Shown: one piece after another, positions 1 to 64,000 of the stretch
Position numbering within the stretch: the stretch's first letter is position 1
Layout: every line of letters starts with the position of its first letter
Source: Candidatus Neomarinimicrobiota bacterium
Lineage (GTDB): Bacteria > Fidelibacterota > Marinisomatia > SCGC-AAA003-L08 > TS1B11
Reading direction: 5' to 3'
NCBI GenBank assembly: GCA_022560655.1
Contig: JADFSS010000005.1
Location: 1 to 64,000, forward strand
Length of the DNA stretch: 64,000 nt
Program-made: the position numbers and the translations under genes
The notes under the pieces: model-generated
What the model was told of the DNA's origin: nothing
What the model saw: the letters and a program-made list of their open reading frames with translations, nothing else
Databases searched by the model: none

Positions 1-87
1 TTCCTGCCGTTCTCCGCGCAGCGCCTGCACGAGCTGCTGGGGCGCGCCGGCCGCGTCGAGGACGAGCCGTCGGAGCCGTCGCGGTGA
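1..87 (+). CDS. C-terminal fragment, possibly methionyl-tRNA synthetase
   Basis: A plus-strand frame is open from the window edge and stops with TGA at 85-87, giving 28 residues that begin FLPFSAQRLHELLG. This resembles the 'LPFSAQKLHELLG' helix near the end of the anticodon-binding domain of methionyl-tRNA synthetase. The remaining residues are a short acidic/serine tail. MetRS normally continues further after this helix, so the gene may be truncated here. The fragment is very short and the opposite strand is also open, so the call is tentative. Confidence 0.35.
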   Translation, partial: FLPFSAQRLHELLGRAGRVEDEPSEPSR

Positions 88-467
88 TCTCCGTCGGGGT
101 GATCTCGGGCGGCAGCGGTTAATCCAAGTTGTATCCGTAATCCATCATTTGAGTATTGGTTCGCTCTGACCATTGGATCTTTTTTAATGTATGCCCAGGT
201 AATAGCGTACTCAAGCATGTTTCGGACTATCAATAACGGAGTAAAGAACTCTCTTCTCTGAAGTAGGTGAAAGACGCTGGAGAGGGATTGGAAGCAGATC
301 ATACTGAACTGCACCAGTATCAATTCCGGCAAGAGATCAGTTATTTGGGTTCCCTTTACTTTGTCAAGGCTCCTGAACTGTTCCCGGTAAAAACTTGTTG
401 CCTCGTGATACAGGCGTGAATAATCTGGATAGTTGGTTTCTACGTGGTTAGTAACGGAATCATCCAC
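1..467 (-). CDS. DUF5677-like hypothetical protein, partial, possibly joined to unrelated DNA
   Basis: This is a GTG-started frame on the minus strand. The start at 467 is preceded by GGAGG eight bases upstream, a strong ribosome site. The N-terminal part (about 116 residues, 467 to about 119) is helical and contains IVRNMLEYAITWAYIKKDP followed by a segment ending NQYSNDGL. This resembles the core of DUF5677-type proteins, in which a helix with R-x-x-LE is followed by a dp-x-x-RA segment. Below about position 119 the base composition changes abruptly to GC-rich, and the frame continues to the window edge as low-complexity Arg/Asp/Ser sequence antisense to the preceding fragment. The real protein is probably truncated by a junction at about 118-122. 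Function is unknown. The AT-rich composition differs from the rest of the window and suggests transferred DNA or an assembly join. Confidence 0.5.
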   Translation of the reverse strand, partial: MDDSVTNHVETNYPDYSRLYHEATSFYREQFRSLDKVKGTQITDLLPELILVQFSMICFQSLSSVFHLLQRREFFTPLLIVRNMLEYAITWAYIKKDPMVRANQYSNDGLRIQLGLTAAARDHPDGDHRDGSDGSSSTRPARPSSSCRRCAENGR

Positions 468-705
468 AATGCGATCCTCCGGTAGCCTATGATCTTAAAT
501 ATGCAAAGGTTAAGCTTACTAACGTAGCGCCGGGGAAGGCAAGCTCCTATAATGCTCCGTATCTGGGGGCCTGGAACACTAGCCGCAGTCGTCTTCACTG
601 CAAATTGCAATATTGACCCTCTCTTGCACGGCCTGTGATATGCATTCGGACAATGAGAGATAGCACGGCCTACCAAGACCACTTCTCCGCCCCTAACTTC
701 GCGCC
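468..705. other. AT-richer non-coding stretch
   Basis: This stretch lies between the divergent GTG start at 467 and the threonine-synthase-like gene at 706. It is visibly less GC-rich than the genes to its right. A minus-strand frame over 440-682 has no recognisable domain, no ribosome site and odd composition, so I do not call it. The stretch must hold the promoters of both neighbours, but I cannot point to convincing -35/-10 boxes. Confidence 0.4.
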
Positions 706-1821
706 ATGACGCTTACCTGCTGGGCGTGCGAAAGGGCCCATTCACCCCACGAGGTGCAGACGGTCTGCACGGCCTGCGGGCAGCCGTTGCGGGCGGACTA
801 TTTCTGGTCGCCGGAGCAGTTCCTGCCGGAGGACCTGCCCGACATCCCCGGCCTGTGGCACTGGCAACCGCTGCTGCCGTCCCTGCCGGAGCCGTCGTTC
901 CTGTCGCTGGGGGAAGCCCAGACGCCCCTGCTGGAGCGGGACTACCGCGGGCGGCGGGTCTACCTGAAGGACGAGACCGCCAACCCCACCGGCTCCTTCA
1001 AGGACCGGGGCATGTGCGCGGCGCTGTCCATGGCCCGGGGACTGGGCATTCAGCGGGTGGCGCTGCCATCGGCGGGCAACGCCGGGGTGTCGGCGGCGGT
1101 CTACGCCCTGGCGGCGGGGCTGGAATGCCGGGTCTATATGCCGGAGACGATTCCCGCCCCCTTTGTGGAGGAGGCGCGCGACAGCGGCGCAGACGTGCGG
1201 CTGGCCGGCCAGACCATCGCCGAGGCCGCCGCGCAAATGAAGTCGGAGCTGGACCTCACCTGGTTCGACCTCTCCACCTTCCGGGAGCCGTACCGCCTGG
1301 AGGGCAAAAAGACCTTGGGGCTGGAGCTCGCCGAACAGCTGGACTGGGCCTTCCCGGAGGTGGTGGTCTACCCCGCCGGCGGGGGCACCGGCCTCATCGG
1401 CATCTGGAAGGCGTTCCGGGAGCTGGGCGAACTGGGCTGGGTACGGCAGCCCATGCCGCGCATGGTGGCGGTGCAGATGGCCGGGTGCGCGCCGGTGGTG
1501 CAGGCCTTTGATGCCGGGGGCGACGCCACCGAACCGTGGCCGGAGCCCAACACCGCTGCGCTGGGCTTAATGGTACCGGCGCCGCTGGCGGGGCCATGGA
1601 TGCTGTCGGTGCTGCGGGCCAGCGGCGGGACGGCGGTAGCGGTGAGCGAGGACGCCTTAGCCGGCGCCCAACAGCGGCTGGCGGAGATCTCAGAGCTGTC
1701 GCCCGGCCCGGAAGCGGCGGCGGCCTGGCTGGGGCTGGAGCGCCTCATCGAGAGTGGCTGGATCGCAAAGGGTGAGCGGGTGGTGCTGGTCGTCACCGGC
1801 GACGACCGGCGCTACGGCTGA
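706..1821 (+). CDS. thrC: Threonine synthase-like PLP enzyme
   Basis: This is a fold-type II PLP enzyme of 371 aa, consistent with threonine synthase (O-phosphohomoserine to threonine, cytosolic). An N-terminal zinc-ribbon-like segment has C5-x-x-C8 and C21-x-x-C24, as in many long threonine synthases. The PLP lysine is K99 in NPTGSFKDRG. The 'SAGNAGVSAA' segment (substrate/phosphate loop) follows at about residue 122, and a glycine-rich phosphate-binding loop PAGGGTGLIGIWKA lies near residue 224. The gene stands alone and converges on the TfoX-domain gene with 7 bp between the stops. Related enzymes (threonine dehydratase, cysteate synthase) share the fold, but the zinc ribbon and the motif order favour threonine synthase. 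Confidence 0.82.
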   Translation: MTLTCWACERAHSPHEVQTVCTACGQPLRADYFWSPEQFLPEDLPDIPGLWHWQPLLPSLPEPSFLSLGEAQTPLLERDYRGRRVYLKDETANPTGSFKDRGMCAALSMARGLGIQRVALPSAGNAGVSAAVYALAAGLECRVYMPETIPAPFVEEARDSGADVRLAGQTIAEAAAQMKSELDLTWFDLSTFREPYRLEGKKTLGLELAEQLDWAFPEVVVYPAGGGTGLIGIWKAFRELGELGWVRQPMPRMVAVQMAGCAPVVQAFDAGGDATEPWPEPNTAALGLMVPAPLAGPWMLSVLRASGGTAVAVSEDALAGAQQRLAEISELSPGPEAAAAWLGLERLIESGWIAKGERVVLVVTGDDRRYG

Positions 1822-1828
1822 GGGCTGC

Positions 1829-2200
1829 TCAAGCTGACCCGGCCGCAGCGGCTGGTGGCAACCGGGACCGGACGTAGTCCACGCTGGCCTGCAGCCACGG
1901 ACGGAGGGCAGCCGGATCGCGCCGCATGGCTGGGGACAACACCACGTAGTCCCTTTTGATGGGCCCCTTGGGAAACTGCCGCAACGGTTTCGCGCCGTGG
2001 TTGCCCTTGAGCGCCTGGCGGTGGGCCGGCGATAGCTTCAGCGACAGCCCCACCGGCGTGAGCAGGGCGAAGACCTGGCCCTGCACATACGCCGCGGCGC
2101 CGCTGAAGAAATGACGGCAGTCCAGCGAAGCCGCATCCGCGCTCGCCAGGGACGACGCCTCGATCAGGGCGGTGAGCTCATCAAGATAGGGCTGCGCCAT
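1829..2200 (-). CDS. TfoX/Sxy N-terminal domain protein
   Basis: The product has 123 aa and matches the single-domain TfoX_N family. It has a 'HFFSGAAAYVQGQVFALL' strand-turn-strand, a LSLKL strand and the signature segment GAKPLRQFPKGPIKRDYVVL near residues 69-88. Stand-alone TfoX_N proteins are small cytosolic proteins without a defined enzymatic role. In gamma-proteobacteria the full-length homologues regulate competence, but this short form lacks the C-terminal helix-hairpin-helix domain, so a competence role should not be assumed. It sits 5 bp downstream of yggS on the same strand and is probably co-transcribed with it. Confidence 0.75.
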   Translation of the reverse strand: MAQPYLDELTALIEASSLASADAASLDCRHFFSGAAAYVQGQVFALLTPVGLSLKLSPAHRQALKGNHGAKPLRQFPKGPIKRDYVVLSPAMRRDPAALRPWLQASVDYVRSRLPPAAAAGSA

Positions 2201-2205
2201 GACGC

Positions 2206-2922
2206 CTAGTGGTCCGCCGGGACTGGCCGCTCACCAAACAGCGCCCGGCCCAGCCGCACGTGGGTGGCGCCCTCCTCCACGGCCAGCTCGAAGTCGTCGC
2301 TCATGCCCATGGACAGGTCGGTGCAGGCGGGCAGCTGGGCCTGGAGGTCATCGCGGACCTGCCGGGCCGTGGCAAAGCAGTCCCGCAGGCGGCTTTCATC
2401 AGCGGTGAGGGGCGCGATGGTCATGACGCCGGCGATGCGCAGCTGGTGCGCCGACTGCAGCTCAGCGCTGAGGTTGACCAGCTCAGCGGGATCGAAGCCG
2501 AACTTGGCGGGGTCATGCCCCGCGTTCACCTGAAGGTAGACCGGCAACTCGCGCCCCGCATCCGCCGCCAGCTGGTCCAGCCTGCGGAACAACTTCAGGG
2601 AGTCCACCGACTCGATGAGATCGAACAGCGCCACGGCCTGGCGGGCCTTGTTGGACTGGAGGTGGCCGATGAGGCGTACCTGGCAGGCGGCGCGGTGGGG
2701 GAACAGGGGCAGTTTGGCGGCGGCCTCCTGGACGCGGCTCTCACCCAGCGTCGTCAGGCCGGCCTTATACGCGGAAATCAGCGTCTCCACGTGAAACGCC
2801 TTGGTGACGGCCACCAGCGTGACCTGCGCGGCGGCGTGGTCACTGCGGGCCTGGGCAGCAGCGATGCGGGCCTGAATGTCAGCCAGAGCGGCGGGATCGA
2901 GGATGCCGGTGGGGCTGGTCAC
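2206..2922 (-). CDS. yggS: PLP homeostasis protein YggS/PLPBP family
   Basis: The product has 238 aa, the usual length of the YggS/PROSC family, which binds pyridoxal phosphate in a TIM-barrel related to alanine racemase and buffers cellular PLP. The PLP lysine is K41 in LVAVTKAFHVE. Further signatures are GESRVQEAAAKLP, IGHLQSNKARQAV, 'GVMTIAP' and the C-terminal LSMGMSDDFELAVEEGATHVRLGRALFG region (phosphate loop). The start is GTG at 2920-2922. The gene lies upstream of the TfoX-domain gene on the minus strand. Confidence 0.9.
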   Translation of the reverse strand: MTSPTGILDPAALADIQARIAAAQARSDHAAAQVTLVAVTKAFHVETLISAYKAGLTTLGESRVQEAAAKLPLFPHRAACQVRLIGHLQSNKARQAVALFDLIESVDSLKLFRRLDQLAADAGRELPVYLQVNAGHDPAKFGFDPAELVNLSAELQSAHQLRIAGVMTIAPLTADESRLRDCFATARQVRDDLQAQLPACTDLSMGMSDDFELAVEEGATHVRLGRALFGERPVPADH

Positions 2923-2946
2923 GGCAGCATCGGCCGGGGGCCGCTC

Positions 2947-3153
2947 CTACTCGCCGGCGGAGGTGTGATCGTGGACGATGCGCCAGCCTGTGTCCGTGTG
3001 GCGGAGCGCCAGGGTGAACCAGCCTTGGGGAGCGGCGTCCGCGCGCCGGAGCTGGTAGCGGCGGCCAGATGCACGGCTAAGATGAGAGCAGGGAAGCGCA
3101 CGTGGAGGGCCCCAAGGTGGAACAGTATTCGAGGGGTTGCCAGGCCGCCACAC
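2947..3153 (-). pseudogene. C-terminal remnant of a SnoaL-like (NTF2 fold) protein
   Basis: A 68-codon minus-strand frame lies between gyrA and yggS. Only its last 40 or so residues look like protein. They read GRRYQLRRADA, GWFTLALRHTDTGWRIVHDH and TSAGE, which is the typical final beta-sheet of SnoaL/DUF4440-type NTF2-fold proteins (consensus 'G.FTLv.r...GWRIvHDHtS'). Those proteins are usually 120-150 aa, so the first two thirds are missing, and the residues before the match are proline-rich without similarity. I read it as a decayed gene, although a short expressed peptide cannot be excluded. Confidence 0.45.
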
Positions 3154-3167
3154 GCCGGGCGGGGCCT

Positions 3168-5690
3168 CTATTCTGCGGCGGCCGGGGGCGGGGCCGGCTC
3201 GGGCTGGCCGTTGGTCTCCGGCGCGCCTTCGGACTTGTCCTCGTCCTCGACGACCCTGGAGATGGAGGCGATGCGGGCGCCTTGGTCCAGACGGATGACG
3301 CGTACGCCCTGGGTGTTGCGGCCGATGGTGCGGATGTCCTGCACCGGCAGGCGGATGAGAACGCCCTTATTGGTGACGATCATCAAGTCATCGCTCTCCA
3401 CCACCTCCATGAGGGCGACCAGGGGGCCGACCTTGTCGGTGGTTTTCAGGGTGAGGATGCCCTTGCCGCCGCGGTGCGTGACGCGGTACTGCAGCACGTC
3501 GGTGCGCTTGCCATAGCCGTTTTCGGTGACCACCAGCACGGTGCCCTCGCGACGCACCACCATCATGCCCACCACGTAGTCGTCCTCGCCGCCCAGCCGG
3601 ATGCCCCGGACGCCCCGGGTTTTGCGGCCCGTGGGGCGCACGTTGTCGACGGGAAAGCGGATGGCCTTGCCGTAACGGGTGCCCATGATGATGTCGTGCT
3701 CGTTGGTGGCGATGCGGGCTTCGATGAGTTCGTCGTCCGCGACAATGTCGATGGCGTAGATGCCGCCGCGGCGGGGATTGCCGTAGGCGCTCAGGGCGGT
3801 GCGCTTGATGAGCCCCTTCCGGGTGGCCATGACGATAAAGTTTTCGGGGCTGAACTCGCGGACGGCCACGAAGGCGCGCACCTTCTCCCCGGCGCCGCAC
3901 TCGATGAGGTTGATGATGGCGCGGCCCTTGGAGAGGCGGCCCACCTGGGGAATCTCGTGCACTTTGCGCCAATAACACTTCCCGCGGTCGGTGAAAAAGA
4001 GGATATAGTCATGGCTGGAGGCGATGAACAGGTGCTCCACGAAATCGTCTTCGCGGGTGGTGGCCCCCTGAATGCCGCGGCCGCCCCGACGCTGGCGGCG
4101 CCATTGGCTGCTGGGCGAGCGCTTGATGAAGCCGTTGTGGCTGATGGTGATCACCATGTCTTCTTCGGCAATCATATCCTCGACGGAGAAATCACCCAAG
4201 GTGGGGATGATCTCCGTGCGGCGATCATCGCCATAGCGCTCGCGCAGCTGCTCAAGCTCCTCCTTGATGATGGCCATGCGCAGGGGGCGACTTGCGAGAA
4301 TGCTCTTGAGCTTTTCGATCTGCTTGATGACCTCGGCATATTCGTCCACCACCTTGTCAACTTCCAGGGATGTGAGTCGCTGGAGGCGCAGCTCCAGGAT
4401 GGCCTTGGCCTGGCGCTCGGATAGCCGGAAGGACTGTATGAGGCCTGCCCGGGCGGTATCGGTGTCTCGGGAGGCCCGGATGAGGGCGATGACGGCGTCG
4501 ATTTTTTCCAGGGCGATCTTCAGCCCCTCGAGGACGTGGGCCCGTTCCTCCGCTGCGCGGAGCTCGTGCTCGGTGCTGCGCACCACCACCTCGTGGCGGA
4601 AGTCCAGGAAGTGACCCAGCATCTGCTTCAGATTGAGCACCTTGGGCCGGCTGTTCACCAGGGCCAGCATGATGATGCCGTAGGTGTCCTGGAGCTGGGT
4701 ATGCTTATAAAGGTTGTTGAGGACCACCTCGGGTACCGCGTCGCGCTTGACCTCGACGACCAGGCGGATGCCATCCTTGTCCGATTCGTCGCGCACGTCG
4801 CGGATGCCGTCCAGTTTTTTGCTGCGGACGAGGGCGGCGATGCGCTCGATGATGAGGGACTTGTTGGTCTGGTAGGGGATCTCGGTAATGACGATCTGCT
4901 CCCGGTCGGGGCGCCCGCCGCTGCCGGGTACCTCCTCCACGGAGGCCTTGGCCCGCATGATCACCAGGCCGCGCCCGGTGTGGTAGGCCGCCCGGATGCC
5001 ATCGGTGCCCATGATATAGGCGCCGGTGGGGAAGTCGGGGCCGGTAATGCTGGTCATGAGCTCATCGATGGTGACTTCGGGGTCATCGGGACGGTCAATG
5101 AGAGTGATGAGGGCCGCCACTACCTCGTTAAGGTTGTGGGGCGGAATTTTCGTGGCCATGCCCACGGCGATCCCATCGGACCCATTGAGCAGCAGGGCCG
5201 GCATCCGGGCCGGCAACACGGTGGGCTCCTGCAGGGTGTCGTCGAAATTGGGGGCGAAGTCGACGGTCTCCTTGTCCAGGTCCCCCAGGAGTTCGCCTGT
5301 AATGCGGCTCATGCGGGCCTCGGTATAGCGCATGGCCGCCGCGCTGTCGCCGTCGATGGAGCCGAAATTGCCCTGGCCGTCCACCAGGGGGTAGCGGAGG
5401 GACCAGGGCTGGGCCATGCGAACCAGGGTATCGTAGACCGATGCGTCGCCGTGGGGATGATACTTGCCCATGACGTCGCCCACGATGCGGGCGCACTTCT
5501 TGTGGGGCCGATTAAAGGGCAACCCCAGCTCGGACATGCCGTAAAGCACCCGGCGGTGGACGGGCTTCAGTCCGTCGCGGACATCGGGCAAGGCCCGGCT
5601 GACGATGACAGACATGGAGTAGTTGAGATAGGACTCCGATATCTCGTCGACAATTTCGCGGGGCTCGATTTTGCCGTGGCTTACGTCCAT
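3168..5690 (-). CDS. gyrA: DNA gyrase subunit A
   Basis: The product has 840 aa. The N-terminal breakage-reunion domain carries the active-site Tyr122 in [10 protein letters not shown] and the quinolone-determining region [16 protein letters not shown]. Numbering matches E. coli there; position 83 is Ala (Ser in E. coli) and position 87 is Asp. A coiled-coil 'tower' segment is followed by the GyrA-box QRRGGRG, which begins the DNA-wrapping beta-pinwheel and marks gyrase rather than topoisomerase IV. The C-terminus ends in a proline/alanine/glutamate tail. With GyrB it introduces negative supercoils. It lies downstream of gyrB with a 76-bp gap and starts with ATG. Confidence 0.97.
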
Positions 5691-5766
5691 TGACCTGTCG
5701 TTCCGGAGACGTCAGCGCGGGGCGGGCAGCCGCGGGCGTCGCACCCAATGGGGATGTGAAACATGG

Positions 5767-8060
<2,294 letters not shown>

Positions 8061-8214
8061 GAGCCGATCCCCATCACGTCGGGGAGACGGGCCTGGGCGC
8101 CCCAAGCACCAGCGCGCTGCAGCAGCAGCTTGCAGCCGAAGGTCAAAAGGTCCAGGGGGCCGAGGGGGCCACGAGCGGGTGGAGCCGAGCAGTGGTCTGA
8201 CGGGCCACCAGCGG

Positions 8215-9330
8215 TCAGTCGCTGAGCCTGATGGGCATCAGCAGCATGACGAGCGACTCGCCCTCCTGCTGCTCCTCGGGTCGAATCACGGCGGCGGAGA
8301 CCGGGGTGCGAAACTGCATGAGGATCTGATTGCCGTCCATATGGGTGACCAGGTCGCGCAGGTAGTTCGAGTTGTAGCCCACCGTGAGGGGGTCGCCGGT
8401 AAAGTCGCCGGGCAGGGTTTCATGGGCCGAGGAGACGGTCTCGACATCCTCAGTGGAGAGCTCCAGGCCGTCGGCGCTGAGTTTCAGGGCAATCTGGTGG
8501 GTGGTCTTGTTGGAGAAGATGCTTACCCGGCGCACGGCAGCCAGGAGTTCATTGCGGTCAATCTTGAGCGTCTTGTCGTTATCATCGGGAAATACGCCCT
8601 CATAGTCGGGGAAGCGCTCATCGATGATGCGGGTGAACAGCTGCATGTCGTGGCTTTCCACCGCCAGGTGGTTCTCTCCGATGTTGAGGGTAATGTCGTC
8701 GTCACCGTCCAGATAGCCGCTGAGGATGTTGAGAAACTTCACCGGTACGATGGTGCTGCCCTGGTAGCCGTTGCCGGTATAGTCCGTGCGACGGTGCTTC
8801 ACCAGGCGATGGCCGTCGGTGGCAACCGCGAGGAGCCCGTCGTCCTGGAACTGCAGCAGCACGCCCATGAGGGACGGCTTCAGTTCGTCGCGGCTGACCG
8901 CAAAGGCGGTCTTGTCAATGACCCGCTTGAGCAGAGCGGCGGGCAGCTTCACCGCCTGCTGGCCATCGATGGCCGGCAGGGAGGGAAACTCGTCGACGGG
9001 TTTACCCATGATGGAGTAAGAGCCGAAAGACGTGCTGATCTGCACCTTGCGGTCATCGGCCACCTGAATCTCGATTTCGCCCTCGGGCATCTCGCCGGTA
9101 ATCTCCATGAGGGTGCGGTGCTGAATAGCGACACTGCCCTCCTGGGATATCTTGGCAGGAATAGAGACGACCTGAGTGATCTCCAGATCAGTGGCGCGGA
9201 GGCTGAGACGGTCGCCATCGCCCGACAGCAGGACCGAGCCCAGGATGGGGAGTGTCGACCGGGTCGGGGTAACTTTGCCTACCTGCTGGAGAGCCTGTAA
9301 CAGCGAGGACCGGTCGGAAGTAAACTTCAT
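8215..9330 (-). CDS. dnaN: DNA polymerase III beta sliding clamp
   Basis: The product has 371 aa and three repeated clamp domains: MKFTSDRSSLLQALQQVGKV at the N-terminus, LPILGSVLLSGDGDRLSLRATDLEI, FAVSRDELKPSLMGVLLQF in the middle domain, and a C-terminal VMLLMPIRLSD matching the conserved 'M.MPvRl'. The ring-shaped dimer tethers polymerases to DNA. The ImuB-like protein of this window carries a clamp-binding QLSLF that would dock on this protein. dnaN is transcribed away from the AT-rich DnaA-box region and leads a dnaN-dciA-gyrB-gyrA block. Confidence 0.97.
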   Translation of the reverse strand: MKFTSDRSSLLQALQQVGKVTPTRSTLPILGSVLLSGDGDRLSLRATDLEITQVVSIPAKISQEGSVAIQHRTLMEITGEMPEGEIEIQVADDRKVQISTSFGSYSIMGKPVDEFPSLPAIDGQQAVKLPAALLKRVIDKTAFAVSRDELKPSLMGVLLQFQDDGLLAVATDGHRLVKHRRTDYTGNGYQGSTIVPVKFLNILSGYLDGDDDITLNIGENHLAVESHDMQLFTRIIDERFPDYEGVFPDDNDKTLKIDRNELLAAVRRVSIFSNKTTHQIALKLSADGLELSTEDVETVSSAHETLPGDFTGDPLTVGYNSNYLRDLVTHMDGNQILMQFRTPVSAAVIRPEEQQEGESLVMLLMPIRLSD

Positions 9331-9555
9331 GTTGTGGTTGTCAGGATAGTGATATCACAGGTTGTGCGGAAATGTAACGCCACCCCAGGATCAATGCCCC
9401 TGAAATTACTGAGAATCAACCCTTTTCACCAAGGGAATTGTCGCCCAACGAGAGACGATCTCGCCTGGCAATCTTAAAAGTTTGATCGAATATAAATATA
9501 ATTACTTTGTAAGGATTACTTTAAGAATATTATTTGTAATAAGACCTGTTCAAAA

Positions 9556-9564
9556 TGTGGATAA
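9556..9564 (-). promoter_or_regulatory. DnaA box
   Basis: A perfect TTATCCACA box on the minus strand (TGTGGATAA on the plus strand), just beyond the AT-rich run. Confidence 0.65.
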
Positions 9565-9623
9565 GTGGCAGAACTGAGAGCGGTGCTGGAGGGTATTTTC
9601 AGCTGTGGGGCGTGAGTATGTAT

Positions 9624-9632
9624 TGTGGATAA
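9624..9632 (-). promoter_or_regulatory. DnaA box
   Basis: The second perfect TTATCCACA box, in the same orientation and 68 bp from the first. Confidence 0.65.
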
Positions 9633-9710
9633 GGTTGGGATAGGGGTAAGGGTACGGGGTAGTTGGAGGGAAAAATTGGAGCCGGCGTGCAATTGAGGAG
9701 ATTACAGTCT

Positions 9711-9719
9711 TTATGCACT
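9711..9719 (+). promoter_or_regulatory. Probable DnaA box (one mismatch)
   Basis: TTATGCACT on the plus strand, one mismatch from TTATNCACA and opposite in orientation to the two perfect boxes. Confidence 0.4.
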
Positions 9720-9745
9720 TTTTGACAGAGTGGGAATGAGGATAG

Positions 9746-11035
9746 CTAATACATTGTCTTGATAAACACCTCTTTACGGACCCGAGCGATCCAATTTTCG
9801 AGGTATTTTGCCTGTTTGTCCCGCAGGGCGAGGGCCTCCAACTGTGGATAGTAGTCCTCAAGAGTTGGTGCCCCGCCGTCTTTGATGCCCAGAACTTTAA
9901 GCATGTGGAAAGCTGCTTGGGTTTCGAAAGGCGGGGTGACCTCGCCAGGCAGAACACCGAAGACGGCTGCACGGTAGGCCTCCTCCGGGAGACGGTTCAT
10001 TTCCAGCCAGCCGATATAGCCCAAGTCGGGAGAAGCGTTTTCTTCCTCTGAGAGCACCTGGACGAGGGAGTCAAAGAGCGCGGGTGCTGCTTCCAGCAGA
10101 TAGTAGTAATCGCGCACGCGGGTGAGGGCGGATTGCCTGTCGGCCTCGGTTGGGGTAATGGCCACCAGGATGTGGCGGACGCTGATGCGCTCACCCTGTT
10201 TTTCAAGGACCTCGATGATGTGGAAACCGAAGGGCGTTTCCACCACTTCGCTGAGTTCGCCGATAGCGAGCCCGAAGGCCGCTTCCTCAAAGGCGGGCAC
10301 GAAAACACCTCGGCGGACGAAACCAAGCTCGCCGCCCCGATCGGCGGATGCGGGGTCGTCGGAGTACAGCCGCGCCAGGTCAGCTAAAGCGGCTCCCTGG
10401 ACTATCTGGCGGCGCAAATCGTGAATCCTGGTGTGGGCCTGGTCGCGGGCGCTGTCGCCGGGCAGGACCTGTAAAATCAGCTGGGAGAACTCGATCTGCG
10501 CATCAACGGCCGGCAGGCTATCGCGGTAGGTTTCAAAGAAGGTGGTGACTTCGCCGCGCGTCACGGTGACACCGCCGACCTTTTCCTGCTGGTAGCGCTC
10601 GGCAATAATTTGATCCCTGATGTCATACCACCGGTCGCGGCGGAAATCGCGCAGGCTCTGGCCCACGACCTCTTCGAAGCGCTCTTCGGAGCCGATCTGG
10701 GCGATGATGGATGCGACCTGCTGTTCCAGGGCTTGGTCAACATCTTCATCCGGGATGATGTCAAGGCTGTCCACCTTGGCGCGGGCCAGGAGGATATTTT
10801 GCAACACGAGATTCTCGAACGCATCGGCCTGCAGCCGCTCAGCGAGCTGCGGATTGGCGGCCAGATTGATCCCGCTCTGAAGGGCGTTCATCTGGGCCAG
10901 CTGGGCAACAGAGCTTTTCAAGATGATCTTGTCACCCACGATGGCGGCAATGCCGTCCACCAGTTCCTGCGATCTCAGAGCGAGTGGCAGCAGCAGGAGG
11001 GCGAGGAGGAGCTTAGGGATGGAAGACCTGTACAT
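9746..11035 (-). CDS. surA: SurA-like periplasmic peptidyl-prolyl isomerase
   Basis: The product has about 429 aa from the ATG at 11035. This start is chosen because MYRSSIPKLLLALLLLPLAL then reads as a signal peptide, directly followed by QELVDGIAAIVGDKIILKS, the classic mature SurA N-terminus. An earlier in-frame start would put unrelated sequence before the signal. Two parvulin-type modules follow the helical N-domain: one with FSQLILQVLP and GGELGFVRRGVFVPAFEEAA, the other with SVRHILVAI and DLGYIGWLEMNRLPEEAY. SurA escorts outer-membrane beta-barrels such as LptD across the periplasm. Its start overlaps the end of the PPIase lipoprotein gene upstream by 23 bp. Confidence 0.85.
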   Translation of the reverse strand: MYRSSIPKLLLALLLLPLALRSQELVDGIAAIVGDKIILKSSVAQLAQMNALQSGINLAANPQLAERLQADAFENLVLQNILLARAKVDSLDIIPDEDVDQALEQQVASIIAQIGSEERFEEVVGQSLRDFRRDRWYDIRDQIIAERYQQEKVGGVTVTRGEVTTFFETYRDSLPAVDAQIEFSQLILQVLPGDSARDQAHTRIHDLRRQIVQGAALADLARLYSDDPASADRGGELGFVRRGVFVPAFEEAAFGLAIGELSEVVETPFGFHIIEVLEKQGERISVRHILVAITPTEADRQSALTRVRDYYYLLEAAPALFDSLVQVLSEEENASPDLGYIGWLEMNRLPEEAYRAAVFGVLPGEVTPPFETQAAFHMLKVLGIKDGGAPTLEDYYPQLEALALRDKQAKYLENWIARVRKEVFIKTMY

Positions 11036-11828
11036 CGAGAGTTTCGCGTAAACTATCAAGGATGGACGAGCGTGCCAGGGGCCGTTGCAACTGGAACAGG
11101 CGCTCGAAGATATCGCGGCGCACCAGAGCGAAGGGCATGGTCTCACCCGGCTTGAAGAGGCGCTCCACCCAGACCAGGTGATAGCCGAAGTCGGATACAA
11201 TGGGCCCCAGGAGCTGGCCCACGGGGGCGGAAAAGATGGCCTGGTCCAGAACCGGGATGAGGCGGTGTCGGATCACCATCTGGCGGTCAAAGTTAAAATG
11301 ATTCAGCACGGAGTCGCGGTGGTCGGCACTGCGCAGGCGCTGGAGCGCGGAGCGCGCATCATGCGACTGGAGAAACCCCAAATGAACAATGAAAGCGGCG
11401 GCAGCGGGAAATTGAAATTCCTTGAGGTTGTTGGCATAGTATTCCCGTACGCGTTCGGGATCGATGTAGATGGACCGCATCAGGAGCGAATCGAGCAGCA
11501 GGGCGGCGAGCAGCTGGCGCTCGTGGTTGCGGAGGCGCGTGGAGAGGGTCCGGCGGTCGATGAGTTTTGAGCTGCGCGCATAGCTGAGCAAGACCTGGTC
11601 GTCAATCCAGCGCTCGGTGGCTTCGCCGATGGACAGATAGTTGAGGTTGGACCCTTGCTGCAGCTCGCTCAGGGTGATGGTGCGGCCCTCCACGCTGGCG
11701 AGGGGCGGCTCATCATCCGCCACCCGCTGGGAACAGCCTAACAGAACGATGGCCGCCGCGGCCAGCGCGGCCGCCCACAGGCGTGACGGCCGAAGTAAGC
11801 GTTTTTGGGGGCGAGTGGGCATGCTCAT
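11013..11828 (-). CDS. PpiC/SurA-related lipoprotein
   Basis: The product has 271 aa. A basic N-terminus and hydrophobic stretch end in a lipobox VLLGC with Cys32, so this is probably a lipoprotein. The mature part has a SurA-type N-domain (EGRTITLSELQQGSNL, then helices) and a short parvulin-like region around FPAAAAFIVHLGF and IVSDFGYHLVWVERLFKPG. It lies between mfd and the SurA-like gene and overlaps the latter, so the two foldases are probably co-expressed. Whether it has isomerase activity is not evident, since the parvulin core is degenerate. Confidence 0.75.
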   Translation of the reverse strand: MSMPTRPQKRLLRPSRLWAAALAAAAIVLLGCSQRVADDEPPLASVEGRTITLSELQQGSNLNYLSIGEATERWIDDQVLLSYARSSKLIDRRTLSTRLRNHERQLLAALLLDSLLMRSIYIDPERVREYYANNLKEFQFPAAAAFIVHLGFLQSHDARSALQRLRSADHRDSVLNHFNFDRQMVIRHRLIPVLDQAIFSAPVGQLLGPIVSDFGYHLVWVERLFKPGETMPFALVRRDIFERLFQLQRPLARSSILDSLRETLDVQVFHP

Positions 11829-11833
11829 ACTGT

Positions 11834-14800
11834 TTACGCGGCGGCGGCGGCCCCGTCGGCAGCTATTTTGTCCTCCAGGGTTTGTAGAAAATCCTCGGCA
11901 TGGGTGTAGGCGTCGGCCTGGTTGATGGTGAGCACGAGGCGCAGCTCACCACTCTTCAGGTTGACAAAACGATAAGCGTTGCCGGTTGGTTCCAGCGCGG
12001 CCTCGATGGCGCTGAGCAGTTCGGACGCATCGCTGGGCGGCGGGAAGTCCAGGTGCAGCTGCCCCCGGGGGGCCGCTCGAACAGCCTTGATGTGCAAGTG
12101 GGCGGCGCGGATGGCGAGGCGGGCCGTGCGCAAGAGGTCTTCAGCCTCGGCGGGCAGGGGCCCAAAGCGGTCGGCGAGTTCGTGGCGAAAACGGTCCAAC
12201 TCCTCCAGGGTGGCCAGGCTGGCGAGTCGGCGGTACAGGTTGAGGCGCAGATGGGGTTCGGCGACGTAGCCGGCGGGTAGCCGTGCGTCGGGAAAAAGGC
12301 GCACGGTGACATCGTCGCGGGGCAGGGGCGTGGACTGCTCGCCGCCCATGTCGCGCTCGCGCACGACGTCGCGAATAATGCGGGTGTAGAGGTCGAGGCC
12401 CACGGCAGCGACGTGGCCGCTCTGCTCCAGGCCGAAGAGATTGCCGGTGCCGCGGATTTCCAGGTCGCGAAGGGCCAAGGCGTAGCCGGAGCCAAGCGCG
12501 CTGTGGCGTTCGATGGTCTTCAAGCGCTTGGTGGCCTGGCGGGAAAGACGGGGCCGCCGGGGAATGATGAGGTAGGCGTAGGCCTGGCGGTTGCCGCGCC
12601 CCACCCGGCCACGAATCTGATACAGCTGGGCCAGGCCAAAGCGGTGCGCGTTGTTGATAATGACGGTATTCACATTAGGCAGATCGATGCCCGACTCGAT
12701 GATGCTGGTACAGACCAGCAGCTGGAAGCGGCGCTCGGCGAAGGCCAGCATGGTGCTTTCGAGCTGGCGGGCGGGTTGCTGTCCGTGGGCCACGGCCAGC
12801 TTGACCTGGGGCAGCGCCTCCTGGAGGTCGCGGGCCAGGCGGTGGATGTCCTTGACGTTACTATGCACGACGTAAACCTGGCCGTCTCGGCGCAGCTCCC
12901 GTTGAATCACCTCCTTGAGCAGTCCCAGGCCGTAATAGTGTACCGAAGTAGAGATGGGCATACGCTGCAGCGGTGGCGTAGCGAGGCGGGAGATATCCCG
13001 AATGCCCGCCAGCGAGAAGTGCAGGGTGCGGGGAATGGGGGTGGCGGACATGCTGAGCACGTCCACGGAGGCCTTGAGCGACTTGAGGTGCTCCTTTTGC
13101 TTGACGCCGAAGCGGTGCTCCTCGTCGACGATGAGCAAACCCAGGCGTTTGAAGAAGACCTCCTTGGACAGGAGGCGGTGGGTGCCGATGAGCAGATCCA
13201 CCGACCCGGCGGCCAGGTCCTGGAGGGTTTGCCGCTGGGTCGCGGGCGGGACGAAGCGGGAGAGCATGTTGACCCGAACGGCAAAGGGCTCAAGCCGGGC
13301 CCGGAAGGAGATGAAGTGCTGGTTGGCAAGGATGGTGGTGGGGGCCATGAGGGCCACCTGATAGCCGCCGCGAATGGCTTTGAAGGCGGCGCGCAGAGCG
13401 AGTTCGGTCTTGCCGAAGCCGACATCGCCGCACAGCAGGCGGTCCATCGGGCGGGGGAGCTCCATGTCACGGACGATCTCATCCATGGCGCGGAGCTGAT
13501 CGGGGGTGGGGACGTAGGGAAAGGTGGCCTCCATGTCCTGCTGCAACTCATCGTCCGGGGCGTGGACGAGGCCTTCGGCCTCCTGACGGCGGGCATAGAG
13601 CTGGGCCAACTGCTCCACCACCTCCTCGGCGGAGCGCCGGGTGCGCTGCTGAACCCGTTCCCAGCGTCGGGAATTGAGGGCGTCCAGGGGCGGCGGACCG
13701 TCGCCCTCCGGGGTATAGGGAAAGACCAGCCCGACCTTGTCGGGTGAGACGTAGACCCGGTCGCCGCCGGCGTATTCGATGGCCAGCGCCTCCTGCTGGT
13801 TGCCTGCGGCGGGCAGGGGCAGCAGGCCGAGATAACGACCGATGCCGTAGCTGACGTGGACAATGGGGTCGCCGGCTTCCAGGGTGTCGAGATGTTGTTG
13901 CAGGGTGGCCAGGGAGGGGGCGGCCTGGCGGTACGGTTGCCAGGCCGGGGCCACCGCCAGCGGTAAGACTATGGCGGGGCGGGCCAGGAGGTGGCGGCCG
14001 GCGAGCACCAGCAGTTTGAGGGCCGGGGAGGAGAAGCTGGAGGGATAGTCGCCGGCAACCAGCTCCAGGGGCACAGTGGGAAAGCGGGCGCGGGCGCGGT
14101 CAACCAGGCCCGGGTCGTCGGCCACCAGTAGAGCGCGGGCGTCGGGGGCCGCAACCCTGAGGCGCTCCCAGCGTGCGGCCACAAGGGCCGGCTCCAGAGC
14201 CGGTTTTTCGAGGGCTTCCACCTGCAGGTCACCGTCCTGTCCGGGGTGCTGTCCGTTGGAAGCGGTGAGCGTCCAGACTGCGGCGGGTCCTTCGGCTGGG
14301 CTCAGGCTCGCCGGGCCTCCCCGTGCCGGGTACGGCGGGGGTTGGGCTACGCCCAGAGGGACAGGCTCCTCAGCGGCCGCGACCCATCCCCGGGACAGGT
14401 AGTCATAGATGGGCACGGGCTCCTGCGAGGTCTCCGCACAGGAGAAAATGACGACGGCCTCCCGGCGGCGGTCGCTGGTCTGGGAATGGATGTGAAAGGT
14501 TCTGAGTTCCTCGAGCACCTCGCCGTCAAAGTCGAAGCGGACGGGGACCGGGAGATTGACGGGAAAGCAGTCGATGATGCCGCCGCGCACGGCATAGGTG
14601 CCGGGTTCGGTGACCAGGGGCACGTCCTCGTAGTCGTTCTCCCGGAGCCAGGCGCGCAGGGCGGCGAAGGTGACGGCCCCGGCCTGCACCCGGAGGGAAG
14701 CGGCCCGCAAGGCGGAGGCCGGTGGCAGGCCGCGCTCCAGGAGGTGCGGTGTGCAGAGAATAAAAGCGGGCGGTGCGGGGTCTGCCAGGCGGGCCAGGGC

Positions 14801-15103
14801 GGCGCGTCGAAACGGCTCCAGGGGAGCGTCAAAGCCGGGGGGCGCATCGGCTTCCGCCGGAGCGGGGAAGAGCACCAGCTCCTCGGTGGTCCACCCCAGC
14901 CCCCTGAGGGCCTCCCCGGCGCGGAGCAGCTCCTCGTCATGGCGAAAGGAGGCCAAAACGGGCCGGCCGGCGGTGGTGGACAGGTGGGCCAGCAGGAGGG
15001 GCAGAAAGGCGGGCTCGACCCCCGTCAGTCGGGCGCCGGGCGCGGCCCCCAGGCGGGTCAGGGCAGCGCCAACGGCCCCCAGCAGCCCCTCAGTCCGGTT
15101 CAC
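11834..15103 (-). CDS. mfd: Transcription-repair coupling factor Mfd
   Basis: The product has 1089 aa. The order is an N-terminal UvrB-homology region (residues 1 to about 330), an RNA-polymerase-interacting CarD-like domain ([21 protein letters not shown]), and a RecG-like helicase with Walker [28 protein letters not shown] and [15 protein letters not shown]-terminal TRCF domain completes it. It removes stalled RNA polymerase and recruits UvrA. The start is GTG at 15101-15103, overlapping the stop of mnmG by four bases. Residues 246-271 are encoded by a dispersed repeat (see 14291-14366), a proline/glycine-rich insertion in the N-terminal module. Confidence 0.95.
14291..14366 (+). repeat. 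Dispersed intragenic repeat, copy A (inside mfd)
   Basis: This 76-bp block aligns without gaps to 24121-24196 with seven mismatches. Invariant cores include CTCAGGCTCG, GGTACGGC and GGGTTGGGCTACGCCCAGAG. Here it is antisense to mfd and encodes residues 246-271 in frame. It contains small hairpins (GGGC-TAC-GCCC and CCGT...ACGG). Confidence 0.75.
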
Positions 15104-17001
15104 GGCGATGTTTCACGTGAAACATGCCAGCGCTTGAGATGGATGGCCAGCAGGGCGATGTCAGGGGGGTTGACCCCGGCGATGCGGGAGGCCTGGCCCA
15201 GGGTTTGGGGTCGCACCGCCAACAGCTTTTCACGGGCCTCGGCCCGGAGTGCGACGATGGCGCCGAGGTCGAATTGGGGGTCCAGAGGGGTGTGCTCCAG
15301 CCGCGCCAGCGCGGCTGCGGCGGCCTGCTGGCGGGCGGCGTAGCCCTCGTACTTGAGGTCAGTCTCCGCCGTGAAGCGGTCGCTTTCGGGCAGATCCTCC
15401 AGCGCGCCGGCGGGCAAGAGCGGTGCCAGACGGTGGAGGGTGAATTCGGGCCGCTTGAGGAGGCGCGCGAGGGTGGCGCCTTGTGGGGGTATGGTGGCCC
15501 ACTGGCCGTCGGTGCCAGAGTTGTCCGGGGTGATCTTGAGGGTTGCGGCCAGCTCCTTGAAGCGGGCCACATTCCGGCGGCGCGCTTCCAGACGGCGGCT
15601 GTCCTGCGGGGTGAGTAGCCCCCGTTCGGTGCCGTGGTGTGAGAGCCGCAGATCGGCGTCATCGGGGCGCAGCAGGAGTCGATACTCCGCCCGGGAGGTG
15701 AGCATGCGGTAGGGCTCGGCGCTATCCTTGGTGATGAGGTCGTCCACCATGACCCCCAGATAGGCCTCGTCGCGTCCCAGGACGAGGGCCGGGCGTTCCT
15801 GTACCTGGGCCGCGGCATTGATACCGGCCAGGAGGCCCTGGCCAGCGGCCTCCTCATAGCCGGAAGTGCCGTTCACCTGTCCCGCCAGGTAGAGGCCGGC
15901 AATGTCCTTGCTCTCCAGGGTAGCCTGGAGCTGGCGGGGCGGGATAAAATCGTATTCGATGGCGTAGCCCGGCCGGATGAAGCGGGCCTGCTCCAGACCG
16001 GGAATGTGTTTGAGGGCCTCCTGCTGCGCGTCCTCCGGGAGGCTGGTGGAAAAGCCGTTGACATAGATCTGCTGGGCGTCGTGCCACTCCGGCTCCAGGT
16101 AGATGGGGTGCTCGTTGCGGTGGGCGAAGCGCACCACCTTGTCCTCAATGCTGGGACAGTAACGGGGCCCCACGCCGGCAATCTCGCCGGTGAAGAGGGG
16201 CGAGCGCTGGAGATTGGCCCGGATGATGTCGTGCACCGCCGGCCGGGTGTGGGTCTGGTAGGAAGGCTCGTCGGGTGGCTGGAACGGTTGGGGCGTGCGG
16301 AATGAGAAGGGCACGGGCCGCTCGTCCCCGGGCAGGCGTGTGGTGCGGTCCCAGTCGATAGAATCACGGTGGAGGCGGGGGCAGGTGCCGGTTTTGAGGC
16401 GGCCGGCCGCAAACCCCAGCGCCTGGAGCGATTCGGTGATGCCCTCCGAGCGCCGCTCACCCATGCGTCCGGCGCGAAATTTCTGGTCCCCAATGTGGAT
16501 CAGGCCGTTGAGGAAGGTGCCGCAGGTGAGGATGGCCGTCCTGGTGCGCAGGCGACCCGCTTCCCGGAGGAGCACCCCCCACAGGCGGCCATGCCTGACG
16601 CGCACGCCGATGACCTCGCCCTTGCGCACGGTGAGACCGGGCTGGTTAGAGACGGTGGTGAGCAGATGCCGGGCATAGGCGCGTTTGTCGATCTGGGCCC
16701 GGGGGCTCCAGACGGCGCGACCTTTGCTAGTATTGAGCATTTTGAACTGCAGCCCGGTCTGGTCCGCTGCCAGCCCCATTTCGCCGCCCAAAGCGTCGAT
16801 CTCCCGCACCATGTGACCTTTGGCCAAGCCCCCAATGGCGGGATTGCACGACATGCGGCCGATGGCCTGGGGATCGAGGGTGACCAGCAGGGTAGCGCAG
16901 CCCAGGCGTGCCGCTGCCAGGGCGGCCTCCACGCCGGCATGACCGCCACCGGCCACCACCACGTCCCACACGCGATCGGTCACATTGGCGTTACTGCCCA
17001 C
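15100..17001 (-). CDS. mnmG: tRNA uridine-5-carboxymethylaminomethyl modification enzyme MnmG
   Basis: The product has 633 aa. The N-terminal Rossmann FAD motif is [21 protein letters not shown]; further family signatures are [35 protein letters not shown] and [14 protein letters not shown], with the C-terminal helical domain binding MnmE. The MnmE-MnmG complex modifies U34 of certain tRNAs. It lies 2 bp downstream of mnmE. The last codons (WHVSRETSP) overlie a perfect parS site, and the stop overlaps the mfd start. rsmG, parA and parB, which often follow mnmG, are absent here. Confidence 0.96.
15109..15124. promoter_or_regulatory. parS: parS centromere site (ParB binding)
   Basis: A perfect 16-bp palindrome TGTTTCACGTGAAACA, identical to the widespread chromosomal parS consensus, embedded in the last codons of mnmG. 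It lies about 5.4 kb from the oriC candidate. It would load ParB for origin segregation; parAB are not in this window. Confidence 0.85.
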
Positions 17002-17003
17002 GC

Positions 17004-18395
17004 CTATTTGCCCACGCAGAACTCGCTGAAGATGCGCTGGAGCACCTCTTCGTTGGGCACCTCGCCAATGATGTTGGCCAGGCTGTCCATCGCCAGGCGA
17101 ATCTCGCTGCTGATAACGTCGATGGATTGGCCCGCGTCCAGTTGCTCCACCGCCGACTCGATTTGCTGCAGGGCTAGCTCGAGGCCCGCCAGCTGGCGCT
17201 CGGAGCTGACCACGGCCCCATCCTCGGCGGGGAGGTGGTCGCTCAAAACCTGGGCAAGCCGGGCCAGCAGGAGGTCCAATCCATTGTCGCGCCGGACCGA
17301 GACGGGGATGGGGCCGTCGGCCGCGGGTGGGTCGCCGTCGGTGTCGCGCTTGGAGTGGACCTGCAGCAGCGCGGGCGGCCGTTCGTCATCCAGGTCCAGC
17401 GCTGCGTCGAGCGTTGCGGCGGCCGGGTCGTCGGGATCCAGCAGCAATACAATATCAGCCGCGGCCAGCTGCTGCCGGCTGCGCTCCACGCCGGCCCGGT
17501 CCAGAACATCGCTGGTATCCTGAAGCCCGGCGGTATCCACCAGACAGACCGGGAAACCGGCAATATCGATCCAGGCCTCCAGACTATCCCGGGTGGTGCC
17601 GGGGAGGTCTGCAACGATGGCCTGCTCATGGCCTACCAGGGCGTTAAACAGGCTGGATTTGCCCGCGTTGGGTGGGCCGGCGAGGATAATGCGCACGCCG
17701 TCGCGGAGGATACGGCCATAAGGTGCGGTGGCCTGCAGGTGGCGGACTTGCTCCGCGACGGGCGCCAAGGCCTTACGAATGTCAGCATGGGTGGTGGCGT
17801 CCAGCTCATCCTCGGAAAAATCCAGCTCGTGCTCCAGTAGGGTGAGCAGCCGCAGCAGGCTTGCCCGCATGCGGTTGATTTCCCGGGAAAGTCCGCCACT
17901 CAATTTGTAGGTTGCCGCCTGCTGTCCGCGCCGGCTCAGGCTGGTAATGACCTCATTCAGGGCCTCCGCCTCGGCCAGATCCATTTTGCCGTTGAGAAAG
18001 GCGCGCATGGAGAACTCGCCCGGCTCCGCCTGGCGGGCGCCCAGCCGTACCAGGTGACGGATGACTTCCCGCGGCGTTACGTAGCCGCCGTGGATGCTGA
18101 ACTCAACCACGTCTTCGCCGGTAAAGGAGGCCGGGGCCTGGAAATAGGTTATGACGCCCGAATCCAGCGCGGGCCCATTGTCGGGCGCCGTGACCGCCCC
18201 ATGAAAGGCGTGCCGCGGGTTGGCTGCCAGCGGCGCCGTGCACATCTTGCCGGCCCACGCCAGGGACTTGGGTCCGCTCAGGCGCACCACGGCCAGACCG
18301 CCCCGCCCGGGGGGCGTCGCCAGGGCAACGATGGTATCGGTGCGGTAGGGGAGGGCGGCAGCCCGCGAGCGCACATTATCCGGTGCCAGTGACAT
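17004..18395 (-). CDS. mnmE: tRNA modification GTPase MnmE
   Basis: The product has about 463 aa from the ATG at 18395; an in-frame TTG at 18416 would add seven residues, and neither has a clear ribosome site. The N-terminal tetrahydrofolate-binding domain begins [23 protein letters not shown]. The G-domain has a P-loop [14 protein letters not shown] and DLPGTTRDS. The C-terminal FCVGK ends with the catalytic-type C-x-G-K motif of MnmE. It partners MnmG, whose gene follows at once. Confidence 0.95.
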
Positions 18396-18453
18396 GGTGA
18401 TGCAATTTACGATCAACGGCGGGGTTTGATAAACAGCTAAAGGGAGCGGCGGG

Positions 18454-20217
18454 TTACTTGCTTTTTGCCCCCGTGGTTCCGAGCTGTCCAGCTTGCAGCT
18501 TACGCCGGATGTTGCGCTGCTGGAAGATGCCCAGAATGTTGGAAAAGGCGTAGTAGAGGTTCAGGCCGCTGGGAAAGGTGTTAAAAATGAGAAAGAAAAA
18601 GCCCGTCATCATGTACATCATGGGCTTCTGCTGGGGATTGTTCGAGACACCACTCAATTTCTGCTGGACGAACATGGTGATGCCCATGATCAGCGCGAGA
18701 ATGGTGACGCCGCTGCCATAAAGGGGTAGGCTGAAGGGCAGGGTAAAGACCACATCGGGGGCGGAAAGGTCGGTGACCCAAAGGATAAAGGGCTGGCCGC
18801 GGAGCTCGATGGTGGTGCGAAAGACAATAAACAGCGCCCACAGCAGCGGCAACTGTATAAGGATGGGCAGGCAGCCCCCCAGCGGATTCACGCCCTCCGA
18901 TTTCCAGAGCGCCATGGTCTCCTTGCTCAGTTTCTGCTGGTTGCCCTTATACTTTGCCTGCAGCTCCTTGAGCCTGGGCTGGACCAGTTGCATTTTTTGG
19001 GTGGAGATGGCGCTCTTCTTGGTGAGAGGATTGGTGAGCACGCGAATGGCAACGGCAAACAGGATCAGAACGACACCGTAGTTAGGCAGATAACCATGCA
19101 AGAAGACCAGACTGTAGAGCACAAAGGTGCTGATGGGCCGGATCAGGGAAAAACCGAGGTTCATGATGCGCTGGAGCCCGACATCCAGATCGCGAATAAT
19201 GAAGTAGGACAGGGGCCCCAAATAGAGGGTCATGGACACGGGTCGGCGGGCATCATAGCCCAGCGCCATGCCGTGGCGGGTCACGGCCTCCTCTTTACCG
19301 TTGGTCCCAGTAACGGACTCGAAGCGCGCGCGCAATGCGCCGAACGCCCCGGGCTGTTGCGGGTCGGCAATGAAGGCGGCGGCAAAATACTTGTTGCGCA
19401 GGGCAACCCAATCCGTATTGCCCACGAAATTTTTATGAACCGGCTTTCCGCGACGGGCTTTGCCCTGGTCGGCCAATTCACCGCCCTGAAAGACGTAGGC
19501 TTTGCTGTAAATCTCGTCCTCCTTGCGCACTCTTTCCGTGCTGGCCAGACCACCGGGCCAGGCGATTTCAAAGGTGCTCGCGCTGGGGCCGATTTCGCGC
19601 TCAGGATAGAGCCACTCAATGGAAACGGGCACGGTGTAGCGATCGCTGTGAAAGGTCAGGCGCTTAATAATTTGGCTGCCGGAGGGAAAGGTATAGCGGT
19701 AAGCCACGGTGAGGGAACCCTCCTCCAGATAGGTATGCTCGGTTCGCGGCGCGGAAAGGATATCAAAGTTTTGGGTCAAGTGTATTGAGTCACCCACAAG
19801 ATTAATGTAGGCCAAATGGAGATTAACGCCAGCGCCATTATCGGTGATGAGCTGCACATTGCCGGTCCCGCTGCCATGCTGATACTCCTTGAGCTCAAAG
19901 TAGGTGAGCGCGCCGCCGCCGAGGGAAGATATGGTCGCCCGGTACAGGGGTGTCTCCAGGCTGAACGAGCGCTCCGCGGTGGCAACGAGGGGAGCACTGG
20001 CGGGCGGCGTTAACGCCGGGGCGGCGACGGCTCGGCGGGAGACCGGCGGCGGGGCAGCCAGTGGCGGCAGCGAGTCAGCGGGCTGGAACAGCAAGCGCTG
20101 TTCCGGGGGCGGTTCCATCGGCTGGGGGGGCGAGAGGCGCCGCACCATAGGCCCATAGAGGAGCAGTATCAGTGCGATGAGCACAAAGGCCAGTACGGCG
20201 CGCTGCGTATCGGTCAT
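18454..20217 (-). CDS. yidC: Membrane protein insertase YidC
   Basis: The product has 587 aa. One N-terminal membrane helix (VLAFVLIALILLLYGPMV) is followed by a large periplasmic beta-domain with ISSLGGGALTYFELKEY and then the conserved insertase core of five helices. This includes NYGVVLILFAVAIRVLTNPLTKKSAIST, the cytoplasmic hairpin KMQLVQPRLKELQAKYKGN, and GGCLPILIQLPLLWALF. The periplasmic domain marks the Gram-negative type. It lies in the classical rpmH-rnpA-yidD-yidC-mnmE order, 2 bp after yidD. Confidence 0.95.
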   Translation of the reverse strand: MTDTQRAVLAFVLIALILLLYGPMVRRLSPPQPMEPPPEQRLLFQPADSLPPLAAPPPVSRRAVAAPALTPPASAPLVATAERSFSLETPLYRATISSLGGGALTYFELKEYQHGSGTGNVQLITDNGAGVNLHLAYINLVGDSIHLTQNFDILSAPRTEHTYLEEGSLTVAYRYTFPSGSQIIKRLTFHSDRYTVPVSIEWLYPEREIGPSASTFEIAWPGGLASTERVRKEDEIYSKAYVFQGGELADQGKARRGKPVHKNFVGNTDWVALRNKYFAAAFIADPQQPGAFGALRARFESVTGTNGKEEAVTRHGMALGYDARRPVSMTLYLGPLSYFIIRDLDVGLQRIMNLGFSLIRPISTFVLYSLVFLHGYLPNYGVVLILFAVAIRVLTNPLTKKSAISTQKMQLVQPRLKELQAKYKGNQQKLSKETMALWKSEGVNPLGGCLPILIQLPLLWALFIVFRTTIELRGQPFILWVTDLSAPDVVFTLPFSLPLYGSGVTILALIMGITMFVQQKLSGVSNNPQQKPMMYMMTGFFFLIFNTFPSGLNLYYAFSNILGIFQQRNIRRKLQAGQLGTTGAKSK

Positions 20218-20219
20218 GA

Positions 20220-20465
20220 TCAGGCGGGGTCGAACCCGCTACGGGTACTGTAGGGATGGCAGCGTAGAATGCGCTTGCCGGCCCGATATGAGCCGGACAG
20301 CAGGCCGTATTTTCGCAGGGCATCAAGGGCGTATTGGGAACAGGTGGGCGTGTAACGGCAGGCCGGGGGGAACAGCAGGGCGAAGCTGTGCCGGTAAATA
20401 ATGACCAGGGCGACGAGCAGGCTGACCAGGATGCTATTGACGGCTCGCGGGAGGGCGAGTGCCAA
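20220..20465 (-). CDS. yidD: Membrane protein insertion efficiency factor YidD
   Basis: The product has about 81 aa with the YidD signature CRYTPTCSQYALDALRKYG and the C-terminal RILRCHPYSTRSGFDPA. A hydrophobic N-terminal helix (SILVSLLVALVIIYRHSFALL) precedes the motif. The likely start is a TTG at 20463-20465, overlapping the end of rnpA by 32 bp; the frame stays open far upstream but only as rnpA shadow. It assists YidC, whose gene follows at 2 bp. Confidence 0.85.
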   Translation of the reverse strand: MALALPRAVNSILVSLLVALVIIYRHSFALLFPPACRYTPTCSQYALDALRKYGLLSGSYRAGKRILRCHPYSTRSGFDPA

Positions 20466-20775
20466 GGTAGCGAAGAAAGGCTTCGATTTCGTGGTAGGCG
20501 ATGGCGCGCCCCGTCCTGGGCGCGGAGATGACAATATCTGCGGGTGGAAGCTGATCATAAAGCTGCCTAAAAGCTGCCCGGGTCCTGCGTTTGAAGGTGT
20601 TGCGCTTGACGTGGTTGCCGTAACTCCTGCCCACAGTGCAACCCAACCGTGGGAAGGGCGCCGGATAAACCCAGGCGGTGAGGCCCGCACGGGTGATGCG
20701 CGTTCCACGGGCGAAGACCTGCTGGAAATCCGCCTTGCGGGTGAGTCGCCTGGCGCGGGGAAAGGTGTGGTCCAA
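20434..20775 (-). CDS. rnpA: Ribonuclease P protein component
   Basis: The product has 113 aa. The N-terminal segment RRLTRKADFQQVFARGTRI and the RNR-like motif region GNHVKRNTFKRRTRAAFRQL are typical of RnpA, which binds the P RNA and helps 5'-end processing of tRNA precursors. It lies 6 bp downstream of rpmH, as in almost all bacteria, and overlaps the start of yidD. Confidence 0.92.
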   Translation of the reverse strand: MDHTFPRARRLTRKADFQQVFARGTRITRAGLTAWVYPAPFPRLGCTVGRSYGNHVKRNTFKRRTRAAFRQLYDQLPPADIVISAPRTGRAIAYHEIEAFLRYLGTRPPASRQ

Positions 20776-20781
20776 GCGGAG

Positions 20782-20916
20782 TCAAGCGGAGAGGACTTTG
20801 CGCCCCTTGCGGCGGCGCCGTGCCAGGAGGGCCCGGCCAGCCTTGGTGCTGAGGCGCGCACGGAACCCGTGCTTGTTCTTGCGTTTGCGGTTACTGAGGC
20901 GAATTTTGATTTTCAT
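20782..20916 (-). CDS. rpmH: 50S ribosomal protein L34
   Basis: A 44-codon gene starting ATG at 20914-20916 and ending TGA at 20782-20784. The protein starts [20 protein letters not shown], continues [15 protein letters not shown] and ends KGRKVLSA. This matches the L34 pattern 'R.S.RKRKr.HGFR.R..T..GR.vL..RR.KGRk.LsA'. The N-terminus MKIKIRL replaces the common MKRTYQP. It is highly basic and is the first gene of the rpmH-rnpA-yidD-yidC cluster. Confidence 0.93.
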
Positions 20917-21025
20917 GGCCGTGGCTGCTTTCGATTAGCGGCCCAATTTAGGCCGTGACCTAGCCCCTGGAAAAGGGATTTTCCTGACGCGACCCAAGGG
21001 GTGAAAGGCGGGGCGGCTGCGGCGC

Positions 21026-21379
21026 CTAGGGGGGCCAGCGGGAGGTCACCACCGTGTGGATGCCGCCCCGCGGGGTGAAGTCGCCCACCACCTCAATCCT
21101 GCGGGGCCGGGCGGCGGCTTTGAAATCGTCCAGAATGCGGTTGGTGACGTCCTCGTAGAAGATCCCCAGGTTACGGTAGTTGAGGATGTAATATTTAAGC
21201 GACTTGAGCTCCACCACCTGCTGGTCGGGGACGTAAGTGATGGTGATGGTGGCGAAATCGGGCAGGCCCGTCCGGGGACAGACGCTGGTGTATTCCGGTA
21301 TGGAGATGACGACATCGTAATCGCGGTCGGGGTGAGGGTTAGGCACGACCTCAAGTTGGTGCCATTTCTCGGTGGTCAT
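21026..21379 (-). CDS. queF: NADPH-dependent preQ0 reductase QueF (unimodular type)
   Basis: The product has 117 aa of the short YkvM-type QueF (T-fold), which reduces 7-cyano-7-deazaguanine to preQ1 in queuosine synthesis. The catalytic Cys34 (thioimide former) is in YTSVCPRTGLPDFATI, with Asp41 as proton donor. The NADPH-binding QueF motif is VELKSLKYYILNYRN. The start at 21379 has AAGGAGG upstream with good spacing. It sits just downstream of the subtilase gene. Confidence 0.93.
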   Translation of the reverse strand: MTTEKWHQLEVVPNPHPDRDYDVVISIPEYTSVCPRTGLPDFATITITYVPDQQVVELKSLKYYILNYRNLGIFYEDVTNRILDDFKAAARPRRIEVVGDFTPRGGIHTVVTSRWPP

Positions 21380-21409
21380 GTGGAGCGCCTCCTTAGTGGT
21401 ATGGGCCCA

Positions 21410-23227
21410 TTACCGGCGGACCACGACCCGGCGCACAACGGCTGCGGGTCCCGCTGACAGGCGGACAAAATAGAGCCCCGAAGGCACCTGCCGGCCGCTC
21501 TGGTCGCGACCGTCCCAGGTAGCGGAGCCGGGCCCCGCCGGCTGAGAACCCTGGCTGTAGACGGTGCGCAGCTGCTGGCCGAGGAGATTAAATACCGCAA
21601 TATGCACGTCCGAGGGCGCTGGCAGCGTCCAGCGGATGACGGTGTAGGGGCGGACGGAGCCCGGAAACGGGTTGGGAAAGACGTCGTCAATGGCCAAGGC
21701 GTAGGTTATAACGCTCGTGTCGCTGGGAAAGTAGTCGAGGGCTGCCAGCAGATCGGGCACGCCCCAGCCGAAGTCGTTGTTTGGGGCGAAGGCCTGGCTG
21801 GCGGTCATCATGAGGGCCTCCCGCACTTGGGCGGGCCCCCAGTTGGGGCGGGCTTCCAGCAGCAGGGCCACGCTGCCCGCCACCAGGGGCGTGGACAGAG
21901 ACGTGCCGCCCTTGGCGGTATACCGGTCGGGTCCTGCCGGAGAGGCGCAGACTACCGACAGGCCCTGGGCCACCAGCTCCGGCTTGATGCGTCCGTCGGC
22001 GGTGGGGCCGTGGCTGGAAAACGACGCCAAGGCGCCGAGGGCTGAGACCGCCCCCACGGTGATAATGCTGTCGGCGTCGGCGGGGGCGATGATGAAGCCG
22101 TCCCAGCCGGGTGGATCGTTGCTGCCGCGCTGGTTGCCGGCGGCGGTGACCACCGTCATGCCCAGGCGGGTGGCCCAAAGCACGCCCAGCGTGGTGACCG
22201 CCGTGAGACCGTCCAGGTCGGCGGTGGTGTACCAGTCCAGGTAGCCCAGGGAGCTGGAGACCACATCGGCCCCCAGGGCCTCACCCCACACCAGGGCGGC
22301 GACGTAGTTGTCCTCCTCGCCCTGAAACTCCCCTGGCACGGACTCGGTCTTGGCCAACAGGTAGCTGCAGGCGTAGGCCGGGCCGATGAGCTGCCCCGGC
22401 TGGTAGCCGCCCAGAGCGGTGTAGGTCCAGGTGCCGTGATCATGCTGGCCTACCTTGCCCTCCTCCTGGTTCTCATTTTGGGTTTCCCCGTCGTCTTCCA
22501 AAAAGTCATATTCGGCCAGGATACGCTCTGGCTGGATGGACGCATGGTCTTTGTAGAAGCCGGTATCGAGCATGAGCACGATGATGCCGCGGCCGGAATA
22601 GCCCCGGTCGTGGACGGCCGGGACGTTCAGCATGGCCAGCTGGCCGGCGCTGGGGCCGTAGTCGAGCCGGGCCGGGCTGAGCGGCATGACTGGGGCCACC
22701 ACCGCTTCGTCCAGCGTGGTGGGCAGGGGTGCCCGGCGCAGCCGGCGTACCGGCTCGATGCGGTCGACGAAAGCGTAGCCGGCCAGCAACAGCAGCTGCT
22801 CCGGGGTGGCACTGACGCTGGCGGCGTTCAGCCAGCGGCTGACGCGGCGGAGGGTGGCGCCGGTCTCGGCGACGCGGTCAAGAAACAGGGGCGCAACGGG
22901 TTGATCCAGACGGGCAGCCTGAGCGCTTGTGAGGGAGCCCCGCCGGGCGCGGCGATCCAGCGTGTGGGGAGCGAGGTGCGGGGTGGAGCGCGCCCTGGCC
23001 AGGGGCACCGGTTTGTGGGTGAAGAATACCCAGGCGCGCACCTGCCCGTCAGGGCGCTGGCCCAGCGTATAGGTGGCGGGATGGATGGGGGCCCGCGCTG
23101 CCGGGGCCAGCGGGGCCACCAGCAGGAGGGCCAGCAGCAGTGGGCGCCTCCACGGGGCCCAAGACGGTTGCACGGTCAACGCGGCCCTCGAGCCGGGCGC
23201 GGCCTGAGCGCGGTCATGGTAGGTCAT
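21410..23227 (-). CDS. Secreted subtilisin-like serine protease with C-terminal sorting domain
   Basis: The product has about 605 aa from the ATG at 23227; an in-frame TTG at 23242 is also possible. A signal peptide is followed by a propeptide-like region with 'FVDRIEPVRRLRR'. The S8 catalytic domain has Asp226 in VLMLDTGF, His269 in HDHGTW, oxyanion Asn370 in TAAGN and Ser448 in GGTSLSTPLVAGS (numbered from 23242). The last 80 or so residues form an FlgD-like beta-sandwich ending VPSGLYFVRLSAG then VVVRR, like the C-terminal sorting/cell-surface domains of the Bacteroidota/Ignavibacteria/Marinimicrobia group. It is probably exported to the surface or medium. Confidence 0.88.
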   Translation of the reverse strand: MTYHDRAQAAPGSRAALTVQPSWAPWRRPLLLALLLVAPLAPAARAPIHPATYTLGQRPDGQVRAWVFFTHKPVPLARARSTPHLAPHTLDRRARRGSLTSAQAARLDQPVAPLFLDRVAETGATLRRVSRWLNAASVSATPEQLLLLAGYAFVDRIEPVRRLRRAPLPTTLDEAVVAPVMPLSPARLDYGPSAGQLAMLNVPAVHDRGYSGRGIIVLMLDTGFYKDHASIQPERILAEYDFLEDDGETQNENQEEGKVGQHDHGTWTYTALGGYQPGQLIGPAYACSYLLAKTESVPGEFQGEEDNYVAALVWGEALGADVVSSSLGYLDWYTTADLDGLTAVTTLGVLWATRLGMTVVTAAGNQRGSNDPPGWDGFIIAPADADSIITVGAVSALGALASFSSHGPTADGRIKPELVAQGLSVVCASPAGPDRYTAKGGTSLSTPLVAGSVALLLEARPNWGPAQVREALMMTASQAFAPNNDFGWGVPDLLAALDYFPSDTSVITYALAIDDVFPNPFPGSVRPYTVIRWTLPAPSDVHIAVFNLLGQQLRTVYSQGSQPAGPGSATWDGRDQSGRQVPSGLYFVRLSAGPAAVVRRVVVRR

Positions 23228-23438
23228 GGCTCTAAAATACAAACCGGTTCGGCGCGGCAGGGAAATATCTTAACGGCTGTCGAATGGAGCCCGGACGCGC
23301 TTGCTCAGCGATGGCGGTGCGGCTAAATTATGCTGGCGCCGTAACGCATGGGGTGGCAGCTTGCCAGGGCCTGCCGCCCGTGTCGACCCGGGGGTGGAAA
23401 AACGCGCCGGAAACGGCCCTAAGTGTGAAGCTAGTAAC

Positions 23439-23744
23439 ATGTACCTCATTGGAAACCTCTTCGTCTCCGCCGGACAACTGATCCGGATCGTCATCGATGT
23501 CCTACAGATTATCATTTTCGTGCAGGTGGTGCTCTCCTGGCTGAACGTGAGCCTGCCCCTGAACACCGCCACCCGCATGCTCTATGCCGTCACCGAGGCC
23601 ATGTACGCCCCCATCCGCAAGCGCATCCCCACCGTGTACGGGGGGCTGGACTTTACGCCCCTGGTGGCGCTGGGAGTGCTGTTTATCGCCGACCGCTGGC
23701 TGGTAGCCAGTCTCATCCGGCTGGGCTACCAGCTGGGGGGATGA
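23439..23744 (+). CDS. YggT family membrane protein
   Basis: The product has 101 aa from the ATG at 23439; an upstream in-frame ATG would add low-complexity sequence with no family match. It has two hydrophobic segments, one in IRIVIDVLQIIIFVQVVLSW and the other in FTPLVALGVLFIADRWLV, and the YggT linker 'YAPIRKRIPTVYGGLDFTPLV'. YggT proteins are small membrane proteins of uncertain role, linked to turgor or cell division in some bacteria. The stop overlaps the start of the next gene (ATGA). Confidence 0.85.
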   Translation: MYLIGNLFVSAGQLIRIVIDVLQIIIFVQVVLSWLNVSLPLNTATRMLYAVTEAMYAPIRKRIPTVYGGLDFTPLVALGVLFIADRWLVASLIRLGYQLGG

Positions 23745-24334
23745 CCGGCCCGTCCCCGCTGTGGGTGTGGACGCCCACCTTTTCCCAAGCCAGCGCGACT
23801 CAAAAAGCGGGCCTGGCGGAACCGGCCCGGCTGATGCACTACGATCCCCATCGATCGCGGGAGGCGCTGCTGGCCTTTCGGGAGCGGGGCAACGCCGCTG
23901 GTGGCGCGCCGGTAGTTATCTTTGACCTGGCCCGCTTCCCCGACGAGACGCCGTGGGCCTATGTGCGCGATGGCATCAACCGGTCGGGCGCCCATCCGCT
24001 GCGGGGGCTGGCGGCACTGCTGCGGGAGCCGTTTGTTGATCTGACCCACCTTTATCACGTGCCAGCGGGCGAGACGGGGGTGGTGGCCGACTGCATCGGG
24101 GCCCGTTATCCCGGCGACCCTTCGGCGGAGCTCAGGCTCGCCCGGCCTCCCCGTGGCGGGTACGGCCAGGGTTGGGCTACGCCCAGAGGGGCAGGCCCGT
24201 GGGAGCGGCCCGTCTGCGGCCACCTGCACGACGCCGCCATCCTGGCTCACACCGAAGGGCTGCGGGTGACGGGCGTGCTGGTGTCGGCGGCACACCTGCC
24301 TGACTTCGCCTTTCCCTCGTCGGTTGCCCCGTAG
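23741..24334 (+). CDS. Uncharacterised protein carrying an in-frame repeat insertion
   Basis: The product has 197 aa, overlapping yggT by four bases. I do not recognise the family with confidence. The core reads VVIFDLARFPDETPWAYVR, DGINRSGAHPLRGL, FVDLTHLYHVP and GVVADCIGARYPG, then CGHLHDAAILAHTEGLRVTG. The middle part weakly recalls purine nucleoside phosphorylases ('INLTG.NPL.GPN' and 'F.DMT.AY'), but the catalytic context of that family is not evident. Residues 127-152, encoded by the dispersed repeat at 24121-24196, split the conserved-looking parts. Small cytosolic protein; function unknown. Confidence 0.6.
   Translation: MTGPSPLWVWTPTFSQASATQKAGLAEPARLMHYDPHRSREALLAFRERGNAAGGAPVVIFDLARFPDETPWAYVRDGINRSGAHPLRGLAALLREPFVDLTHLYHVPAGETGVVADCIGARYPGDPSAELRLARPPRGGYGQGWATPRGAGPWERPVCGHLHDAAILAHTEGLRVTGVLVSAAHLPDFAFPSSVAP
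24121..24196 (+). repeat. Dispersed intragenic repeat, copy B
   Basis: A 76-bp block, 69/76 identical to 14291-14366. Here it is in the sense orientation relative to its host gene, so it is read in a different strand and frame than in mfd, yet it leaves the frame open and encodes residues 127-152. Confidence 0.75.
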
Positions 24335-24342
24335 GCGGCCCC

Positions 24343-24747
24343 GTGCCCAGCTACCAACACGAGCAGCACTTCAGCCTGGGGGAAGCCACCGCCGCCCTGG
24401 CGAAAGTCAAACCGCTGGTGGAGGAGCTGGCGGTCCTCAAGCAGGTTTTGGACGCGGAGGGGTTCAGTTTTACGCCGCCCGCGGAGCCCTCCGCCGCCGT
24501 GAAGGCCCAAACCAACGGCCATCAGCCGCCCCTGGAGGCCTTTGTGCGCCTCCAGCAGGTGCTCTACACCGTTATGGAGCGGGGGATTCTGGTGCGGGAC
24601 CTGGGGCAAGGCCTGCTTGATTTCCCCCACATTCGCGCTACCGGCGAGGAAGTCTACCTCTGCTGGCGACTGGGGGAGGAGGAACTGGCCTTCTGGCACC
24701 CCCTGGGGGGCGGTTTTGCCGGCCGTGAACCGCTGGCGACGCTCTGA
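24343..24747 (+). CDS. DUF2203 family protein
   Basis: The product has 134 aa from a GTG start. It shows the DUF2203 pattern: an N-terminal FSLGEATAALAKVKPLVEEL helix, then ERGILVRDLGQGLLDFPHI, EEVYLCWRLGEEELAFWHPL and a final GGGFAGREPL. The family is widespread and small, and its biochemical role is not established. It is probably in an operon with the YggT gene and the unknown gene upstream, with an 8-bp gap. Confidence 0.88.
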   Translation: MPSYQHEQHFSLGEATAALAKVKPLVEELAVLKQVLDAEGFSFTPPAEPSAAVKAQTNGHQPPLEAFVRLQQVLYTVMERGILVRDLGQGLLDFPHIRATGEEVYLCWRLGEEELAFWHPLGGGFAGREPLATL

Positions 24748-24769
24748 GGGCAGCGTCAAGAGAGCTTCG

Positions 24770-24828
24770 GACAGGAGTATACTAAGCAATACACAATGTC
24801 ATAAGCATGTATAACATTTAGATTTTAC
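24770..24828 (+). promoter_or_regulatory. AT-rich promoter region of the imuB-dnaE2 cassette
   Basis: An isolated AT-rich stretch in GC-rich surroundings, directly before the Y-family gene. It holds an inverted repeat GTAT-N8-ATAC (24777-24792), the palindrome AGTATACT (24776-24783) and a TATAACAT -10-like box at about 24810. Such cassettes are commonly LexA-controlled, so an SOS operator is plausible. The inverted repeat is not a known LexA box of a studied phylum. Confidence 0.35.
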
Positions 24829-26055
24829 TTGTCCGTGGCTGCGGGTGTGACTAACCTCGCGGTCATGCTTTCTTCCCAGCCCGCGCGCGTATTCCATACC
24901 CGGCTGAAAGATTTTCCTGTCCACGCCGAGCGTCTGCAGGACGCCTCCCTGGAGAGCAGAGCGCTGGCGGTGGTCAGTTCCCCGCGGCAGAACGGCACCA
25001 TTCTGGCCTTGTCCCGCGAGGCTGAGCAGGAGGGACTGCGCCGCCAGATGCGGGTTTCCCTGGCGCGCAAAATCTCCCCCCAGACGGTGCTGGTGACCGC
25101 TAACCCGGCCCTATACCATAAGGTGCAAGCACTGCTTTACCAGCGTCTGACGCGCTACTCTCCGGCGGTGGAAGCGGCCGGCTACGGCCGCTTCTTCCTG
25201 GACATGACGGGGACGGAAGGCCTGTTCAGCTCGAGTGAGCGGGCGGGACACATGGTACGGCGGGACCTGGCCGACCAGCTGAACCTGACAGCGCGCATCG
25301 GGATCGGCCGCAACAAGCTGGTGGCGGCCATCGCCACCAGGGTTCCCACGGAGGCAGCGGTGCTGACGGTGCCACCGGGGGGCGAGCTGCACTTCCTGGC
25401 GCCACTCCATGCCAGCATACTGCCCATAGCCAGGGAGCCAGGCGTGCTCCAGCCCCTGCGCGATTTGAATCTCGCCGTGGTACGGGATGTCCAGGAGCTG
25501 GTGAGCCATACCCCACTGGGGCAGATGGTTTTCAACCCCTTTTTCAGGCAGGTCTCGGCCCAGGCCCGGGGGGTGGATACTTCGCTGGTCCTGTCCCCGC
25601 AATGGACCCACCGCAACGGACGCAACCTGCTGGAACGCTATACCCTGCCGGAGGAGACCAACGACGCAGCTCGCCTGCGCGGCGGCATCCAGTACCTGGC
25701 CGACGTGGTGGCCTACAAACTGCGGCGCCTCCAGTGCCTGGCCGAGGATGTCACGCTGACCCTGCACTACAGCGATGGTTACGAAGACCGCGCCAGCGGG
25801 CGGCTGCCGCGTCCCGACACCGCCGGCGTAACCGCGGGGTTGCTGGGGCTGTTCCGACGGGCCAACCGGCGGCGCAACCGCGTGCGGGCCATGACGGTGG
25901 CCGTCCGCCGCCTGAAGCCCTACGCCCGGCAACTGAGTCTGTTTGCTGCTGGGGAGACCCGGGACCAGCGGGTCGCACGACAGGTGGATCGCATCAGGGA
26001 AAAGTATGGTGTGGGTAGCATTCTCACGGCCGGCCAGTTGTGCCTGGAGGATTAG
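24829..26055 (+). CDS. imuB: ImuB-like, probably catalytically inactive Y-family polymerase homologue
   Basis: The product has about 408 aa; the start is uncertain (TTG 24829, GTG 24835 or 24847). The fold is Y-family: a palm segment with GRFFLDMTGTEGLFSSSERAG, fingers with IGIGRNKLVAAIATR, and little-finger residues beyond about 250. The catalytic acidic pair of active enzymes ('SIDEAFLD') is replaced: Gly120 and Arg121 stand where Asp-Glu should be, and no N-terminal 'DMDAFFA' metal site is present. A clamp-binding pentapeptide QLSLF occurs at residues 368-372. Loss of catalysis, a clamp motif and a dnaE2 gene overlapping by 16 bp match ImuB, the adaptor of the DnaE2 translesion mutasome. 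imuA is not adjacent. Confidence 0.8.
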   Translation: MSVAAGVTNLAVMLSSQPARVFHTRLKDFPVHAERLQDASLESRALAVVSSPRQNGTILALSREAEQEGLRRQMRVSLARKISPQTVLVTANPALYHKVQALLYQRLTRYSPAVEAAGYGRFFLDMTGTEGLFSSSERAGHMVRRDLADQLNLTARIGIGRNKLVAAIATRVPTEAAVLTVPPGGELHFLAPLHASILPIAREPGVLQPLRDLNLAVVRDVQELVSHTPLGQMVFNPFFRQVSAQARGVDTSLVLSPQWTHRNGRNLLERYTLPEETNDAARLRGGIQYLADVVAYKLRRLQCLAEDVTLTLHYSDGYEDRASGRLPRPDTAGVTAGLLGLFRRANRRRNRVRAMTVAVRRLKPYARQLSLFAAGETRDQRVARQVDRIREKYGVGSILTAGQLCLED

Positions 26056-29000
26056 CGCTGTTCTGCCACCTGAACGTGCACTCGCACTACTCGCCCATGC
26101 GGGGGACGGCGTCCCTGGAAGCGCTGCTGGACAGGGCGCAGAGGCTGAAGATGAGTCACCTGGCGGTGACGGAGGTCAACGGTCTGTGGGGTTTCATCAA
26201 CTTTGTGCGGCTGGCGGGGGCGGCGGGTATCCAGCCCATCTGTGGCAGCCACATTCTGGTGGGCGCAGCGGGCGCCCGGCCGCGGCAGGACCTGGTCCTG
26301 CTGGTGACCAGCCAGACGGGCTACGAGAACCTCTGCCGCCTCCTGTCCCGGCTCCACGACGACCCCACTCAGGACGTGGCGCCGAGCCTGGGCAGCTGGG
26401 GCCGCGGGCTCCTGACGCTGTGCCCTGATCCTGCTCTGCTGGAGCGGCTGGCGGCGGTGGTGCCCCCCGACGCCCTCTTCGGTGAGCTGCGCCCGGGCAG
26501 GGACACGCTGCCGCTACTGGCGGCCTGCCGACGGTTGGGTGTGGAGGCGGTGAGCACCGGCGAGGTCTATTTCCTGGCCCCTGACGACGCCGGCCTGCAT
26601 CAGGTACTGCGAGCCATCGACCGCAACCAGCGGTTGTCTGACCTGCCGCCCTGGGAACTGAAACCAGAACAGCACCACTTTGCCGACGAAGACGAGTTCC
26701 GCCGACGCTACCCCCACTGTGGCGATGCCGTGGACCGGACGATGGCGCTGGCCGCCCGCTGCAAGACGCGCTGGGATTTTTCGGCCACGATTTTTCCCGG
26801 TGCGCCGGAAGGGGAAGACCCCGCGACCCAGCTGCGGCGGCAGGTCTATGCGGGGGCGAGCCAACGCTATGGCAGCCCCCTGCCGGCCAAGGTGAAGGGG
26901 CGCATCGAGAAGGAGCTGCGGCTGGTGAGCGCGAAGGGCTTTGACACCTATTTCCTCACGGTGGCCGATATCGTGGGGCAGACCCACCTCACCATCGGGC
27001 GGGGTAGCGGGGCGGCGTCGGTGATCAGCTACTGCCTGCTGATTACGCAGGTGGACCCCATCCGGCACAACCTGGCTTTCGAGCGCTTTTTGAATCCCGA
27101 GCGCAGCGACATGCCCGACCTGGATGTGGACTTCGCCTGGGATGAACGCGATGACATTCTGGACTATGTGTTCACGACCTACGGCACCGAGCGGGCCGCC
27201 ATGGTGGCGAACCAGGTGACCCTGCAGCCCCGGTCGGCCGTGCGGGAAGTGGCCAAGGTCTTCGGGCTGAGCAACGAGGATATCCTAACCATGACCAAGC
27301 GTATCGGACTGGTATTTGGCCAAGCGGGCCACCCGGCGCCCCGTACTCCGGCCATCCGTCAGGACGCCAATAGCGTGGTCCCGGCCCCATCTGTGGGGGC
27401 CCCGGTGTTGGACCTGAATGCGACCTGGAAGCAGGTCATCCAGGTGGCCATGCGGCTGATCGGGGTGTTTCACTACCCCTCGGTGCATGCCGGCGGGGTG
27501 GTGGTGGTGCCTGATGAGATCCGCCGTTACGTGCCGGTGCTGAAGGCGCCCAAGGGGGTCCAGATCGTGGAGTGGGAGAAGGACCAGGTGGAGGAGAGCG
27601 GGCTGGTGAAAATCGACCTGTTGGGGAACCGCTCCCTGGCCGTGGTGCGCGACTGCCTCCGGGCGATCAATCTGTACCGGGAGCCACGGGAGCACCTGTC
27701 GTACCACCACATCCGGCCCCTGGACGACGGCAAGACCCGGGACCTCATGGAGGCGGGCCGCACCATGGGTGTGTTTTACATTGAGTCGCCGGCGACGCGG
27801 CAGCTGCTGGCCAAGGCGGGCCGGGCCGACTACGAGCACGTGGTGATCTACTCCTCCATTATCCGCCCGGCCGCCAACCGCTTCTCCAACCTGCTGGTGG
27901 CGCGCATTCGCGGCGAGCCGTGGGAACCGCTGCACCCGGACGTGGACTTTCTGAACGAGAGCTACGGCATCATGGTGTACCAGGAGCAGGTGGCGCAGGC
28001 GGGCCGGGTGCTGGCAGGGTTTTCGTGGTCGGAGGCCGATATGCTGCAGAAGATCGGCACCAAGAAATCGCTGCGTCCCCTCATCCCCCAGCTGCGCGAG
28101 AAATTCATGTCGGGCTCATTGGCGCGGGGCTACCCACAGGAGGTTGTGGCGCAGCTGTGGGAGATGGTGGAGAGCTTCCAGGGCTACAGTTTCACCAAAG
28201 CGCACTCGGCCTCCTATGCACGGCTGTCATTTGTCTGCGCCTATCTGAAGGCCCACCACCCCGCCGAGTTCATGGCTGCGGTGATCAGCAACCGCGGCGG
28301 GTACTATTCGCCCTATGCCTACATGTCGGAAGGGCGCCGCATGGGCCTGCGCGTTTTAGCGCCCCACAGCAATCGTAGCGCGCTGGCCTGGAAAGGACAC
28401 GGGGGCAAAATGCGCATGGGATTCATGGAAATCCGCAGCCTGCACAGGGACAGCATTGCGGCGCTCCTCGACGAGCGCAAGCAGGGCGACTACCACAGCC
28501 TGGCCGACTTTCTGGGGCGCGTGGCGATTCCCTTCGGCGATAGCCGGGCCCTCATCCGGGCAGGCGCTTTCGACGAGCTGGAGCCGGAGCGCGCGCGCCC
28601 CGAGCTGCTCCTGCAACTGCTTGAGCACCACTACCAGGCCCACGGCCGGTTGGACAGTGACGACTTCTTTGACCGTGGCCAGCCCCACGCGTCCGACGGC
28701 CACCGCCTCAGGCCCCTGTCCCAGCGGCAACGCCTCCAGATGGAGATCGAATCCTTCGGCTACCCCTGGTCAAAACACCCCCTGGACCCCTATGGAGCGC
28801 TGCTGCGGGGGCGGGTCACGCTGGCGAAGGCCATTCCCGGTCAGGTGGGCCGCAGGGTCACGCTGGCCGGCATCTGCCTGACCACCAAAACCGTGCAGAC
28901 GCGCAAGGGTGAGCCCATGGAGTTCCTGACGTTCGAGGATCAGAGCGACGTCTACGAATGCGTCCTGTTTCCCGCCCAGTATCAGCAGTTCAACGACCTG

Positions 29001-29177
29001 GTGAAGTGGGAGAAGCTGTTTCTCGTGCAGGGGCGGGCGGAGGCGGACTGGGGCGTCATCACGGTGACGATCGAGAAGCTCACCAGCCTCTCCCGGGCGC
29101 TGGGCGTTCCGCCCGCGGGGAGCCCCGCCGAAGTGTGGGCCGGCCAACGCAGGCAGGATTATGGCCGACATGTCTGA
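26040..29177 (+). CDS. dnaE2: Error-prone DNA polymerase III alpha subunit DnaE2
   Basis: The product has 1045 aa, the DnaE2 length (main DnaE is usually longer). The N-terminal PHP domain begins FCHLNVHSHYSPMRGTASLE. The polymerase palm has RGSGAASVISYCLLITQVDPI, the metal-binding aspartates in MPDLDVDFAWDERD, and SFTKAHSASYARLSFVCAYLKA. A C-terminal OB-fold has GICLTTKTVQTRKG and 'FEDQSDVYECVLFPAQY'. The called start is GTG at 26040; a GGAGG at 26046-26050 could serve a start a few codons later. It overlaps imuB and the downstream radical SAM gene, so the three are one operon for damage-induced translesion synthesis. Confidence 0.88.
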   Translation: MPGGLALFCHLNVHSHYSPMRGTASLEALLDRAQRLKMSHLAVTEVNGLWGFINFVRLAGAAGIQPICGSHILVGAAGARPRQDLVLLVTSQTGYENLCRLLSRLHDDPTQDVAPSLGSWGRGLLTLCPDPALLERLAAVVPPDALFGELRPGRDTLPLLAACRRLGVEAVSTGEVYFLAPDDAGLHQVLRAIDRNQRLSDLPPWELKPEQHHFADEDEFRRRYPHCGDAVDRTMALAARCKTRWDFSATIFPGAPEGEDPATQLRRQVYAGASQRYGSPLPAKVKGRIEKELRLVSAKGFDTYFLTVADIVGQTHLTIGRGSGAASVISYCLLITQVDPIRHNLAFERFLNPERSDMPDLDVDFAWDERDDILDYVFTTYGTERAAMVANQVTLQPRSAVREVAKVFGLSNEDILTMTKRIGLVFGQAGHPAPRTPAIRQDANSVVPAPSVGAPVLDLNATWKQVIQVAMRLIGVFHYPSVHAGGVVVVPDEIRRYVPVLKAPKGVQIVEWEKDQVEESGLVKIDLLGNRSLAVVRDCLRAINLYREPREHLSYHHIRPLDDGKTRDLMEAGRTMGVFYIESPATRQLLAKAGRADYEHVVIYSSIIRPAANRFSNLLVARIRGEPWEPLHPDVDFLNESYGIMVYQEQVAQAGRVLAGFSWSEADMLQKIGTKKSLRPLIPQLREKFMSGSLARGYPQEVVAQLWEMVESFQGYSFTKAHSASYARLSFVCAYLKAHHPAEFMAAVISNRGGYYSPYAYMSEGRRMGLRVLAPHSNRSALAWKGHGGKMRMGFMEIRSLHRDSIAALLDERKQGDYHSLADFLGRVAIPFGDSRALIRAGAFDELEPERARPELLLQLLEHHYQAHGRLDSDDFFDRGQPHASDGHRLRPLSQRQRLQMEIESFGYPWSKHPLDPYGALLRGRVTLAKAIPGQVGRRVTLAGICLTTKTVQTRKGEPMEFLTFEDQSDVYECVLFPAQYQQFNDLVKWEKLFLVQGRAEADWGVITVTIEKLTSLSRALGVPPAGSPAEVWAGQRRQDYGRHV

Positions 29178-30186
29178 GGCGGGCGCACTCACCGGCATCG
29201 CCCGGCTGGCCGCAGGAGCGCCCCGGACCCTGGAGCGCGGCGACGCCGAGTACTTTCGCCTGCCCGTGCGTTCGGTGCTGAACCGGGTGAGCTCCCGCCG
29301 GGTAGGGTTCGAGTGGTCCATCAACCCCTACCGGGGCTGCACGTTTGGTTGCCGCTACTGCTACGCCCGCTACACCCACGAGTTCATGGAGCTGGCGCCG
29401 GAGGCGTTCGAGCGCCAGATCTACGTCAAGGCGGACGCCGGGCGGGTTTTGTGGCGTGACCTGTTGCGCCACCAGGTGGCCGGGAGCCATATTGCCATCG
29501 GCGCGGCCACCGACCCCTATCAGCCGGCGGAGAAGCAGTTCGGCGTGACCCGGACCATCCTGGAAACCCTGCTGCGCTACTCGCGCCTGCTGCCCGGCGG
29601 CGGTGGGCTGAGCCTGTCCATCACCACCAAGTCCAACCTTGTGCTGCAGGACCTGGCCCTGCTGCGGGCGCTGGCGAGCCGCAATGACCTGCACGTGAAC
29701 GTGAGCATCACCACCCTGCACCGGCGGCTGGCGCGGGCGCTGGAGCCCCGGGCGCCGCGCCCCGACCTGCGTCTGGAGACGGTGCGCAGGCTGGCGGGGG
29801 CGGGTATCGACGTTAACGTATTCGTGGCGCCGGTCCTGCCGGGCATCACCGATGGGCCCCGGGACCTGGAGGCCCTGGTGGCGGCTGCCGCGCGGGCCGG
29901 CGCCCAGGGGTTGATGGCCCACGCCGTTTTTCTGAAGCCCAGCGCCCAGCGGGTATTTTTCCCCTTCCTGGCCCAGCGCTTCCCCCACCTGCTGCGGCGC
30001 TACCGTCGCTGGTATGGGCGCGGGGCCTATGCTCCCGAGGACTACCGCAGAGCGTTGTCGGCCACCATGGGCCGCCTGCGGGCCCGGTACGGAATCAAAG
30101 CGCCGCCGCGCGACGGGGCCGCCGGGCAGCCCGACCACGGTGCGCTGGCGGAGCAGATGGAGCTGGTGTTTAACACTGAGGAGTGA
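29161..30186 (+). CDS. SplB-like radical SAM protein (Rv2578c/PA0069 type)
   Basis: The product has 341 aa. The radical SAM cluster motif CTFGCRYCYARYTHEFM (C-x3-C-x2-C) follows the family lead-in VGFEWSINPYRGC. Later signatures are IAIGAATDPYQPAEKQ, LSITTKSNLVLQDL, HVNVSITTLHRRLARALEPR and APVLPGITD. These place it in the spore-photoproduct-lyase-related family often annotated as PA0069 or Rv2578c-like, whose reaction is not established. It overlaps dnaE2 by 17 bp, so a role in the same DNA-damage response (for example photoproduct handling) is a fair inference but unproven. Confidence 0.85.
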   Translation: MADMSEAGALTGIARLAAGAPRTLERGDAEYFRLPVRSVLNRVSSRRVGFEWSINPYRGCTFGCRYCYARYTHEFMELAPEAFERQIYVKADAGRVLWRDLLRHQVAGSHIAIGAATDPYQPAEKQFGVTRTILETLLRYSRLLPGGGGLSLSITTKSNLVLQDLALLRALASRNDLHVNVSITTLHRRLARALEPRAPRPDLRLETVRRLAGAGIDVNVFVAPVLPGITDGPRDLEALVAAAARAGAQGLMAHAVFLKPSAQRVFFPFLAQRFPHLLRRYRRWYGRGAYAPEDYRRALSATMGRLRARYGIKAPPRDGAAGQPDHGALAEQMELVFNTEE

Positions 30187-30350
30187 AACAATGGGGTAGG
30201 GACCAGCGTTGGTTGACCCGAGGGGGTGGCAAAGTGCTGGTGTTCGATGGTAAAGAAGAGATGTGACGGGGGAGGATCGCAGCGCTCAGGGATAATGTGA
30301 ACTTGGCAGAAGAATTTCCTTTTCCTAGCTCACAATAATGTTGCTGGCTG

Positions 30351-31523
30351 TCATTTTCGTGCAAGCTTCTGGCCACGCTTAAGTAAATCTTCCTCCTCTT
30401 TTTCGGTAAGCTCTCGGATTCCTACGGAAGCCAGAGGGGATCGACAGAATTCTTTTTCCCACCATGAAGATGTCACGAGCTGCACGGTGACACGACAGTC
30501 GACGGCACCAGAGTTTACGAATTCAAGCAGCAAAGGGTGGTTTACCAGGATTTCGTCTACGGAGAGTTTAGAGCGATAACTCACAGTGATGGCATCGCCA
30601 GGTGGGATAGTACGAACTGGCGGAGGATCATGATCATTCTCAGCAGGCTCGGCCGGTTTGCTCGTGGATGCCGCTTCCTTTCCGGATTTTCTCAGGATCA
30701 AGACTGTCCCGTTGAAGTCACCCGATTTGAACAGACGAATCGCTGCCCAAGGGGATATTACGTAGGGAGATCGGCCCTGGTTGATGAACTGGAGACTAGC
30801 AAACAGTCTGCGTGCGGGTTGAACGACGGACGTGAGCATTTCAGTGATCTCGGCAAAGTGCTTTGGAGCAGCAATCAGCTCTTTCCTGACGTGCTGAAGC
30901 ATCTTCTGGATCCGCTGGACGTCGAAATAGGCGAATGCATCGGCTGCAGGCCTGAGAAATTGGTCATAAGAGCTGTTCTTGTGGTAGAACTTATAAGTTC
31001 TGGGACCAAGGTGGATATCAAAGCCCCCAACTTTAGTGTTTGGCGAGACTATAATACTCTCAGGTTCTGAAGAGTAGTCTACTGGGTCGAAGCTTATTTC
31101 CTCCCTAACAAGGCTGCCGACAAGAATGCCATCAACAATGGGGAGTGTGAAATATTCGATGAATTCTTGCTTCTCGGACTTGCCCATGGCCGCAACCCTG
31201 CTGAGATTGGTCAACGATTCTTCGACACGCCGTAGCGCTTCATCCACCCTACCCCGAAGGAACTCTACTCGGCTTATGACACTGGCTAGCTTGGTGCCGG
31301 AAATGCGCTCATTTAGGTCCGTTAACCATGGGTTCTCCTCGCTCATTAAAACTACAGTGACAGGCAACGTGATCAATTCGGCGAGATCTACATCCACCTT
31401 GACGCCTTCCACGGTTACGATAGCGCGTCCTCTGTCAACCCAACGTTTGAAGTACTGACCAAGGACAAAGCCAATTATCCCCACGAAACTTGGAATTCCA
31501 ATCATTACCCACGTATTCCACAT
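30351..31523 (-). CDS. Membrane-anchored hypothetical protein
   Basis: The product has about 390 aa. I prefer the ATG at 31523, which has GGGAG eight bases upstream; another ATG lies at 31538. One N-terminal membrane helix (VMIGIPSFVGIIGFVLGQYF) is followed by a large soluble part with a short helical stretch and beta-rich sections such as GGFDIHLGPRTYKFYH and SPYVISPWAAIRLF. No family is recognised. Codon use and composition are visibly AT-richer than the flanking radical SAM and ssb genes, suggesting acquisition by transfer. It stands alone on the minus strand. Confidence 0.65.
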   Translation of the reverse strand: MWNTWVMIGIPSFVGIIGFVLGQYFKRWVDRGRAIVTVEGVKVDVDLAELITLPVTVVLMSEENPWLTDLNERISGTKLASVISRVEFLRGRVDEALRRVEESLTNLSRVAAMGKSEKQEFIEYFTLPIVDGILVGSLVREEISFDPVDYSSEPESIIVSPNTKVGGFDIHLGPRTYKFYHKNSSYDQFLRPAADAFAYFDVQRIQKMLQHVRKELIAAPKHFAEITEMLTSVVQPARRLFASLQFINQGRSPYVISPWAAIRLFKSGDFNGTVLILRKSGKEAASTSKPAEPAENDHDPPPVRTIPPGDAITVSYRSKLSVDEILVNHPLLLEFVNSGAVDCRVTVQLVTSSWWEKEFCRSPLASVGIRELTEKEEEDLLKRGQKLARK

Positions 31524-31700
31524 TATTATGTCTCCCATGGTTCACAATTCTTGCCCCGACGAATATCGGCCAATAGTTATCTTGCAGGATTACCCCGCAT
31601 GGCGAAGGCGGATTTCGGCTACCCTGCACTGATACCCCGCGAGTTCCGCTTGGGGAATTCTGGGGTCAAAGGCTTAGCGTTGACTGCTGTATGCTGACCC

Positions 31701-32117
31701 CTAGAATGGGATATCGTCGTCGTCGGGGGGCGACTCGCTGACGCCGGGGGCATCCTCAGGGGGTTTGGCGTCGCTGTCCTTGCGACCGCCCAGGGTGGTG
31801 ATGGCCTGGGCACGTATCTCGGTGGTACGCTGCTCGACCTTGTTGCGGTCTTCCCAGGTGCGGGTCTGCAGGCTGCCTTCCACCGAGATCAGCTGGCCCT
31901 TCTTGATGTAGTTGGCGGCAAACTCGGCCTGTTTGCCCCACAGCACCACCCGGTGCCATTCGGTGCGCTCCTGGTCGTTGCCGTCGGCGTCACGCCACGA
32001 TTCGTTGGTGGCCATGCGCAGGTTGACCACGGCGGTGCCTGACGGTGTGTAGCGCGGCTCGGGGTCGGCCCCCACGTGCCCGACGAGGATTACTTTGTTG
32101 ACGCTGTTTCGCTGCAT
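31701..32117 (-). CDS. ssb: Single-stranded DNA-binding protein
   Basis: The product has 138 aa. The OB-fold begins VNKVILVGHVGADPEPRYTP and contains ATNESWRDADGNDQERTEWH, RVVLWGKQAEFAANYIKKGQ and EGSLQTRTWEDR. A flexible tail ends in the acidic tip DDDDIPF, through which SSB recruits repair and replication proteins. It is a single gene, flanked by a MATE gene upstream. Confidence 0.95.
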   Translation of the reverse strand: MQRNSVNKVILVGHVGADPEPRYTPSGTAVVNLRMATNESWRDADGNDQERTEWHRVVLWGKQAEFAANYIKKGQLISVEGSLQTRTWEDRNKVEQRTTEIRAQAITTLGGRKDSDAKPPEDAPGVSESPPDDDDIPF

Positions 32118-32227
32118 GCTGCCCCCCTTTTGGCCGGGGCGGGCGCCCTGGCCGAATTATCTGTCCCGTTGCGGAAAACAAAACGTAAGCATTTTACCCG
32201 GAGGATACAATGGCAAGTTTTACGGCG

Positions 32228-33538
32228 TCAAATGACGATGCGCCGCCAGGGCCCGTGGCGGAAGCGTAGATAGAACGTGGCGGCATAGATAACGATGTAA
32301 GCCGCCAGGGCCGTCCAGCCGGCATTGATGCCCCAGCCCTGGTGGATGGCGGTGAACCAGGTGACAGGCAGCAGGAAGAGCCACATGAGCATGATCTCGG
32401 CCACGGCCGGATAGACATTGTCACCCGCGCCGCGCAGGGCTCCGAAATTGACCATGCCCACGGCGTCGGCGAACTGCACCAGACCCAGAATCTGCAGGGG
32501 CAGGACACCCATGGCGACAATGGCCTCCACCGGGGTAAAGAGGCCCAGAATGAAGCGCGGGGCCGAAATAAACACCAGCCCCATGGAGCCCATCAGGATC
32601 AGGCACAGGAGGGTGGCTATCTGCACCGAGTCCTCGGCGCGCTTGAAATTCCCCTCTCCGATGCTCTTGCTCACCAGCGTTTGAGTGGCAAACAGGAATC
32701 CGGTGGCGGGCATAAAGGAAAAGGACAGAATGTTGATGACAATTTCGGTTGCTGCCAGGGCCACGGTGCTCACCCAGCCCATAAAGGTCATGAAGGCTGC
32801 AAAGCCCGCCATCACCCCGAAGTGCTGGATGCCGGCAGGCAACGAAAGCCTGAGGATCTTGCCCAGCGTGTCCGGCTGGCGCGGCCCCCGCCAGATGCCG
32901 GGATAGCGTCTTCGCAGGGCGTTCTGCCGGGTGGCCAGAGCATAGAGCGCCACGGCCACGGCGGACGAGATGGTGGTGGCCAGGCCGGCCCCGCCCACGC
33001 CCATAGCCGGCATCCCAAAGTGGCCAAAGATGAGGCCGTAGTTGAGCACCACGTTCAGGGTGTTGGCCACCACGGACACGAGGAGGTGGATGCGGGGACG
33101 GCTGATCCCGTTGTAAAAGCCGTAAAAGGCGAATCCCATCATCACCAGGCCGAGGCTGGGCCCGCGGTAAAGAATGTAGCTGAGTCCCATGGCAACCACG
33201 TCGGCATCGGGGTTTATGAGGGGTATGAGCCCCCGGGAGCCCACGACGAACAGCAGGCCGGCGATGGACCCCACAACCAGCGCAAAATAGTGCGTGCTGC
33301 GCAAGGCCTCGCCGGCCTCCCGGGGGCGGCCCTCACCCTCCCGGCGGGCAACAACCGTCTGGACCCCGGCCTGTATGGCGTTCAGGGAGTCGCTGATGGC
33401 AAAGGTGAACATGCTGGCTAGACCCACCGCCGCCACCGCCGCGGCCCCCAAGCGCCCCACCATGGCGATGTCAATGAGACTCATCAGGGTCTGGGAGAGG
33501 CTGGCTAAAATGATGGGCGCAGCCAGGTTCATCACCAC
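32228..33538 (-). CDS. MATE family efflux transporter
   Basis: The product has 436 aa with about twelve membrane helices in two pseudo-symmetric halves. The N-half has PIILASLSQTLMSLIDIAMVGRLGAAAVAAVGLA, a typical MATE start, and the second half repeats the pattern around LSLPAGIQHFGVMAGFAAFM. MATE proteins export drugs or metabolites using sodium or protons; the substrate is not predictable. The start is GTG at 33536-33538. It lies 26 bp downstream of an EamA transporter on the same strand. Confidence 0.88.
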   Translation of the reverse strand: MVMNLAAPIILASLSQTLMSLIDIAMVGRLGAAAVAAVGLASMFTFAISDSLNAIQAGVQTVVARREGEGRPREAGEALRSTHYFALVVGSIAGLLFVVGSRGLIPLINPDADVVAMGLSYILYRGPSLGLVMMGFAFYGFYNGISRPRIHLLVSVVANTLNVVLNYGLIFGHFGMPAMGVGGAGLATTISSAVAVALYALATRQNALRRRYPGIWRGPRQPDTLGKILRLSLPAGIQHFGVMAGFAAFMTFMGWVSTVALAATEIVINILSFSFMPATGFLFATQTLVSKSIGEGNFKRAEDSVQIATLLCLILMGSMGLVFISAPRFILGLFTPVEAIVAMGVLPLQILGLVQFADAVGMVNFGALRGAGDNVYPAVAEIMLMWLFLLPVTWFTAIHQGWGINAGWTALAAYIVIYAATFYLRFRHGPWRRIVI

Positions 33539-33564
33539 GCGGGTGAGGGGTCGGCGGAGAGGGT

Positions 33565-34527
33565 TCAGATGGCTCGCCCGTCCACCGGAGTCATCACCTC
33601 CCGGTCCCGGCGCAGGGTATGCTTGCCACCGCCGCCGACAACGGCAACGACGATGCCTACCAGGGTGATGAGCCCGCCCAGGATGAAATTAGGCGTGAGG
33701 CTCTCGCCGATGAGCAGCCAGGCCAGCAGTATGGTGGCGGGCGGCAGGGCGGTGGTGACAATGGCCACCTGGGTGGGGCGCAGCAGGTCCACCAGCCAGA
33801 ACCATACGAAGTAGGCCATGCCGGAGGTGAACACCCCCATATAGATGAGCGAGCCCCAGTCGGCCAGGGTAACGGTGCTGTAGTCGGTGAGGATGGCGGC
33901 GGGGATGCCGATGGGGAGGTAGAGCAATCCGCCGAAAGCCATGACCAGAAACGTCGCTTCGAGGGGGCCATAGCGCTCCACCAGGGGCTTGCTGATGGCC
34001 GTGTAGACTGACCAGGTCGCCACGGCCCCCAGCAGGATGACGTCGCCCTTGAGCACCTCGCTGCCGAGGTCGAACCCCTGGCCCATGAGGACAATCACCA
34101 CCCCCGCTATGGCCAGCGCGATGCCGGTGAGCTTCCACACCCGCAAGCGCTCAACACCCAGGGCCAGGGTGATCAGCAGCACCCACGCCGGGGTGGTGGC
34201 GTACATCAGGGCCGCGTGGCTGGCCGGCGCGTAGCGCATGGCGATGAGGAACAGCAGCTGGTTGCCGGGGACCACCAGCAGGGCCAGAACCACAAAGCGC
34301 CAACGGTCAACCGGGAGCAGGAGTATTTTTCGTCCCTGCGCCCGGAGCAGTAAGCCCAACGCGGGCACGGCCAGGGTGAAACGCCAGAAACCGACGAAAT
34401 AGGGATTGTGGGTGAGCATGAGGCGCCGGGCGAGGACGTTGGTGAGGGCGGCCAGCAAGATGAACAGCAGCATGCCGCCGGCGAGGCGCAGCAGGGGTGT
34501 TCCGGTAGCTGGTTTATGCTCGGTCAT
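33565..34527 (-). CDS. EamA/DMT family transporter
   Basis: The product has 320 aa with ten predicted membrane helices in two EamA repeats. The first repeat contains NPYFVGFWRFTLAVPALGLL and 'MRYAPASHAALMYATTPAWV'; the second contains LLGAVATWSVYTAISKPLVER and a long stretch ending 'LGGLITLVGIVVAV'. Such proteins export amino acids or other small metabolites; the substrate is unknown. It is probably co-transcribed with the MATE gene, and both lie downstream of the methyltransferase and peroxiredoxin genes. Confidence 0.87.
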   Translation of the reverse strand: MTEHKPATGTPLLRLAGGMLLFILLAALTNVLARRLMLTHNPYFVGFWRFTLAVPALGLLLRAQGRKILLLPVDRWRFVVLALLVVPGNQLLFLIAMRYAPASHAALMYATTPAWVLLITLALGVERLRVWKLTGIALAIAGVVIVLMGQGFDLGSEVLKGDVILLGAVATWSVYTAISKPLVERYGPLEATFLVMAFGGLLYLPIGIPAAILTDYSTVTLADWGSLIYMGVFTSGMAYFVWFWLVDLLRPTQVAIVTTALPPATILLAWLLIGESLTPNFILGGLITLVGIVVAVVGGGGKHTLRRDREVMTPVDGRAI

Positions 34528-34566
34528 TGGGGAGCTGGCGGCAGCTGCGAGCGCCGCGACAAACGG

Positions 34567-35076
34567 TTAGCCCGAAATCTCCGGGGAGTCTCCGGGAGGT
34601 GTGGTAAATTGCGACCGCCGGGGCAGGAACCGGCCCGTGCGGGCGGCATAGCGCTGGTAATCCTCACCGAAAAAAGCAATCAGCCACTGCTCCTCCATCA
34701 GGGCCAGACGAATCCAGATCAGGTGCAGCGGCAGAGCTGCCAGCAACACCAGCCAGGCCTGGAAAGCGAAGGCAACAGCGGCGGTCCCGCCCCACAGCAG
34801 GGCACTGTAGATGGGGTGGCGCACCACGGCGTAGGGGCCGGTGCTGGCCAGACGCTGGTCGCGCTGGGCAGCTAGCAATACGCGCAGGCTCCAGACGATG
34901 GTTGCCAGAGTGTCAGTGGCGAAGAGCAGGGTCATGCCCCAGCGCCAGCCGGGTGAAAGCTGCAGGGTCGGTATAGGCAGGCTGCGCTGCAGGGCCAGGA
35001 AGAGGCTCCACGTCAGCAGCGACAGCGCGAAACCCGCCGTGCCAGCGCGCGGCGTCGGGCTGTCCCCCAGCGTCAC
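34567..35076 (-). CDS. Isoprenylcysteine methyltransferase/PEMT-like membrane protein
   Basis: The product has 169 aa with about four hydrophobic helices. The C-terminal signature of the ICMT/phospholipid methyltransferase group is clear: LASTGPYAVVRHPIYSALL, then EEQWLIAFFGEDYQRYAARTGRFLP. These use S-adenosylmethionine in the membrane; bacterial substrates are mostly unknown. It lies 6 bp downstream of the exported peroxiredoxin gene, on the same strand. Confidence 0.85.
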   Translation of the reverse strand: MTLGDSPTPRAGTAGFALSLLTWSLFLALQRSLPIPTLQLSPGWRWGMTLLFATDTLATIVWSLRVLLAAQRDQRLASTGPYAVVRHPIYSALLWGGTAAVAFAFQAWLVLLAALPLHLIWIRLALMEEQWLIAFFGEDYQRYAARTGRFLPRRSQFTTPPGDSPEISG

Positions 35077-35082
35077 GGGAGT

Positions 35083-35613
35083 TTACGGTTGGGCGGCTGC
35101 TTCGCGGAAATAGCGCAGAACATCCTGGTTGTGGGTGGTGACATCCACATCCTTGATGATCTTGACGACGCGCCCATCTTCATCAATGAGGAATGAGCGG
35201 CGGATGGCCATGGGGTAGATCCCCTTGGTGCCATACAGTTTGGAGACCTCTTTGCGGGCATCGCTAAGCAGGGCGAAGGGCAGTTCGTGCTTGGCGATAA
35301 AATCCCGGTGAGACTCCGGTGAGTCGTAGCTGATACCCAAAATGACGATGTTGGCCGTCTGATACTCGGCGTAGACATCGCGCAGACCGCACGCTTCCTT
35401 GGTGCAGCCGGGAGTGTCGTCCTTGGGGTAGAAGTAGACCAATACCCTCTGGCCGCGGTAATCGGACAGGGAGCGGTCCACTTCATGCTGATCGGGCAAG
35501 GTGAAGTCGGGCGCCAGGTCGCCTTCGGCCAGGGGCTCTGCGGCCAGCAGTACCCCGGCGGCAGCCAGCCACCCGGCCGCAATCAACCGCCCGATCGATA
35601 TGCCGCGCTGCAT
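35083..35613 (-). CDS. Exported Bcp-type peroxiredoxin
   Basis: The product has 176 aa: an N-terminal signal-like helix (LIAAGWLAAAGVLLA), then the AhpC/TSA fold. The peroxidatic Cys70 and a second Cys75 lie in YFYPKDDTPGCTKEACGLRD, the two-cysteine arrangement of Bcp/PrxQ. It reduces hydroperoxides, here probably in the periplasm. It contrasts with the second peroxiredoxin at 36789, which has UGA at the equivalent of Cys70. Confidence 0.9.
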   Translation of the reverse strand: MQRGISIGRLIAAGWLAAAGVLLAAEPLAEGDLAPDFTLPDQHEVDRSLSDYRGQRVLVYFYPKDDTPGCTKEACGLRDVYAEYQTANIVILGISYDSPESHRDFIAKHELPFALLSDARKEVSKLYGTKGIYPMAIRRSFLIDEDGRVVKIIKDVDVTTHNQDVLRYFREAAAQP

Positions 35614-35698
35614 AGCAAGGCGATTATACCACCACCCGCCCAGCTATTCAAGACATTTTGGGCCGGTATGTCGCTGGCGGGATAGCTGCGGACGGCAC

Positions 35699-36634
35699 TC
35701 AGGCCAGGGCGTCCGCAATGGCCTGCACCTGCTGAGGATCCAGTGTCTTTTGCGCGGCGGCCAGGTTTTCGTCCAGCTGCTCGGGCCGGGTGGCCCCCAC
35801 AATGACGGCCGCCACCTCCTCCCGGCGCAGGCACCAGCGCAGGGCCAGCTGTCCCAGGGTCATGCCGAACTGCTCCGCCAGCGGCCTGATCCGCTCCACG
35901 ACCGCCAGGTTGGCCTCCGTGAGGTAGGAGATGTCAAAATTCTTGCGGCTCTGGCGGCTGCCCTCCGGGATCTGGCCCGGGCGGTATTTGCCCGTGAGCA
36001 CTCCCTGTGCCAGCGGGGAGTAGACGATGTTGCCCACCCCGGCCTGCGCGCAGGCGGGGAAGAGGGTCTCTTCCGCCCCGCGGTCCAGGAGACTGTAGGG
36101 GGGCTGGCTGGAGCTGAAGGGAGTGCCCCCGCGCCCCTGCGCCGCGGCTTGGGCTGCCTCCAGCTGGGCTGCGGAGAAGTTTGAGCAGCCCAGGTAGAGC
36201 ACCTTGCCCTGGCGCACCAGCTGATCCAGGGCCGCCATGGTCTCCTCAATGGGGGTGTTGGGGTCCGGCGAGTGCACCTGGTAGAGGTCGATGGCCTCTA
36301 CGTCCAGGCGTCGCAGGGAGGCTTCGCAGGCGGTGATGATGTGCTTCCGGGAGAGGCCTTCCCCCATGGGGCCGGGCCACATGCGCCAGCGGCACTTGGT
36401 GGCCACCACAAGCTGCTGCCGCGGCAGTTCCTTCAGGGCCTTGCCCAGCACCACCTCCGACTGCCCATCAGCGTAAACGTCGGCCACGTCGAACAGGTTC
36501 ACCCCGGCAGCAAAGGCCTGGTGGATGAGGGCAATGGCGGCCTTCTCGTCCACCCAGCCCCCGACGTTGAGCCAGCCGCCCAGGGCAATCTCCGAGACCT
36601 GCAGGCCGCTGCGGCCCAGGTGGCGGTAGTTCAT
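35699..36634 (-). CDS. Aldo/keto reductase
   Basis: The product has 311 aa, a TIM-barrel NADPH oxidoreductase. The catalytic tetrad is visible: Asp49 and Tyr54 in NLFDVADVYADG, Lys80 in VVATKCRW and His121 in YQVHSPDP. The phosphate-binding C-terminal segment is VIVGATRPEQLDENLAAAQK. The sequence is closest to the Kv-beta/YghZ-like branch; the physiological carbonyl substrate is unknown. It is divergent from the UGA-containing peroxiredoxin gene, with about 150 bp of shared upstream region. Confidence 0.92.
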   Translation of the reverse strand: MNYRHLGRSGLQVSEIALGGWLNVGGWVDEKAAIALIHQAFAAGVNLFDVADVYADGQSEVVLGKALKELPRQQLVVATKCRWRMWPGPMGEGLSRKHIITACEASLRRLDVEAIDLYQVHSPDPNTPIEETMAALDQLVRQGKVLYLGCSNFSAAQLEAAQAAAQGRGGTPFSSSQPPYSLLDRGAEETLFPACAQAGVGNIVYSPLAQGVLTGKYRPGQIPEGSRQSRKNFDISYLTEANLAVVERIRPLAEQFGMTLGQLALRWCLRREEVAAVIVGATRPEQLDENLAAAQKTLDPQQVQAIADALA

Positions 36635-36788
36635 GCTGGCGAGCCTAAGTACATGGGGAGGGTGGCAATTTACGGGCGGCGGCCAGCGGGCGACAATAGT
36701 TGGGCCGCCTGCAGGGCAGTGCTAAATTAACCCGTTGAAGCGGGCCGCCGGCCCCACCACTGACCACCGCATCCCATAAGGAGAGACC

Positions 36789-37247
36789 ATGCTACTGGAA
36801 CCGGGCACAGCCGCCCCCGACTTCACCCTCCCCGATGCCGATAACCAGCGGGTGTCGCTGAGCGACTTCCGGGGACGTAAGCTGGTGCTATGGTTTTTCC
36901 CCAAAGCCAATACCCCTGGCTGAATTATCGAAGGCAAGGGATTCCGGGACGAATTCCAGGCGTTTGAGCAGGCCGGCATCCAGATCGTGGGCGTGAGCGG
37001 CGACCCACCGGTGAAGCAGAAGAAGTTCGCGGACAAGTACGGCTTCCCATACCCCCTGCTGTGCGACGAGGGGCACGAGGTGATGAAGGCCTACGGCGTG
37101 TGGGGCCCCAAGAAGATGTTGGGGCGGGAGTACGAGGGCATCCGCCGCACGACGTACCTCATTGATGAGCAAGGCAACGTTGCCAAAGTCTATGCCAAGG
37201 TGCGGCCGCCGAACCACGCCAAGGCGATTTTGGAGGAGTGGGCGTAG
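36789..37247 (+). CDS. Probable selenocysteine-containing peroxiredoxin (in-frame UGA)
   Basis: An ATG at 36789, with AAGGAG five bases upstream, starts a frame interrupted only by TGA at 36921-36923 (codon 45). Reading that codon as selenocysteine gives 152 residues of a complete Bcp-like peroxiredoxin: LEPGTAAPDFTLPDAD, LVLWFFPKANTPG-U-IIEGKGFRDEF, then GIQIVGVSGDPPVKQKKFAD and RTTYLIDEQGNVAKVY. The UGA falls exactly at the peroxidatic cysteine of the TPGC motif. No resolving cysteine follows at +5. Sequence on both sides is in the same frame and fully conserved. A hairpin directly after the UGA could be the SECIS. The alternative is a nonsense mutation or sequencing error; simple gene calling would report only the second part from 36987. 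Confidence 0.82.
36920..36959 (+). promoter_or_regulatory. SECIS-like hairpin after the in-frame UGA
   Basis: The bases CTGAATT (36920-36926, including the UGA) can pair with AATTCCAG (36952-36959) with one bulged C. Inside this, GAA (36930-36932) and TTC (36942-36944) can close a G-rich loop beginning GG. Bacterial SECIS elements sit in the coding sequence just after the UGA and carry an exposed G near the loop. Spacing is compact compared with known examples, so the call is tentative. Confidence 0.4.
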
Positions 37248-37351
37248 GGGCCAAGATAGGCACCAGTTGTATCGCGATGGTAATCTGGGAATCGAGAAAT
37301 GAGATTCGTCTAGTTGAGCTCCGCGTGAAAATGATTTCATCAGTTATTGGA

Positions 37352-38476
37352 TCAATCAGCATCTCCGGCTGAGCCTAAATCTCTAATTATGCTGTCTCCG
37401 ACCTCGATAGCCCGGGAGGCTGAAGCAATCGTCATCTCAACATTGTCTACAAGCCGCCTAACTTGTTTGGCTGCATTACTAGTTGCCTTGTTAAGAAAGC
37501 GCTCAATCTTCGGAATCTGGTCCAGTGCCACGCTAAGATTCGCAAACGAATCTCTACCTGCCCTAGCTTTTTCAAGCAATTCTCTGATCGGCTCAAGCTG
37601 AACTGAGATGAGTTCGTGCCCGGTCTCTGGGTTGTCGGCAATCAAATTCCCAAAGAATGAGATGATAAACTCAAGGCTGTTACTAGTAGTTGATGTTACC
37701 TCACTATATCGAACGTTCGCTTCCTCCAATTTGAGCGCAAATCGATCGATGTCTATTGCAATAGAACGGGATATGGCCCTAGAGTGTGCTGCCGATTCAG
37801 AGTTCTTGAACCCCTTTGTTCCACGATTCATGGCGGCAGTAATGGCGTCCATCTCCTCTCCAACGTCATTTATAATGTCCGTAAGGAGAAGGAATCCCTC
37901 CTCCATATCTGCTACGTGGTCTAAGAATCCCCGCTCATCACTCGAATTAGGATCCTTAGCGCCAACCCCTAGATTGGGGACCCCAGTGGAATGATTCGTT
38001 TGATCAGCAGGTTCTTTGACAGACCCACCGTGATGCGGGAGAAAATCGGTTATAGGATTCCCAAATCTTACGCCGCCCGAAAGAAATCCAGACGCGAGTT
38101 CGCTAAGTCGACTGCGAGCGGTGTCAATTTCAGCGAAATGCGTGCTGTAGGAGACAAAGCGATAGGGCTTGAGATCAAACGGTATTTCCTCGGAGTCTTG
38201 CGTCAGATGAATCACTGGGCGTTGAAGAGCATGAGCAAGACCGAGCTCATAAAAGACATTTTCATTACCGCCGGTGAGGTCTGCGATGACCAGATCTGAC
38301 TCTGAAAGAGAAACCACAATATCCTGCAGAATGCTTCGCTGGTTTTGGATGTCATCGGCGCGAAACACCTCAAAGCCTAACTTTTCCAACGCAGGCTTTA
38401 TGAACTGAGCATATACAGCGTCGAATTCCTTATCGAATGGCATGATAACGAAAGCGCGCGGCATTTTTGCTGTCAT
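37352..38476 (-). CDS. TIR/nucleoside-deoxyribosyltransferase-like domain protein
   Basis: The product has 374 aa. The N-terminal 130 or so residues form a TIR/NDT-like Rossmann domain: RAFVIMPFDKEFDAVYAQFI, ADDIQNQRSILQDIV, SDLVIADLTGGNENVFYELG and LAHALQRPVIHLTQDSEEIP. The remaining 240 or so residues are largely helical with no recognised family. Proteins with this N-domain and a variable C-part are frequent in phage-defence islands as NAD- or nucleotide-hydrolysing effectors, but here the role is inference. The composition is visibly AT-richer than its neighbours. The ATG overlaps the stop of the downstream DegT gene by four bases in an ATGA arrangement, as read on the minus strand. Confidence 0.72.
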   Translation of the reverse strand: MTAKMPRAFVIMPFDKEFDAVYAQFIKPALEKLGFEVFRADDIQNQRSILQDIVVSLSESDLVIADLTGGNENVFYELGLAHALQRPVIHLTQDSEEIPFDLKPYRFVSYSTHFAEIDTARSRLSELASGFLSGGVRFGNPITDFLPHHGGSVKEPADQTNHSTGVPNLGVGAKDPNSSDERGFLDHVADMEEGFLLLTDIINDVGEEMDAITAAMNRGTKGFKNSESAAHSRAISRSIAIDIDRFALKLEEANVRYSEVTSTTSNSLEFIISFFGNLIADNPETGHELISVQLEPIRELLEKARAGRDSFANLSVALDQIPKIERFLNKATSNAAKQVRRLVDNVEMTIASASRAIEVGDSIIRDLGSAGDAD

Positions 38477-39696
38477 TTTTGCAATTTTTCTGCCTCCGCT
38501 CGCACCTTCTCAACCGCCGCCACAATCCCATCCATCATGTTCCTGTCCGCCAGCAGCTCGAACTGCCGCAGCCAGACCCCCTGCTGAGAGACGTACTCGG
38601 TCACCGGCCAGGATTGGGCCGAGCCGCCCTTGGCCTGCTGCTCCTTAGAGTAGAGGAACGGCAGGTCGGTGAGGGGCCTGTAGCCCTGGGAGGCCACCAC
38701 CCCCTCCGCGTTGAGCGCTTCCAGGAAGCGGGCCCTGGGCAGGCCGTCAAACGGGTCCGGATCGTAGGTAAAAATGAACAGGTGGTAGGCGTTGCGTCCG
38801 GTTTCCGGGTAGCGCCGGGCGCAGGTGATGCCTGGGATGGCGCCGAGCCGCTCCTCCAGGTAGCGTCCGTTGGCCTCCCGGGTGACGGCCCAGGACTCCA
38901 CCTGGGGCAGCTGGTGCAGCAGCACGGCGGCCTGAAAGGCGGAGATGCGCAGGTTCAGCCCCAGGGCTACGTGCTCGTGCCACGGGCCGCCCAGCGCCCG
39001 CCCGCAGTTGTAGATCTGGTACGCCCGCTCATAATAGGCCCGGTCGTTGGTGAGCAATATACCGCCCTCGCCGCCGGTCATATTTTTTGACGACTGAAAC
39101 GAAAAGCAGCCCGCCAGACCGAGGGCGCCCACCTTGCGGCCGGCGTAAATAGCGCCGTGGGCCTGCGCCGCGTCCTCGATGACCGCCAGTCCGTGCTGCT
39201 CCGCCAGCTTGTTAATGGCGGCCATATCGGCGGGGTTGCCCCCGATATGCACCGGCAGGATGGCGCGGGTGCGGGGCGTGATACGCCGGGCGGCGTCCTG
39301 GGGATCGAGATTGAAAGTGGTGGGGTCCACGTCAGCGAAGACCGGGTGAGCCCCGGCATAGCGCACGGCAGCGGCGGTGGCCACGAAGGTATAGGCGGGG
39401 AGGATGACCTCGTCCCCCGGCTCCACCCCCAAGGCCAGCAAGGCGGCCTGGAGGGCCAGCGTGCCGTTGGCCATGGCCAGCGCGAATTCGGCTTCGTGGT
39501 AGGCGGCGAAGGCCTCCTCGAACTGCTTGATGGTCGCTGAGCGCACCCCCCACTGGTCCTCCTCCACGACCTGCCGGAGCGCCTCCACCAGTCCCGGCAG
39601 GCGCGGCGGCCAGGAGGGCCACTGGGTGCGGTCGACGGCCGGGGCACCGCCAAGGAGCGCCAACTGTTCCGCGGGCTGACGAGTGGACGTACTCAT
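38473..39696 (-). CDS. DegT/DnrJ/EryC1/StrS family PLP aminotransferase
   Basis: The product has 407 aa, fold-type I PLP enzyme. The PLP lysine is Lys204 in GCFSFQSSKNMTGGEGG; other signatures are MANGTLALQAALLALG, GDEVILPAYTFVATAAAV, VDPTTFNLDP, VIEDAAQAHGA and NLRISAFQAAVLLHQLP. The family makes amino-sugars (often for surface polysaccharides or antibiotics) or acts as regulatory dehydratase. No sugar pathway genes accompany it here. The last codons run into the AT-rich TIR-like gene, which may have displaced the original downstream sequence. Confidence 0.88.
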   Translation of the reverse strand: MSTSTRQPAEQLALLGGAPAVDRTQWPSWPPRLPGLVEALRQVVEEDQWGVRSATIKQFEEAFAAYHEAEFALAMANGTLALQAALLALGVEPGDEVILPAYTFVATAAAVRYAGAHPVFADVDPTTFNLDPQDAARRITPRTRAILPVHIGGNPADMAAINKLAEQHGLAVIEDAAQAHGAIYAGRKVGALGLAGCFSFQSSKNMTGGEGGILLTNDRAYYERAYQIYNCGRALGGPWHEHVALGLNLRISAFQAAVLLHQLPQVESWAVTREANGRYLEERLGAIPGITCARRYPETGRNAYHLFIFTYDPDPFDGLPRARFLEALNAEGVVASQGYRPLTDLPFLYSKEQQAKGGSAQSWPVTEYVSQQGVWLRQFELLADRNMMDGIVAAVEKVRAEAEKLQK

Positions 39697-39742
39697 GGGC
39701 CGCCGAAGCTACGCGATCCGAGGCCTGTATAGCGCCCCTTTT

Positions 39743-40657
39743 TCACGGCCCCTGACCCCTGCGCCCGGGAAGTTCCTCCAGCGCTTCCAGGGAGCGCGGC
39801 CAGTCCGCTTTCAGCAGGCGCGACAGAGCACGGTCGGCCAGCAACTTGCCCCCGGTCTGGCAGTGGGGGCAGTAGTTGGTCTCGTTGCTGGCGTAACGAA
39901 TGCGCTGCACCGGGTGGCCGCAGACCGGGCAGGGCTGGCCGTGGCGTCCGTGCACGGCCATGCCCTCGCGAAACGCGGTAACTTTTTCGGGGAAGCCGTC
40001 GCCCACTTCCTGGCGCAGGCGGTCGGTCCAGTCCCGGAGCACGTCTTGGGCGGCCAGCCGCAGGCGCTCGATGGCCTCGTCCCCAAGCCGTTGGCTGAGT
40101 GCCAGCGGCGACAGCCGGGCACGGTGCAGGATTTCATCGGAGTAGGCGTTGCCGATGCCGTCAAACAGGCGCGGGTCCATCAGCGCGCGTTTGAGGGTGT
40201 GGCTTTCCCGTTGCAGGGCGTCGCGGAACTGCTGGCGGGTAGCCCCTAGCACGTGCAGGCCACCCCGGTCCATGGCGGCCAGCTGGTCCCGCCCTGCCAG
40301 GAGGTGGAGTGCGGCACGCTTACGGGTTCCGGCCTCGGTCAGCAGCAAGCTGCCGTGGGCAAATTCGAAGGCGGCCAGTCCCAGCTTGCCCGGAATCTTG
40401 CTCCCTGCTGCGCGCCAGTGGAGGCGTCCGGCGATCATCAGGTGGAGCACCAGGAAGTGATCAACGGGGAAGCAGAAGACCAGCCGCTTGCCCAGGCGCT
40501 CGAAGCCGGTGACCGTCTGTCCTTCGATGGTGCTCAGCGGTGGCTCGGCGGTGCGCAGCAGAAAAGGGCTGCGCAGGCGCACCTTGAGCAGTTGTTCGCC
40601 ACCCAGCAGTGCCTCCAGCCGCTCAAGGTAAATGGCAATATCGGGGTACTCGGGCAT
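39743..40657 (-). CDS. Fpg/Nei family DNA glycosylase
   Basis: The product has 304 aa. It starts MPEYPDIAIY, where Pro2 is the nucleophile and Glu3 the acid of the family; Lys57 is in RLGKRLVF. The H2TH region is DPRLFDGIGNAYSDEILHRARLSP, and a C-terminal zinc finger has Cys243, Cys246, Cys263 and Cys266. The YPD in place of the usual LPE is a known subgroup variant. It excises oxidised bases with AP-lyase activity; mutM versus nei cannot be settled from sequence alone. Confidence 0.9.
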   Translation of the reverse strand: MPEYPDIAIYLERLEALLGGEQLLKVRLRSPFLLRTAEPPLSTIEGQTVTGFERLGKRLVFCFPVDHFLVLHLMIAGRLHWRAAGSKIPGKLGLAAFEFAHGSLLLTEAGTRKRAALHLLAGRDQLAAMDRGGLHVLGATRQQFRDALQRESHTLKRALMDPRLFDGIGNAYSDEILHRARLSPLALSQRLGDEAIERLRLAAQDVLRDWTDRLRQEVGDGFPEKVTAFREGMAVHGRHGQPCPVCGHPVQRIRYASNETNYCPHCQTGGKLLADRALSRLLKADWPRSLEALEELPGRRGQGP

Positions 40658-40801
40658 GGGTGGGCGACGTGATTTCCTGCGGGTCGCCGGAAGCTAAGCG
40701 GCGCAGTCCCGAATTACTCTTCTTTATGGTGGCACGGCAGCCTAAGCTTACAACCTTTGGGATTGAACGCCACAGGCTAACCGGAGTAGCGGCGGAGGAA
40801 C

Positions 40802-41764
40802 TTGGCCCGACCTCTCAACTATAACGCCACCTTGATCGAGCGGGAAGACGTCACCGATCTACTGAGCATCTTCCGTGTGCGGCCCGATATTCCGGCCGAC
40901 GCGTCACCCGCTGCGTCGGCGGTCCCCAAATTTGTGGCTGGGCAGTACGCCGTGTTGGGGGCCAACAATGAGCAGGCGCCCGAAAAAGGTGGTTCACGGA
41001 GGGCCTACTCCATCGCCTCACCGCCTTACGAGCAGCGCTGGCTTGAGTTCTACGTGCGCTACGTGGACCGGCCCACCAGCGCCAATCCGTTCACCCACCT
41101 TTTATGGCCGCTGCAGCCGGGCGCCCGGTTGTGGCTGGGCCCCAAGATCACGGGGCACTTCACCCTGGCGCATGCGCTGGGGGAGAACGACCACCGGCTG
41201 CGCCTGTTTGTGGCGGCCGGAACGGGCTTGGCGCCCTTTGTGGCCATGGTGCTGCAAGCGTCCTGGCAGGGCGAATTTGAGCCTGGCAAAGCCCCCAACT
41301 ATGTGCTGCTGCACGGGGCCAGCCACCCCACCGATCTGGCCTACAGCGCGGAACTGGAGGCGCTGCTGAATCCTGTGGCGCCGCGCTATTTTCCATCCAT
41401 AAGTCGCCCCCATCTGCACCCTGATTGGCAGGGTGACACCGGCCGGGTGGAGGCCTTTTTCGAGGCTGAGAAGTTGGCGGACCTGGAGCAGCGCCTGGGA
41501 TTCGAGCCGGGTTACATCGCGCCGGCCAACTGCGTCGTTTTTGTCTGCGGGTTGCAGGGAACCATCGCCGAGACGGTGAAACGGCTGCTGCTGCGCGGTT
41601 TTGTGCCCAGCGACCGGCGCATACAGGAGGCGCTGGCTCTGCCCGCCGGCCTGGCGCCCGCGCTTTACTTTGAGCAGTACGATACGACGCCCATCCTCGA
41701 TTTGACCGACCAGGAGCTGGTGGCCAGCCTCCGGGACAGCTTTTCCACCGCCCCCCTGCAGTAG
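40802..41764 (+). CDS. Ferredoxin-NADP reductase-like flavoprotein
   Basis: The product has 320 aa from a TTG start with GGAGG five bases upstream. The FAD-binding beta-barrel has RAYSIASPP (flavin motif) and FVAGQYAVLG; the NAD(P) domain has LFVAAGTGLAPFVAMVL and a VFVCGLQGTIAETVKRLL helix, as in ferredoxin/flavodoxin-NADP reductases. The spacer between residues 34 and 42 is longer than usual. No iron-sulfur domain is present, so it needs a separate electron carrier. It is upstream of dnaA on the same strand. Confidence 0.85.
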   Translation: MARPLNYNATLIEREDVTDLLSIFRVRPDIPADASPAASAVPKFVAGQYAVLGANNEQAPEKGGSRRAYSIASPPYEQRWLEFYVRYVDRPTSANPFTHLLWPLQPGARLWLGPKITGHFTLAHALGENDHRLRLFVAAGTGLAPFVAMVLQASWQGEFEPGKAPNYVLLHGASHPTDLAYSAELEALLNPVAPRYFPSISRPHLHPDWQGDTGRVEAFFEAEKLADLEQRLGFEPGYIAPANCVVFVCGLQGTIAETVKRLLLRGFVPSDRRIQEALALPAGLAPALYFEQYDTTPILDLTDQELVASLRDSFSTAPLQ

Positions 41765-41888
41765 CCGTCTTAGCCCGCGAGATCTGGGGTGCAAATCGCC
41801 CCTGACGGGCAAAATAATCGGCCTCGCGCCACAATTAACTTGACTGCCTGCGTGGCCGCGGTTCAACTTCAAACGCGTGATCGGTGAG

Positions 41889-41908
41889 TGTGGACAACCT
41901 GTGGATAA
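41889..41908 (-). promoter_or_regulatory. Tandem DnaA boxes upstream of dnaA
   Basis: TGTGGACAA (41889-41897, one mismatch) and TGTGGATAA (41900-41908, perfect) lie two bases apart in the same orientation, 54 bp before the dnaA start. This arrangement fits autoregulation of dnaA. An AT-rich stretch (CAAATTTAATAGTTAAC) follows and may contain the promoter -10. Confidence 0.6.
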
Positions 41909-41962
41909 CTTGCCGGCCGCTAGGCTCGCTTTCAAATTTAATAGTTAACTGACTGAGTACTG

Positions 41963-43312
41963 TTGGACACCTCTGCCGTTTGGCAAAATTGCCTTTCACT
42001 CATTAAAGATCGGGTCGCCACCCAAACCTTTCAGACCTGGTTTGAACCGCTCAAGGTGGCCAACCTGCAGGACTCGCAGCTGACCCTCCAGGTGCCGAGC
42101 CAGTTCTATTATGAGTGGCTCGATGCCCACTATCGGCCCATCATTGTGGCGGCCCTGAAGCAGGCTACCGGCAGGGACCTCCAGGTACAGTACAGCGTGG
42201 TTCTGGGCGAAGGTCTGGCGGATGAGCCTGCGCCCATCTTGCCGACGGAAATTGAGCGCGGGAACGGCTTTTCGCGCCAGTCGCAACTGAACCGCCGTTA
42301 CGCCTTTGAAAACTTTATTGAGGGCGCCGGGAATCAGTTCGCCAAGGCGGCGGCCCAGTCCGTTTGTGATGGCCTGCAAAAAAACCTGTTCAACCCGCTG
42401 GTGATCTATGGCGGGGTGGGGTTGGGCAAGACCCATCTGCTTCAGGCTGTGGGCAATCATATGTTGGCCCAGGATGCCGACACCCGCGTAGTATATGTCA
42501 CCAGCGAGAAGTTCACCTTGGACTTTATTTCATCCATCCAGAAGAACCGCACCACGTCATTTTCCAAATACTATCGCAGTGTGGATATGTTGCTGGTGGA
42601 CGATATTCAATTCTTCCAGAAAAAGGAGCAGACCCAGGAGCAGTTTTTCCACACTTTTAACGACCTTTACCAGCGCGGCAAGCAGATTGTCATGACCCTC
42701 GACCGCCCTCCCAGCGAGCTCTCCGGGTTGCAGGACCGCCTGATCTCCCGTTTTCAGGCCGGCCTGGTCGTCGATATCCATCCGCCCGACCTGGAGACGC
42801 GCATCGCCATTCTGCTGCACAAGGCCGAGCAAGACGGCCTCGATATATCCTACGAGATCACGGAGTATATTGCTCATTGCATCAAGTCCAATGTGCGGGA
42901 CCTGGAGGGGGCCCTCATCCGGCTCCTGGCCTACAGCTCCCTGCGTAACCAGGAGATCAATCTGGAAATGGCCCGGCAGGTGGTCCAGCAGATACTGGGC
43001 AAAAATGCCGCCAAGAATGTCACCGTTGATGAGGTCATCAAGGTCATCTCGGACGAGTTTGACTTTCGCGAGAACCATCTCATCGGCAAGGGGCGCCGCG
43101 CGGATCTCGCCCTGGCCCGGCAGGTCGCCATGTTTTTGGCCCGGGAGCTCACCGGCGCATCGCTCGTGACCATCGGGCTTCATTTCGCCGGACGCGACCA
43201 TTCCACCGTCATTCACGCCTGCCGGACTGTTGAGCACAAGATGAACGCCGACCCCCAATTCATGGCGCGGGTGGGGTCGATCCGGCATGAACTGGCCAAC
43301 AACGTCTTTTAG
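41963..43312 (+). CDS. dnaA: Chromosomal replication initiator DnaA
   Basis: The product has 449 aa from a TTG start. Domain I (VWQNCLSLIKDRVATQTFQTW) is followed by a short linker and AAA+ domain III. That domain carries YAFENFIEGAGNQFAKAAAQ, Walker A GGVGLGKTHLLQAVGNH, Walker B LLVDDIQFF and 'HTFNDLYQRGKQIVMT'. Domain IV ends with the DnaA-box recognition signature HFAGRDHSTVIHACRTVE. It initiates replication. The gene is some 32 kb from dnaN and its oriC-like region, an unusual separation. Confidence 0.97.
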   Translation: MDTSAVWQNCLSLIKDRVATQTFQTWFEPLKVANLQDSQLTLQVPSQFYYEWLDAHYRPIIVAALKQATGRDLQVQYSVVLGEGLADEPAPILPTEIERGNGFSRQSQLNRRYAFENFIEGAGNQFAKAAAQSVCDGLQKNLFNPLVIYGGVGLGKTHLLQAVGNHMLAQDADTRVVYVTSEKFTLDFISSIQKNRTTSFSKYYRSVDMLLVDDIQFFQKKEQTQEQFFHTFNDLYQRGKQIVMTLDRPPSELSGLQDRLISRFQAGLVVDIHPPDLETRIAILLHKAEQDGLDISYEITEYIAHCIKSNVRDLEGALIRLLAYSSLRNQEINLEMARQVVQQILGKNAAKNVTVDEVIKVISDEFDFRENHLIGKGRRADLALARQVAMFLARELTGASLVTIGLHFAGRDHSTVIHACRTVEHKMNADPQFMARVGSIRHELANNVF

Positions 43313-43326
43313 AGGAGGCCCGTACT

Positions 43327-43647
43327 TTGACCGCAGAGAGTGGTTCCGCCCCCCGGCCGCACAAGCTTCCGCCGTCTGAAATCGAGGCGTTTCTCACGGA
43401 GTCGCCCACTTGGACGCATGGTGGTGCTGCGCTCCGCACCACCATCGCCTTTGCCGCTTATCTCGATGGTGCCGCTTTCGTCCAGCAGGTGGCCCTCCTG
43501 GCCGAGGAGGCCAATCACCATCCCGACCTGGTGCTGAGGTGGGGTGCCGTGGACGTTATTCTCACCAGCCACGATGCGGGCGGGGTCACGGCCAGGGACA
43601 TAAATATGGCCCGCAAGATTGCGGAGCTGGCTGGTAGGCTAAGCTGA
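43327..43647 (+). CDS. phhB: 4a-hydroxytetrahydrobiopterin dehydratase (PCD/DCoH)
   Basis: The product has 106 aa from a TTG start 14 bp after dnaA, with GAGGAGG upstream. It has the PCD fold signature EEANHHPDLVLRWGAVDVIL, then TSHDAGGVTARDINMARKI, containing the paired histidines of the active site. The enzyme recycles oxidised pterin cofactor. No pterin-dependent hydroxylase is seen nearby, so moonlighting or another pterin substrate is possible. Confidence 0.88.
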   Translation: MTAESGSAPRPHKLPPSEIEAFLTESPTWTHGGAALRTTIAFAAYLDGAAFVQQVALLAEEANHHPDLVLRWGAVDVILTSHDAGGVTARDINMARKIAELAGRLS

Positions 43648-44013
43648 TATTTGACCGATCAAGCAGCGCTACCCCCGCATGAAACTCACCCCGAGGCAGC
43701 CAGTTGCCACAGCGAGGCTGCTGAATGTCGCGCTGAATCAGGGCGCCGGATAAACAGCTGCTACCCGGCGCGTCGCCTGGGCCCCGCTGCCGCAGCATCA
43801 GACTGTGGAGAGTAAGGTGGCCATGGCGGAACCAGAGACCCCTCTAAATAACGTATCCTGACCACCGCCGCGCACGGGCGGCACATTGCTATTCCACGCG
43901 CGTGGGGCTAGCTTCGGTCACCGTCTCGCGATGATGACGCGGCCCGGTACAGGCTGTGAGAGACCAATAATGCGAGGCTCGATTACATCCACAGGATGGA
44001 CAGTGAGGACGTT
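43648..44013. other. Intergenic stretch with a palindrome, no gene recognised
   Basis: About 366 bp between the pterin dehydratase and the next gene. I see no credible coding frame, tRNA or known structured RNA. A perfect 12-bp palindrome CCACGCGCGTGG lies at 43894-43905 and could be an operator for the downstream pair. Further function is not evident. Confidence 0.4.
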
Positions 44014-44622
44014 ATGAGTAAGACAGCCAAGGGAGAAATTAGACCGGCCGGCAAGGATGCCCCGGCGCAGCAACCGGCCAGGACGGAGCCGCGACGGCCG
44101 TCGCGCCTGGGAAATCTATTCAGCACCCTGAAATACAATCTTTTTCTGGCGATCATTTCAGGGATCCTGGCCTTCGGCGGGGCCGTGTGGGGCGCCATGC
44201 TCGTTCAAAAGGCGCTCTGGGCTGAGCAGACCGGCTATGACCTGACGCAGAAGCGTATCGAACTCATCGAGCGTACGGTGAGCCTCATGGGCAAGAGTAC
44301 CGCGGTCATCGGGCAGGAGAAAAACTACACCAGGAGTTTTCTCACGGCCATGGCCAAGACGGCGGAGGACCCCACTAAGGCCGTGGGCATCATCTCCAAA
44401 ATGCTCAAGGAATCCTCGGTAACGCGCTGCAATATCGCCGATGTCCACGCCGAGTTCATGAGCCTGCTGGCGCTGAATGAAATCTTCTTTGGTGAACGCA
44501 CCCAGACCGCCGTCCGGGTTCTGCAGGCAGCGGAACCGTGGTGGGAAGCGGATTCTGCGCACAAGGCCGACCTCATTGAAGCCCTGAAGGCGGACTTTTT
44601 TCACCAGGAGGAAGATGGCTAA
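44014..44622 (+). CDS. Single-span membrane protein of unknown function
   Basis: The product has about 202 aa. The ATG at 44014 has GAGG five bases upstream; another ATG at 43996 is less well placed. A basic, proline-rich N-terminus is followed by one membrane helix (LAIISGILAFGGAVWGAMLV) and a helical soluble domain: IELIERTVSLMGKSTAVIGQ, KMLKESSVTRCNIADVHAEF, FFGERTQTAVRVLQ. No family is recognised. The stop overlaps the next gene by 8 bp, so the two are probably translationally coupled. Confidence 0.6.
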   Translation: MSKTAKGEIRPAGKDAPAQQPARTEPRRPSRLGNLFSTLKYNLFLAIISGILAFGGAVWGAMLVQKALWAEQTGYDLTQKRIELIERTVSLMGKSTAVIGQEKNYTRSFLTAMAKTAEDPTKAVGIISKMLKESSVTRCNIADVHAEFMSLLALNEIFFGERTQTAVRVLQAAEPWWEADSAHKADLIEALKADFFHQEEDG

Positions 44623-45175
44623 AAGCCCCAGCATGACCCGCATGACCTGGCCTCAGGCGGTTGAACTGCTGGACGCGACCCGGGCCGGGCTCCACCATCT
44701 GGACCCCAAGGTGGATGATGCCCTCGGTGAGGCCCGGGAACTCTATCAGGTCCACCTCCAGGATGACGAGCGCTTCCTGTCGCTCATCTGGCCGGAAGCC
44801 GACGGCAGCCGGCTCCTCACACCCGCTGATGAGGGGCGTACCCTGGGCGAGGTGGCGGCACGGCTCCTGGTGAACAAATGGACGTTTGAAAAGCTGACGG
44901 CTGATCTGGGACTGTCGCCGGTGGAGCACGACCCTGACTATTTCGGCAAGTGCCGCTATATGGACGACGAGTTCGACTACGAGCGCTTTGGCACCCTCAT
45001 GCTGGCGCCGGCGACAGATGAGGAGCGCGAGCAGTCGCCGGAGGGTTCCTTTTTTATATTCGACGGCGTACACCGCTGCCTGACGCTGGCTAAACGGCTG
45101 TTGGCTCAGGAAGAGGACTATCGGCAGGTGCCGGCGCTGCTCATGATACCCCGGCCAGGCTTGCCCGCTGGCTGA
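44615..45175 (+). CDS. Hypothetical protein with a ParB/Srx-like motif
   Basis: The product has 186 aa, starting ATG after an AGGAGG. The C-terminal part contains FFIFDGVHRCLTLAKRLL and RQVPALLMIPRP, resembling the 'DG.HR..A...l.....vPv.v' core of ParB/sulfiredoxin-fold proteins that bind nucleotides. The N-terminal 100 or so residues have no recognisable family. Coupled to the membrane protein before it and followed after 13 bp by an alpha/beta hydrolase gene; function unknown. Confidence 0.6.
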   Translation: MAKSPSMTRMTWPQAVELLDATRAGLHHLDPKVDDALGEARELYQVHLQDDERFLSLIWPEADGSRLLTPADEGRTLGEVAARLLVNKWTFEKLTADLGLSPVEHDPDYFGKCRYMDDEFDYERFGTLMLAPATDEEREQSPEGSFFIFDGVHRCLTLAKRLLAQEEDYRQVPALLMIPRPGLPAG

Positions 45176-45188
45176 TTGGGTCGCCATC

Positions 45189-46163
45189 GTGCTGCCCCAG
45201 GGCGGTGAGGTACCGGCGCTGATCGCCTATCCGCCCGGGAATAGCCCGGTCCCCCTGCTCATTATCGCCCCGGGCTCAGCTTACCCCAAGGAAGGCGCCC
45301 TCATCGCCGCACTGGCCGACCACGCCGTGACGGCCGGCTGGGCGGCGCTACGCTTTGATTGGCGCTACACCGCCGCCGGGGGCCGGGCATCGGGCAACCG
45401 TGCCCGGGAGGTAGCGGACCTGGAGGGGGTTTTGGCCTACGCCGAGGGACTGCCCCGTGTGGCGGCGCAGCCGATTGTGCTGGCGGGCAAATCACTGGGG
45501 GCCGCCGTGGCCTACCGGGTGTTCCGCTCCCGCCCCAAAGTCGCCGCCGTTATCCTGCTGACGCCCGTATTCAGGGACGCAGCCAGCGGTGACAAGCACT
45601 ACCCCGGTCTCAGGGCAGAGCAGCGGCCGGTGTACCTGCTGACGGGCAACAGCGACCCTTTGAACGCGCTGCCAATGATGGAGGCCTATGTACGCGGCGC
45701 CGGTCACCAGGTCGCGGTCACGGTGGTGAACGGCGACCACGGCCTGCAGCTGAGCCGCAAAAAGGATGCCGCCAGCCAGGCCGCCAACGCCGCCAACATC
45801 ACGGGGGCGATGGCAAAGGTGGTGGACTGGCTGGATGGACTGACCGGGAGCTTGGGCGCCGGGACGCGCCGGCCGGTCTTGTTAGCGCCCCAGCAGGTTT
45901 GGAATCGTGAGCGTAATAGCCGGCACGTAGCTGATGAGCAGCACGCCCACGGCCAGGATGATCAGATAGGGCACCACCGAGCGGTAGACAGCGGGCAGCG
46001 GCATCTCGAAGCGGTAGCTGCTCAGGAACAGGTTCATGCCCACCGGCGGCGTCAGGTAGCCCAGCTCCAGATTCACCAGGAAAATAATGCCCAGGTGCAC
46101 CGGGTCGATGCCGAATGCCAGCCCCATAGGCGCAATCAGCGGCACCACAACAATAATCGCTGA
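45189..46163 (+). CDS. Alpha/beta hydrolase (dienelactone hydrolase-like) with run-on C-terminus
   Basis: The frame is 324 codons from a GTG start. Residues 1 to about 218 form a compact alpha/beta hydrolase of the KANL3/Tex30 type: LLIIAPGSAYPKEGAL, nucleophile Ser102 in VLAGKSLGAAVAYRV, Asp156 in TGNSDPLN and His184 in VNGDHGLQ. From about residue 231 the frame runs antisense through the end of the TRAP permease gene (45882 onward), giving a histidine/glutamine-rich tail of about 93 residues that looks like shadow sequence. The natural stop has probably been lost, or the tail is tolerated. Substrate unknown. Confidence 0.75.
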   Translation: MLPQGGEVPALIAYPPGNSPVPLLIIAPGSAYPKEGALIAALADHAVTAGWAALRFDWRYTAAGGRASGNRAREVADLEGVLAYAEGLPRVAAQPIVLAGKSLGAAVAYRVFRSRPKVAAVILLTPVFRDAASGDKHYPGLRAEQRPVYLLTGNSDPLNALPMMEAYVRGAGHQVAVTVVNGDHGLQLSRKKDAASQAANAANITGAMAKVVDWLDGLTGSLGAGTRRPVLLAPQQVWNRERNSRHVADEQHAHGQDDQIGHHRAVDSGQRHLEAVAAQEQVHAHRRRQVAQLQIHQENNAQVHRVDAECQPHRRNQRHHNNNR

Positions 46164-47744
46164 GAAGATGTCCATGAGCGCGCCCACCAGCAACAGGCCG
46201 GCATTGAGCGCCAGCAGGAAGACCAGCTTGGAATGGATATGGGCCTGGACCCACGCCAATGCTCTGGTGGGTACCTCGGCGTCAACCAGGTAGCTGGTCA
46301 GGCCCATGGCCACTCCCAGGATGATAAGCACCCCGCCCACCAGGGTGGCGCAGTTCACCATGGTAGGGATGACCTGTCGGGTCAGCCGTAGGTCGCGATA
46401 GACGAAGACCTGGATGATAAAGGCATAGATGGCCGTGATGGCCGCTGTCTCCACCAGGGTGGCGATGCCGGCGAACAGCCCCACCAGCACAATCAGCGGC
46501 GTGAATACTTCCCATTTGGCCACCCACACCGACGCCAACGCCTCGCGCCATCGGAAAGGCGTGCGTCGGGATTGGCCCACCAGCCCTTGCCGGACTCCCC
46601 AGGCGGCCAGCAGAGCCATGAGCAACAGCCCCGGGAGGAGCCCCGCCAGGAAGAGCCGGTCAATGGGGGTTTGGGAACGGATGCCGTAGAGGATTACCGG
46701 CAGGCTGGGGGGAAACAGCAGGCCCAGCGAGCCCGAGGCTGTGAGCAGGCCGGTGGAAAAGTCTTTCGAGTAAGCCTCCTTCAAGAGCATGGGGAACAGG
46801 AGCCCGCCCATGGCGAGAATGGTGACGCCGGACCCCCCAGTGAATGAGGTAAAAAAGGCGCACACCAACACGGCCACCACCGGTGTTCCGCCCGGTATCC
46901 AGCCAAACCAGGCCCTGAAAACGCGTACCAGCCTCTGGGAGGCGCCGCCCTCGGCGAAAAAGAAGCCTGCCAGCGTAAACAGCGGAATGGTAGGCAGCAT
47001 GGGATGGACCACGATGCGGTAGGTCTCTGCAGGGATGGCCGCCAGCACGCCGCCCACATTCCAAAACAGCAGCACGGCGGCGCCACCCAGGATCACATAA
47101 ATGGGCGACCCCAGAATGACCGCCAGTAACAGTCCGGCGAAACCCACATAAAGGGCCGCGCCGCCCTGCCACTCCAGGCCCATACCCAGCCACGCCAGGA
47201 GTGCCACCCCCGCCACGACGATCAGCCGGTGGTCCCAGCGGCTGCTGCTGCGGCGCAGGAGCTGCCAGGCGATGACGGCGAAGCCCACCGGCATCACCGC
47301 CTGGGCCATCCAGACCTGGATCGGGCCGAGCACCGTCCGGGGGAAGGCCCGTTCCACGGCCACCAGGTGTAAGCTGGCCACCAGCAGGGCCACGGTGACG
47401 CCCACCGACACCACGCCCGCGAGAATCCCCGCCGCGGTGCTCCACCGTTCCGGCAGCCAGCTGCTGTCACCGGTAAGCGAAAGCAGACGCCCATCCCGCG
47501 CCGCCAGCATGGCCCCCACGAAGCCGATCCAGAGCGTGAGGTGCTGCACGGTGACGATGGATCCGCTGATGCCCGACCTGAACAGCTCACGCCAAATGAC
47601 CTCGGCCACGGGAAAGGTCACCATCACGGCCAATATGGTCACCAAGGTCCAATCCCCTGCGAGGTCAAGGCCGCGCCGGACCGTGCCACCGGCAGTGGCC
47701 GCATACTGCTTGAGGGTCAGGCAGTCCATGTCAGGGGCGCTCAC
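45882..47744 (-). CDS. TRAP transporter fused DctQ-DctM permease
   Basis: The product has 620 aa. The first 190 or so residues carry four helices of a DctQ-type small permease (VTILAVMVTFPVAEVIWREL and HLTLWIGFVGAMLAARDGRL). The rest is DctM: GGAAVLLFWNVGG, FTLAGFFFAEGGASQRLVRV, FTSFTGGSGVTILAMGGLLF, LLFPPSLPVILYGI and LGYLTPPVGMNLFLSSYRF. TRAP transporters take up small organic acids with a sodium gradient. The gene overlaps dctP upstream by 14 bp. Its C-terminal codons lie opposite the hydrolase run-on. Confidence 0.92.
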   Translation of the reverse strand: MSAPDMDCLTLKQYAATAGGTVRRGLDLAGDWTLVTILAVMVTFPVAEVIWRELFRSGISGSIVTVQHLTLWIGFVGAMLAARDGRLLSLTGDSSWLPERWSTAAGILAGVVSVGVTVALLVASLHLVAVERAFPRTVLGPIQVWMAQAVMPVGFAVIAWQLLRRSSSRWDHRLIVVAGVALLAWLGMGLEWQGGAALYVGFAGLLLAVILGSPIYVILGGAAVLLFWNVGGVLAAIPAETYRIVVHPMLPTIPLFTLAGFFFAEGGASQRLVRVFRAWFGWIPGGTPVVAVLVCAFFTSFTGGSGVTILAMGGLLFPMLLKEAYSKDFSTGLLTASGSLGLLFPPSLPVILYGIRSQTPIDRLFLAGLLPGLLLMALLAAWGVRQGLVGQSRRTPFRWREALASVWVAKWEVFTPLIVLVGLFAGIATLVETAAITAIYAFIIQVFVYRDLRLTRQVIPTMVNCATLVGGVLIILGVAMGLTSYLVDAEVPTRALAWVQAHIHSKLVFLLALNAGLLLVGALMDIFSAIIVVVPLIAPMGLAFGIDPVHLGIIFLVNLELGYLTPPVGMNLFLSSYRFEMPLPAVYRSVVPYLIILAVGVLLISYVPAITLTIPNLLGR

Positions 47745-48750
47745 GATCCATGCCGGGCAAGGCCCGCTTCAGCGCCTGCACCCGGTCATACATGGCGGTG
47801 TCCACCAGGGTGCCCCGCAATTGGCGGCCGTACGTGTCGATGAGGTCGTGCCACTCGGCCCGCTCACTGGGCGATAGATTTACCACGGTCAGCCCGTAGG
47901 TCTGCATGACGGCCACCGCGTCGGCGTCACTGTAGCGGATTTCATCCTTGATGCGTCGGGCCCGATTTTCGGCCGCCGCCAGCAGCCGGGGCCGCAGCTC
48001 CGCCGGGATGCGCTCCCACGCCGCACGGCTGATGATGATGGCGCCGGTGAGGGCCGCCCACGGCAGGTCGGTCATATACTTGGCGATGCCGAACCACTGG
48101 AAGGTGGCCACCGTAAGGGGCGAGCTGTCCACTGCGTCGATAAGGCCGGTCTGCAACCCCGGCAGCACGTCCACCGCCGACAGCGACACCGCCTGGAAAC
48201 GCGCCGCTTTCCACAGCCGGGGCGAGTGGGGGTCGCCGGCCCAGGTGAAAATGCGCTGCCGGCGCAGGTCGTCGGGGGTGCGCACCGGTTCACGGGTGAA
48301 CCAGTAGACCCAGCCCACATCGGCCCAGGCCAACACCATGAAGCCCTTGGCTTCGTAGCGGCTGCGCAGCTCCGGCTCCACCCGGGCCCTGATCCAGTCC
48401 AGTTCCTGGTAGTCTTTTACCAGCAGCGGCAGGGACAGGGCGTAGATGCCCCGGTCGATGTAGCTCAGCCCTTCGGCAGTGAGGGCGGCGGCTTGAATCT
48501 GGTTGATGCGCAGTTTCCGCACCATGTCGCTCTCGTCGCCCACGATGCCGCCGGCGTAGATCTTCAGCCGCACCTGCCCGCCCGACAGCTCCCGCCAGTC
48601 CTGGGCAATCTCCTCCAGGACCTGGTGCCAGGGCGACCCAGCGGGGGCTAGGGTCGCCAGTTTGATCGTCACGGGGCGCCCACCGGCTGCTGAGCCGCCC
48701 GTGGCAAGGAGGGCCCAACAGAGCGCCACGGACGGAGCTAGCTTAGCCAT
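47731..48750 (-). CDS. TRAP transporter substrate-binding protein DctP
   Basis: The product has 339 aa: a signal peptide, then VTIKLATLAPAGSPWHQVLE (the mature N-terminus), GGIVGDESDMVRKLRINQIQ, GWVYWFTREPVRTPDDLRRQ and 'SPLTVATFQWFGIAKYMTDL', which carry the ligand-binding cleft of DctP/TAXI-like proteins. It captures the substrate in the periplasm and hands it to the DctQM permease, whose gene follows. The upstream neighbour TatT suggests the 'TatAPT' type of system. Confidence 0.92.
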   Translation of the reverse strand: MAKLAPSVALCWALLATGGSAAGGRPVTIKLATLAPAGSPWHQVLEEIAQDWRELSGGQVRLKIYAGGIVGDESDMVRKLRINQIQAAALTAEGLSYIDRGIYALSLPLLVKDYQELDWIRARVEPELRSRYEAKGFMVLAWADVGWVYWFTREPVRTPDDLRRQRIFTWAGDPHSPRLWKAARFQAVSLSAVDVLPGLQTGLIDAVDSSPLTVATFQWFGIAKYMTDLPWAALTGAIIISRAAWERIPAELRPRLLAAAENRARRIKDEIRYSDADAVAVMQTYGLTVVNLSPSERAEWHDLIDTYGRQLRGTLVDTAMYDRVQALKRALPGMDRERP

Positions 48751-48767
48751 TTGTCACCACGGGAGGT

Positions 48768-49526
48768 TCACAGGATGAACAGGTCGTCCGCGCGCTGGAG
48801 CAGCCACCGTGCCCGCCGCCTGGCCAGGCGATTGGCCACTCCGCCCGCCTTGACCTCCAGCGCCCGCTCCAGCATCCGCACGAAAGTCTCCCGGTCCTGT
48901 TCCTGCACGCTGATGGACTCGCCGTAGCCCACAAAGAGGCTGACGCTGTTGCCCTGGGAATAGGTCAGGGCCCGTTCATAATAGTGCTTGGCCAGGGCCA
49001 GCGAGCCCCCCATCATGGCCGGCCGCCCCGCCTCGTACAGCATCAGTAGCTCGTAAGCGGCCCCGTCCAGGTAGCCGGGCTGGAGTTCCGTCACCCGGAA
49101 GGCCAGGGCGCCGATCTCGGGCAGCCGGATGAGCATTTCGGGGCGGTCCTTAAACACGCTGATGGCGGTCCCCAGGGCGGCGCCGGTCCAGTAGAGCAGG
49201 GGCACGTCCACCAGGGTCGTGACAGCCACCGCCTCGCCGGGGTTGCGGGACAGCTGGGCCGTGAAGCCGGGGTGCCGCCGCTCCAGGCGGGCCAGCCCCT
49301 GCTCCAGGGCACGCATATAATGCCTGCCCGCCCGCTTGCGCAGAGCTCTGGCCCGCTGCAGATCTTCGCCCTGTACCCGCTCGGCGCGGAGCGCCAGAAA
49401 GGCATAGGCGTAGCTGATGCGCAAGGCCGTGGGCCGGTGGGCCGTGCGTGGTCCGGCACAGCCGGTTGCCAGGAGCGCAAGAGCCATGATCAAGGGGGCG
49501 TGAGCGGACGAACGGAGGGGCCACAT
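48768..49526 (-). CDS. tatT: TRAP-associated lipoprotein TatT
   Basis: The product has about 252 aa from the ATG at 49526; this start puts a lipobox LLATGC at the end of a hydrophobic signal, whereas an earlier in-frame start at 49640 would bury it. The mature protein is helical with TPR-like repeats: LALRAERVQGEDLQRARALR, LARLERRHPGFTAQLSRNPG and a C-terminal 'LAKHYYERALTYSQGNSVSL'. These features fit the TatT component family, which forms trimers beside DctP-like proteins in Treponema and relatives. Transcribed ahead of dctP with a 17-bp gap. Confidence 0.82.
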   Translation of the reverse strand: MWPLRSSAHAPLIMALALLATGCAGPRTAHRPTALRISYAYAFLALRAERVQGEDLQRARALRKRAGRHYMRALEQGLARLERRHPGFTAQLSRNPGEAVAVTTLVDVPLLYWTGAALGTAISVFKDRPEMLIRLPEIGALAFRVTELQPGYLDGAAYELLMLYEAGRPAMMGGSLALAKHYYERALTYSQGNSVSLFVGYGESISVQEQDRETFVRMLERALEVKAGGVANRLARRRARWLLQRADDLFIL

Positions 49527-49639
49527 CGCGGCGGGAATGTAGGCCAGCCAGCGGAACGGAAAAAGGAAAAGGTGGGGCCCACGGAAGGGCGCCCCATCAG
49601 CCCTAGCCATTGGCCCCCCGCCCGTGTAACTTTTCCGCA

Positions 49640-50749
49640 ATGAACCGCATTTTCGGTTGGCTCCTGATGGTGTCCGTGGCTGGGGGCCAGACCGCCTACG
49701 CCCGTCACGATGCCTTGGCCTTCAAGGCTGTCTACCACCCGCCCCTGGACACCCTCACCATGGCCCGCTACTGGGACGGCACGGCGGTGCACAGTGAAGC
49801 CATGTACAACGGCGACGGCAGCTGGGGGCTGGGCTACGCTGACTGGCCCACTCGGCCCTACCCCGCCGATCACCCGCTGGTGCGCGTGTCGGCTCGCCAC
49901 GTCATGGGGCTGCTGCAGCTGCTGGAGGCTGGACTGGCCGACTCGGTGACGGTGGACCGCATCGGTCTGGGACTCAACTGGCTGCTCATGCGGCAGGTGG
50001 ACGAGGGCGCCTGGCCGCTCTACTCCACCAACCGGGGCGTGGTTTCGGTGAACAGCGTCATCCCCACGGCGCTGGCCGGTCGCGCCCTGAGCCTGGGCTA
50101 CCGGGTGCTGGACAATCCCCGCTATGTGCTGGCCGCCCAGCGCGCCCTGGACTGGCTACAGGCCCGTCCGCAGGACGATTCGCCCTACCATCATGGGCTG
50201 GTCCTGGCGGCCGTCCTGGAGCACTACCGGGCGACCCATGAAGTGCAGCTGGTTAAGCGCGCCCTGGACGGAGGGCTGCTCATCATCAACCGGCAACTGC
50301 CCAACGGCAGCTGGAGCGACCCCGGGCCGCTATCCAGCGATCGTCACGCCATCATTACCGAGGCGCTGCTGTCGCTGGAAGAAGCGCTGGTGGAAGACCA
50401 CCCTCAGCGCCGGCGGGTGCGGGGCGCTGTCACCGCCGGATTGAACTATCTCCTCGAGAATCAGTTAGAGGATGGGAATTTCGCCTCAGGACCGATGGAA
50501 CTGGCCGCCTACCAGGTGCCCACATTCGAGCTGGTGGCCCTGGTCCTGGCCCGTAACGTGCGGGGCATGCCCGAGTTCGATATGATTCTGACGGGAGCGG
50601 TGCGGTCGCTGAACGGCCACCCCTCCAATCTCGGCGTGCTCTGGCGGGGAACACAGGATGGCCGCTTTCTGGCCATGGCCCAGGCGCTGATCTGGTTCAC
50701 CCAGACCCAGGTCGCCAGCGACCAGCCCACCGTCCCCGGCAGCGATTGA
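49640..50749 (+). CDS. Secreted alpha/alpha-toroid protein of unknown function
   Basis: The product has about 369 aa from the ATG at 49640, chosen because it opens a signal peptide (MNRIFGWLLMVSVAGG, then QTAYA). The body has repeated helix pairs with VDEGAWPLYSTNRGVVSVNS, LAAQRALDWLQARPQDDSPY, IINRQLPNGSWSDPGPLSSD and LNYLLENQLEDGNFASGPME. Such 'Q...dG.W' repeats are typical of alpha/alpha-toroid folds (terpene cyclase and prenyltransferase-like, also alpha-2-macroglobulin). No catalytic DxDD or QW set is evident, so the role is open. Divergent from tatT. Confidence 0.65.
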   Translation: MNRIFGWLLMVSVAGGQTAYARHDALAFKAVYHPPLDTLTMARYWDGTAVHSEAMYNGDGSWGLGYADWPTRPYPADHPLVRVSARHVMGLLQLLEAGLADSVTVDRIGLGLNWLLMRQVDEGAWPLYSTNRGVVSVNSVIPTALAGRALSLGYRVLDNPRYVLAAQRALDWLQARPQDDSPYHHGLVLAAVLEHYRATHEVQLVKRALDGGLLIINRQLPNGSWSDPGPLSSDRHAIITEALLSLEEALVEDHPQRRRVRGAVTAGLNYLLENQLEDGNFASGPMELAAYQVPTFELVALVLARNVRGMPEFDMILTGAVRSLNGHPSNLGVLWRGTQDGRFLAMAQALIWFTQTQVASDQPTVPGSD

Positions 50750-50751
50750 AT

Positions 50752-52077
50752 ATGACCACTAAGTCCCACGACCCCTCCCTCTTTCAACAGGGGGACCAGC
50801 ACAACCTGCCGCCGCTGGCCGACCGGGTGCGCCCCACCACCCTGGAGGACTTCGTGGGCCACGAGGAGCTGCTGGGGCCCGGCCGCCTGTTGCAAAAGGC
50901 GCTGGAGACCGACACGCTCTTCTCGCTGGTCTTCTGGGGCCCGCCCGGCTCCGGGAAGACCACCCTGGCCAAGCTGCTGGCACGGCACTCCCAGGCCGCG
51001 TTCCACGAGTTCTCCGCAGTAGCGGCGGGAGTCAAGGACATCCGTGCCATCCTGGAGCTGGGCAGGAGCAATCGTGAGCTGGGGCGCCGGACCATTCTGT
51101 TTATCGATGAGATTCATCGCTTTAACAAGGCCCAGCAGGACACTCTGCTGCACGCGGTGGAGGACGGCACCATCATTTTCATTGGCGCCACGACGGAGAA
51201 CCCCAGCTTCGAGGTGATCGGCCCGCTGCTCTCCCGCAGCCGCGTCATCCGTCTGCCGCCCTATACCCCCCCGCAGCTGACGGTCATGCTGGACCGCGCC
51301 CTGGCAGAGGATATCGTCCTGTCCCGGAAGGAGATCGCCCTTGATGAGGGGGTCAAAACCTTGCTGGTGGATTCCGCCGGTGGCGACGCCCGTAAGATGT
51401 TCAATGCCCTGGATATTGCCGTGGGGCAGCAGGGCGCCGCTGAGCGTATCACACTCACCAAGGCTGCCGTCGAAGAGGCCCTCCAGCAGCGCAGCCTGCT
51501 GTACGACCGGGCCGGCGACTACCATTACGACACTATTTCGGCGTTCATCAAATCGGTACGGGGCAGCGACCCCGATGCCGCCATCTACTGGCTGGCCGTC
51601 ATGGTGGAAGGGGGCGAGAAGCCCGAGTTCATGGCCCGGCGGCTGGTTATCCTGGCCTCGGAAGACATCGGTAACGCCGATCCCCAGGCCCTGGTGCTGG
51701 CCACCAGCGGGATGCAGGCCGTCCATCTGGTGGGCATGCCGGAGGCGGCGCTTATCCTGGCCCAGGTCACTACCTATCTGGCGTCGGCGCCCAAGAGCAA
51801 TGCGGCCCATGCCGCCCTCCAAGGGGCCACCCAGCGGGTGCGGGCCGACGGGGCCCAGACCGTGCCCCTGCCGTTGCGCAACGCCCCCACCGACCTCATG
51901 GCCGCGGAGGGCTACGGCAAGGACTACGCCTATCCCCACAATGAGCCCGGGCACTTCGTCGCGGCCGACTATTTCCCCGCCGGGATGGCTGCGGAGGCGT
52001 TCTACCGGCCCACCGATCAGGGCCATGAGCAATTCATCCGGCAGCGGCTGGAGAAGCTGTGGGGCGGCCGCTACTAG
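50752..52077 (+). CDS. rarA: Replication-associated recombination protein RarA
   Basis: The product has about 441 aa from the ATG at 50752; an in-frame TTG two codons earlier is also possible. It is an AAA+ clamp-loader-like ATPase: LADRVRPTTLEDFVGHEELL, Walker A FWGPPGSGKTTLAKLLARHS, Walker B 'TILFIDEIHRFNKAQQDTLL', ATTENPSFEV and SVRGSDPDAAIYWLAVMVEG. It is the bacterial Mgs1/WRNIP1 homologue acting at stalled forks. It overlaps lptD by 19 bp. Confidence 0.95.
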   Translation: MTTKSHDPSLFQQGDQHNLPPLADRVRPTTLEDFVGHEELLGPGRLLQKALETDTLFSLVFWGPPGSGKTTLAKLLARHSQAAFHEFSAVAAGVKDIRAILELGRSNRELGRRTILFIDEIHRFNKAQQDTLLHAVEDGTIIFIGATTENPSFEVIGPLLSRSRVIRLPPYTPPQLTVMLDRALAEDIVLSRKEIALDEGVKTLLVDSAGGDARKMFNALDIAVGQQGAAERITLTKAAVEEALQQRSLLYDRAGDYHYDTISAFIKSVRGSDPDAAIYWLAVMVEGGEKPEFMARRLVILASEDIGNADPQALVLATSGMQAVHLVGMPEAALILAQVTTYLASAPKSNAAHAALQGATQRVRADGAQTVPLPLRNAPTDLMAAEGYGKDYAYPHNEPGHFVAADYFPAGMAAEAFYRPTDQGHEQFIRQRLEKLWGGRY

Positions 52078-55000
52078 TTCTACTGCTGCTGGGGGCGCTG
52101 GGCAGCCCCGCCCGGCCCGCAGCCCCGGACGAGCGCCTGCGCCTGCTATCGGCCGACCTGCTCGAGCGCACCGGCGCAGGCGGACGCGAGCGGGAGATAC
52201 TGTCCGGCAACGTCCGCTTCCAGAAGGGGGCCATGACCCTCAACACCGACCGGGCGGTCTTTTTCCGCAAGGCCGATCGCACCCACCTCTCGGGGAACGT
52301 CATCATGATCCGCCCCGGTGAGCGCCTCACCTGCGACTCGCTCGTGTTCCACAATCCTGATGACCGGCTCCACGCCTTGGGAAACGTCCGGTTTGAGCAG
52401 GGGGATCAAATTATCACCTGCCGGGAGCTGACCTACTGGACCGAACTCGATTCAGGCGAGGCGCTGCGGAATGTCACCATGATACAGGGCCTCCGCCGGC
52501 TCGATGCCCAGGAGTTCCGCTATGTGAAAACCGATGGCCTGCGCGGGGCCTCTTTTGATGCCACGGGTGGCGTCTCCCTTGTGGAAGCGGACCGCCGCGT
52601 GACGGCCCAGCGCATGACCTATCGCGACCTTGCCGGGCTGCTGGACCTCCGTGGCGACGCCGAAATCAAAGAAGCTGACCGGGAATTGCGCGGCGCCCAC
52701 ATTCGCATGACCTACGAGGATGATGAATTGCGGCGGTCGCTGGTGGAGGATGGCGCCGAGGCCACTGCCGTCATTCGGGGCTATCTCTCAGCCCCGCCCA
52801 GCGACTGGCAGGAGTTTATCGATCTTTTCACCAGCCGCATGATGGTGGCCGATTTCAGCGGGGACCGTCTGGCCCGCTTGCAGCTGCTGGGCATGGCTTC
52901 GTCCCTGTACCACGTGGTTGAGGACTCCGTGCTTCAGGGGGTCAATCATGCTTCCGGCGATACCCTGACCCTCCGCTTCGACCAGGACAGCAAGCTGGTG
53001 CGGATTACCGTTAAAGGGGGCGCCCGGGGCCGCTTCGAGCCACGACGCGGCAACTCCGATGTCGATACGGTGGTCGTTTACCGCGCCGAGTACATCGACT
53101 ACGATATCGCGGGAGAAGTGACCTACCTGGAGCGCGGTGCCCGCGTGGACTACAAGGAGAACGGCCTGGCCGCCGGGCATCTTGAGGTCACCTGGCAGGA
53201 CAACCTGCTGCGCGCCGAGGGGGCCTTCGATGAGCGGCCCACCCTCTATCAGACCGGACGGGAGCCCATGTATGGCGACGTCATGGAGTTCAACCTGCTC
53301 ACCGAGGCCGGGCGCGTGGTCAGGGGGCGCACCCAGCTGGAGAACGGGCACTACCACGGGGAGCTGGTGCACCGCTACCCCGATGACATCTTCTATGTTC
53401 AGCGCAGCCTTTACACCACCTGCAGCCTGGACCGGCCCCATTTCTATTTCGCTGCCCGCCGCATGAAAATGCTCCAGGGCGATAAGGTTATCGCCAAGCC
53501 CATCATCCTGTACCTGATGGACGTGCCGGTGTTGGGGCTGCCGTTTGTGGTCTTTCCCAACGAGTCGGGGGGCCGGCGCAGCGGCTGGATCATGCCCAGC
53601 TACGGCAACAGCAGCCGCGATGGCCGTTACCTGGAAGGCCTGGGCTATTTCCGGGCGCTGGGCCCCTACCTGGACGCCACGGGCTGGGTGGACCTCTTTG
53701 ACCAAAAAGGCGTGCGTACCCGGGGGCGCTTCAGGTACAACCGGCGCTATCGATTTAGCGGCCAGCTGGATGCCACCGCCTTCCGGCTCGTGGATGACGA
53801 CAATATCGCCAACCTGTTCACGCAGCAAGTATCCACCAAGTGGAGCGCCGCCTGGCGGCACAACCACACCATCGATCCCACCCAGCGGCTCAATGTGAAC
53901 GTCCGCTTCGTGTCCGACCCCGGCATCTTTCGCCAGCACGGGCTGGACCGTCGAACGAGGCTCACCCAGCAGGCCGTGTCCAACGCCAGCTACAGCAAGA
54001 GCTGGCCGGGGTCGCCCACCCGCTTTACCCTGGCCTTCCAGGAGCGCTACGATCTCCAGGCGCAGGGCCGCCTCGACACCCGTCCCGACAGCCTGGGCCA
54101 ACGCATTCAGGAGAAGTCCCGCGTCCTCCCCCGGCTCACCCTGGGCCGCAACCGCAGCGCTCTGCTCAAACCGGCCAAGGGGGCGGCGCCCCGCTGGTAT
54201 CACAACTTCTACTGGTCCTTCAACGGCAGCCTGAATAACCTCCAGAGCGTGTTCTGGGAGGCTGAGACCCTTGGTGTGGGTCCCGACTCGCTCTTCTGGC
54301 CGAAACCCGGCGAGCATCAGACGTCGAACCGGACCTGGGCGCGGAACAGATACAGTATCCAGGCCCAGCAGAACCTGCTCCGCTACGTCAACATGAACCT
54401 CAGCCTGGGCATCAATCAGGACATCACCCCCAGCTTTCGGCGAGCCGCTTTCGATGCCAGCGGGGAATTCCTCAGGGATTCCAAGAACGCCATCATTTAC
54501 GATGAAATCGACGAATTCGCGCTGCGCCATACCGGCCGGGTTTCCCTGTCGGCCCGTACCACGGTGTACGGCCTGTTGCCCATCAATATCGGTTCGCTGG
54601 AATCGGTGCGCCACGTCATCAAGCCGTCCGTCTCCTACAGCTTTAGCCCCGATTTTTCCCGGCCCCTGCTGGGCTACGATTTTGGCTATTTCCAGCGTAG
54701 CATCAGTGGAGCAGTGTTCGACCGCTTCCAGGGGTCCCCTGTAAGCCGCACGCCCAGCGGGGAGAGCCAGTCTATCAGCATGTCCGTATCCAACCTGTTT
54801 CAGGCCAAGCGGATCATCGACGGGGAGGAGGTCAAGACCAACCTCCTCACCTGGAATCTGGGCAGCAGCTACAATTTCACCGCCGACAGCCTCAAGCTGG
54901 CCCCCATTCGATCCAGTTTCCGCTCGCCCTTCCTGCAAAAATTGCGCTTGGACATCTCACTGGAGCACGATTTTTACCGCCGGGATGCCAACAACCGCCG

Positions 55001-55541
55001 CCTCAACCAGCTCCTCTCAGTGCCGCGGCTCTCACGCGTGAATGCCAGCTCCACCCTGCGGCTGGCTGGCGAGCGCTTTTTTCGGGCCGGGAAACCACCG
55101 CCGGAGGAGTTGGACACGGTGGCCGACTCGCTCCAGGCCGAAGACGAGCTGGAGGGGCAGTTCTCGCTCCGCCGCCGGGTGCTGGAACCCACCATGGCCA
55201 CGGGAAATCTGTGGGAAGCGACCCTGCGGCTGCGCTACAGCCTGAACCCCGCCCTCGATGCTCCCCGCCGTGAATCGTTCCGGCTGGACGGAGATTTCAA
55301 GATCAATATCGGGCCCGGCTGGAAGCTGCGCTATACTGCGCACTTCGACGCCCTCAAGCAGGAACTCATCGGCCACGACCTGCAGCTGTATCGCCAGCTG
55401 CACTGCTGGGAGTTCGCCTTCAGCTGGACACCCTCAGGGTTTGGGCGGGGTTTTCTGCTGCGCATTAACGTCCGGGATGCCGACCTCAAGGATATCAAGT
55501 ATGAGTCCCGGGGAGGCCAGCAAAGTTTCTTTGGCGTGTAA
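52059..55541 (+). CDS. lptD: LPS-assembly outer-membrane protein LptD
   Basis: The product has 1160 aa, at the long end for LptD, from a GTG start. A signal peptide (RPLLVLLLLGALGSPA) is followed by several OstA/LptA-like beta-jellyroll repeats (REREILSGNVRFQKGAMTLN, ALGNVRFEQGDQIITCRELT and others). The LptD barrel then begins YTTCSLDRPHFYFAARRMKM and continues PVLGLPFVVFPNESGGRRSG, with a strand-rich C-terminus ending RGGQQSFFGV. The extended periplasmic part is typical of FCB-type LptD. It inserts lipopolysaccharide into the outer membrane. The SurA-like protein of this window would be its periplasmic chaperone. Confidence 0.92.
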   Translation: MGRPLLVLLLLGALGSPARPAAPDERLRLLSADLLERTGAGGREREILSGNVRFQKGAMTLNTDRAVFFRKADRTHLSGNVIMIRPGERLTCDSLVFHNPDDRLHALGNVRFEQGDQIITCRELTYWTELDSGEALRNVTMIQGLRRLDAQEFRYVKTDGLRGASFDATGGVSLVEADRRVTAQRMTYRDLAGLLDLRGDAEIKEADRELRGAHIRMTYEDDELRRSLVEDGAEATAVIRGYLSAPPSDWQEFIDLFTSRMMVADFSGDRLARLQLLGMASSLYHVVEDSVLQGVNHASGDTLTLRFDQDSKLVRITVKGGARGRFEPRRGNSDVDTVVVYRAEYIDYDIAGEVTYLERGARVDYKENGLAAGHLEVTWQDNLLRAEGAFDERPTLYQTGREPMYGDVMEFNLLTEAGRVVRGRTQLENGHYHGELVHRYPDDIFYVQRSLYTTCSLDRPHFYFAARRMKMLQGDKVIAKPIILYLMDVPVLGLPFVVFPNESGGRRSGWIMPSYGNSSRDGRYLEGLGYFRALGPYLDATGWVDLFDQKGVRTRGRFRYNRRYRFSGQLDATAFRLVDDDNIANLFTQQVSTKWSAAWRHNHTIDPTQRLNVNVRFVSDPGIFRQHGLDRRTRLTQQAVSNASYSKSWPGSPTRFTLAFQERYDLQAQGRLDTRPDSLGQRIQEKSRVLPRLTLGRNRSALLKPAKGAAPRWYHNFYWSFNGSLNNLQSVFWEAETLGVGPDSLFWPKPGEHQTSNRTWARNRYSIQAQQNLLRYVNMNLSLGINQDITPSFRRAAFDASGEFLRDSKNAIIYDEIDEFALRHTGRVSLSARTTVYGLLPINIGSLESVRHVIKPSVSYSFSPDFSRPLLGYDFGYFQRSISGAVFDRFQGSPVSRTPSGESQSISMSVSNLFQAKRIIDGEEVKTNLLTWNLGSSYNFTADSLKLAPIRSSFRSPFLQKLRLDISLEHDFYRRDANNRRLNQLLSVPRLSRVNASSTLRLAGERFFRAGKPPPEELDTVADSLQAEDELEGQFSLRRRVLEPTMATGNLWEATLRLRYSLNPALDAPRRESFRLDGDFKINIGPGWKLRYTAHFDALKQELIGHDLQLYRQLHCWEFAFSWTPSGFGRGFLLRINVRDADLKDIKYESRGGQQSFFGV

Positions 55542-55626
55542 GCGCTGGTCCCCCGGCCGGAGAATTTCGCCGCGCGATCAAAACACTTGAAATTGAGCTG
55601 GATTGAGACAAACTTCGCCCGCGCAG

Positions 55627-56106
55627 ATGAGTAGCATCGCATCCCACCTCTCCGAGGAGCTTATCGTCCTGCCCATGCGCGCCACCGGCAGGGAAGGCGC
55701 TCTCAGGGAATTGCTCATGCCCCTGCAGATGCTGCACATCATTGACGCGTCCGATGCCACCCTCGATTCCATCCTTAAGCGCGAACGCCGCATGAGCACC
55801 GGTGTGGGCAAAGGGGTGGCGCTGCCCCACGGCCTCAGTCCCAACGTGAAGGACCTGGCCCTGGTGGTGGGCATCTCTCCCGGGGGCATCGATTTCAAGG
55901 CCGTTGACGGTGCCCTGTGCCACATCTTTGTGCTGCTGGTTAGCCCCGCGGATCAGCCCGACAGCCATCTCAAGACCCTGGGCCGCATCAGCAAGCTCCT
56001 GGGCGAGAGTGATCTGCGTAGCGCGCTCTTGGACAGCGAAACTGCGGGGCAGGTTATCTCAACGCTGCAGGCGTGGGACTCCCCCCCCGATGAAATGCCC
56101 ATCTAG
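55627..56106 (+). CDS. PTS EIIA-like (PtsN) regulatory protein
   Basis: The product has about 159 aa from the ATG at 55627; a TTG at 55603 is an alternative. It has the fructose/nitrogen-type EIIA fold: MSTGVGKGVALPHGLSPNVK with phospho-acceptor His68, and 'AVDGALCHIFVLLVSPADQP'. Stand-alone EIIA proteins of this type are regulators rather than sugar carriers, often with a nearby NPr. Between lptD and hisS; no other PTS genes are visible in the window. Confidence 0.82.
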   Translation: MSSIASHLSEELIVLPMRATGREGALRELLMPLQMLHIIDASDATLDSILKRERRMSTGVGKGVALPHGLSPNVKDLALVVGISPGGIDFKAVDGALCHIFVLLVSPADQPDSHLKTLGRISKLLGESDLRSALLDSETAGQVISTLQAWDSPPDEMPI

Positions 56107-56187
56107 CTTGTCCCGTGACCCGCTGCCGGTGCGCAGCCCGTTGGCAAAGGGCGGCCCATAGCCGAGCCCGTCAGGCGCGTCCGGGGG

Positions 56188-57432
56188 ATGCGGGACCTGC
56201 TGCCCGCCGAAACGCCCCTCTGGCGTCATGCCGAGGGGCTGGTGCATACCGTCTCGGCGGCCTATGGCTACCAGGAAATCCGCACACCGGCTTTCGAGCC
56301 TACCCAGCTGTTTGTCCGGAGCGTGGGGCAGGAGACCGACATCGTCCATAAGGAGATGTACTCCCTGGAGGACCAGGGCGGCAAGCACCTCACCCTCAAA
56401 CCCGAACTTACCGCGCCCGTCGTAAGGGCTTACATTGAGAACCACCTCGACCGGGAAGCGCCCCTCGCCCGGCTCTATTATCTGGACCGGCTTTTCCGTC
56501 AGGAGCGGCCCCAGAAAGGCCGCCTGCGTCAGTTCCACCAGTTCGGCGCCGAGGCGCTGGGCTCGCCACACCCGGAACAGGACGTGGAGATCATCGCCCT
56601 GGCCTACGACCTATGCGCCCGCTTCCAGCCCCACGGCCTCACCGTGCACCTGAACACCATTGGCACGCCCGCAAGCCGGGGCGCCTACCTGCAACAGCTG
56701 CGCGCGGCGCTGACCCCCTTTGCCCACCAGCTGGTCGGCCTCGACCGGCAGCGCCTGGAACGCAATCCCCTGCGCCTGTTCGACAGCAAGGCCCCGGAGA
56801 CCCGCGCCCTCATGGAGCAGCACGCCCCGTCCCTGGCCGACTACCTGTCCCCCGAAGACATTCGCCACCATGACGAGGTGCGCGCCGGCCTCCAGGCTTT
56901 GGACATCCCCTTTGAGGACGCCCCCCGCCTGGTCCGCGGCCTGGACTACTACACCCGCACCATCTTTGAGATCACCGCGCCGCAGCTGGGCGCTCAGGAC
57001 GCCCTCTGCGGTGGCGGCCGCTATGACGGCCTCGTGCAGCAGCTGGGCGGCCCCGACATTCCCGCCACCGGCTTTGCCGCCGGTATTGAGCGTCTCCTGC
57101 TGGCCGCCGGAGATGGGCTGCGCGCCCAGATTGCGTCCCCATCCCTGGACGTGGCCGTGGTGGTCCTCGCCGAGGCGGCGCGTTTCCCGGCCATGAAGGC
57201 CGCCAGTGACCTGCGGGCGGCCGGGTTCAGCGTAATCCTGGAGACTCTGCGCCGCAGCGCCAGGGCCCAGCTGCGGGAGGCCAACCGGGCCGCCGCCCGG
57301 GTGGCGGTCATCTTCGGGGAGGAGGAGCTCGCCCACCAGGCCTGTAGCGTCAAACCGATGGCCGGTGGCAAGCAGACGGAGGTGCCGCTGGCGGGGCTGG
57401 TGGAGCACGTCCAGGGGCTGCTCCGCTCCTGA
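56188..57432 (+). CDS. hisS: Histidyl-tRNA synthetase
   Basis: The product has 414 aa from the ATG at 56188. In-frame sequence upstream (PVRRVRG before MRDLLPAETPLWRHAEGLVH) matches the family N-terminus 'RGTRDLLP', but only non-standard start codons such as ATA at 56158 are available there, so the real start is uncertain. Class II motifs: YGYQEIRTPAFEPTQLF, LKPELTAPVVRAYI, FRQERPQKGRLRQFHQFGAE, and the histidine signature RLVRGLDYYTRTIFEI and GGGRYDGLV. The C-terminal anticodon domain ends the protein. It charges tRNA-His. Confidence 0.93.
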   Translation: MRDLLPAETPLWRHAEGLVHTVSAAYGYQEIRTPAFEPTQLFVRSVGQETDIVHKEMYSLEDQGGKHLTLKPELTAPVVRAYIENHLDREAPLARLYYLDRLFRQERPQKGRLRQFHQFGAEALGSPHPEQDVEIIALAYDLCARFQPHGLTVHLNTIGTPASRGAYLQQLRAALTPFAHQLVGLDRQRLERNPLRLFDSKAPETRALMEQHAPSLADYLSPEDIRHHDEVRAGLQALDIPFEDAPRLVRGLDYYTRTIFEITAPQLGAQDALCGGGRYDGLVQQLGGPDIPATGFAAGIERLLLAAGDGLRAQIASPSLDVAVVVLAEAARFPAMKAASDLRAAGFSVILETLRRSARAQLREANRAAARVAVIFGEEELAHQACSVKPMAGGKQTEVPLAGLVEHVQGLLRS

Positions 57433-57487
57433 CGTCCCATGCCCCTCACCCACCGTCCCCTGAAAGACCTCCGCGCCCTGCGGCTGA
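57423..57487 (+). repeat. 65-bp direct repeat, left copy flanking toxin-antitoxin module
   Basis: It covers the last codons of hisS and a copy of the SpoU gene start, and aligns without gaps to 58178-58242 with four mismatches. Confidence 0.8.
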
Positions 57488-57540
57488 GATTTTCACGCAC
57501 CTCTTGGTTCCTGCCTTACAACGTCTTAATATACGTGTAG
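57439..57540 (+). pseudogene. Truncated duplicate of the SpoU methylase start
   Basis: ATG followed by MPLTHRPLKDLRALRLR and then unrelated residues, stopping at TAG 57538-57540 (33 codons). The first 16 codons repeat the start of the intact SpoU gene at 58194. It is a by-product of the insertion of the toxin-antitoxin module and is unlikely to make a functional product. Confidence 0.7.
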
Positions 57541-57551
57541 TATACGTATAG
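57530..57551 (+). promoter_or_regulatory. Tandem-repeat operator/promoter of the toxin-antitoxin genes
   Basis: Two 11-bp tandem repeats, TATACGTGTAG and TATACGTATAG, differ at one base; the second begins with the palindrome TATACGTATA. They lie just before the antitoxin start and are a likely site for autorepression by the antitoxin. Confidence 0.5.
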
Positions 57552-57569
57552 TGAATGCAAAGGTGCAAC

Positions 57570-57800
57570 ATGCAAAAGAAATTGACCCTCACCATTGATG
57601 AGAAGGTCTACGAAGGCCTGCATGCGCAGATCGGCCGCCGCCGCATAAGCCGCTTCATTGAAGACCTCGTGCGTCCCCATGTCATCGATAAGGATTTAGC
57701 CGCCGGTTACCAGCAGATGGCCTTGGACGAGGAGCGTGAAGCTGAAGCTCTGGAATGGGCCGAAGCCACGGTAGGAGACGTGCGCCGTGAAGCGCGGTGA
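57570..57800 (+). CDS. mazE: Antitoxin of a MazEF-type module
   Basis: The product has 76 aa from the ATG at 57570, preceded by AGG six bases upstream; an in-frame ATG at 57555 would add five residues. N-terminal KLTLTIDEKVYEGL and IGRRRISRFIEDLVRPHV give a ribbon-helix-helix-like DNA-binding part, and the acidic helical C-terminus would bind the toxin. It overlaps the toxin gene by 14 bp, as in most such modules. Confidence 0.82.
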   Translation: MQKKLTLTIDEKVYEGLHAQIGRRRISRFIEDLVRPHVIDKDLAAGYQQMALDEEREAEALEWAEATVGDVRREAR

Positions 57801-58119
57801 GGTTTGGTGGGTGAACTTCGAACCGTCCGTAGGCGGTGAGATCAGGAAAAGGCGACCGGCTGTGATTATCAGCAATGACGCCGCCAACAAATATCTCAAT
57901 CGCGTGCAGGTTGTTCCCCTTTCATCCAAAACCGGCCGGGTTTATCCCAGTGAGGCGCTCGTCGTCGTCAAGGACAAACAGAATAAAGCCATGGCTGACC
58001 AGCTCACCACCGTAAGTAAGCTGCGGCTTATGGATAATGCCGGCAGTTTATCGGCCGCTGACATGTACCAGGTGGAGCGTGTCGTAAAGGTGCAGCTAGG
58101 TTTGCAAACTGCGTCGTAG
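57787..58119 (+). CDS. mazF: MazF/PemK family toxin (endoribonuclease)
   Basis: The product has 110 aa from a GTG start. The MazF/PemK fold is clear: KRGEVWWVNFEPSVGGEIRK, RPAVIISNDAANKYLNRVQV, VVPLSSKTGRVYPSEALVVV and DQLTTVSKLRLMDNAGSLS. Such toxins cleave RNA and are neutralised by the cognate antitoxin upstream. The pair lies inside a 65-bp direct repeat, between hisS and the SpoU gene, consistent with insertion as a mobile unit. Confidence 0.9.
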   Translation: MKRGEVWWVNFEPSVGGEIRKRRPAVIISNDAANKYLNRVQVVPLSSKTGRVYPSEALVVVKDKQNKAMADQLTTVSKLRLMDNAGSLSAADMYQVERVVKVQLGLQTAS

Positions 58120-58177
58120 ATACCTTGCCCGATCCGGGTGACCGAAGCAGCACCGCCGTCCCCGGCGCAGCTCTGCC

Positions 58178-58242
58178 CCGCTCCTGACGCCCCATGCCCC
58201 TCACCCACCGCGCCCTTAAAGACCTCCGCGCCCTGCGGCTGA
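58178..58242 (+). repeat. 65-bp direct repeat, right copy flanking toxin-antitoxin module
   Basis: This copy starts with the tail of hisS-like sequence and includes the native start of the SpoU gene. It is the counterpart of 57423-57487 with four mismatches over 65 bp. Confidence 0.8.
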
Positions 58243-59018
58243 AAAAGCACCGCCACGCCCAGGGTCAGGCCCTGGTGGAAGGGGCCCGGCTGGTGGGCGC
58301 GGCCCTGGGCTCCGATGCCGAGGTGGCCCAGCTGTTCTGGACCGAGGCCTTCGCCGCGTCCCCGGCCGCGCTCCCGCTCAAGTCGGCCCTCCAGCGCCGG
58401 GGGTTGCCGCCCACCGACCTCACCGGCACCCAGGCCGAGCAGTTGGCCGAGACCCGCCACCCCCAGGGCGTCTTTGCCGTGGTGGCCCAGCCCCGCCTGG
58501 CCCCCGATGCCCAGCGCCTGCTCCAGCCCCCCATCCTGATCTTGGACGCCATCGCCGATCCAGGCAACCTGGGCACGCTGCTGCGCACCGCGGACTGGTT
58601 CGGCCTGCCCACGGTGTGGGTGAGCGCTGACAGCGCCGATGTCACCAGTCCCAAAGTACTCCGGGCCGGCGCCGGTGCCCATTTCCATCTGCCGACCCTC
58701 TGGCAGGGGGCGCTGCCGTCCCTGGCCGACCGCCTGGCCGCGGGCAACACCACCCTCATGGGCGCCGTGCTGGACGGAGCGCCCCTGACTGCGGCGGCCC
58801 TGCCCGGCAATGACTGGGCCCTGGTGGTGGGCAGTGAGGCCCACGGTCTCAGCCCCTTCTGGCGGCAGCGCCTGGACCGGGCGCTCACCATCCCGGGCGT
58901 CGGCCGGGCGGAAAGTCTCAACGCGGCGGTGGCGACGGGCATCCTCCTGCATTACCTTCGGGGCGGTCAAGAGGGAGCGGGGCCGACAGCGGAATGGCTG
59001 GCTGGGAAAGGAAATTGA
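58194..59018 (+). CDS. SpoU/TrmH family RNA methyltransferase
   Basis: The product has 274 aa. An N-terminal substrate-binding domain (LTHRALKDLRALRLKKHRHA and QALVEGARLVGAAL) is followed by the SPOUT knot: DAIADPGNLGTLLRTADWFG, ALVVGSEAHGLSPFWRQR and ESLNAAVATGILLHYL. It methylates 2'-OH of an rRNA or tRNA nucleotide; the target (RlmB-like or TrmH-like) cannot be told from sequence alone. Probably once directly downstream of hisS, now separated by the toxin-antitoxin insertion. It ends 2 bp before the next gene. Confidence 0.9.
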   Translation: MPLTHRALKDLRALRLKKHRHAQGQALVEGARLVGAALGSDAEVAQLFWTEAFAASPAALPLKSALQRRGLPPTDLTGTQAEQLAETRHPQGVFAVVAQPRLAPDAQRLLQPPILILDAIADPGNLGTLLRTADWFGLPTVWVSADSADVTSPKVLRAGAGAHFHLPTLWQGALPSLADRLAAGNTTLMGAVLDGAPLTAAALPGNDWALVVGSEAHGLSPFWRQRLDRALTIPGVGRAESLNAAVATGILLHYLRGGQEGAGPTAEWLAGKGN

Positions 59019-59020
59019 AC

Positions 59021-59269
59021 ATGTTGACCCAGACGTGTGCACACCTTCCCGGTAAGCTGCAGGCGTCCGCCGGCGATGTCTGTCAGGAGTGCGGCGACAG
59101 CGGCCCCTTGCGCGTCTGCGTCACCTGCGGGTTTGTGGGCTGCTGTGAATCTCGCCGGGCACACGAAACCGCCCGCGCCCGCTCGTCCGGCCACCCGATA
59201 ATCAGGTCGCTGCCCTTAAGTGCGGGCTCCTTTACCTGGTGCTACGAGTGTAACGCCTACGTAGCCTAG
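59021..59269 (+). CDS. UBP-type zinc finger domain protein
   Basis: The product has about 82 aa from the ATG at 59021. Cysteine/histidine pattern of the ZnF-UBP domain: CAHLPGK, VCQECGDSG, LRVCVTCGFVGCCESRRAHE, HPIIRSLPLSAGSFTWCYEC. In eukaryotes this domain binds ubiquitin C-termini; bacterial single-domain versions have no established partner. Located 2 bp after the methylase gene and 9 bp before the DUF5009 gene, suggesting co-transcription. Confidence 0.85.
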   Translation: MLTQTCAHLPGKLQASAGDVCQECGDSGPLRVCVTCGFVGCCESRRAHETARARSSGHPIIRSLPLSAGSFTWCYECNAYVA

Positions 59270-59278
59270 GCCGCGCTC

Positions 59279-60433
59279 ATGGGCTCCTCGCAGGGGGGCG
59301 AAACGATGACTGCCGAACCCGAGCAAAAACGCCTGCTCTCACTGGACGCCTTTCGGGGCCTCACCATTGCCGGCATGATCCTGGTGAACAATCCCGGTGA
59401 CTGGTCCCACGTCTACTGGCCCCTGCGCCACGCCCAGTGGAACGGCTGGACCCCCACCGACTGGATCTTCCCCTTTTTCCTGTTCATTATGGGTGTGGCC
59501 ATGGCCCTCTCGCTCAAGCGCCGGGAGGCCGGCGGGGCCGGCCGCGCCGAGCTCTGGAAGCAGGTGTTTAAGCGCACGGCCGTCCTCTTCGGGCTGGGGC
59601 TCATGCTCAACGGCTACCCCCGCTTTGACCTCGCCCACCTGCGCATCATGGGGGTGCTCCAGCGCATCGCCCTCTGCTACCTGGTGGTCTCAAGTGTCCT
59701 GCTCGCCCTGCCCCGGCGCCGCTACCAGTGGCTCGCCATGGCCGCGATCGTCGCCCTCTATTTGGGCATCATGTACGGGGTGGACGTGCCGGGCCACGGG
59801 CGCGGCGTCCTCACCGCTGAAGGCCACGCCAGCGGCTATATTGACCGCCTCATCCTGGGCGCGGCCCACCTCTGGAGCGGCACCAGGGTCTACGACCCCG
59901 AGGGGCTGGTCTCCACCCTGCCGGCCATCTTCACAGCTTTCCTGGGGTTTTGGTTCGGCCGGGTGCTGGTGGAGCGCCCGAGCCACCGCGACCGCCTCCG
60001 CCAGTGGTTGATCTACGGCGGCGGGCTCCTTGTGGCCGGCCAGCTGGCCCACTTCATCATGCCCATCAACAAGCAGCTCTGGACGCCCAGCTATGTCCTG
60101 TTCATGGGCGGTCTGGGCGGCCTGTTTCTGGCCGGCTGCTACTGGCTCATCGAGGTGCGGGGCCGCGCGCAATGGTCCCGTCCCTTCGTCATGCTGGGCC
60201 GCAACCCCCTGTTCATTTTCTGGCTGTCGGGCTTCCTGGCGCGCAACCTCCTGCTCATCAAGCTCACCACCGCAGACGGCCCGAAGTCACTCTGGAGCCT
60301 GCTCTATCGCGCCGGCTTCCTGCCCTTTTTATCCGACATCAACGCCTCCCTGGCGTTCGCTTTCACCAACGTCGTCTTCTGGCTGCTGGTGGCCTGGCTC
60401 ATGGTCCGCCGGCGCTGGTTCATCAAGATTTAG
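59279..60433 (+). CDS. DUF5009/heparan-acetyltransferase-like membrane protein
   Basis: The product has 384 aa from the ATG at 59279, or 375 aa from the ATG at 59306. About ten membrane helices; family signature RLLSLDAFRGLTIAGMILVN, then GWTPTDWIFPFFLFIMGVAM. This is the acyltransferase-3/HGSNAT (NagX) type, predicted to transfer acyl groups to sugars across the membrane. The conserved Asp-Ala-Phe-Arg-Gly at the start and Asp-Trp-Ile-Phe-Pro motifs are intact. The acceptor is unknown. Confidence 0.88.
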   Translation: MGSSQGGETMTAEPEQKRLLSLDAFRGLTIAGMILVNNPGDWSHVYWPLRHAQWNGWTPTDWIFPFFLFIMGVAMALSLKRREAGGAGRAELWKQVFKRTAVLFGLGLMLNGYPRFDLAHLRIMGVLQRIALCYLVVSSVLLALPRRRYQWLAMAAIVALYLGIMYGVDVPGHGRGVLTAEGHASGYIDRLILGAAHLWSGTRVYDPEGLVSTLPAIFTAFLGFWFGRVLVERPSHRDRLRQWLIYGGGLLVAGQLAHFIMPINKQLWTPSYVLFMGGLGGLFLAGCYWLIEVRGRAQWSRPFVMLGRNPLFIFWLSGFLARNLLLIKLTTADGPKSLWSLLYRAGFLPFLSDINASLAFAFTNVVFWLLVAWLMVRRRWFIKI

Positions 60434-60551
60434 CCGCGGGCCAGGGGGAAGAAATTAGGTGCGGATTTCAGGGGCCGGACGGCCCTATATTTGCACGCAT
60501 GTGCAGGGTATCGTGTAGACAATGAACGCTCAATCGCAGGGGGATCAGACC

Positions 60552-61532
60552 ATGAAAACTATCCACTTTGCCATCCGGCGGACTGTGCTGCCGCTCGCCG
60601 TCGTCCTTATGCCGCTGCTGTTTGGCGGCTGTTCCAGCGCCCTGACCAAGGTGCCCCTGTTTAAGGTCACCATCCAGGTGGTGGACGTGGATGACCAGCC
60701 GATCAAGGGGGCCATCGTGGAATCTTCCAACGGCCAGCAAACAACCACCGATGCCGGGGGGACTGCCCAGGTGCGCTTAGCCAGCATGGGGGTCAATATG
60801 GTGTCGGTCTGGGCCGTAGGTCTGGCCCCGGTGGTCCTGAGCATCGTCATGCCCGTGGATATGGGCAAGACTTTCACCGCCCGCCTGGGCCAGCCCATCG
60901 ACATCAGCGCCAGCATCAACGTGAACATCACCGGCATGATGACGACCGCCCTCTATCCCATGCTGTTCCAGGCGCTGTTCACAGCCCAGGGCTACAGCAT
61001 GGAGCTGGTCCCCTACGGCCCGGGGGAGTGGACCGAATGGGATCACCGCTCCGATGAGGACGTGACCGCCATGAAGAAGGCCTACCTGACCAAGCTGGGC
61101 AACGGCCAGGAATGGTGGCAGATGCGGATGGCCGGCGGCGATCCCGATGACACCATCATCATGGAAGTCCTCTTTAACCAGGGCCGTGACTCCATCCGCC
61201 GCCTGCGCCAGCAGACGGGGAGCGGGGAGCCGTCGGAAGTTCCGGTGACCGAAGGATGGTATACCCCCCCTATGGAGCTGACCTCCGAGTCTATGGCGGG
61301 GGCGGTGACCGAGCGGGGCGTCAGCGTGAAGGTGCCGGCCGGATCGTTCAAGGCCGACCTGCTGGAGTTTGCCCTTTACGGCGGGGCGGGGACGTTGCGT
61401 CTGTGGCAGGCTAAGGGGGTGCCCGGCGGGGTGGTCAAGGCCGAGATGGTGGATGACAACGGCGACGTGTCATGGGCCAGCGAGCTCAAGGGCCACGGCA
61501 AGGGGGCCAAGACGGCGCTGAACTCGTACTAA
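60552..61532 (+). CDS. Lipoprotein with carboxypeptidase-regulatory-like domain
   Basis: The product has about 326 aa from the ATG at 60552; an in-frame ATG at 60522 is weaker. A signal peptide ends in a lipobox LLFGGC. A short beta-sandwich follows (FKVTIQVVDVDDQPIKGAIV, then TTTDAGGTAQVRLASMG), like a carboxypeptidase regulatory domain, then a long part without recognised family. Function unknown; exported and membrane-anchored. Confidence 0.7.
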   Translation: MKTIHFAIRRTVLPLAVVLMPLLFGGCSSALTKVPLFKVTIQVVDVDDQPIKGAIVESSNGQQTTTDAGGTAQVRLASMGVNMVSVWAVGLAPVVLSIVMPVDMGKTFTARLGQPIDISASINVNITGMMTTALYPMLFQALFTAQGYSMELVPYGPGEWTEWDHRSDEDVTAMKKAYLTKLGNGQEWWQMRMAGGDPDDTIIMEVLFNQGRDSIRRLRQQTGSGEPSEVPVTEGWYTPPMELTSESMAGAVTERGVSVKVPAGSFKADLLEFALYGGAGTLRLWQAKGVPGGVVKAEMVDDNGDVSWASELKGHGKGAKTALNSY

Positions 61533-61997
61533 ACCATCAACCGTGAGCAGTTAGTCCGCCAGCTGGCGGTTGAGCAATTAGCCTATTCAGAGAGTCAGAG
61601 CCGCCGTTTTCCTGCCCGAAGGTCCCCCAGGGATCCCTTTCCGTGAGACCCCTCTGGGGCAGGATCGGGAGGGTGGCGGCATTTTTGCGCCCGGTGCGCG
61701 TTTTTTTAAGTTTCTAGTTGCGGGTTGGAGCGGCCGGTGAGAGGGGTTCGCCGGGGACGCGGGACGGGGAGCGAAAAGCGAGGCGTGAGCAGCCCGAGAC
61801 TTTCCTGGAGGGGTCCTCCGAAAGGGGAGCCACGACCGGGTGGTGCCGGTGCACTCAAAAAAAGTTCGCCGCCGCCCTGCAGGCCGCCGCCGTTGGCGGG
61901 GCGAAGGCCGCTGATAGCGGGGCCAACCCCATCCTCATCCGGATGGAGACCCGGTCACGGCCACGGGGTTTGCGCATGGCTGCGCTGGGGGGCGTGC
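61533..61997. other. Intergenic region with hairpins, no gene recognised
   Basis: About 465 bp between the lipoprotein gene and the convergent M16 peptidase gene. A strong inverted repeat (CCTGCCC at 61611-61617 with GGGCAGG at 61657-61663) and the terminator at 61687 lie here. Frames in this stretch are GC-rich shadows without domain or ribosome site. Confidence 0.45.
61687..61707 (+). terminator. Rho-independent terminator candidate
   Basis: GCGC-CCGGT-GCGC stem-loop followed by G and seven T residues. It would end transcription from the lipoprotein gene; the stem is short. Confidence 0.4.
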
Positions 61998-64000
61998 TCA
62001 CTCCACCGGGTTGCCTTCGGTATCAATGATGTGTACCTCGCCGTAGCCCAGCAAGCGTATGCCGCTCTCTATCTCCGACCTGTCCCCCACCACAATCCAG
62101 GTGAACTTGTCCGGGTGCACCACCTGCCTGGCTACCCGGGTGATGTCGGCCAGCCGCAAGGCCAGTACCTTCTCGGCGAACGTCTCCATGTAGTCATCCG
62201 GTAGCCCGAAGCGCAGGCTGCGCACGATGTTGTCGCGCACGGCAGCTTTGGTTTCGTAGGCGCCGGGCAGACGCAGGGTGCGATTGTCCTTGGCTTTCTG
62301 CAACTCATCTGCCGTGGCTGGCCGCCGGCCCAGAATATCCCGCAACTCCTTGTTGATCTCGGCCATGGATTCCTTGGTCTTGTCCGTCTGTACCGGCGCA
62401 TACGCCACGAAGGTCCGCGGGCCCCGTGCGTCCAGCAGCAGAGTGTGGGCGCCGTAGGACCAGTGCTTGTCTTCCCGCAGGTTCATGTTCACCCGGGACG
62501 TGAAGGCGCCCCCCAGGATGTAGTTCATGGCGCTGATGGCGATCTCGTTGGGATTGTTCGTTGGTGGGGCCACGTGTCCCGCCAGGATCACCGTCTGAAT
62601 GGCGCCCGGCTTGTCGATGAGGTAGATGCTGCTCTCCAGTGGCATGTCCACCGCGCCCACATTAATGGCCGGGGGCGGAGCCTGGTCCTTCCAGCCCGCA
62701 AACTTGGCCTCCAGCAGCGGGATAACCTCCGCCAGGGTGGTGGCCCCCACCACAACGAGCGTGGCATTGCCCGGCTGGAACCACGTGCGGTGGAAGTCCA
62801 CCATTAGCTGACGCGTCATGGCCTCCACGGCCGCTGTGGTGCCGCTGCCTGTGTAGGGGTTCCCGTAAGCGTGCCCCTCGCCGTACAGCAACTTGGGGAA
62901 AATTCGCAACGCCAGCTGCACGGGGTTGGCCTGCTCCTGACGGATGCCCGCCAGCCGCTGCCGCTTCACGCGCTGGAAGTCTTCTTCGGGAAATGCGGGG
63001 TTGATAATGACATCGGCAAAGATGTCCAGCGCCTTGCGCAGGTTCTCCTCCAGGGTTGACAGGGTCACCACGCTGAGGTCCAGATTGGAGCGGGTGCCCA
63101 GCGTCGCCCCCAGCAGCTCCAGCTCCGCGCTGATTTTCAGCGCGGACCGTCTCCTGGTGCCTTCATCCAGCATGGCTGTGGCCAGGCTGGCGGTGCCCGG
63201 AGCGTGGTGCTGGTCAGCCGCATAGCCGGCGTTCACCACCAGCTGCACATCCACCACCGGGATATCTGTCCGCTGGGAGAAAATTACCTCCAGCCCGTTG
63301 GATAGTGTTGCCCGCTCCATGGGGGGCAGCTCCAGGCGGGTCAGCCCTCCGCCCGCCGGCAGCCTCGAGCGGTCCGCCTGGTCCTCGGCCGTGGCAAATT
63401 TTGGGTAGGGGTGCACCTCCAGGATATAAGCGCCGTCTGACAGCCACGCCCGGGCGGCGTCCTTCAGGTCCCGCGCTGTTGCCTCCGCGACCCGTCTCAG
63501 GGTGGTCTTGTAATAATCGGGGCTGCCGCCGTAGACCTCATTCGAGGCCAGAATATCCGATTTGCCGCCGAAGCCGCCCACCCGCTCGATGCCCCGGATG
63601 AAGCGTGCCCGGTACTGCGTCTTGATGCGCTGGAGCTCGTTCTTCACCGGCCCTTTCGACAGGAACTCGGCCAGTTCTTCGTCCATGGCCGCTTCCACCT
63701 CGGCCAGCTCGACGCCCTGCTGTGCCGTCGCCTGCAGAACGAGTTGGCTGCCCACCTCATGGGGTCTGACGAAGGCCGCCACATCGGTGGCGATCTGGTC
63801 CTCATACACCAGGCGCTTGTACAGCCGGGCGTTCTTGCCGCTGCCCAACACGTCCGTCACCAGGTCCAGATAGGCCAACTCCTCGGCCCGCCATTCCGGG
63901 ATATTCCATACCTTGTAGATCCTGGCCTGCGGCACTCGGTCCAGGGTCGACTGGCGGTGCGTCCCGCTGCGTTTCGCGATCCAGGCCTCCTGCCGGGCGA
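61998..64000 (-). CDS. M16 family zinc peptidase, C-terminal part (runs off window)
   Basis: The minus-strand frame is open from 64000 to the stop at 61998. The residues just before the GTG at 63935 (EAWIAKRSGTHRQS) continue the protein, so the gene extends beyond the window. The visible part covers the end of the first peptidase domain (DLVTDVLGSGKNARLYKRLV) and a whole second domain: ATLSNGLEVIFSQRTDIPVV, APGTASLATAMLDEGT and NYILGGAFTSRVNMNLREDK. The second domain lacks the HxxEH zinc motif, as usual for the inactive half; the active half would be outside the window. It resembles two-domain periplasmic M16 peptidases. Confidence 0.9.
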   Translation of the reverse strand, partial: ARQEAWIAKRSGTHRQSTLDRVPQARIYKVWNIPEWRAEELAYLDLVTDVLGSGKNARLYKRLVYEDQIATDVAAFVRPHEVGSQLVLQATAQQGVELAEVEAAMDEELAEFLSKGPVKNELQRIKTQYRARFIRGIERVGGFGGKSDILASNEVYGGSPDYYKTTLRRVAEATARDLKDAARAWLSDGAYILEVHPYPKFATAEDQADRSRLPAGGGLTRLELPPMERATLSNGLEVIFSQRTDIPVVDVQLVVNAGYAADQHHAPGTASLATAMLDEGTRRRSALKISAELELLGATLGTRSNLDLSVVTLSTLEENLRKALDIFADVIINPAFPEEDFQRVKRQRLAGIRQEQANPVQLALRIFPKLLYGEGHAYGNPYTGSGTTAAVEAMTRQLMVDFHRTWFQPGNATLVVVGATTLAEVIPLLEAKFAGWKDQAPPPAINVGAVDMPLESSIYLIDKPGAIQTVILAGHVAPPTNNPNEIAISAMNYILGGAFTSRVNMNLREDKHWSYGAHTLLLDARGPRTFVAYAPVQTDKTKESMAEINKELRDILGRRPATADELQKAKDNRTLRLPGAYETKAAVRDNIVRSLRFGLPDDYMETFAEKVLALRLADITRVARQVVHPDKFTWIVVGDRSEIESGIRLLGYGEVHIIDTEGNPVE

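Follow-up and report, generated by a model that had tools for sequence, protein, structure and literature searches.

Introduction

Dead Y-family polymerase homologues that work beside a DnaE2 polymerase occur in the ImuA-ImuB-DnaE2 mutasome of M. tuberculosis, Pseudomonas and rhizobia. The ImuB/DnaE2 system is mutagenic in mycobacteria. An ImuA-free class, DnaE2B-iPolY-RecA, was published in 2019 and 2026, and its systems combine DnaE2 with an active or inactive Y-family protein bearing a RecA-NT motif, one of them being widely spread phyletically (PMC6511836, PMC12926913). The putative DnaE2B-iPolY-RecA mutasomes, among them the G. bemidjiensis DinB2 and Streptomyces DinB2 groups (Timinskas & Venclovas 2019; 2026 survey), pair a non-A DnaE2 with an inactive Y-family protein that carries clamp and RecA-NT motifs; they have no ImuA and no ImuB-C, and often include lexA. 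The lexA-DUF72-iPolY-dnaE2 operon of the Desulfosarcina ovata plasmid Do28_1 shares its gene set, dead Y-family site and RecA-NT tail with the pair analyzed here.

Here, we analyze an iPolY-dnaE2 pair in a window that spans positions 1 to 64,000 of contig C5 (76.2 kb) in G000, a draft genome of Candidatus Neomarinimicrobiota (2.33 Mb, 128 contigs, 95% complete). The original prediction had read the locus as an imuB-dnaE2 cassette that may work without ImuA. We consider it likely that the pair is instead a mutasome of the DnaE2B-iPolY-RecA type belonging to Candidatus Neomarinimicrobiota, a phylum that the 2026 paper does not name.

Results

A Y-family homologue without catalytic acids is coupled to dnaE2

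The first gene of the pair and its main features, all on the plus strand, are as follows.

24865 to 26055, plus strand: iPolY, an inactive Y-family polymerase homologue of 396 aa from ATG (Pfam IMS/IMS_C, alignments)
24901 to 24903, plus strand: Arg codon replacing the first catalytic Asp, HVDMD to HTRLK (alignments with Pol IV structures and orthologues)
25186 to 25191, plus strand: Gly-Arg codons replacing the catalytic Asp-Glu, SIDE to GYGR / YGRF (alignments with Pol IV and orthologues)
25930 to 25944, plus strand: predicted beta-clamp-binding motif QLSLF, conserved in orthologues
25951 to 26025, plus strand: RecA-N-terminus-like motif RDQRVARQVDRIREKYGVGSIL, a predicted RecA-binding tail (hhalign against RecA N-termini)

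The protein matches Pfam IMS (E=5.5e-30) and IMS_C (E=1.7e-8). Compared with solved Pol IV structures and counting residues from the upstream TTG, Arg25 stands in place of the N-terminal catalytic Asp and Gly120/Arg121 in place of the Asp-Glu pair. Since this loss is common to 20 of 20 aligned orthologues and to every inactive homologue in our phylum-wide sample, it is neither chance nor misalignment, and the predicted absence of Asp-Glu stands: no conserved acidic site appears once the homologue is correctly aligned. The predicted QLSLF is also present; among the 20 orthologues its Q and second L are invariant and its F nearly so, and we infer that it binds the clamp. Profile comparison of iPolY with RecA N-termini gave P=3e-4 for the whole protein and 1.7e-6 for the tail, a score matched by 0 of 200 column shuffles, and the tail motif pairs gap-free with residues 3-27 of the RecA N-terminus. 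By this alignment, the tail carries the RecA-NT motif, which published work ties to binding of RecA or ImuA; both this motif and the clamp motif are conserved among iPolY homologues. An AF2 monomer of iPolY (pLDDT 73, pTM 0.41) gave a low-confidence domain arrangement, and Foldseek confirms the Y-family fold only.

Two further genes follow on the same strand.

26040 to 29177, plus strand: dnaE2, a 1045-aa C-family polymerase with a GTG start (domain and motif analysis)
29161 to 30186, plus strand: radical-SAM gene of the Rv2578c/PA0069 (SplB-like) type, overlapping the dnaE2 end by 17 bp

The GTG of dnaE2 at 26040 overlaps the end of iPolY at 26055 by the predicted 16 bp, and dnaE2 follows iPolY in nearly every locus sampled. 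The polymerase Asp motifs of DnaE2 are intact (PDLDVDF at 27114-27134; KID, D526, at 27615-27617), while its PHP metal site is partly lost (TDH to TEV). The protein ends after the OB region, and no C-terminal domain for tau binding was seen. In Bacteroidetes, genes of the SplB-like type count among the SOS genes. The radical-SAM gene was not found beside the pair at relatives' loci, and the cassette as first drawn, reaching to 30186, therefore takes in a gene that is not a conserved neighbor. Elsewhere, G000 encodes a normal DnaE1 (contig C12) and a second Y-family protein that retains its catalytic acids in alignment with orthologues (contig C87).

ImuA and the ImuB C-terminal domain are not detected

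Neither imuA nor lexA adjoins the pair, as the original prediction had it, and neither was found elsewhere in G000, although a draft of this kind (95% complete, 128 contigs) could still lack a gene that the organism has. ImuA was sought in three ways: with the RecA Pfam family, with the NCBI ImuA family and with a profile of four plasmid ImuA proteins, a fifth being held out. The Pfam search returned a single RecA-family match, so that the proposed genome search for imuA or recA-like partners yields one recA and no ImuA. Our own profile recovered only this RecA (2e-7) and noise, compared to 6e-55 for the held-out Ensifer ImuA control, and is limited in that it misses a very divergent Thermomicrobium-type ImuA-like protein. 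The NCBI ImuA family (NF033429) gave no match over cut-off among relatives across the class; it is a poor ImuA test, since 0 of 14 controls passed its cut-off, and our own profile was built for that reason. As for ImuB-C (DUF6504), neither a fused nor a separate copy was found in any of 60 relatives, G000 among them, while the Caulobacter positive control was found. In the relative G004, two RecA genes lie on separate contigs, C41 and C122 (L128/L178 and L129/L179).

The window DnaE2 lies outside the ImuA/ImuB-linked clade

In a tree with reference DnaE proteins from annotated plasmids, the window DnaE2 is sister to the Desulfosarcina ovata plasmid DnaE2, to which it is 40% identical, and stands apart from a clade (DnaE2A) that holds the DnaE2 genes linked to ImuA and ImuB. 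Grouping the window DnaE2 with that clade was rejected (AU p=3e-46), and by the classification of the 2026 survey its placement makes it DnaE2B-like. The phylogeny of the Y-family partner is less decisive: in an iPolY tree without G. bemidjiensis DinB2, which is the reference sequence published for the closest iPolY group, a single clade of iPolY and ImuB was not rejected (AU p=0.39), and the Desulfosarcina iPolY joined the iPolY group with a support of only 72. The Desulfosarcina operon differs from the window pair in being plasmid-borne and in containing a DUF72 gene and lexA.

These placements bear on whether the pair could be a true ImuA-ImuB-DnaE2 cassette in reduced form, stripped of imuA and of the C-terminal domain of ImuB. 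The gene order and translational overlap are those of imuB-dnaE2, and the iPolY tree would accommodate such an origin. However, the DnaE2 groups with that of another ImuA-less iPolY operon, and since no ImuA over cut-off and no ImuB-C turned up in the 60 class-wide relatives, a late local loss is unlikely; we regard the reduced cassette as improbable. The window pair does share with the ImuA-ImuB-DnaE2 mutasome a dead Y-family scaffold, the clamp and RecA-NT motifs and a DnaE2 neighbor, but it has no ImuB-C, no ImuA in the genome, no DnaE2 of the DnaE2A clade and, in G000, no sign of LexA-controlled expression. The name "imuB" is not supported for this protein, because it lacks ImuB-C and its DnaE2 is excluded from the ImuA/ImuB-linked clade.

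The DnaE2B-iPolY-RecA assignment, by comparison, agrees with a non-A DnaE2 beside an inactive PolY, with the RecA-NT tail and with the presence of RecA without ImuA or ImuB. What survives of the original reading is thus the coupling of DnaE2 to a dead Y-family polymerase, probably as a mutasome, but not the ImuB identity. The suggestion that it may work without ImuA agrees with our failure to find ImuA, but since ImuA-less iPolY-DnaE2 systems were described in 2019 and 2026, it is not new.

The pair is widespread in the phylum and usually follows lexA

An iPolY-group profile scored above 440 bits in 80 of 245 genomes of the phylum, besides which there are lower-scoring groups whose sampled members are also inactive. 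Judged by this profile, the pair is present in at least 80 of the 245 genomes. The closest named relatives of G000 are Candidatus Neomarinimicrobiota genomes, represented by the contigs JADFNF010000044.1 (59% iPolY identity) and SCKI01000001.1 (54%). We found no published report of such a system in the Neomarinimicrobiota lineage, and the predicted extension of range holds to that extent.

In 17 of 20 sampled iPolY loci, lexA lies at most 0.8 kb upstream on the same strand, and in the usual layout for the phylum, lexA, iPolY and dnaE2 form an operon preceded by a direct-repeat box, ACTTACGAG-N2-ACTTACGAG, with an 11-bp period. All but one of the box sites (at most 2 mismatches) in a 1.7 Mb sample, which consists of loci fetched around lexA, S24 and iPolY genes and is not random, precede lexA, an S24-only (UmuD-like) gene or iPolY. 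Box-bearing loci of these three kinds are L010, L013, L100-L110, L113-L115, L136-L164 and L235-L282. Where lexA is elsewhere, the box can stand directly before iPolY (L010, L013, L268), and in several genomes of family f3 it precedes a lexA gene adjoining recA. In the G049 operon, the gene that our script assigned to the box is a short ORF-like stretch ahead of lexA.

We propose ACTTACGAG-N2-ACTTACGAG as a candidate phylum-wide LexA/SOS box. Despite the non-random sample, we favor this reading, because it is difficult to account in another way for a box that sits at the promoter and recurs in separate transcription units. A literature search found no description of the full box, only its 9-base half in unrelated papers, and no paper joining Neomarinimicrobiota and LexA. 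The LexA regulon of Balneolaeota likewise has a direct-repeat, non-palindromic box controlling translesion polymerases, but with the consensus TTACACATATTTTWTACATA as opposed to ACTTACGAG-N2-ACTTACGAG in Neomarinimicrobiota (PMC7739468). Together, the lexA linkage and the box make SOS control of the pair across the phylum a well-supported prediction.

Two variations in gene content were seen among these genomes. Small ORFs, encoding a GxxExxY-like protein and proteins resembling four-helix bundles, lie between lexA and iPolY in G058, G015 and G018 (L105, L108 and L101). Family f7 has what amounts to a split DnaE2: a PHP-domain gene of 253-285 aa stands by itself next to an apparently active PolY, and the DnaE2-like polymerase core, of 765-786 aa, has no PHP and is encoded elsewhere (L119:3566-6051 and 13917-16274; L120:2277-4571 and 17070-19612; L117:4686-7315 with L118:4835-7144).

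The window sub-lineage keeps the pair without lexA or the box

The direct-repeat box is absent at the pair in G000, G001, G004 and G006. Nor did the LexA DNA-binding domain give a match above the family cut-off in any of these four genomes, G001 having one sub-threshold match, while the sister genus g3 retains lexA (G002, 22 bp upstream). From this distribution, the window sub-lineage appears to have lost lexA and the box yet kept the pair. With both gone, damage induction of the pair in G000 is conjectural: the SOS-type control originally suggested for this locus has good support across the phylum but lacks it here.

If control was lost, the genes of the window lineage might be a decaying remnant. 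We consider this most improbable, however, since both reading frames are intact, the RecA-NT motif and the key motifs of DnaE2 persist, and five same-family relatives carry intact pairs at 54-60% (iPolY) and 65-69% (DnaE2) identity.

Expression of the retained pair would depend on a promoter of its own.

24829 to 24857, plus strand: probable sigma70-type promoter of the pair, with -35 TTGTCC at 24829-24834, a 17-nt spacer and -10 TAACCT at 24852-24857

The -35/-10/ATG geometry and spacing are repeated upstream of iPolY in the relatives G004 and G006. A strict consensus promoter scan did not flag this promoter, so the assignment rests on conservation. Since the TTG at 24829, where the gene was first placed, sits in the probable -35 box, the ATG at 24865 is the likelier start. 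It begins 7 nt past the -10 element, which implies that the iPolY mRNA is probably leaderless.

Ten genomes of the family encode an XRE-S24 repressor that has a Ser/Lys dyad and a cleavage site like that of LexA. This XRE-HTH plus S24 self-cleaving repressor is conserved in family f1 (L165-L174) and is a candidate LexA replacement, with a layout similar to that of the CI-like SOS repressors of Bacteroidetes (PMC8565304). Promoter comparison turned up one possible operator, as a hypothesis only.

24777 to 24785, minus strand: TTAGTATAC, one mismatch from TTAGTATTC, possible operator

Exact TTAGTATTC occurs five times in 302 kb of family DNA, three copies being at iPolY promoters (G001, G004, G006) and two at XRE-S24 promoters; the motif was picked after looking, the sample is non-random and the window copy is mismatched. 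Control of the pair by XRE-S24 through TTAGTATTC is therefore suggestive only.

Two other operator candidates were rejected. The 24-bp inverted repeat AATGTcATA-N6-TATaACATT (24795-24818) is absent from relatives. TTAGTATTCNTTAG has a single exact copy per genome in G001, G004 and G006, located at the promoter of iPolY, and its one-mismatch counts do not exceed those of a reversed-pattern control, which speaks against a regulon. The recA promoters offered no usable site, and recA seems to lie inside an operon in the three genomes with upstream sequence recovered.

It is possible, and we put it forward tentatively, that one Neomarinimicrobiota family has an intact mutasome uncoupled from LexA, transcribed from a leaderless promoter and either constitutive or under the conserved CI-like XRE-S24 repressor.

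Discussion

The anatomy of this pair, as read from its genes, stands up, is conserved and holds nothing unusual for an ImuA-free mutasome. We propose that the dead Y-family protein would serve as a scaffold whose QLSLF holds the sliding clamp, whose body binds DnaE2 and whose RecA-like tail captures a RecA protomer, replacing ImuA. DnaE2, with its polymerase residues intact and probably no proofreading, would then carry out mutagenic synthesis past lesions. Induction of the pair by DNA damage is predicted for most of the phylum, because the two genes are transcribed there with lexA behind the LexA box. In the window sub-lineage, the pair may have a promoter of its own that is constitutive or answers to another regulator.

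A different role can also be envisaged, in which iPolY tethers DnaE2 for non-mutagenic gap filling or repair synthesis and has no RecA partner. The window lineage, where the genes stay intact after the loss of lexA and the box, would fit this role, and the mutagenic one is itself inferred. On the other hand, the conserved RecA-NT motif, the control by LexA boxes predicted for most of the phylum, the partly lost PHP metal site of DnaE2 and the mutagenic activity of the homologous mycobacterial system all argue against it, and we find it unlikely.

As a probable DnaE2B-iPolY-RecA mutasome, the pair brings three new elements: the phylum, a candidate SOS box and a lineage that appears to keep its mutasome after the loss of LexA. 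The ImuA-free iPolY-DnaE2 mutasome would be a translesion system found widely in a large phylum, often marine and for the most part uncultured, whose regulon the candidate box makes directly predictable. The window lineage would be a natural case of a mutagenesis system outlasting LexA, and as such may bear on how SOS control is rewired.

Follow-up and report, generated by a model that had tools for sequence, protein, structure and literature searches.

Peroxiredoxins (Prx) that carry selenocysteine (Sec) have been described repeatedly: a Sargasso Sea survey reported 43 of them, assigned to COG1225 and marked by the motif TxxU (PMC1088965), the GOS survey contained 253 sequences (PMC2398784) and 91 were counted in sequenced bacteria (PMC5029168), while Cys-to-Sec conversion in Prx has previously been inferred to have taken place five times (PMC1794560). 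One such protein, PrxU of Eubacterium acidaminophilum, has been studied at the protein level (Sohling 2001, as cited in PMC13188914). Here we analyze a prxQ-type gene in the window, i.e., the whole 64,000-nucleotide stretch of DNA under analysis, which stems from a draft genome that its named relatives assign to Candidatus Neomarinimicrobiota (Fidelibacterota, the SAR406 clade). Because Sec-peroxiredoxins are already on record in the surveys and in PrxU, the gene belongs to a known kind: it is a further Sec-peroxiredoxin, of a kind known since 2001-2005, and does not define a new family.

The marine-survey proteins (TxxU, COG1225/PF00578) are Bcp-type, marine and common, and the window protein shares their motif in the form TPGU; likened by motif and description, it very likely belongs to the same family. 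However, those sequences are environmental reads, whereas the present gene sits in a genome with Sec machinery and within a phylum-wide Sec/Cys phylogeny. It is plausible that the SAR406 clade was the source of some of the Sargasso and GOS reads; a limited literature search found no paper assigning a Sec-Prx to SAR406, and an earlier report may exist. PrxU (NF040737) likewise has Sec at the peroxidatic site but represents a different subfamily, whose cut-off of 270 bits the window protein, at 44.1 bits, does not reach. The Cys-containing PrxQ/BCP enzymes (NF006960; PDB 5enu, Xanthomonas PrxQ 5iiz and the BCP chain of 9a4d), in turn, share the fold (TM 0.90-0.95), the length and the TPG-C/U motif, yet they have Cys where the window protein has Sec, and the latter is devoid of a resolving Cys at +5 or +36 from the peroxidatic residue. 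The original prediction of a "probable new selenoprotein" is accordingly to be kept in its second word, which the genome, homologue and SECIS checks described below support, and narrowed in its first, since novelty holds for the gene only and the family is established (PMC1088965, PMC2398784, PMC13188914).

An in-frame TGA at the peroxidatic position

Table 1. Coordinates of the Sec gene, its recoding signals and its neighbors in the window
Feature	Position	Strand	Remarks
Cys PrxQ paralogue	35083..35613	-	TPGCTKEAC, resolving Cys at +5, N-terminal hydrophobic segment; near the Sec gene
Aldo/keto reductase	35699-36634	-	Between the Cys PrxQ paralogue and the Sec gene
Shine-Dalgarno AAGGAG	36778..36783	+	5 nt upstream of ATG; direct reading, comparable sites before orthologues
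prxQ-type peroxiredoxin gene	36789..37247	+	In-frame TGA as predicted Sec45; 152 residues; terminal TAG; supported by orthologues
Predicted Sec codon TGA, peroxidatic position (TPG-U)	36921..36923	+	Aligned with TGC/TGT in Cys homologues and reverted relatives
SECIS-like stem-loop	36939..36956	+	6-bp stem 36939-36944 / 36951-36956, 7 bp with 36938/36957; 22 nt after UGA

Read from its ATG, the gene translates as MLLEPGTAAPDFTLPDADNQRVSLSDFRGRKLVLWFFPKANTPG*IIEGKGFRDEF...EEWA* (asterisks denote stop codons), and direct reading bears out the prediction that the frame is interrupted solely by the TGA, at the catalytic Cys of TPGC, where every Cys homologue has Cys. Both flanks had been claimed to be intact Prx sequence in one frame; the read-through product indeed matches Pfam AhpC-TSA over 123/124 positions (133.7 bits) and scores 160.4 bits against NCBIfam NF006960, "thioredoxin-dependent thiol peroxidase" (cut-off 140), and the frame is intact in relatives. 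The predicted ribosome site, the TPGC of the other Prx in the window and the truncated automatic call are likewise found, a standard ORF caller returning only an 86-aa GTG fragment (36987-37247). The UGA "stop" of this apparently broken PrxQ gene, which encodes an intact antioxidant enzyme, is almost certainly decoded as selenocysteine, the residue then occupying the catalytic site, and to the reading as a whole, namely a cytoplasmic PrxQ/BCP-type thiol peroxidase with Sec45 as its peroxidatic residue and a UGA recoded through SelB and the stem-loop, we assign a probability of about 0.96; its recoding context, machinery, fold and motif, and Sec/Cys exchange can all be read from the sequences themselves.

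Of the order's 41 genomes, 31 hold an orthologue whose frame is interrupted by a single stop, always TGA, and each of the 30 sequences read has it at the very same codon, in agreement with the prediction that a random nonsense mutation is unlikely. The best 80 named loci comprise eight with TGA, all from Neomarinimicrobiota, and 72 with TGT or TGC, mostly from Bacteroidota and Chloroflexota but also from Chlorobiota and one archaeon; the out-group Cys proteins chosen for comparison have TGC or TGT at the Sec codon in 75 of 75 cases. A search through the 245 genomes of the phylum located orthologues with TGA in 14 family codes; in others the orthologues are free of stops. The TGC/TGA exchange that had been proposed as a check is seen at the Sec codon (TGC/TGT to TGA), even inside one genus. 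A UGA that lies in frame at a redox-active position occupied by Cys in the homologues is what would be expected of a bacterial selenoprotein. The notion of a pseudogene or of an assembly or sequencing error, whereby a Cys codon (TGC/TGT) was mutated or miscalled to TGA, requires a change of just one base and could appeal to the 128-contig draft from which the window comes, but it is refuted by the conservation of the same TGA, which recurs in 31 of the order's genomes and in many others across the phylum, with frames otherwise intact and conserved and with synonymous constraint and covariation in the nucleotides 3' of it, and we regard it as having practically no chance of being correct.

An AlphaFold model of the Sec protein adopts the canonical Prx fold (pLDDT 95.9) and places Sec45 within the first turn of the helix spanning residues 43-54; in the PDB it is matched best by BCP/PrxQ structures (TM up to 0.95). 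Together with the NF006960 score, the Gly directly before Sec (TPG-U) places the protein in the PrxQ/BCP subfamily, of which a Gly before the peroxidatic residue is a hallmark (PMC5302317). In this protein +5 is occupied by Lys and +36 by Ala, and its sole other Cys is Cys92 (+47); the missing resolving Cys was not counted against the assignment, because this residue, common at +5 but not universal, varies in its place in PrxQ (PMC5302317).

The window was also scanned by composition for further genes interrupted by TGA; the scan recovered position 36921 and returned two weak candidates, at 10049 (+) and 28772 (-), which were set aside as they resemble shadow frames. No relatives were found in viral_contigs.

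The stem-loop and the decoding machinery

Six nucleotides, CGGGAC (36945-36950), make up the apical loop of the stem-loop; the second of them, at 36946, is an invariant G, present in 54 of 54 Sec genes. Lying just 3' of the UGA and closed by a small apical loop with a G, the structure has the attributes of a bacterial SECIS element and is predicted to bind SelB. A collapse of third-position diversity is confined to the codons GGR TTC CGK GAY GAA TTC, 6 to 11 codons past the UGA: Phe is encoded there by TTC in 30/30 and 24/24 cases and mostly by TTT at other conserved Phe positions, Arg by CGT or CGG only, with AGA frequent elsewhere in the gene, and Gly by GGA or GGG only, with all four Gly codons used elsewhere in the gene. 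RNAalifold, run unguided, recovered the same stem with seven pairs and the 6-nt loop CGKGAY. Across the 54 Sec genes 98.1% of stem cells are paired and double changes occur in five of the six pairs, a result matched by none of 500 shuffles; as examples of compensatory change, eight sequences have CG in place of UA (Phe-to-Leu accompanied by GAA-to-GAG) and six have GC in place of AU, and sliding the partner by one base lowers pairing to at most 63%. The check for a bacterial SECIS thus yielded a SECIS-like stem-loop with covariation.

None of the Cys out-groups forms more than four of the six stem pairs, and among relatives that have reverted to Cys the stem survives in family f18, has mutated in f12 and has largely disappeared from f13, a gradation that fits a recent versus an older loss of need. 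When the window stem was folded alone its stability did not differ significantly from that of shuffled sequences (z -0.89 and -0.47), and for this reason support for the stem was taken from the comparison. At gathering thresholds Rfam gave no match anywhere in the window, and its matches near the UGA were attributable to chance; this null result was given no weight, because the SECIS of the Sec gene escapes Rfam.

The genome to which the window belongs (2.33 Mb in 128 contigs, a draft that is 95% complete) contains all four components for which a search had been proposed: a tRNA-Sec with anticodon TCA (65.2 bits, gathering 47), SelA (446.8 bits) and, immediately after it on contig C62, SelB (343.2 bits), and SelD (367.7 bits; L057, contig C7:32972-33940), which has an in-frame TGA of its own near the N-terminus and is probably itself a selenoprotein. 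A further SelD-like match, partial and devoid of TGA, is located at C14:34994-35437. Since the machinery genes sit on other contigs of the draft genome, relatives were checked for SelA: within the order 37 of 41 genomes have a match, which exceeds the cut-off in 35, and the 14 good-quality genomes all have one; across the phylum SelA is present in 177 of 245 genomes. Running counter to this, six TGA-form genomes have no strong SelA match (G031, G038, G016, G020, G024 and G066), although these are MAGs just 65-89% complete. In view of the phylum-wide figure, the three SAR406 genomes that a 2016 survey placed among holders of an "orphan SelD" (Table 1 of PMC5029168) may be incomplete genomes of Sec users.

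The same evidence bears on the proposal that UGA is reassigned throughout the genome, e.g. to Trp or Cys, rather than decoded as Sec. Nothing beyond read-through itself speaks for it, and it is at odds with the presence of SelA, SelB, SelD and a canonical tRNA-Sec(UCA), with the coding of conserved Trp positions by TGG (29/29 and 30/30), with the Cys that homologues have at the site and with the SECIS that follows the UGA, leaving it very improbable.

Sec and Cys forms across the phylum

A tree of 100 proteins, calculated by maximum likelihood with the trait columns left out and with root and direction inferred from the out-groups, requires five Sec/Cys changes (bootstrap range 5-5), four of which are forced by well-supported branches. 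The simplest reading is that a single Cys-to-Sec switch took place at the base of a class-level clade and was followed by four reversions, the Sec-to-Cys reversions within the phylum thereby numbering at least four. They map to G073 in family f12, to G155/G156 (whose congener G157 keeps TGA), to G162/G163 and to family f13.

Family f13 (G076-G099) consists of small genomes of 0.4-1.0 Mb. No SelA was found among the f13 genomes listed, tRNA-Sec and SelD are absent in 12 of the 12 tested, and the orthologues whose codon was read have Cys in all nine cases, a count that leaves out loci L147, L148, L156 and L158, which had no match in the motif search; this family appears to have lost the entire Sec trait. 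The revertants outside f13 retain tRNA-Sec and SelD, and reversion can therefore precede loss of the machinery.

Resolving cysteine, mechanism and genomic neighborhood

In the Prx reaction, conserved Pro, Thr and Arg residues activate the peroxide. For the window protein we infer the actual insertion of Sec, the peroxidase activity and the reductant alike. SelB carrying Sec-tRNA(UCA) would bind the stem-loop about 22 nt 3' of the UGA, such that Sec is inserted and termination does not occur; the selenolate of Sec45, near the N-terminus of the active-site helix, would attack peroxides with the aid of the conserved PxxxTxxU motif and an Arg, and would thereby be converted to a selenenic acid. 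As there is no resolving Cys at +5 or +36, the selenenic acid would then probably be reduced directly by an external thiol, e.g. thioredoxin, in a 1-Sec mechanism.

The distribution of resolving Cys residues suggests such a mechanism, with a resolving Cys needed again once Sec is given up. The residue at +5 is present in all 75 out-group Cys proteins; Cys is absent from both +5 and +36 in 33 of the 54 Sec forms, including the window protein; and 13 of the 14 Cys revertants have a resolving Cys, at +36 in twelve and at +5 in one. The 1-Sec reading is weakened by the Cys that five Sec forms retain at +5 and sixteen have at +36, and by Cys92, which might in principle act as resolving residue. Absence of the resolving Cys is associated with Sec (33/54 vs 1/46, Fisher p 6e-11), but this association was not accepted alone as evidence because the independent phylogenetic pairs number four, which cannot reach significance; since it is confounded by descent, the 1-Sec reading is offered as a hypothesis. 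A more tentative scenario, to which we would give somewhat less than even odds, is that Sec frees PrxQ from the resolving Cys, that this Cys was lost with or after the switch, and that reversion is tolerated almost only in lineages carrying or re-evolving one, mostly at the new place +36.

The enzyme might, conversely, be a two-site Sec-Cys peroxidase whose resolving residue is Cys92 (+47) or, in relatives, a Cys at +36 or +5. Family f1 and much of f5 conserve Cys92, a +47 Cys occurs in 26 of the 54 Sec forms, the place of the resolving Cys varies among PrxQ enzymes (PMC5302317), and +36 matches the spacing of Cys48 to Cys84, the residues mutated in the Xanthomonas PrxQ structures 5io2 and 5iph. 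Set against this, Cys is absent from +5, +36 and +47 alike in eleven Sec forms, five forms are devoid of any other Cys, and +47 is Ser in many orthologues. No PrxQ whose resolving Cys lies at +47 is known to us, and on balance we consider a Sec-Cys pair unlikely.

The Cys-containing paralogue listed in Table 1 is not peculiar to the window: a Cys-PrxQ on the opposite strand lies within about 4.3 kb of the Sec-PrxQ in ten genomes of families f1 and f5 (G000, G029, G031, G032, G034-G036 and G038-G040), so that the pair represents a conserved neighborhood. On the other side of the Sec gene, the 374-aa product of 37352-38476 (-) weakly matches nucleoside deoxyribosyltransferase, at 28.4 bits for a cut-off of 28.8, and the stretch that holds this gene looks AT-richer than its surroundings. 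Elsewhere in the genome, two adjoining genes on contig C6, L025:2624-4792 (-) (~30.6-32.8 kb) and L025:4705-5532 (-) (~32.7-33.5 kb), probably encode further selenoproteins: their products have AhpC/TSA-thioredoxin domains with UxxC (ASWUPVC, ASWUTVC), in one case fused to LVIVD repeats, and both end in a Por secretion C-terminal sorting domain. They would be exported selenoproteins of a Gram-negative bacterium with a type IX-like secretion tag.

These findings correct an annotation error, in that a working enzyme would otherwise be called an 86-aa fragment, and, given the distribution of SelA, they show that Sec use is widespread in Neomarinimicrobiota/SAR406. The switch between Sec and Cys can be traced across a whole uncultured marine phylum, in which a single gain of Sec, its reversion to Cys on at least four occasions and one disappearance of the entire machinery make up a natural series bearing on what selenium buys a peroxidase. 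Family f13, where the Sec machinery is lost and the Prx orthologues have Cys, is a clean natural experiment in this respect.
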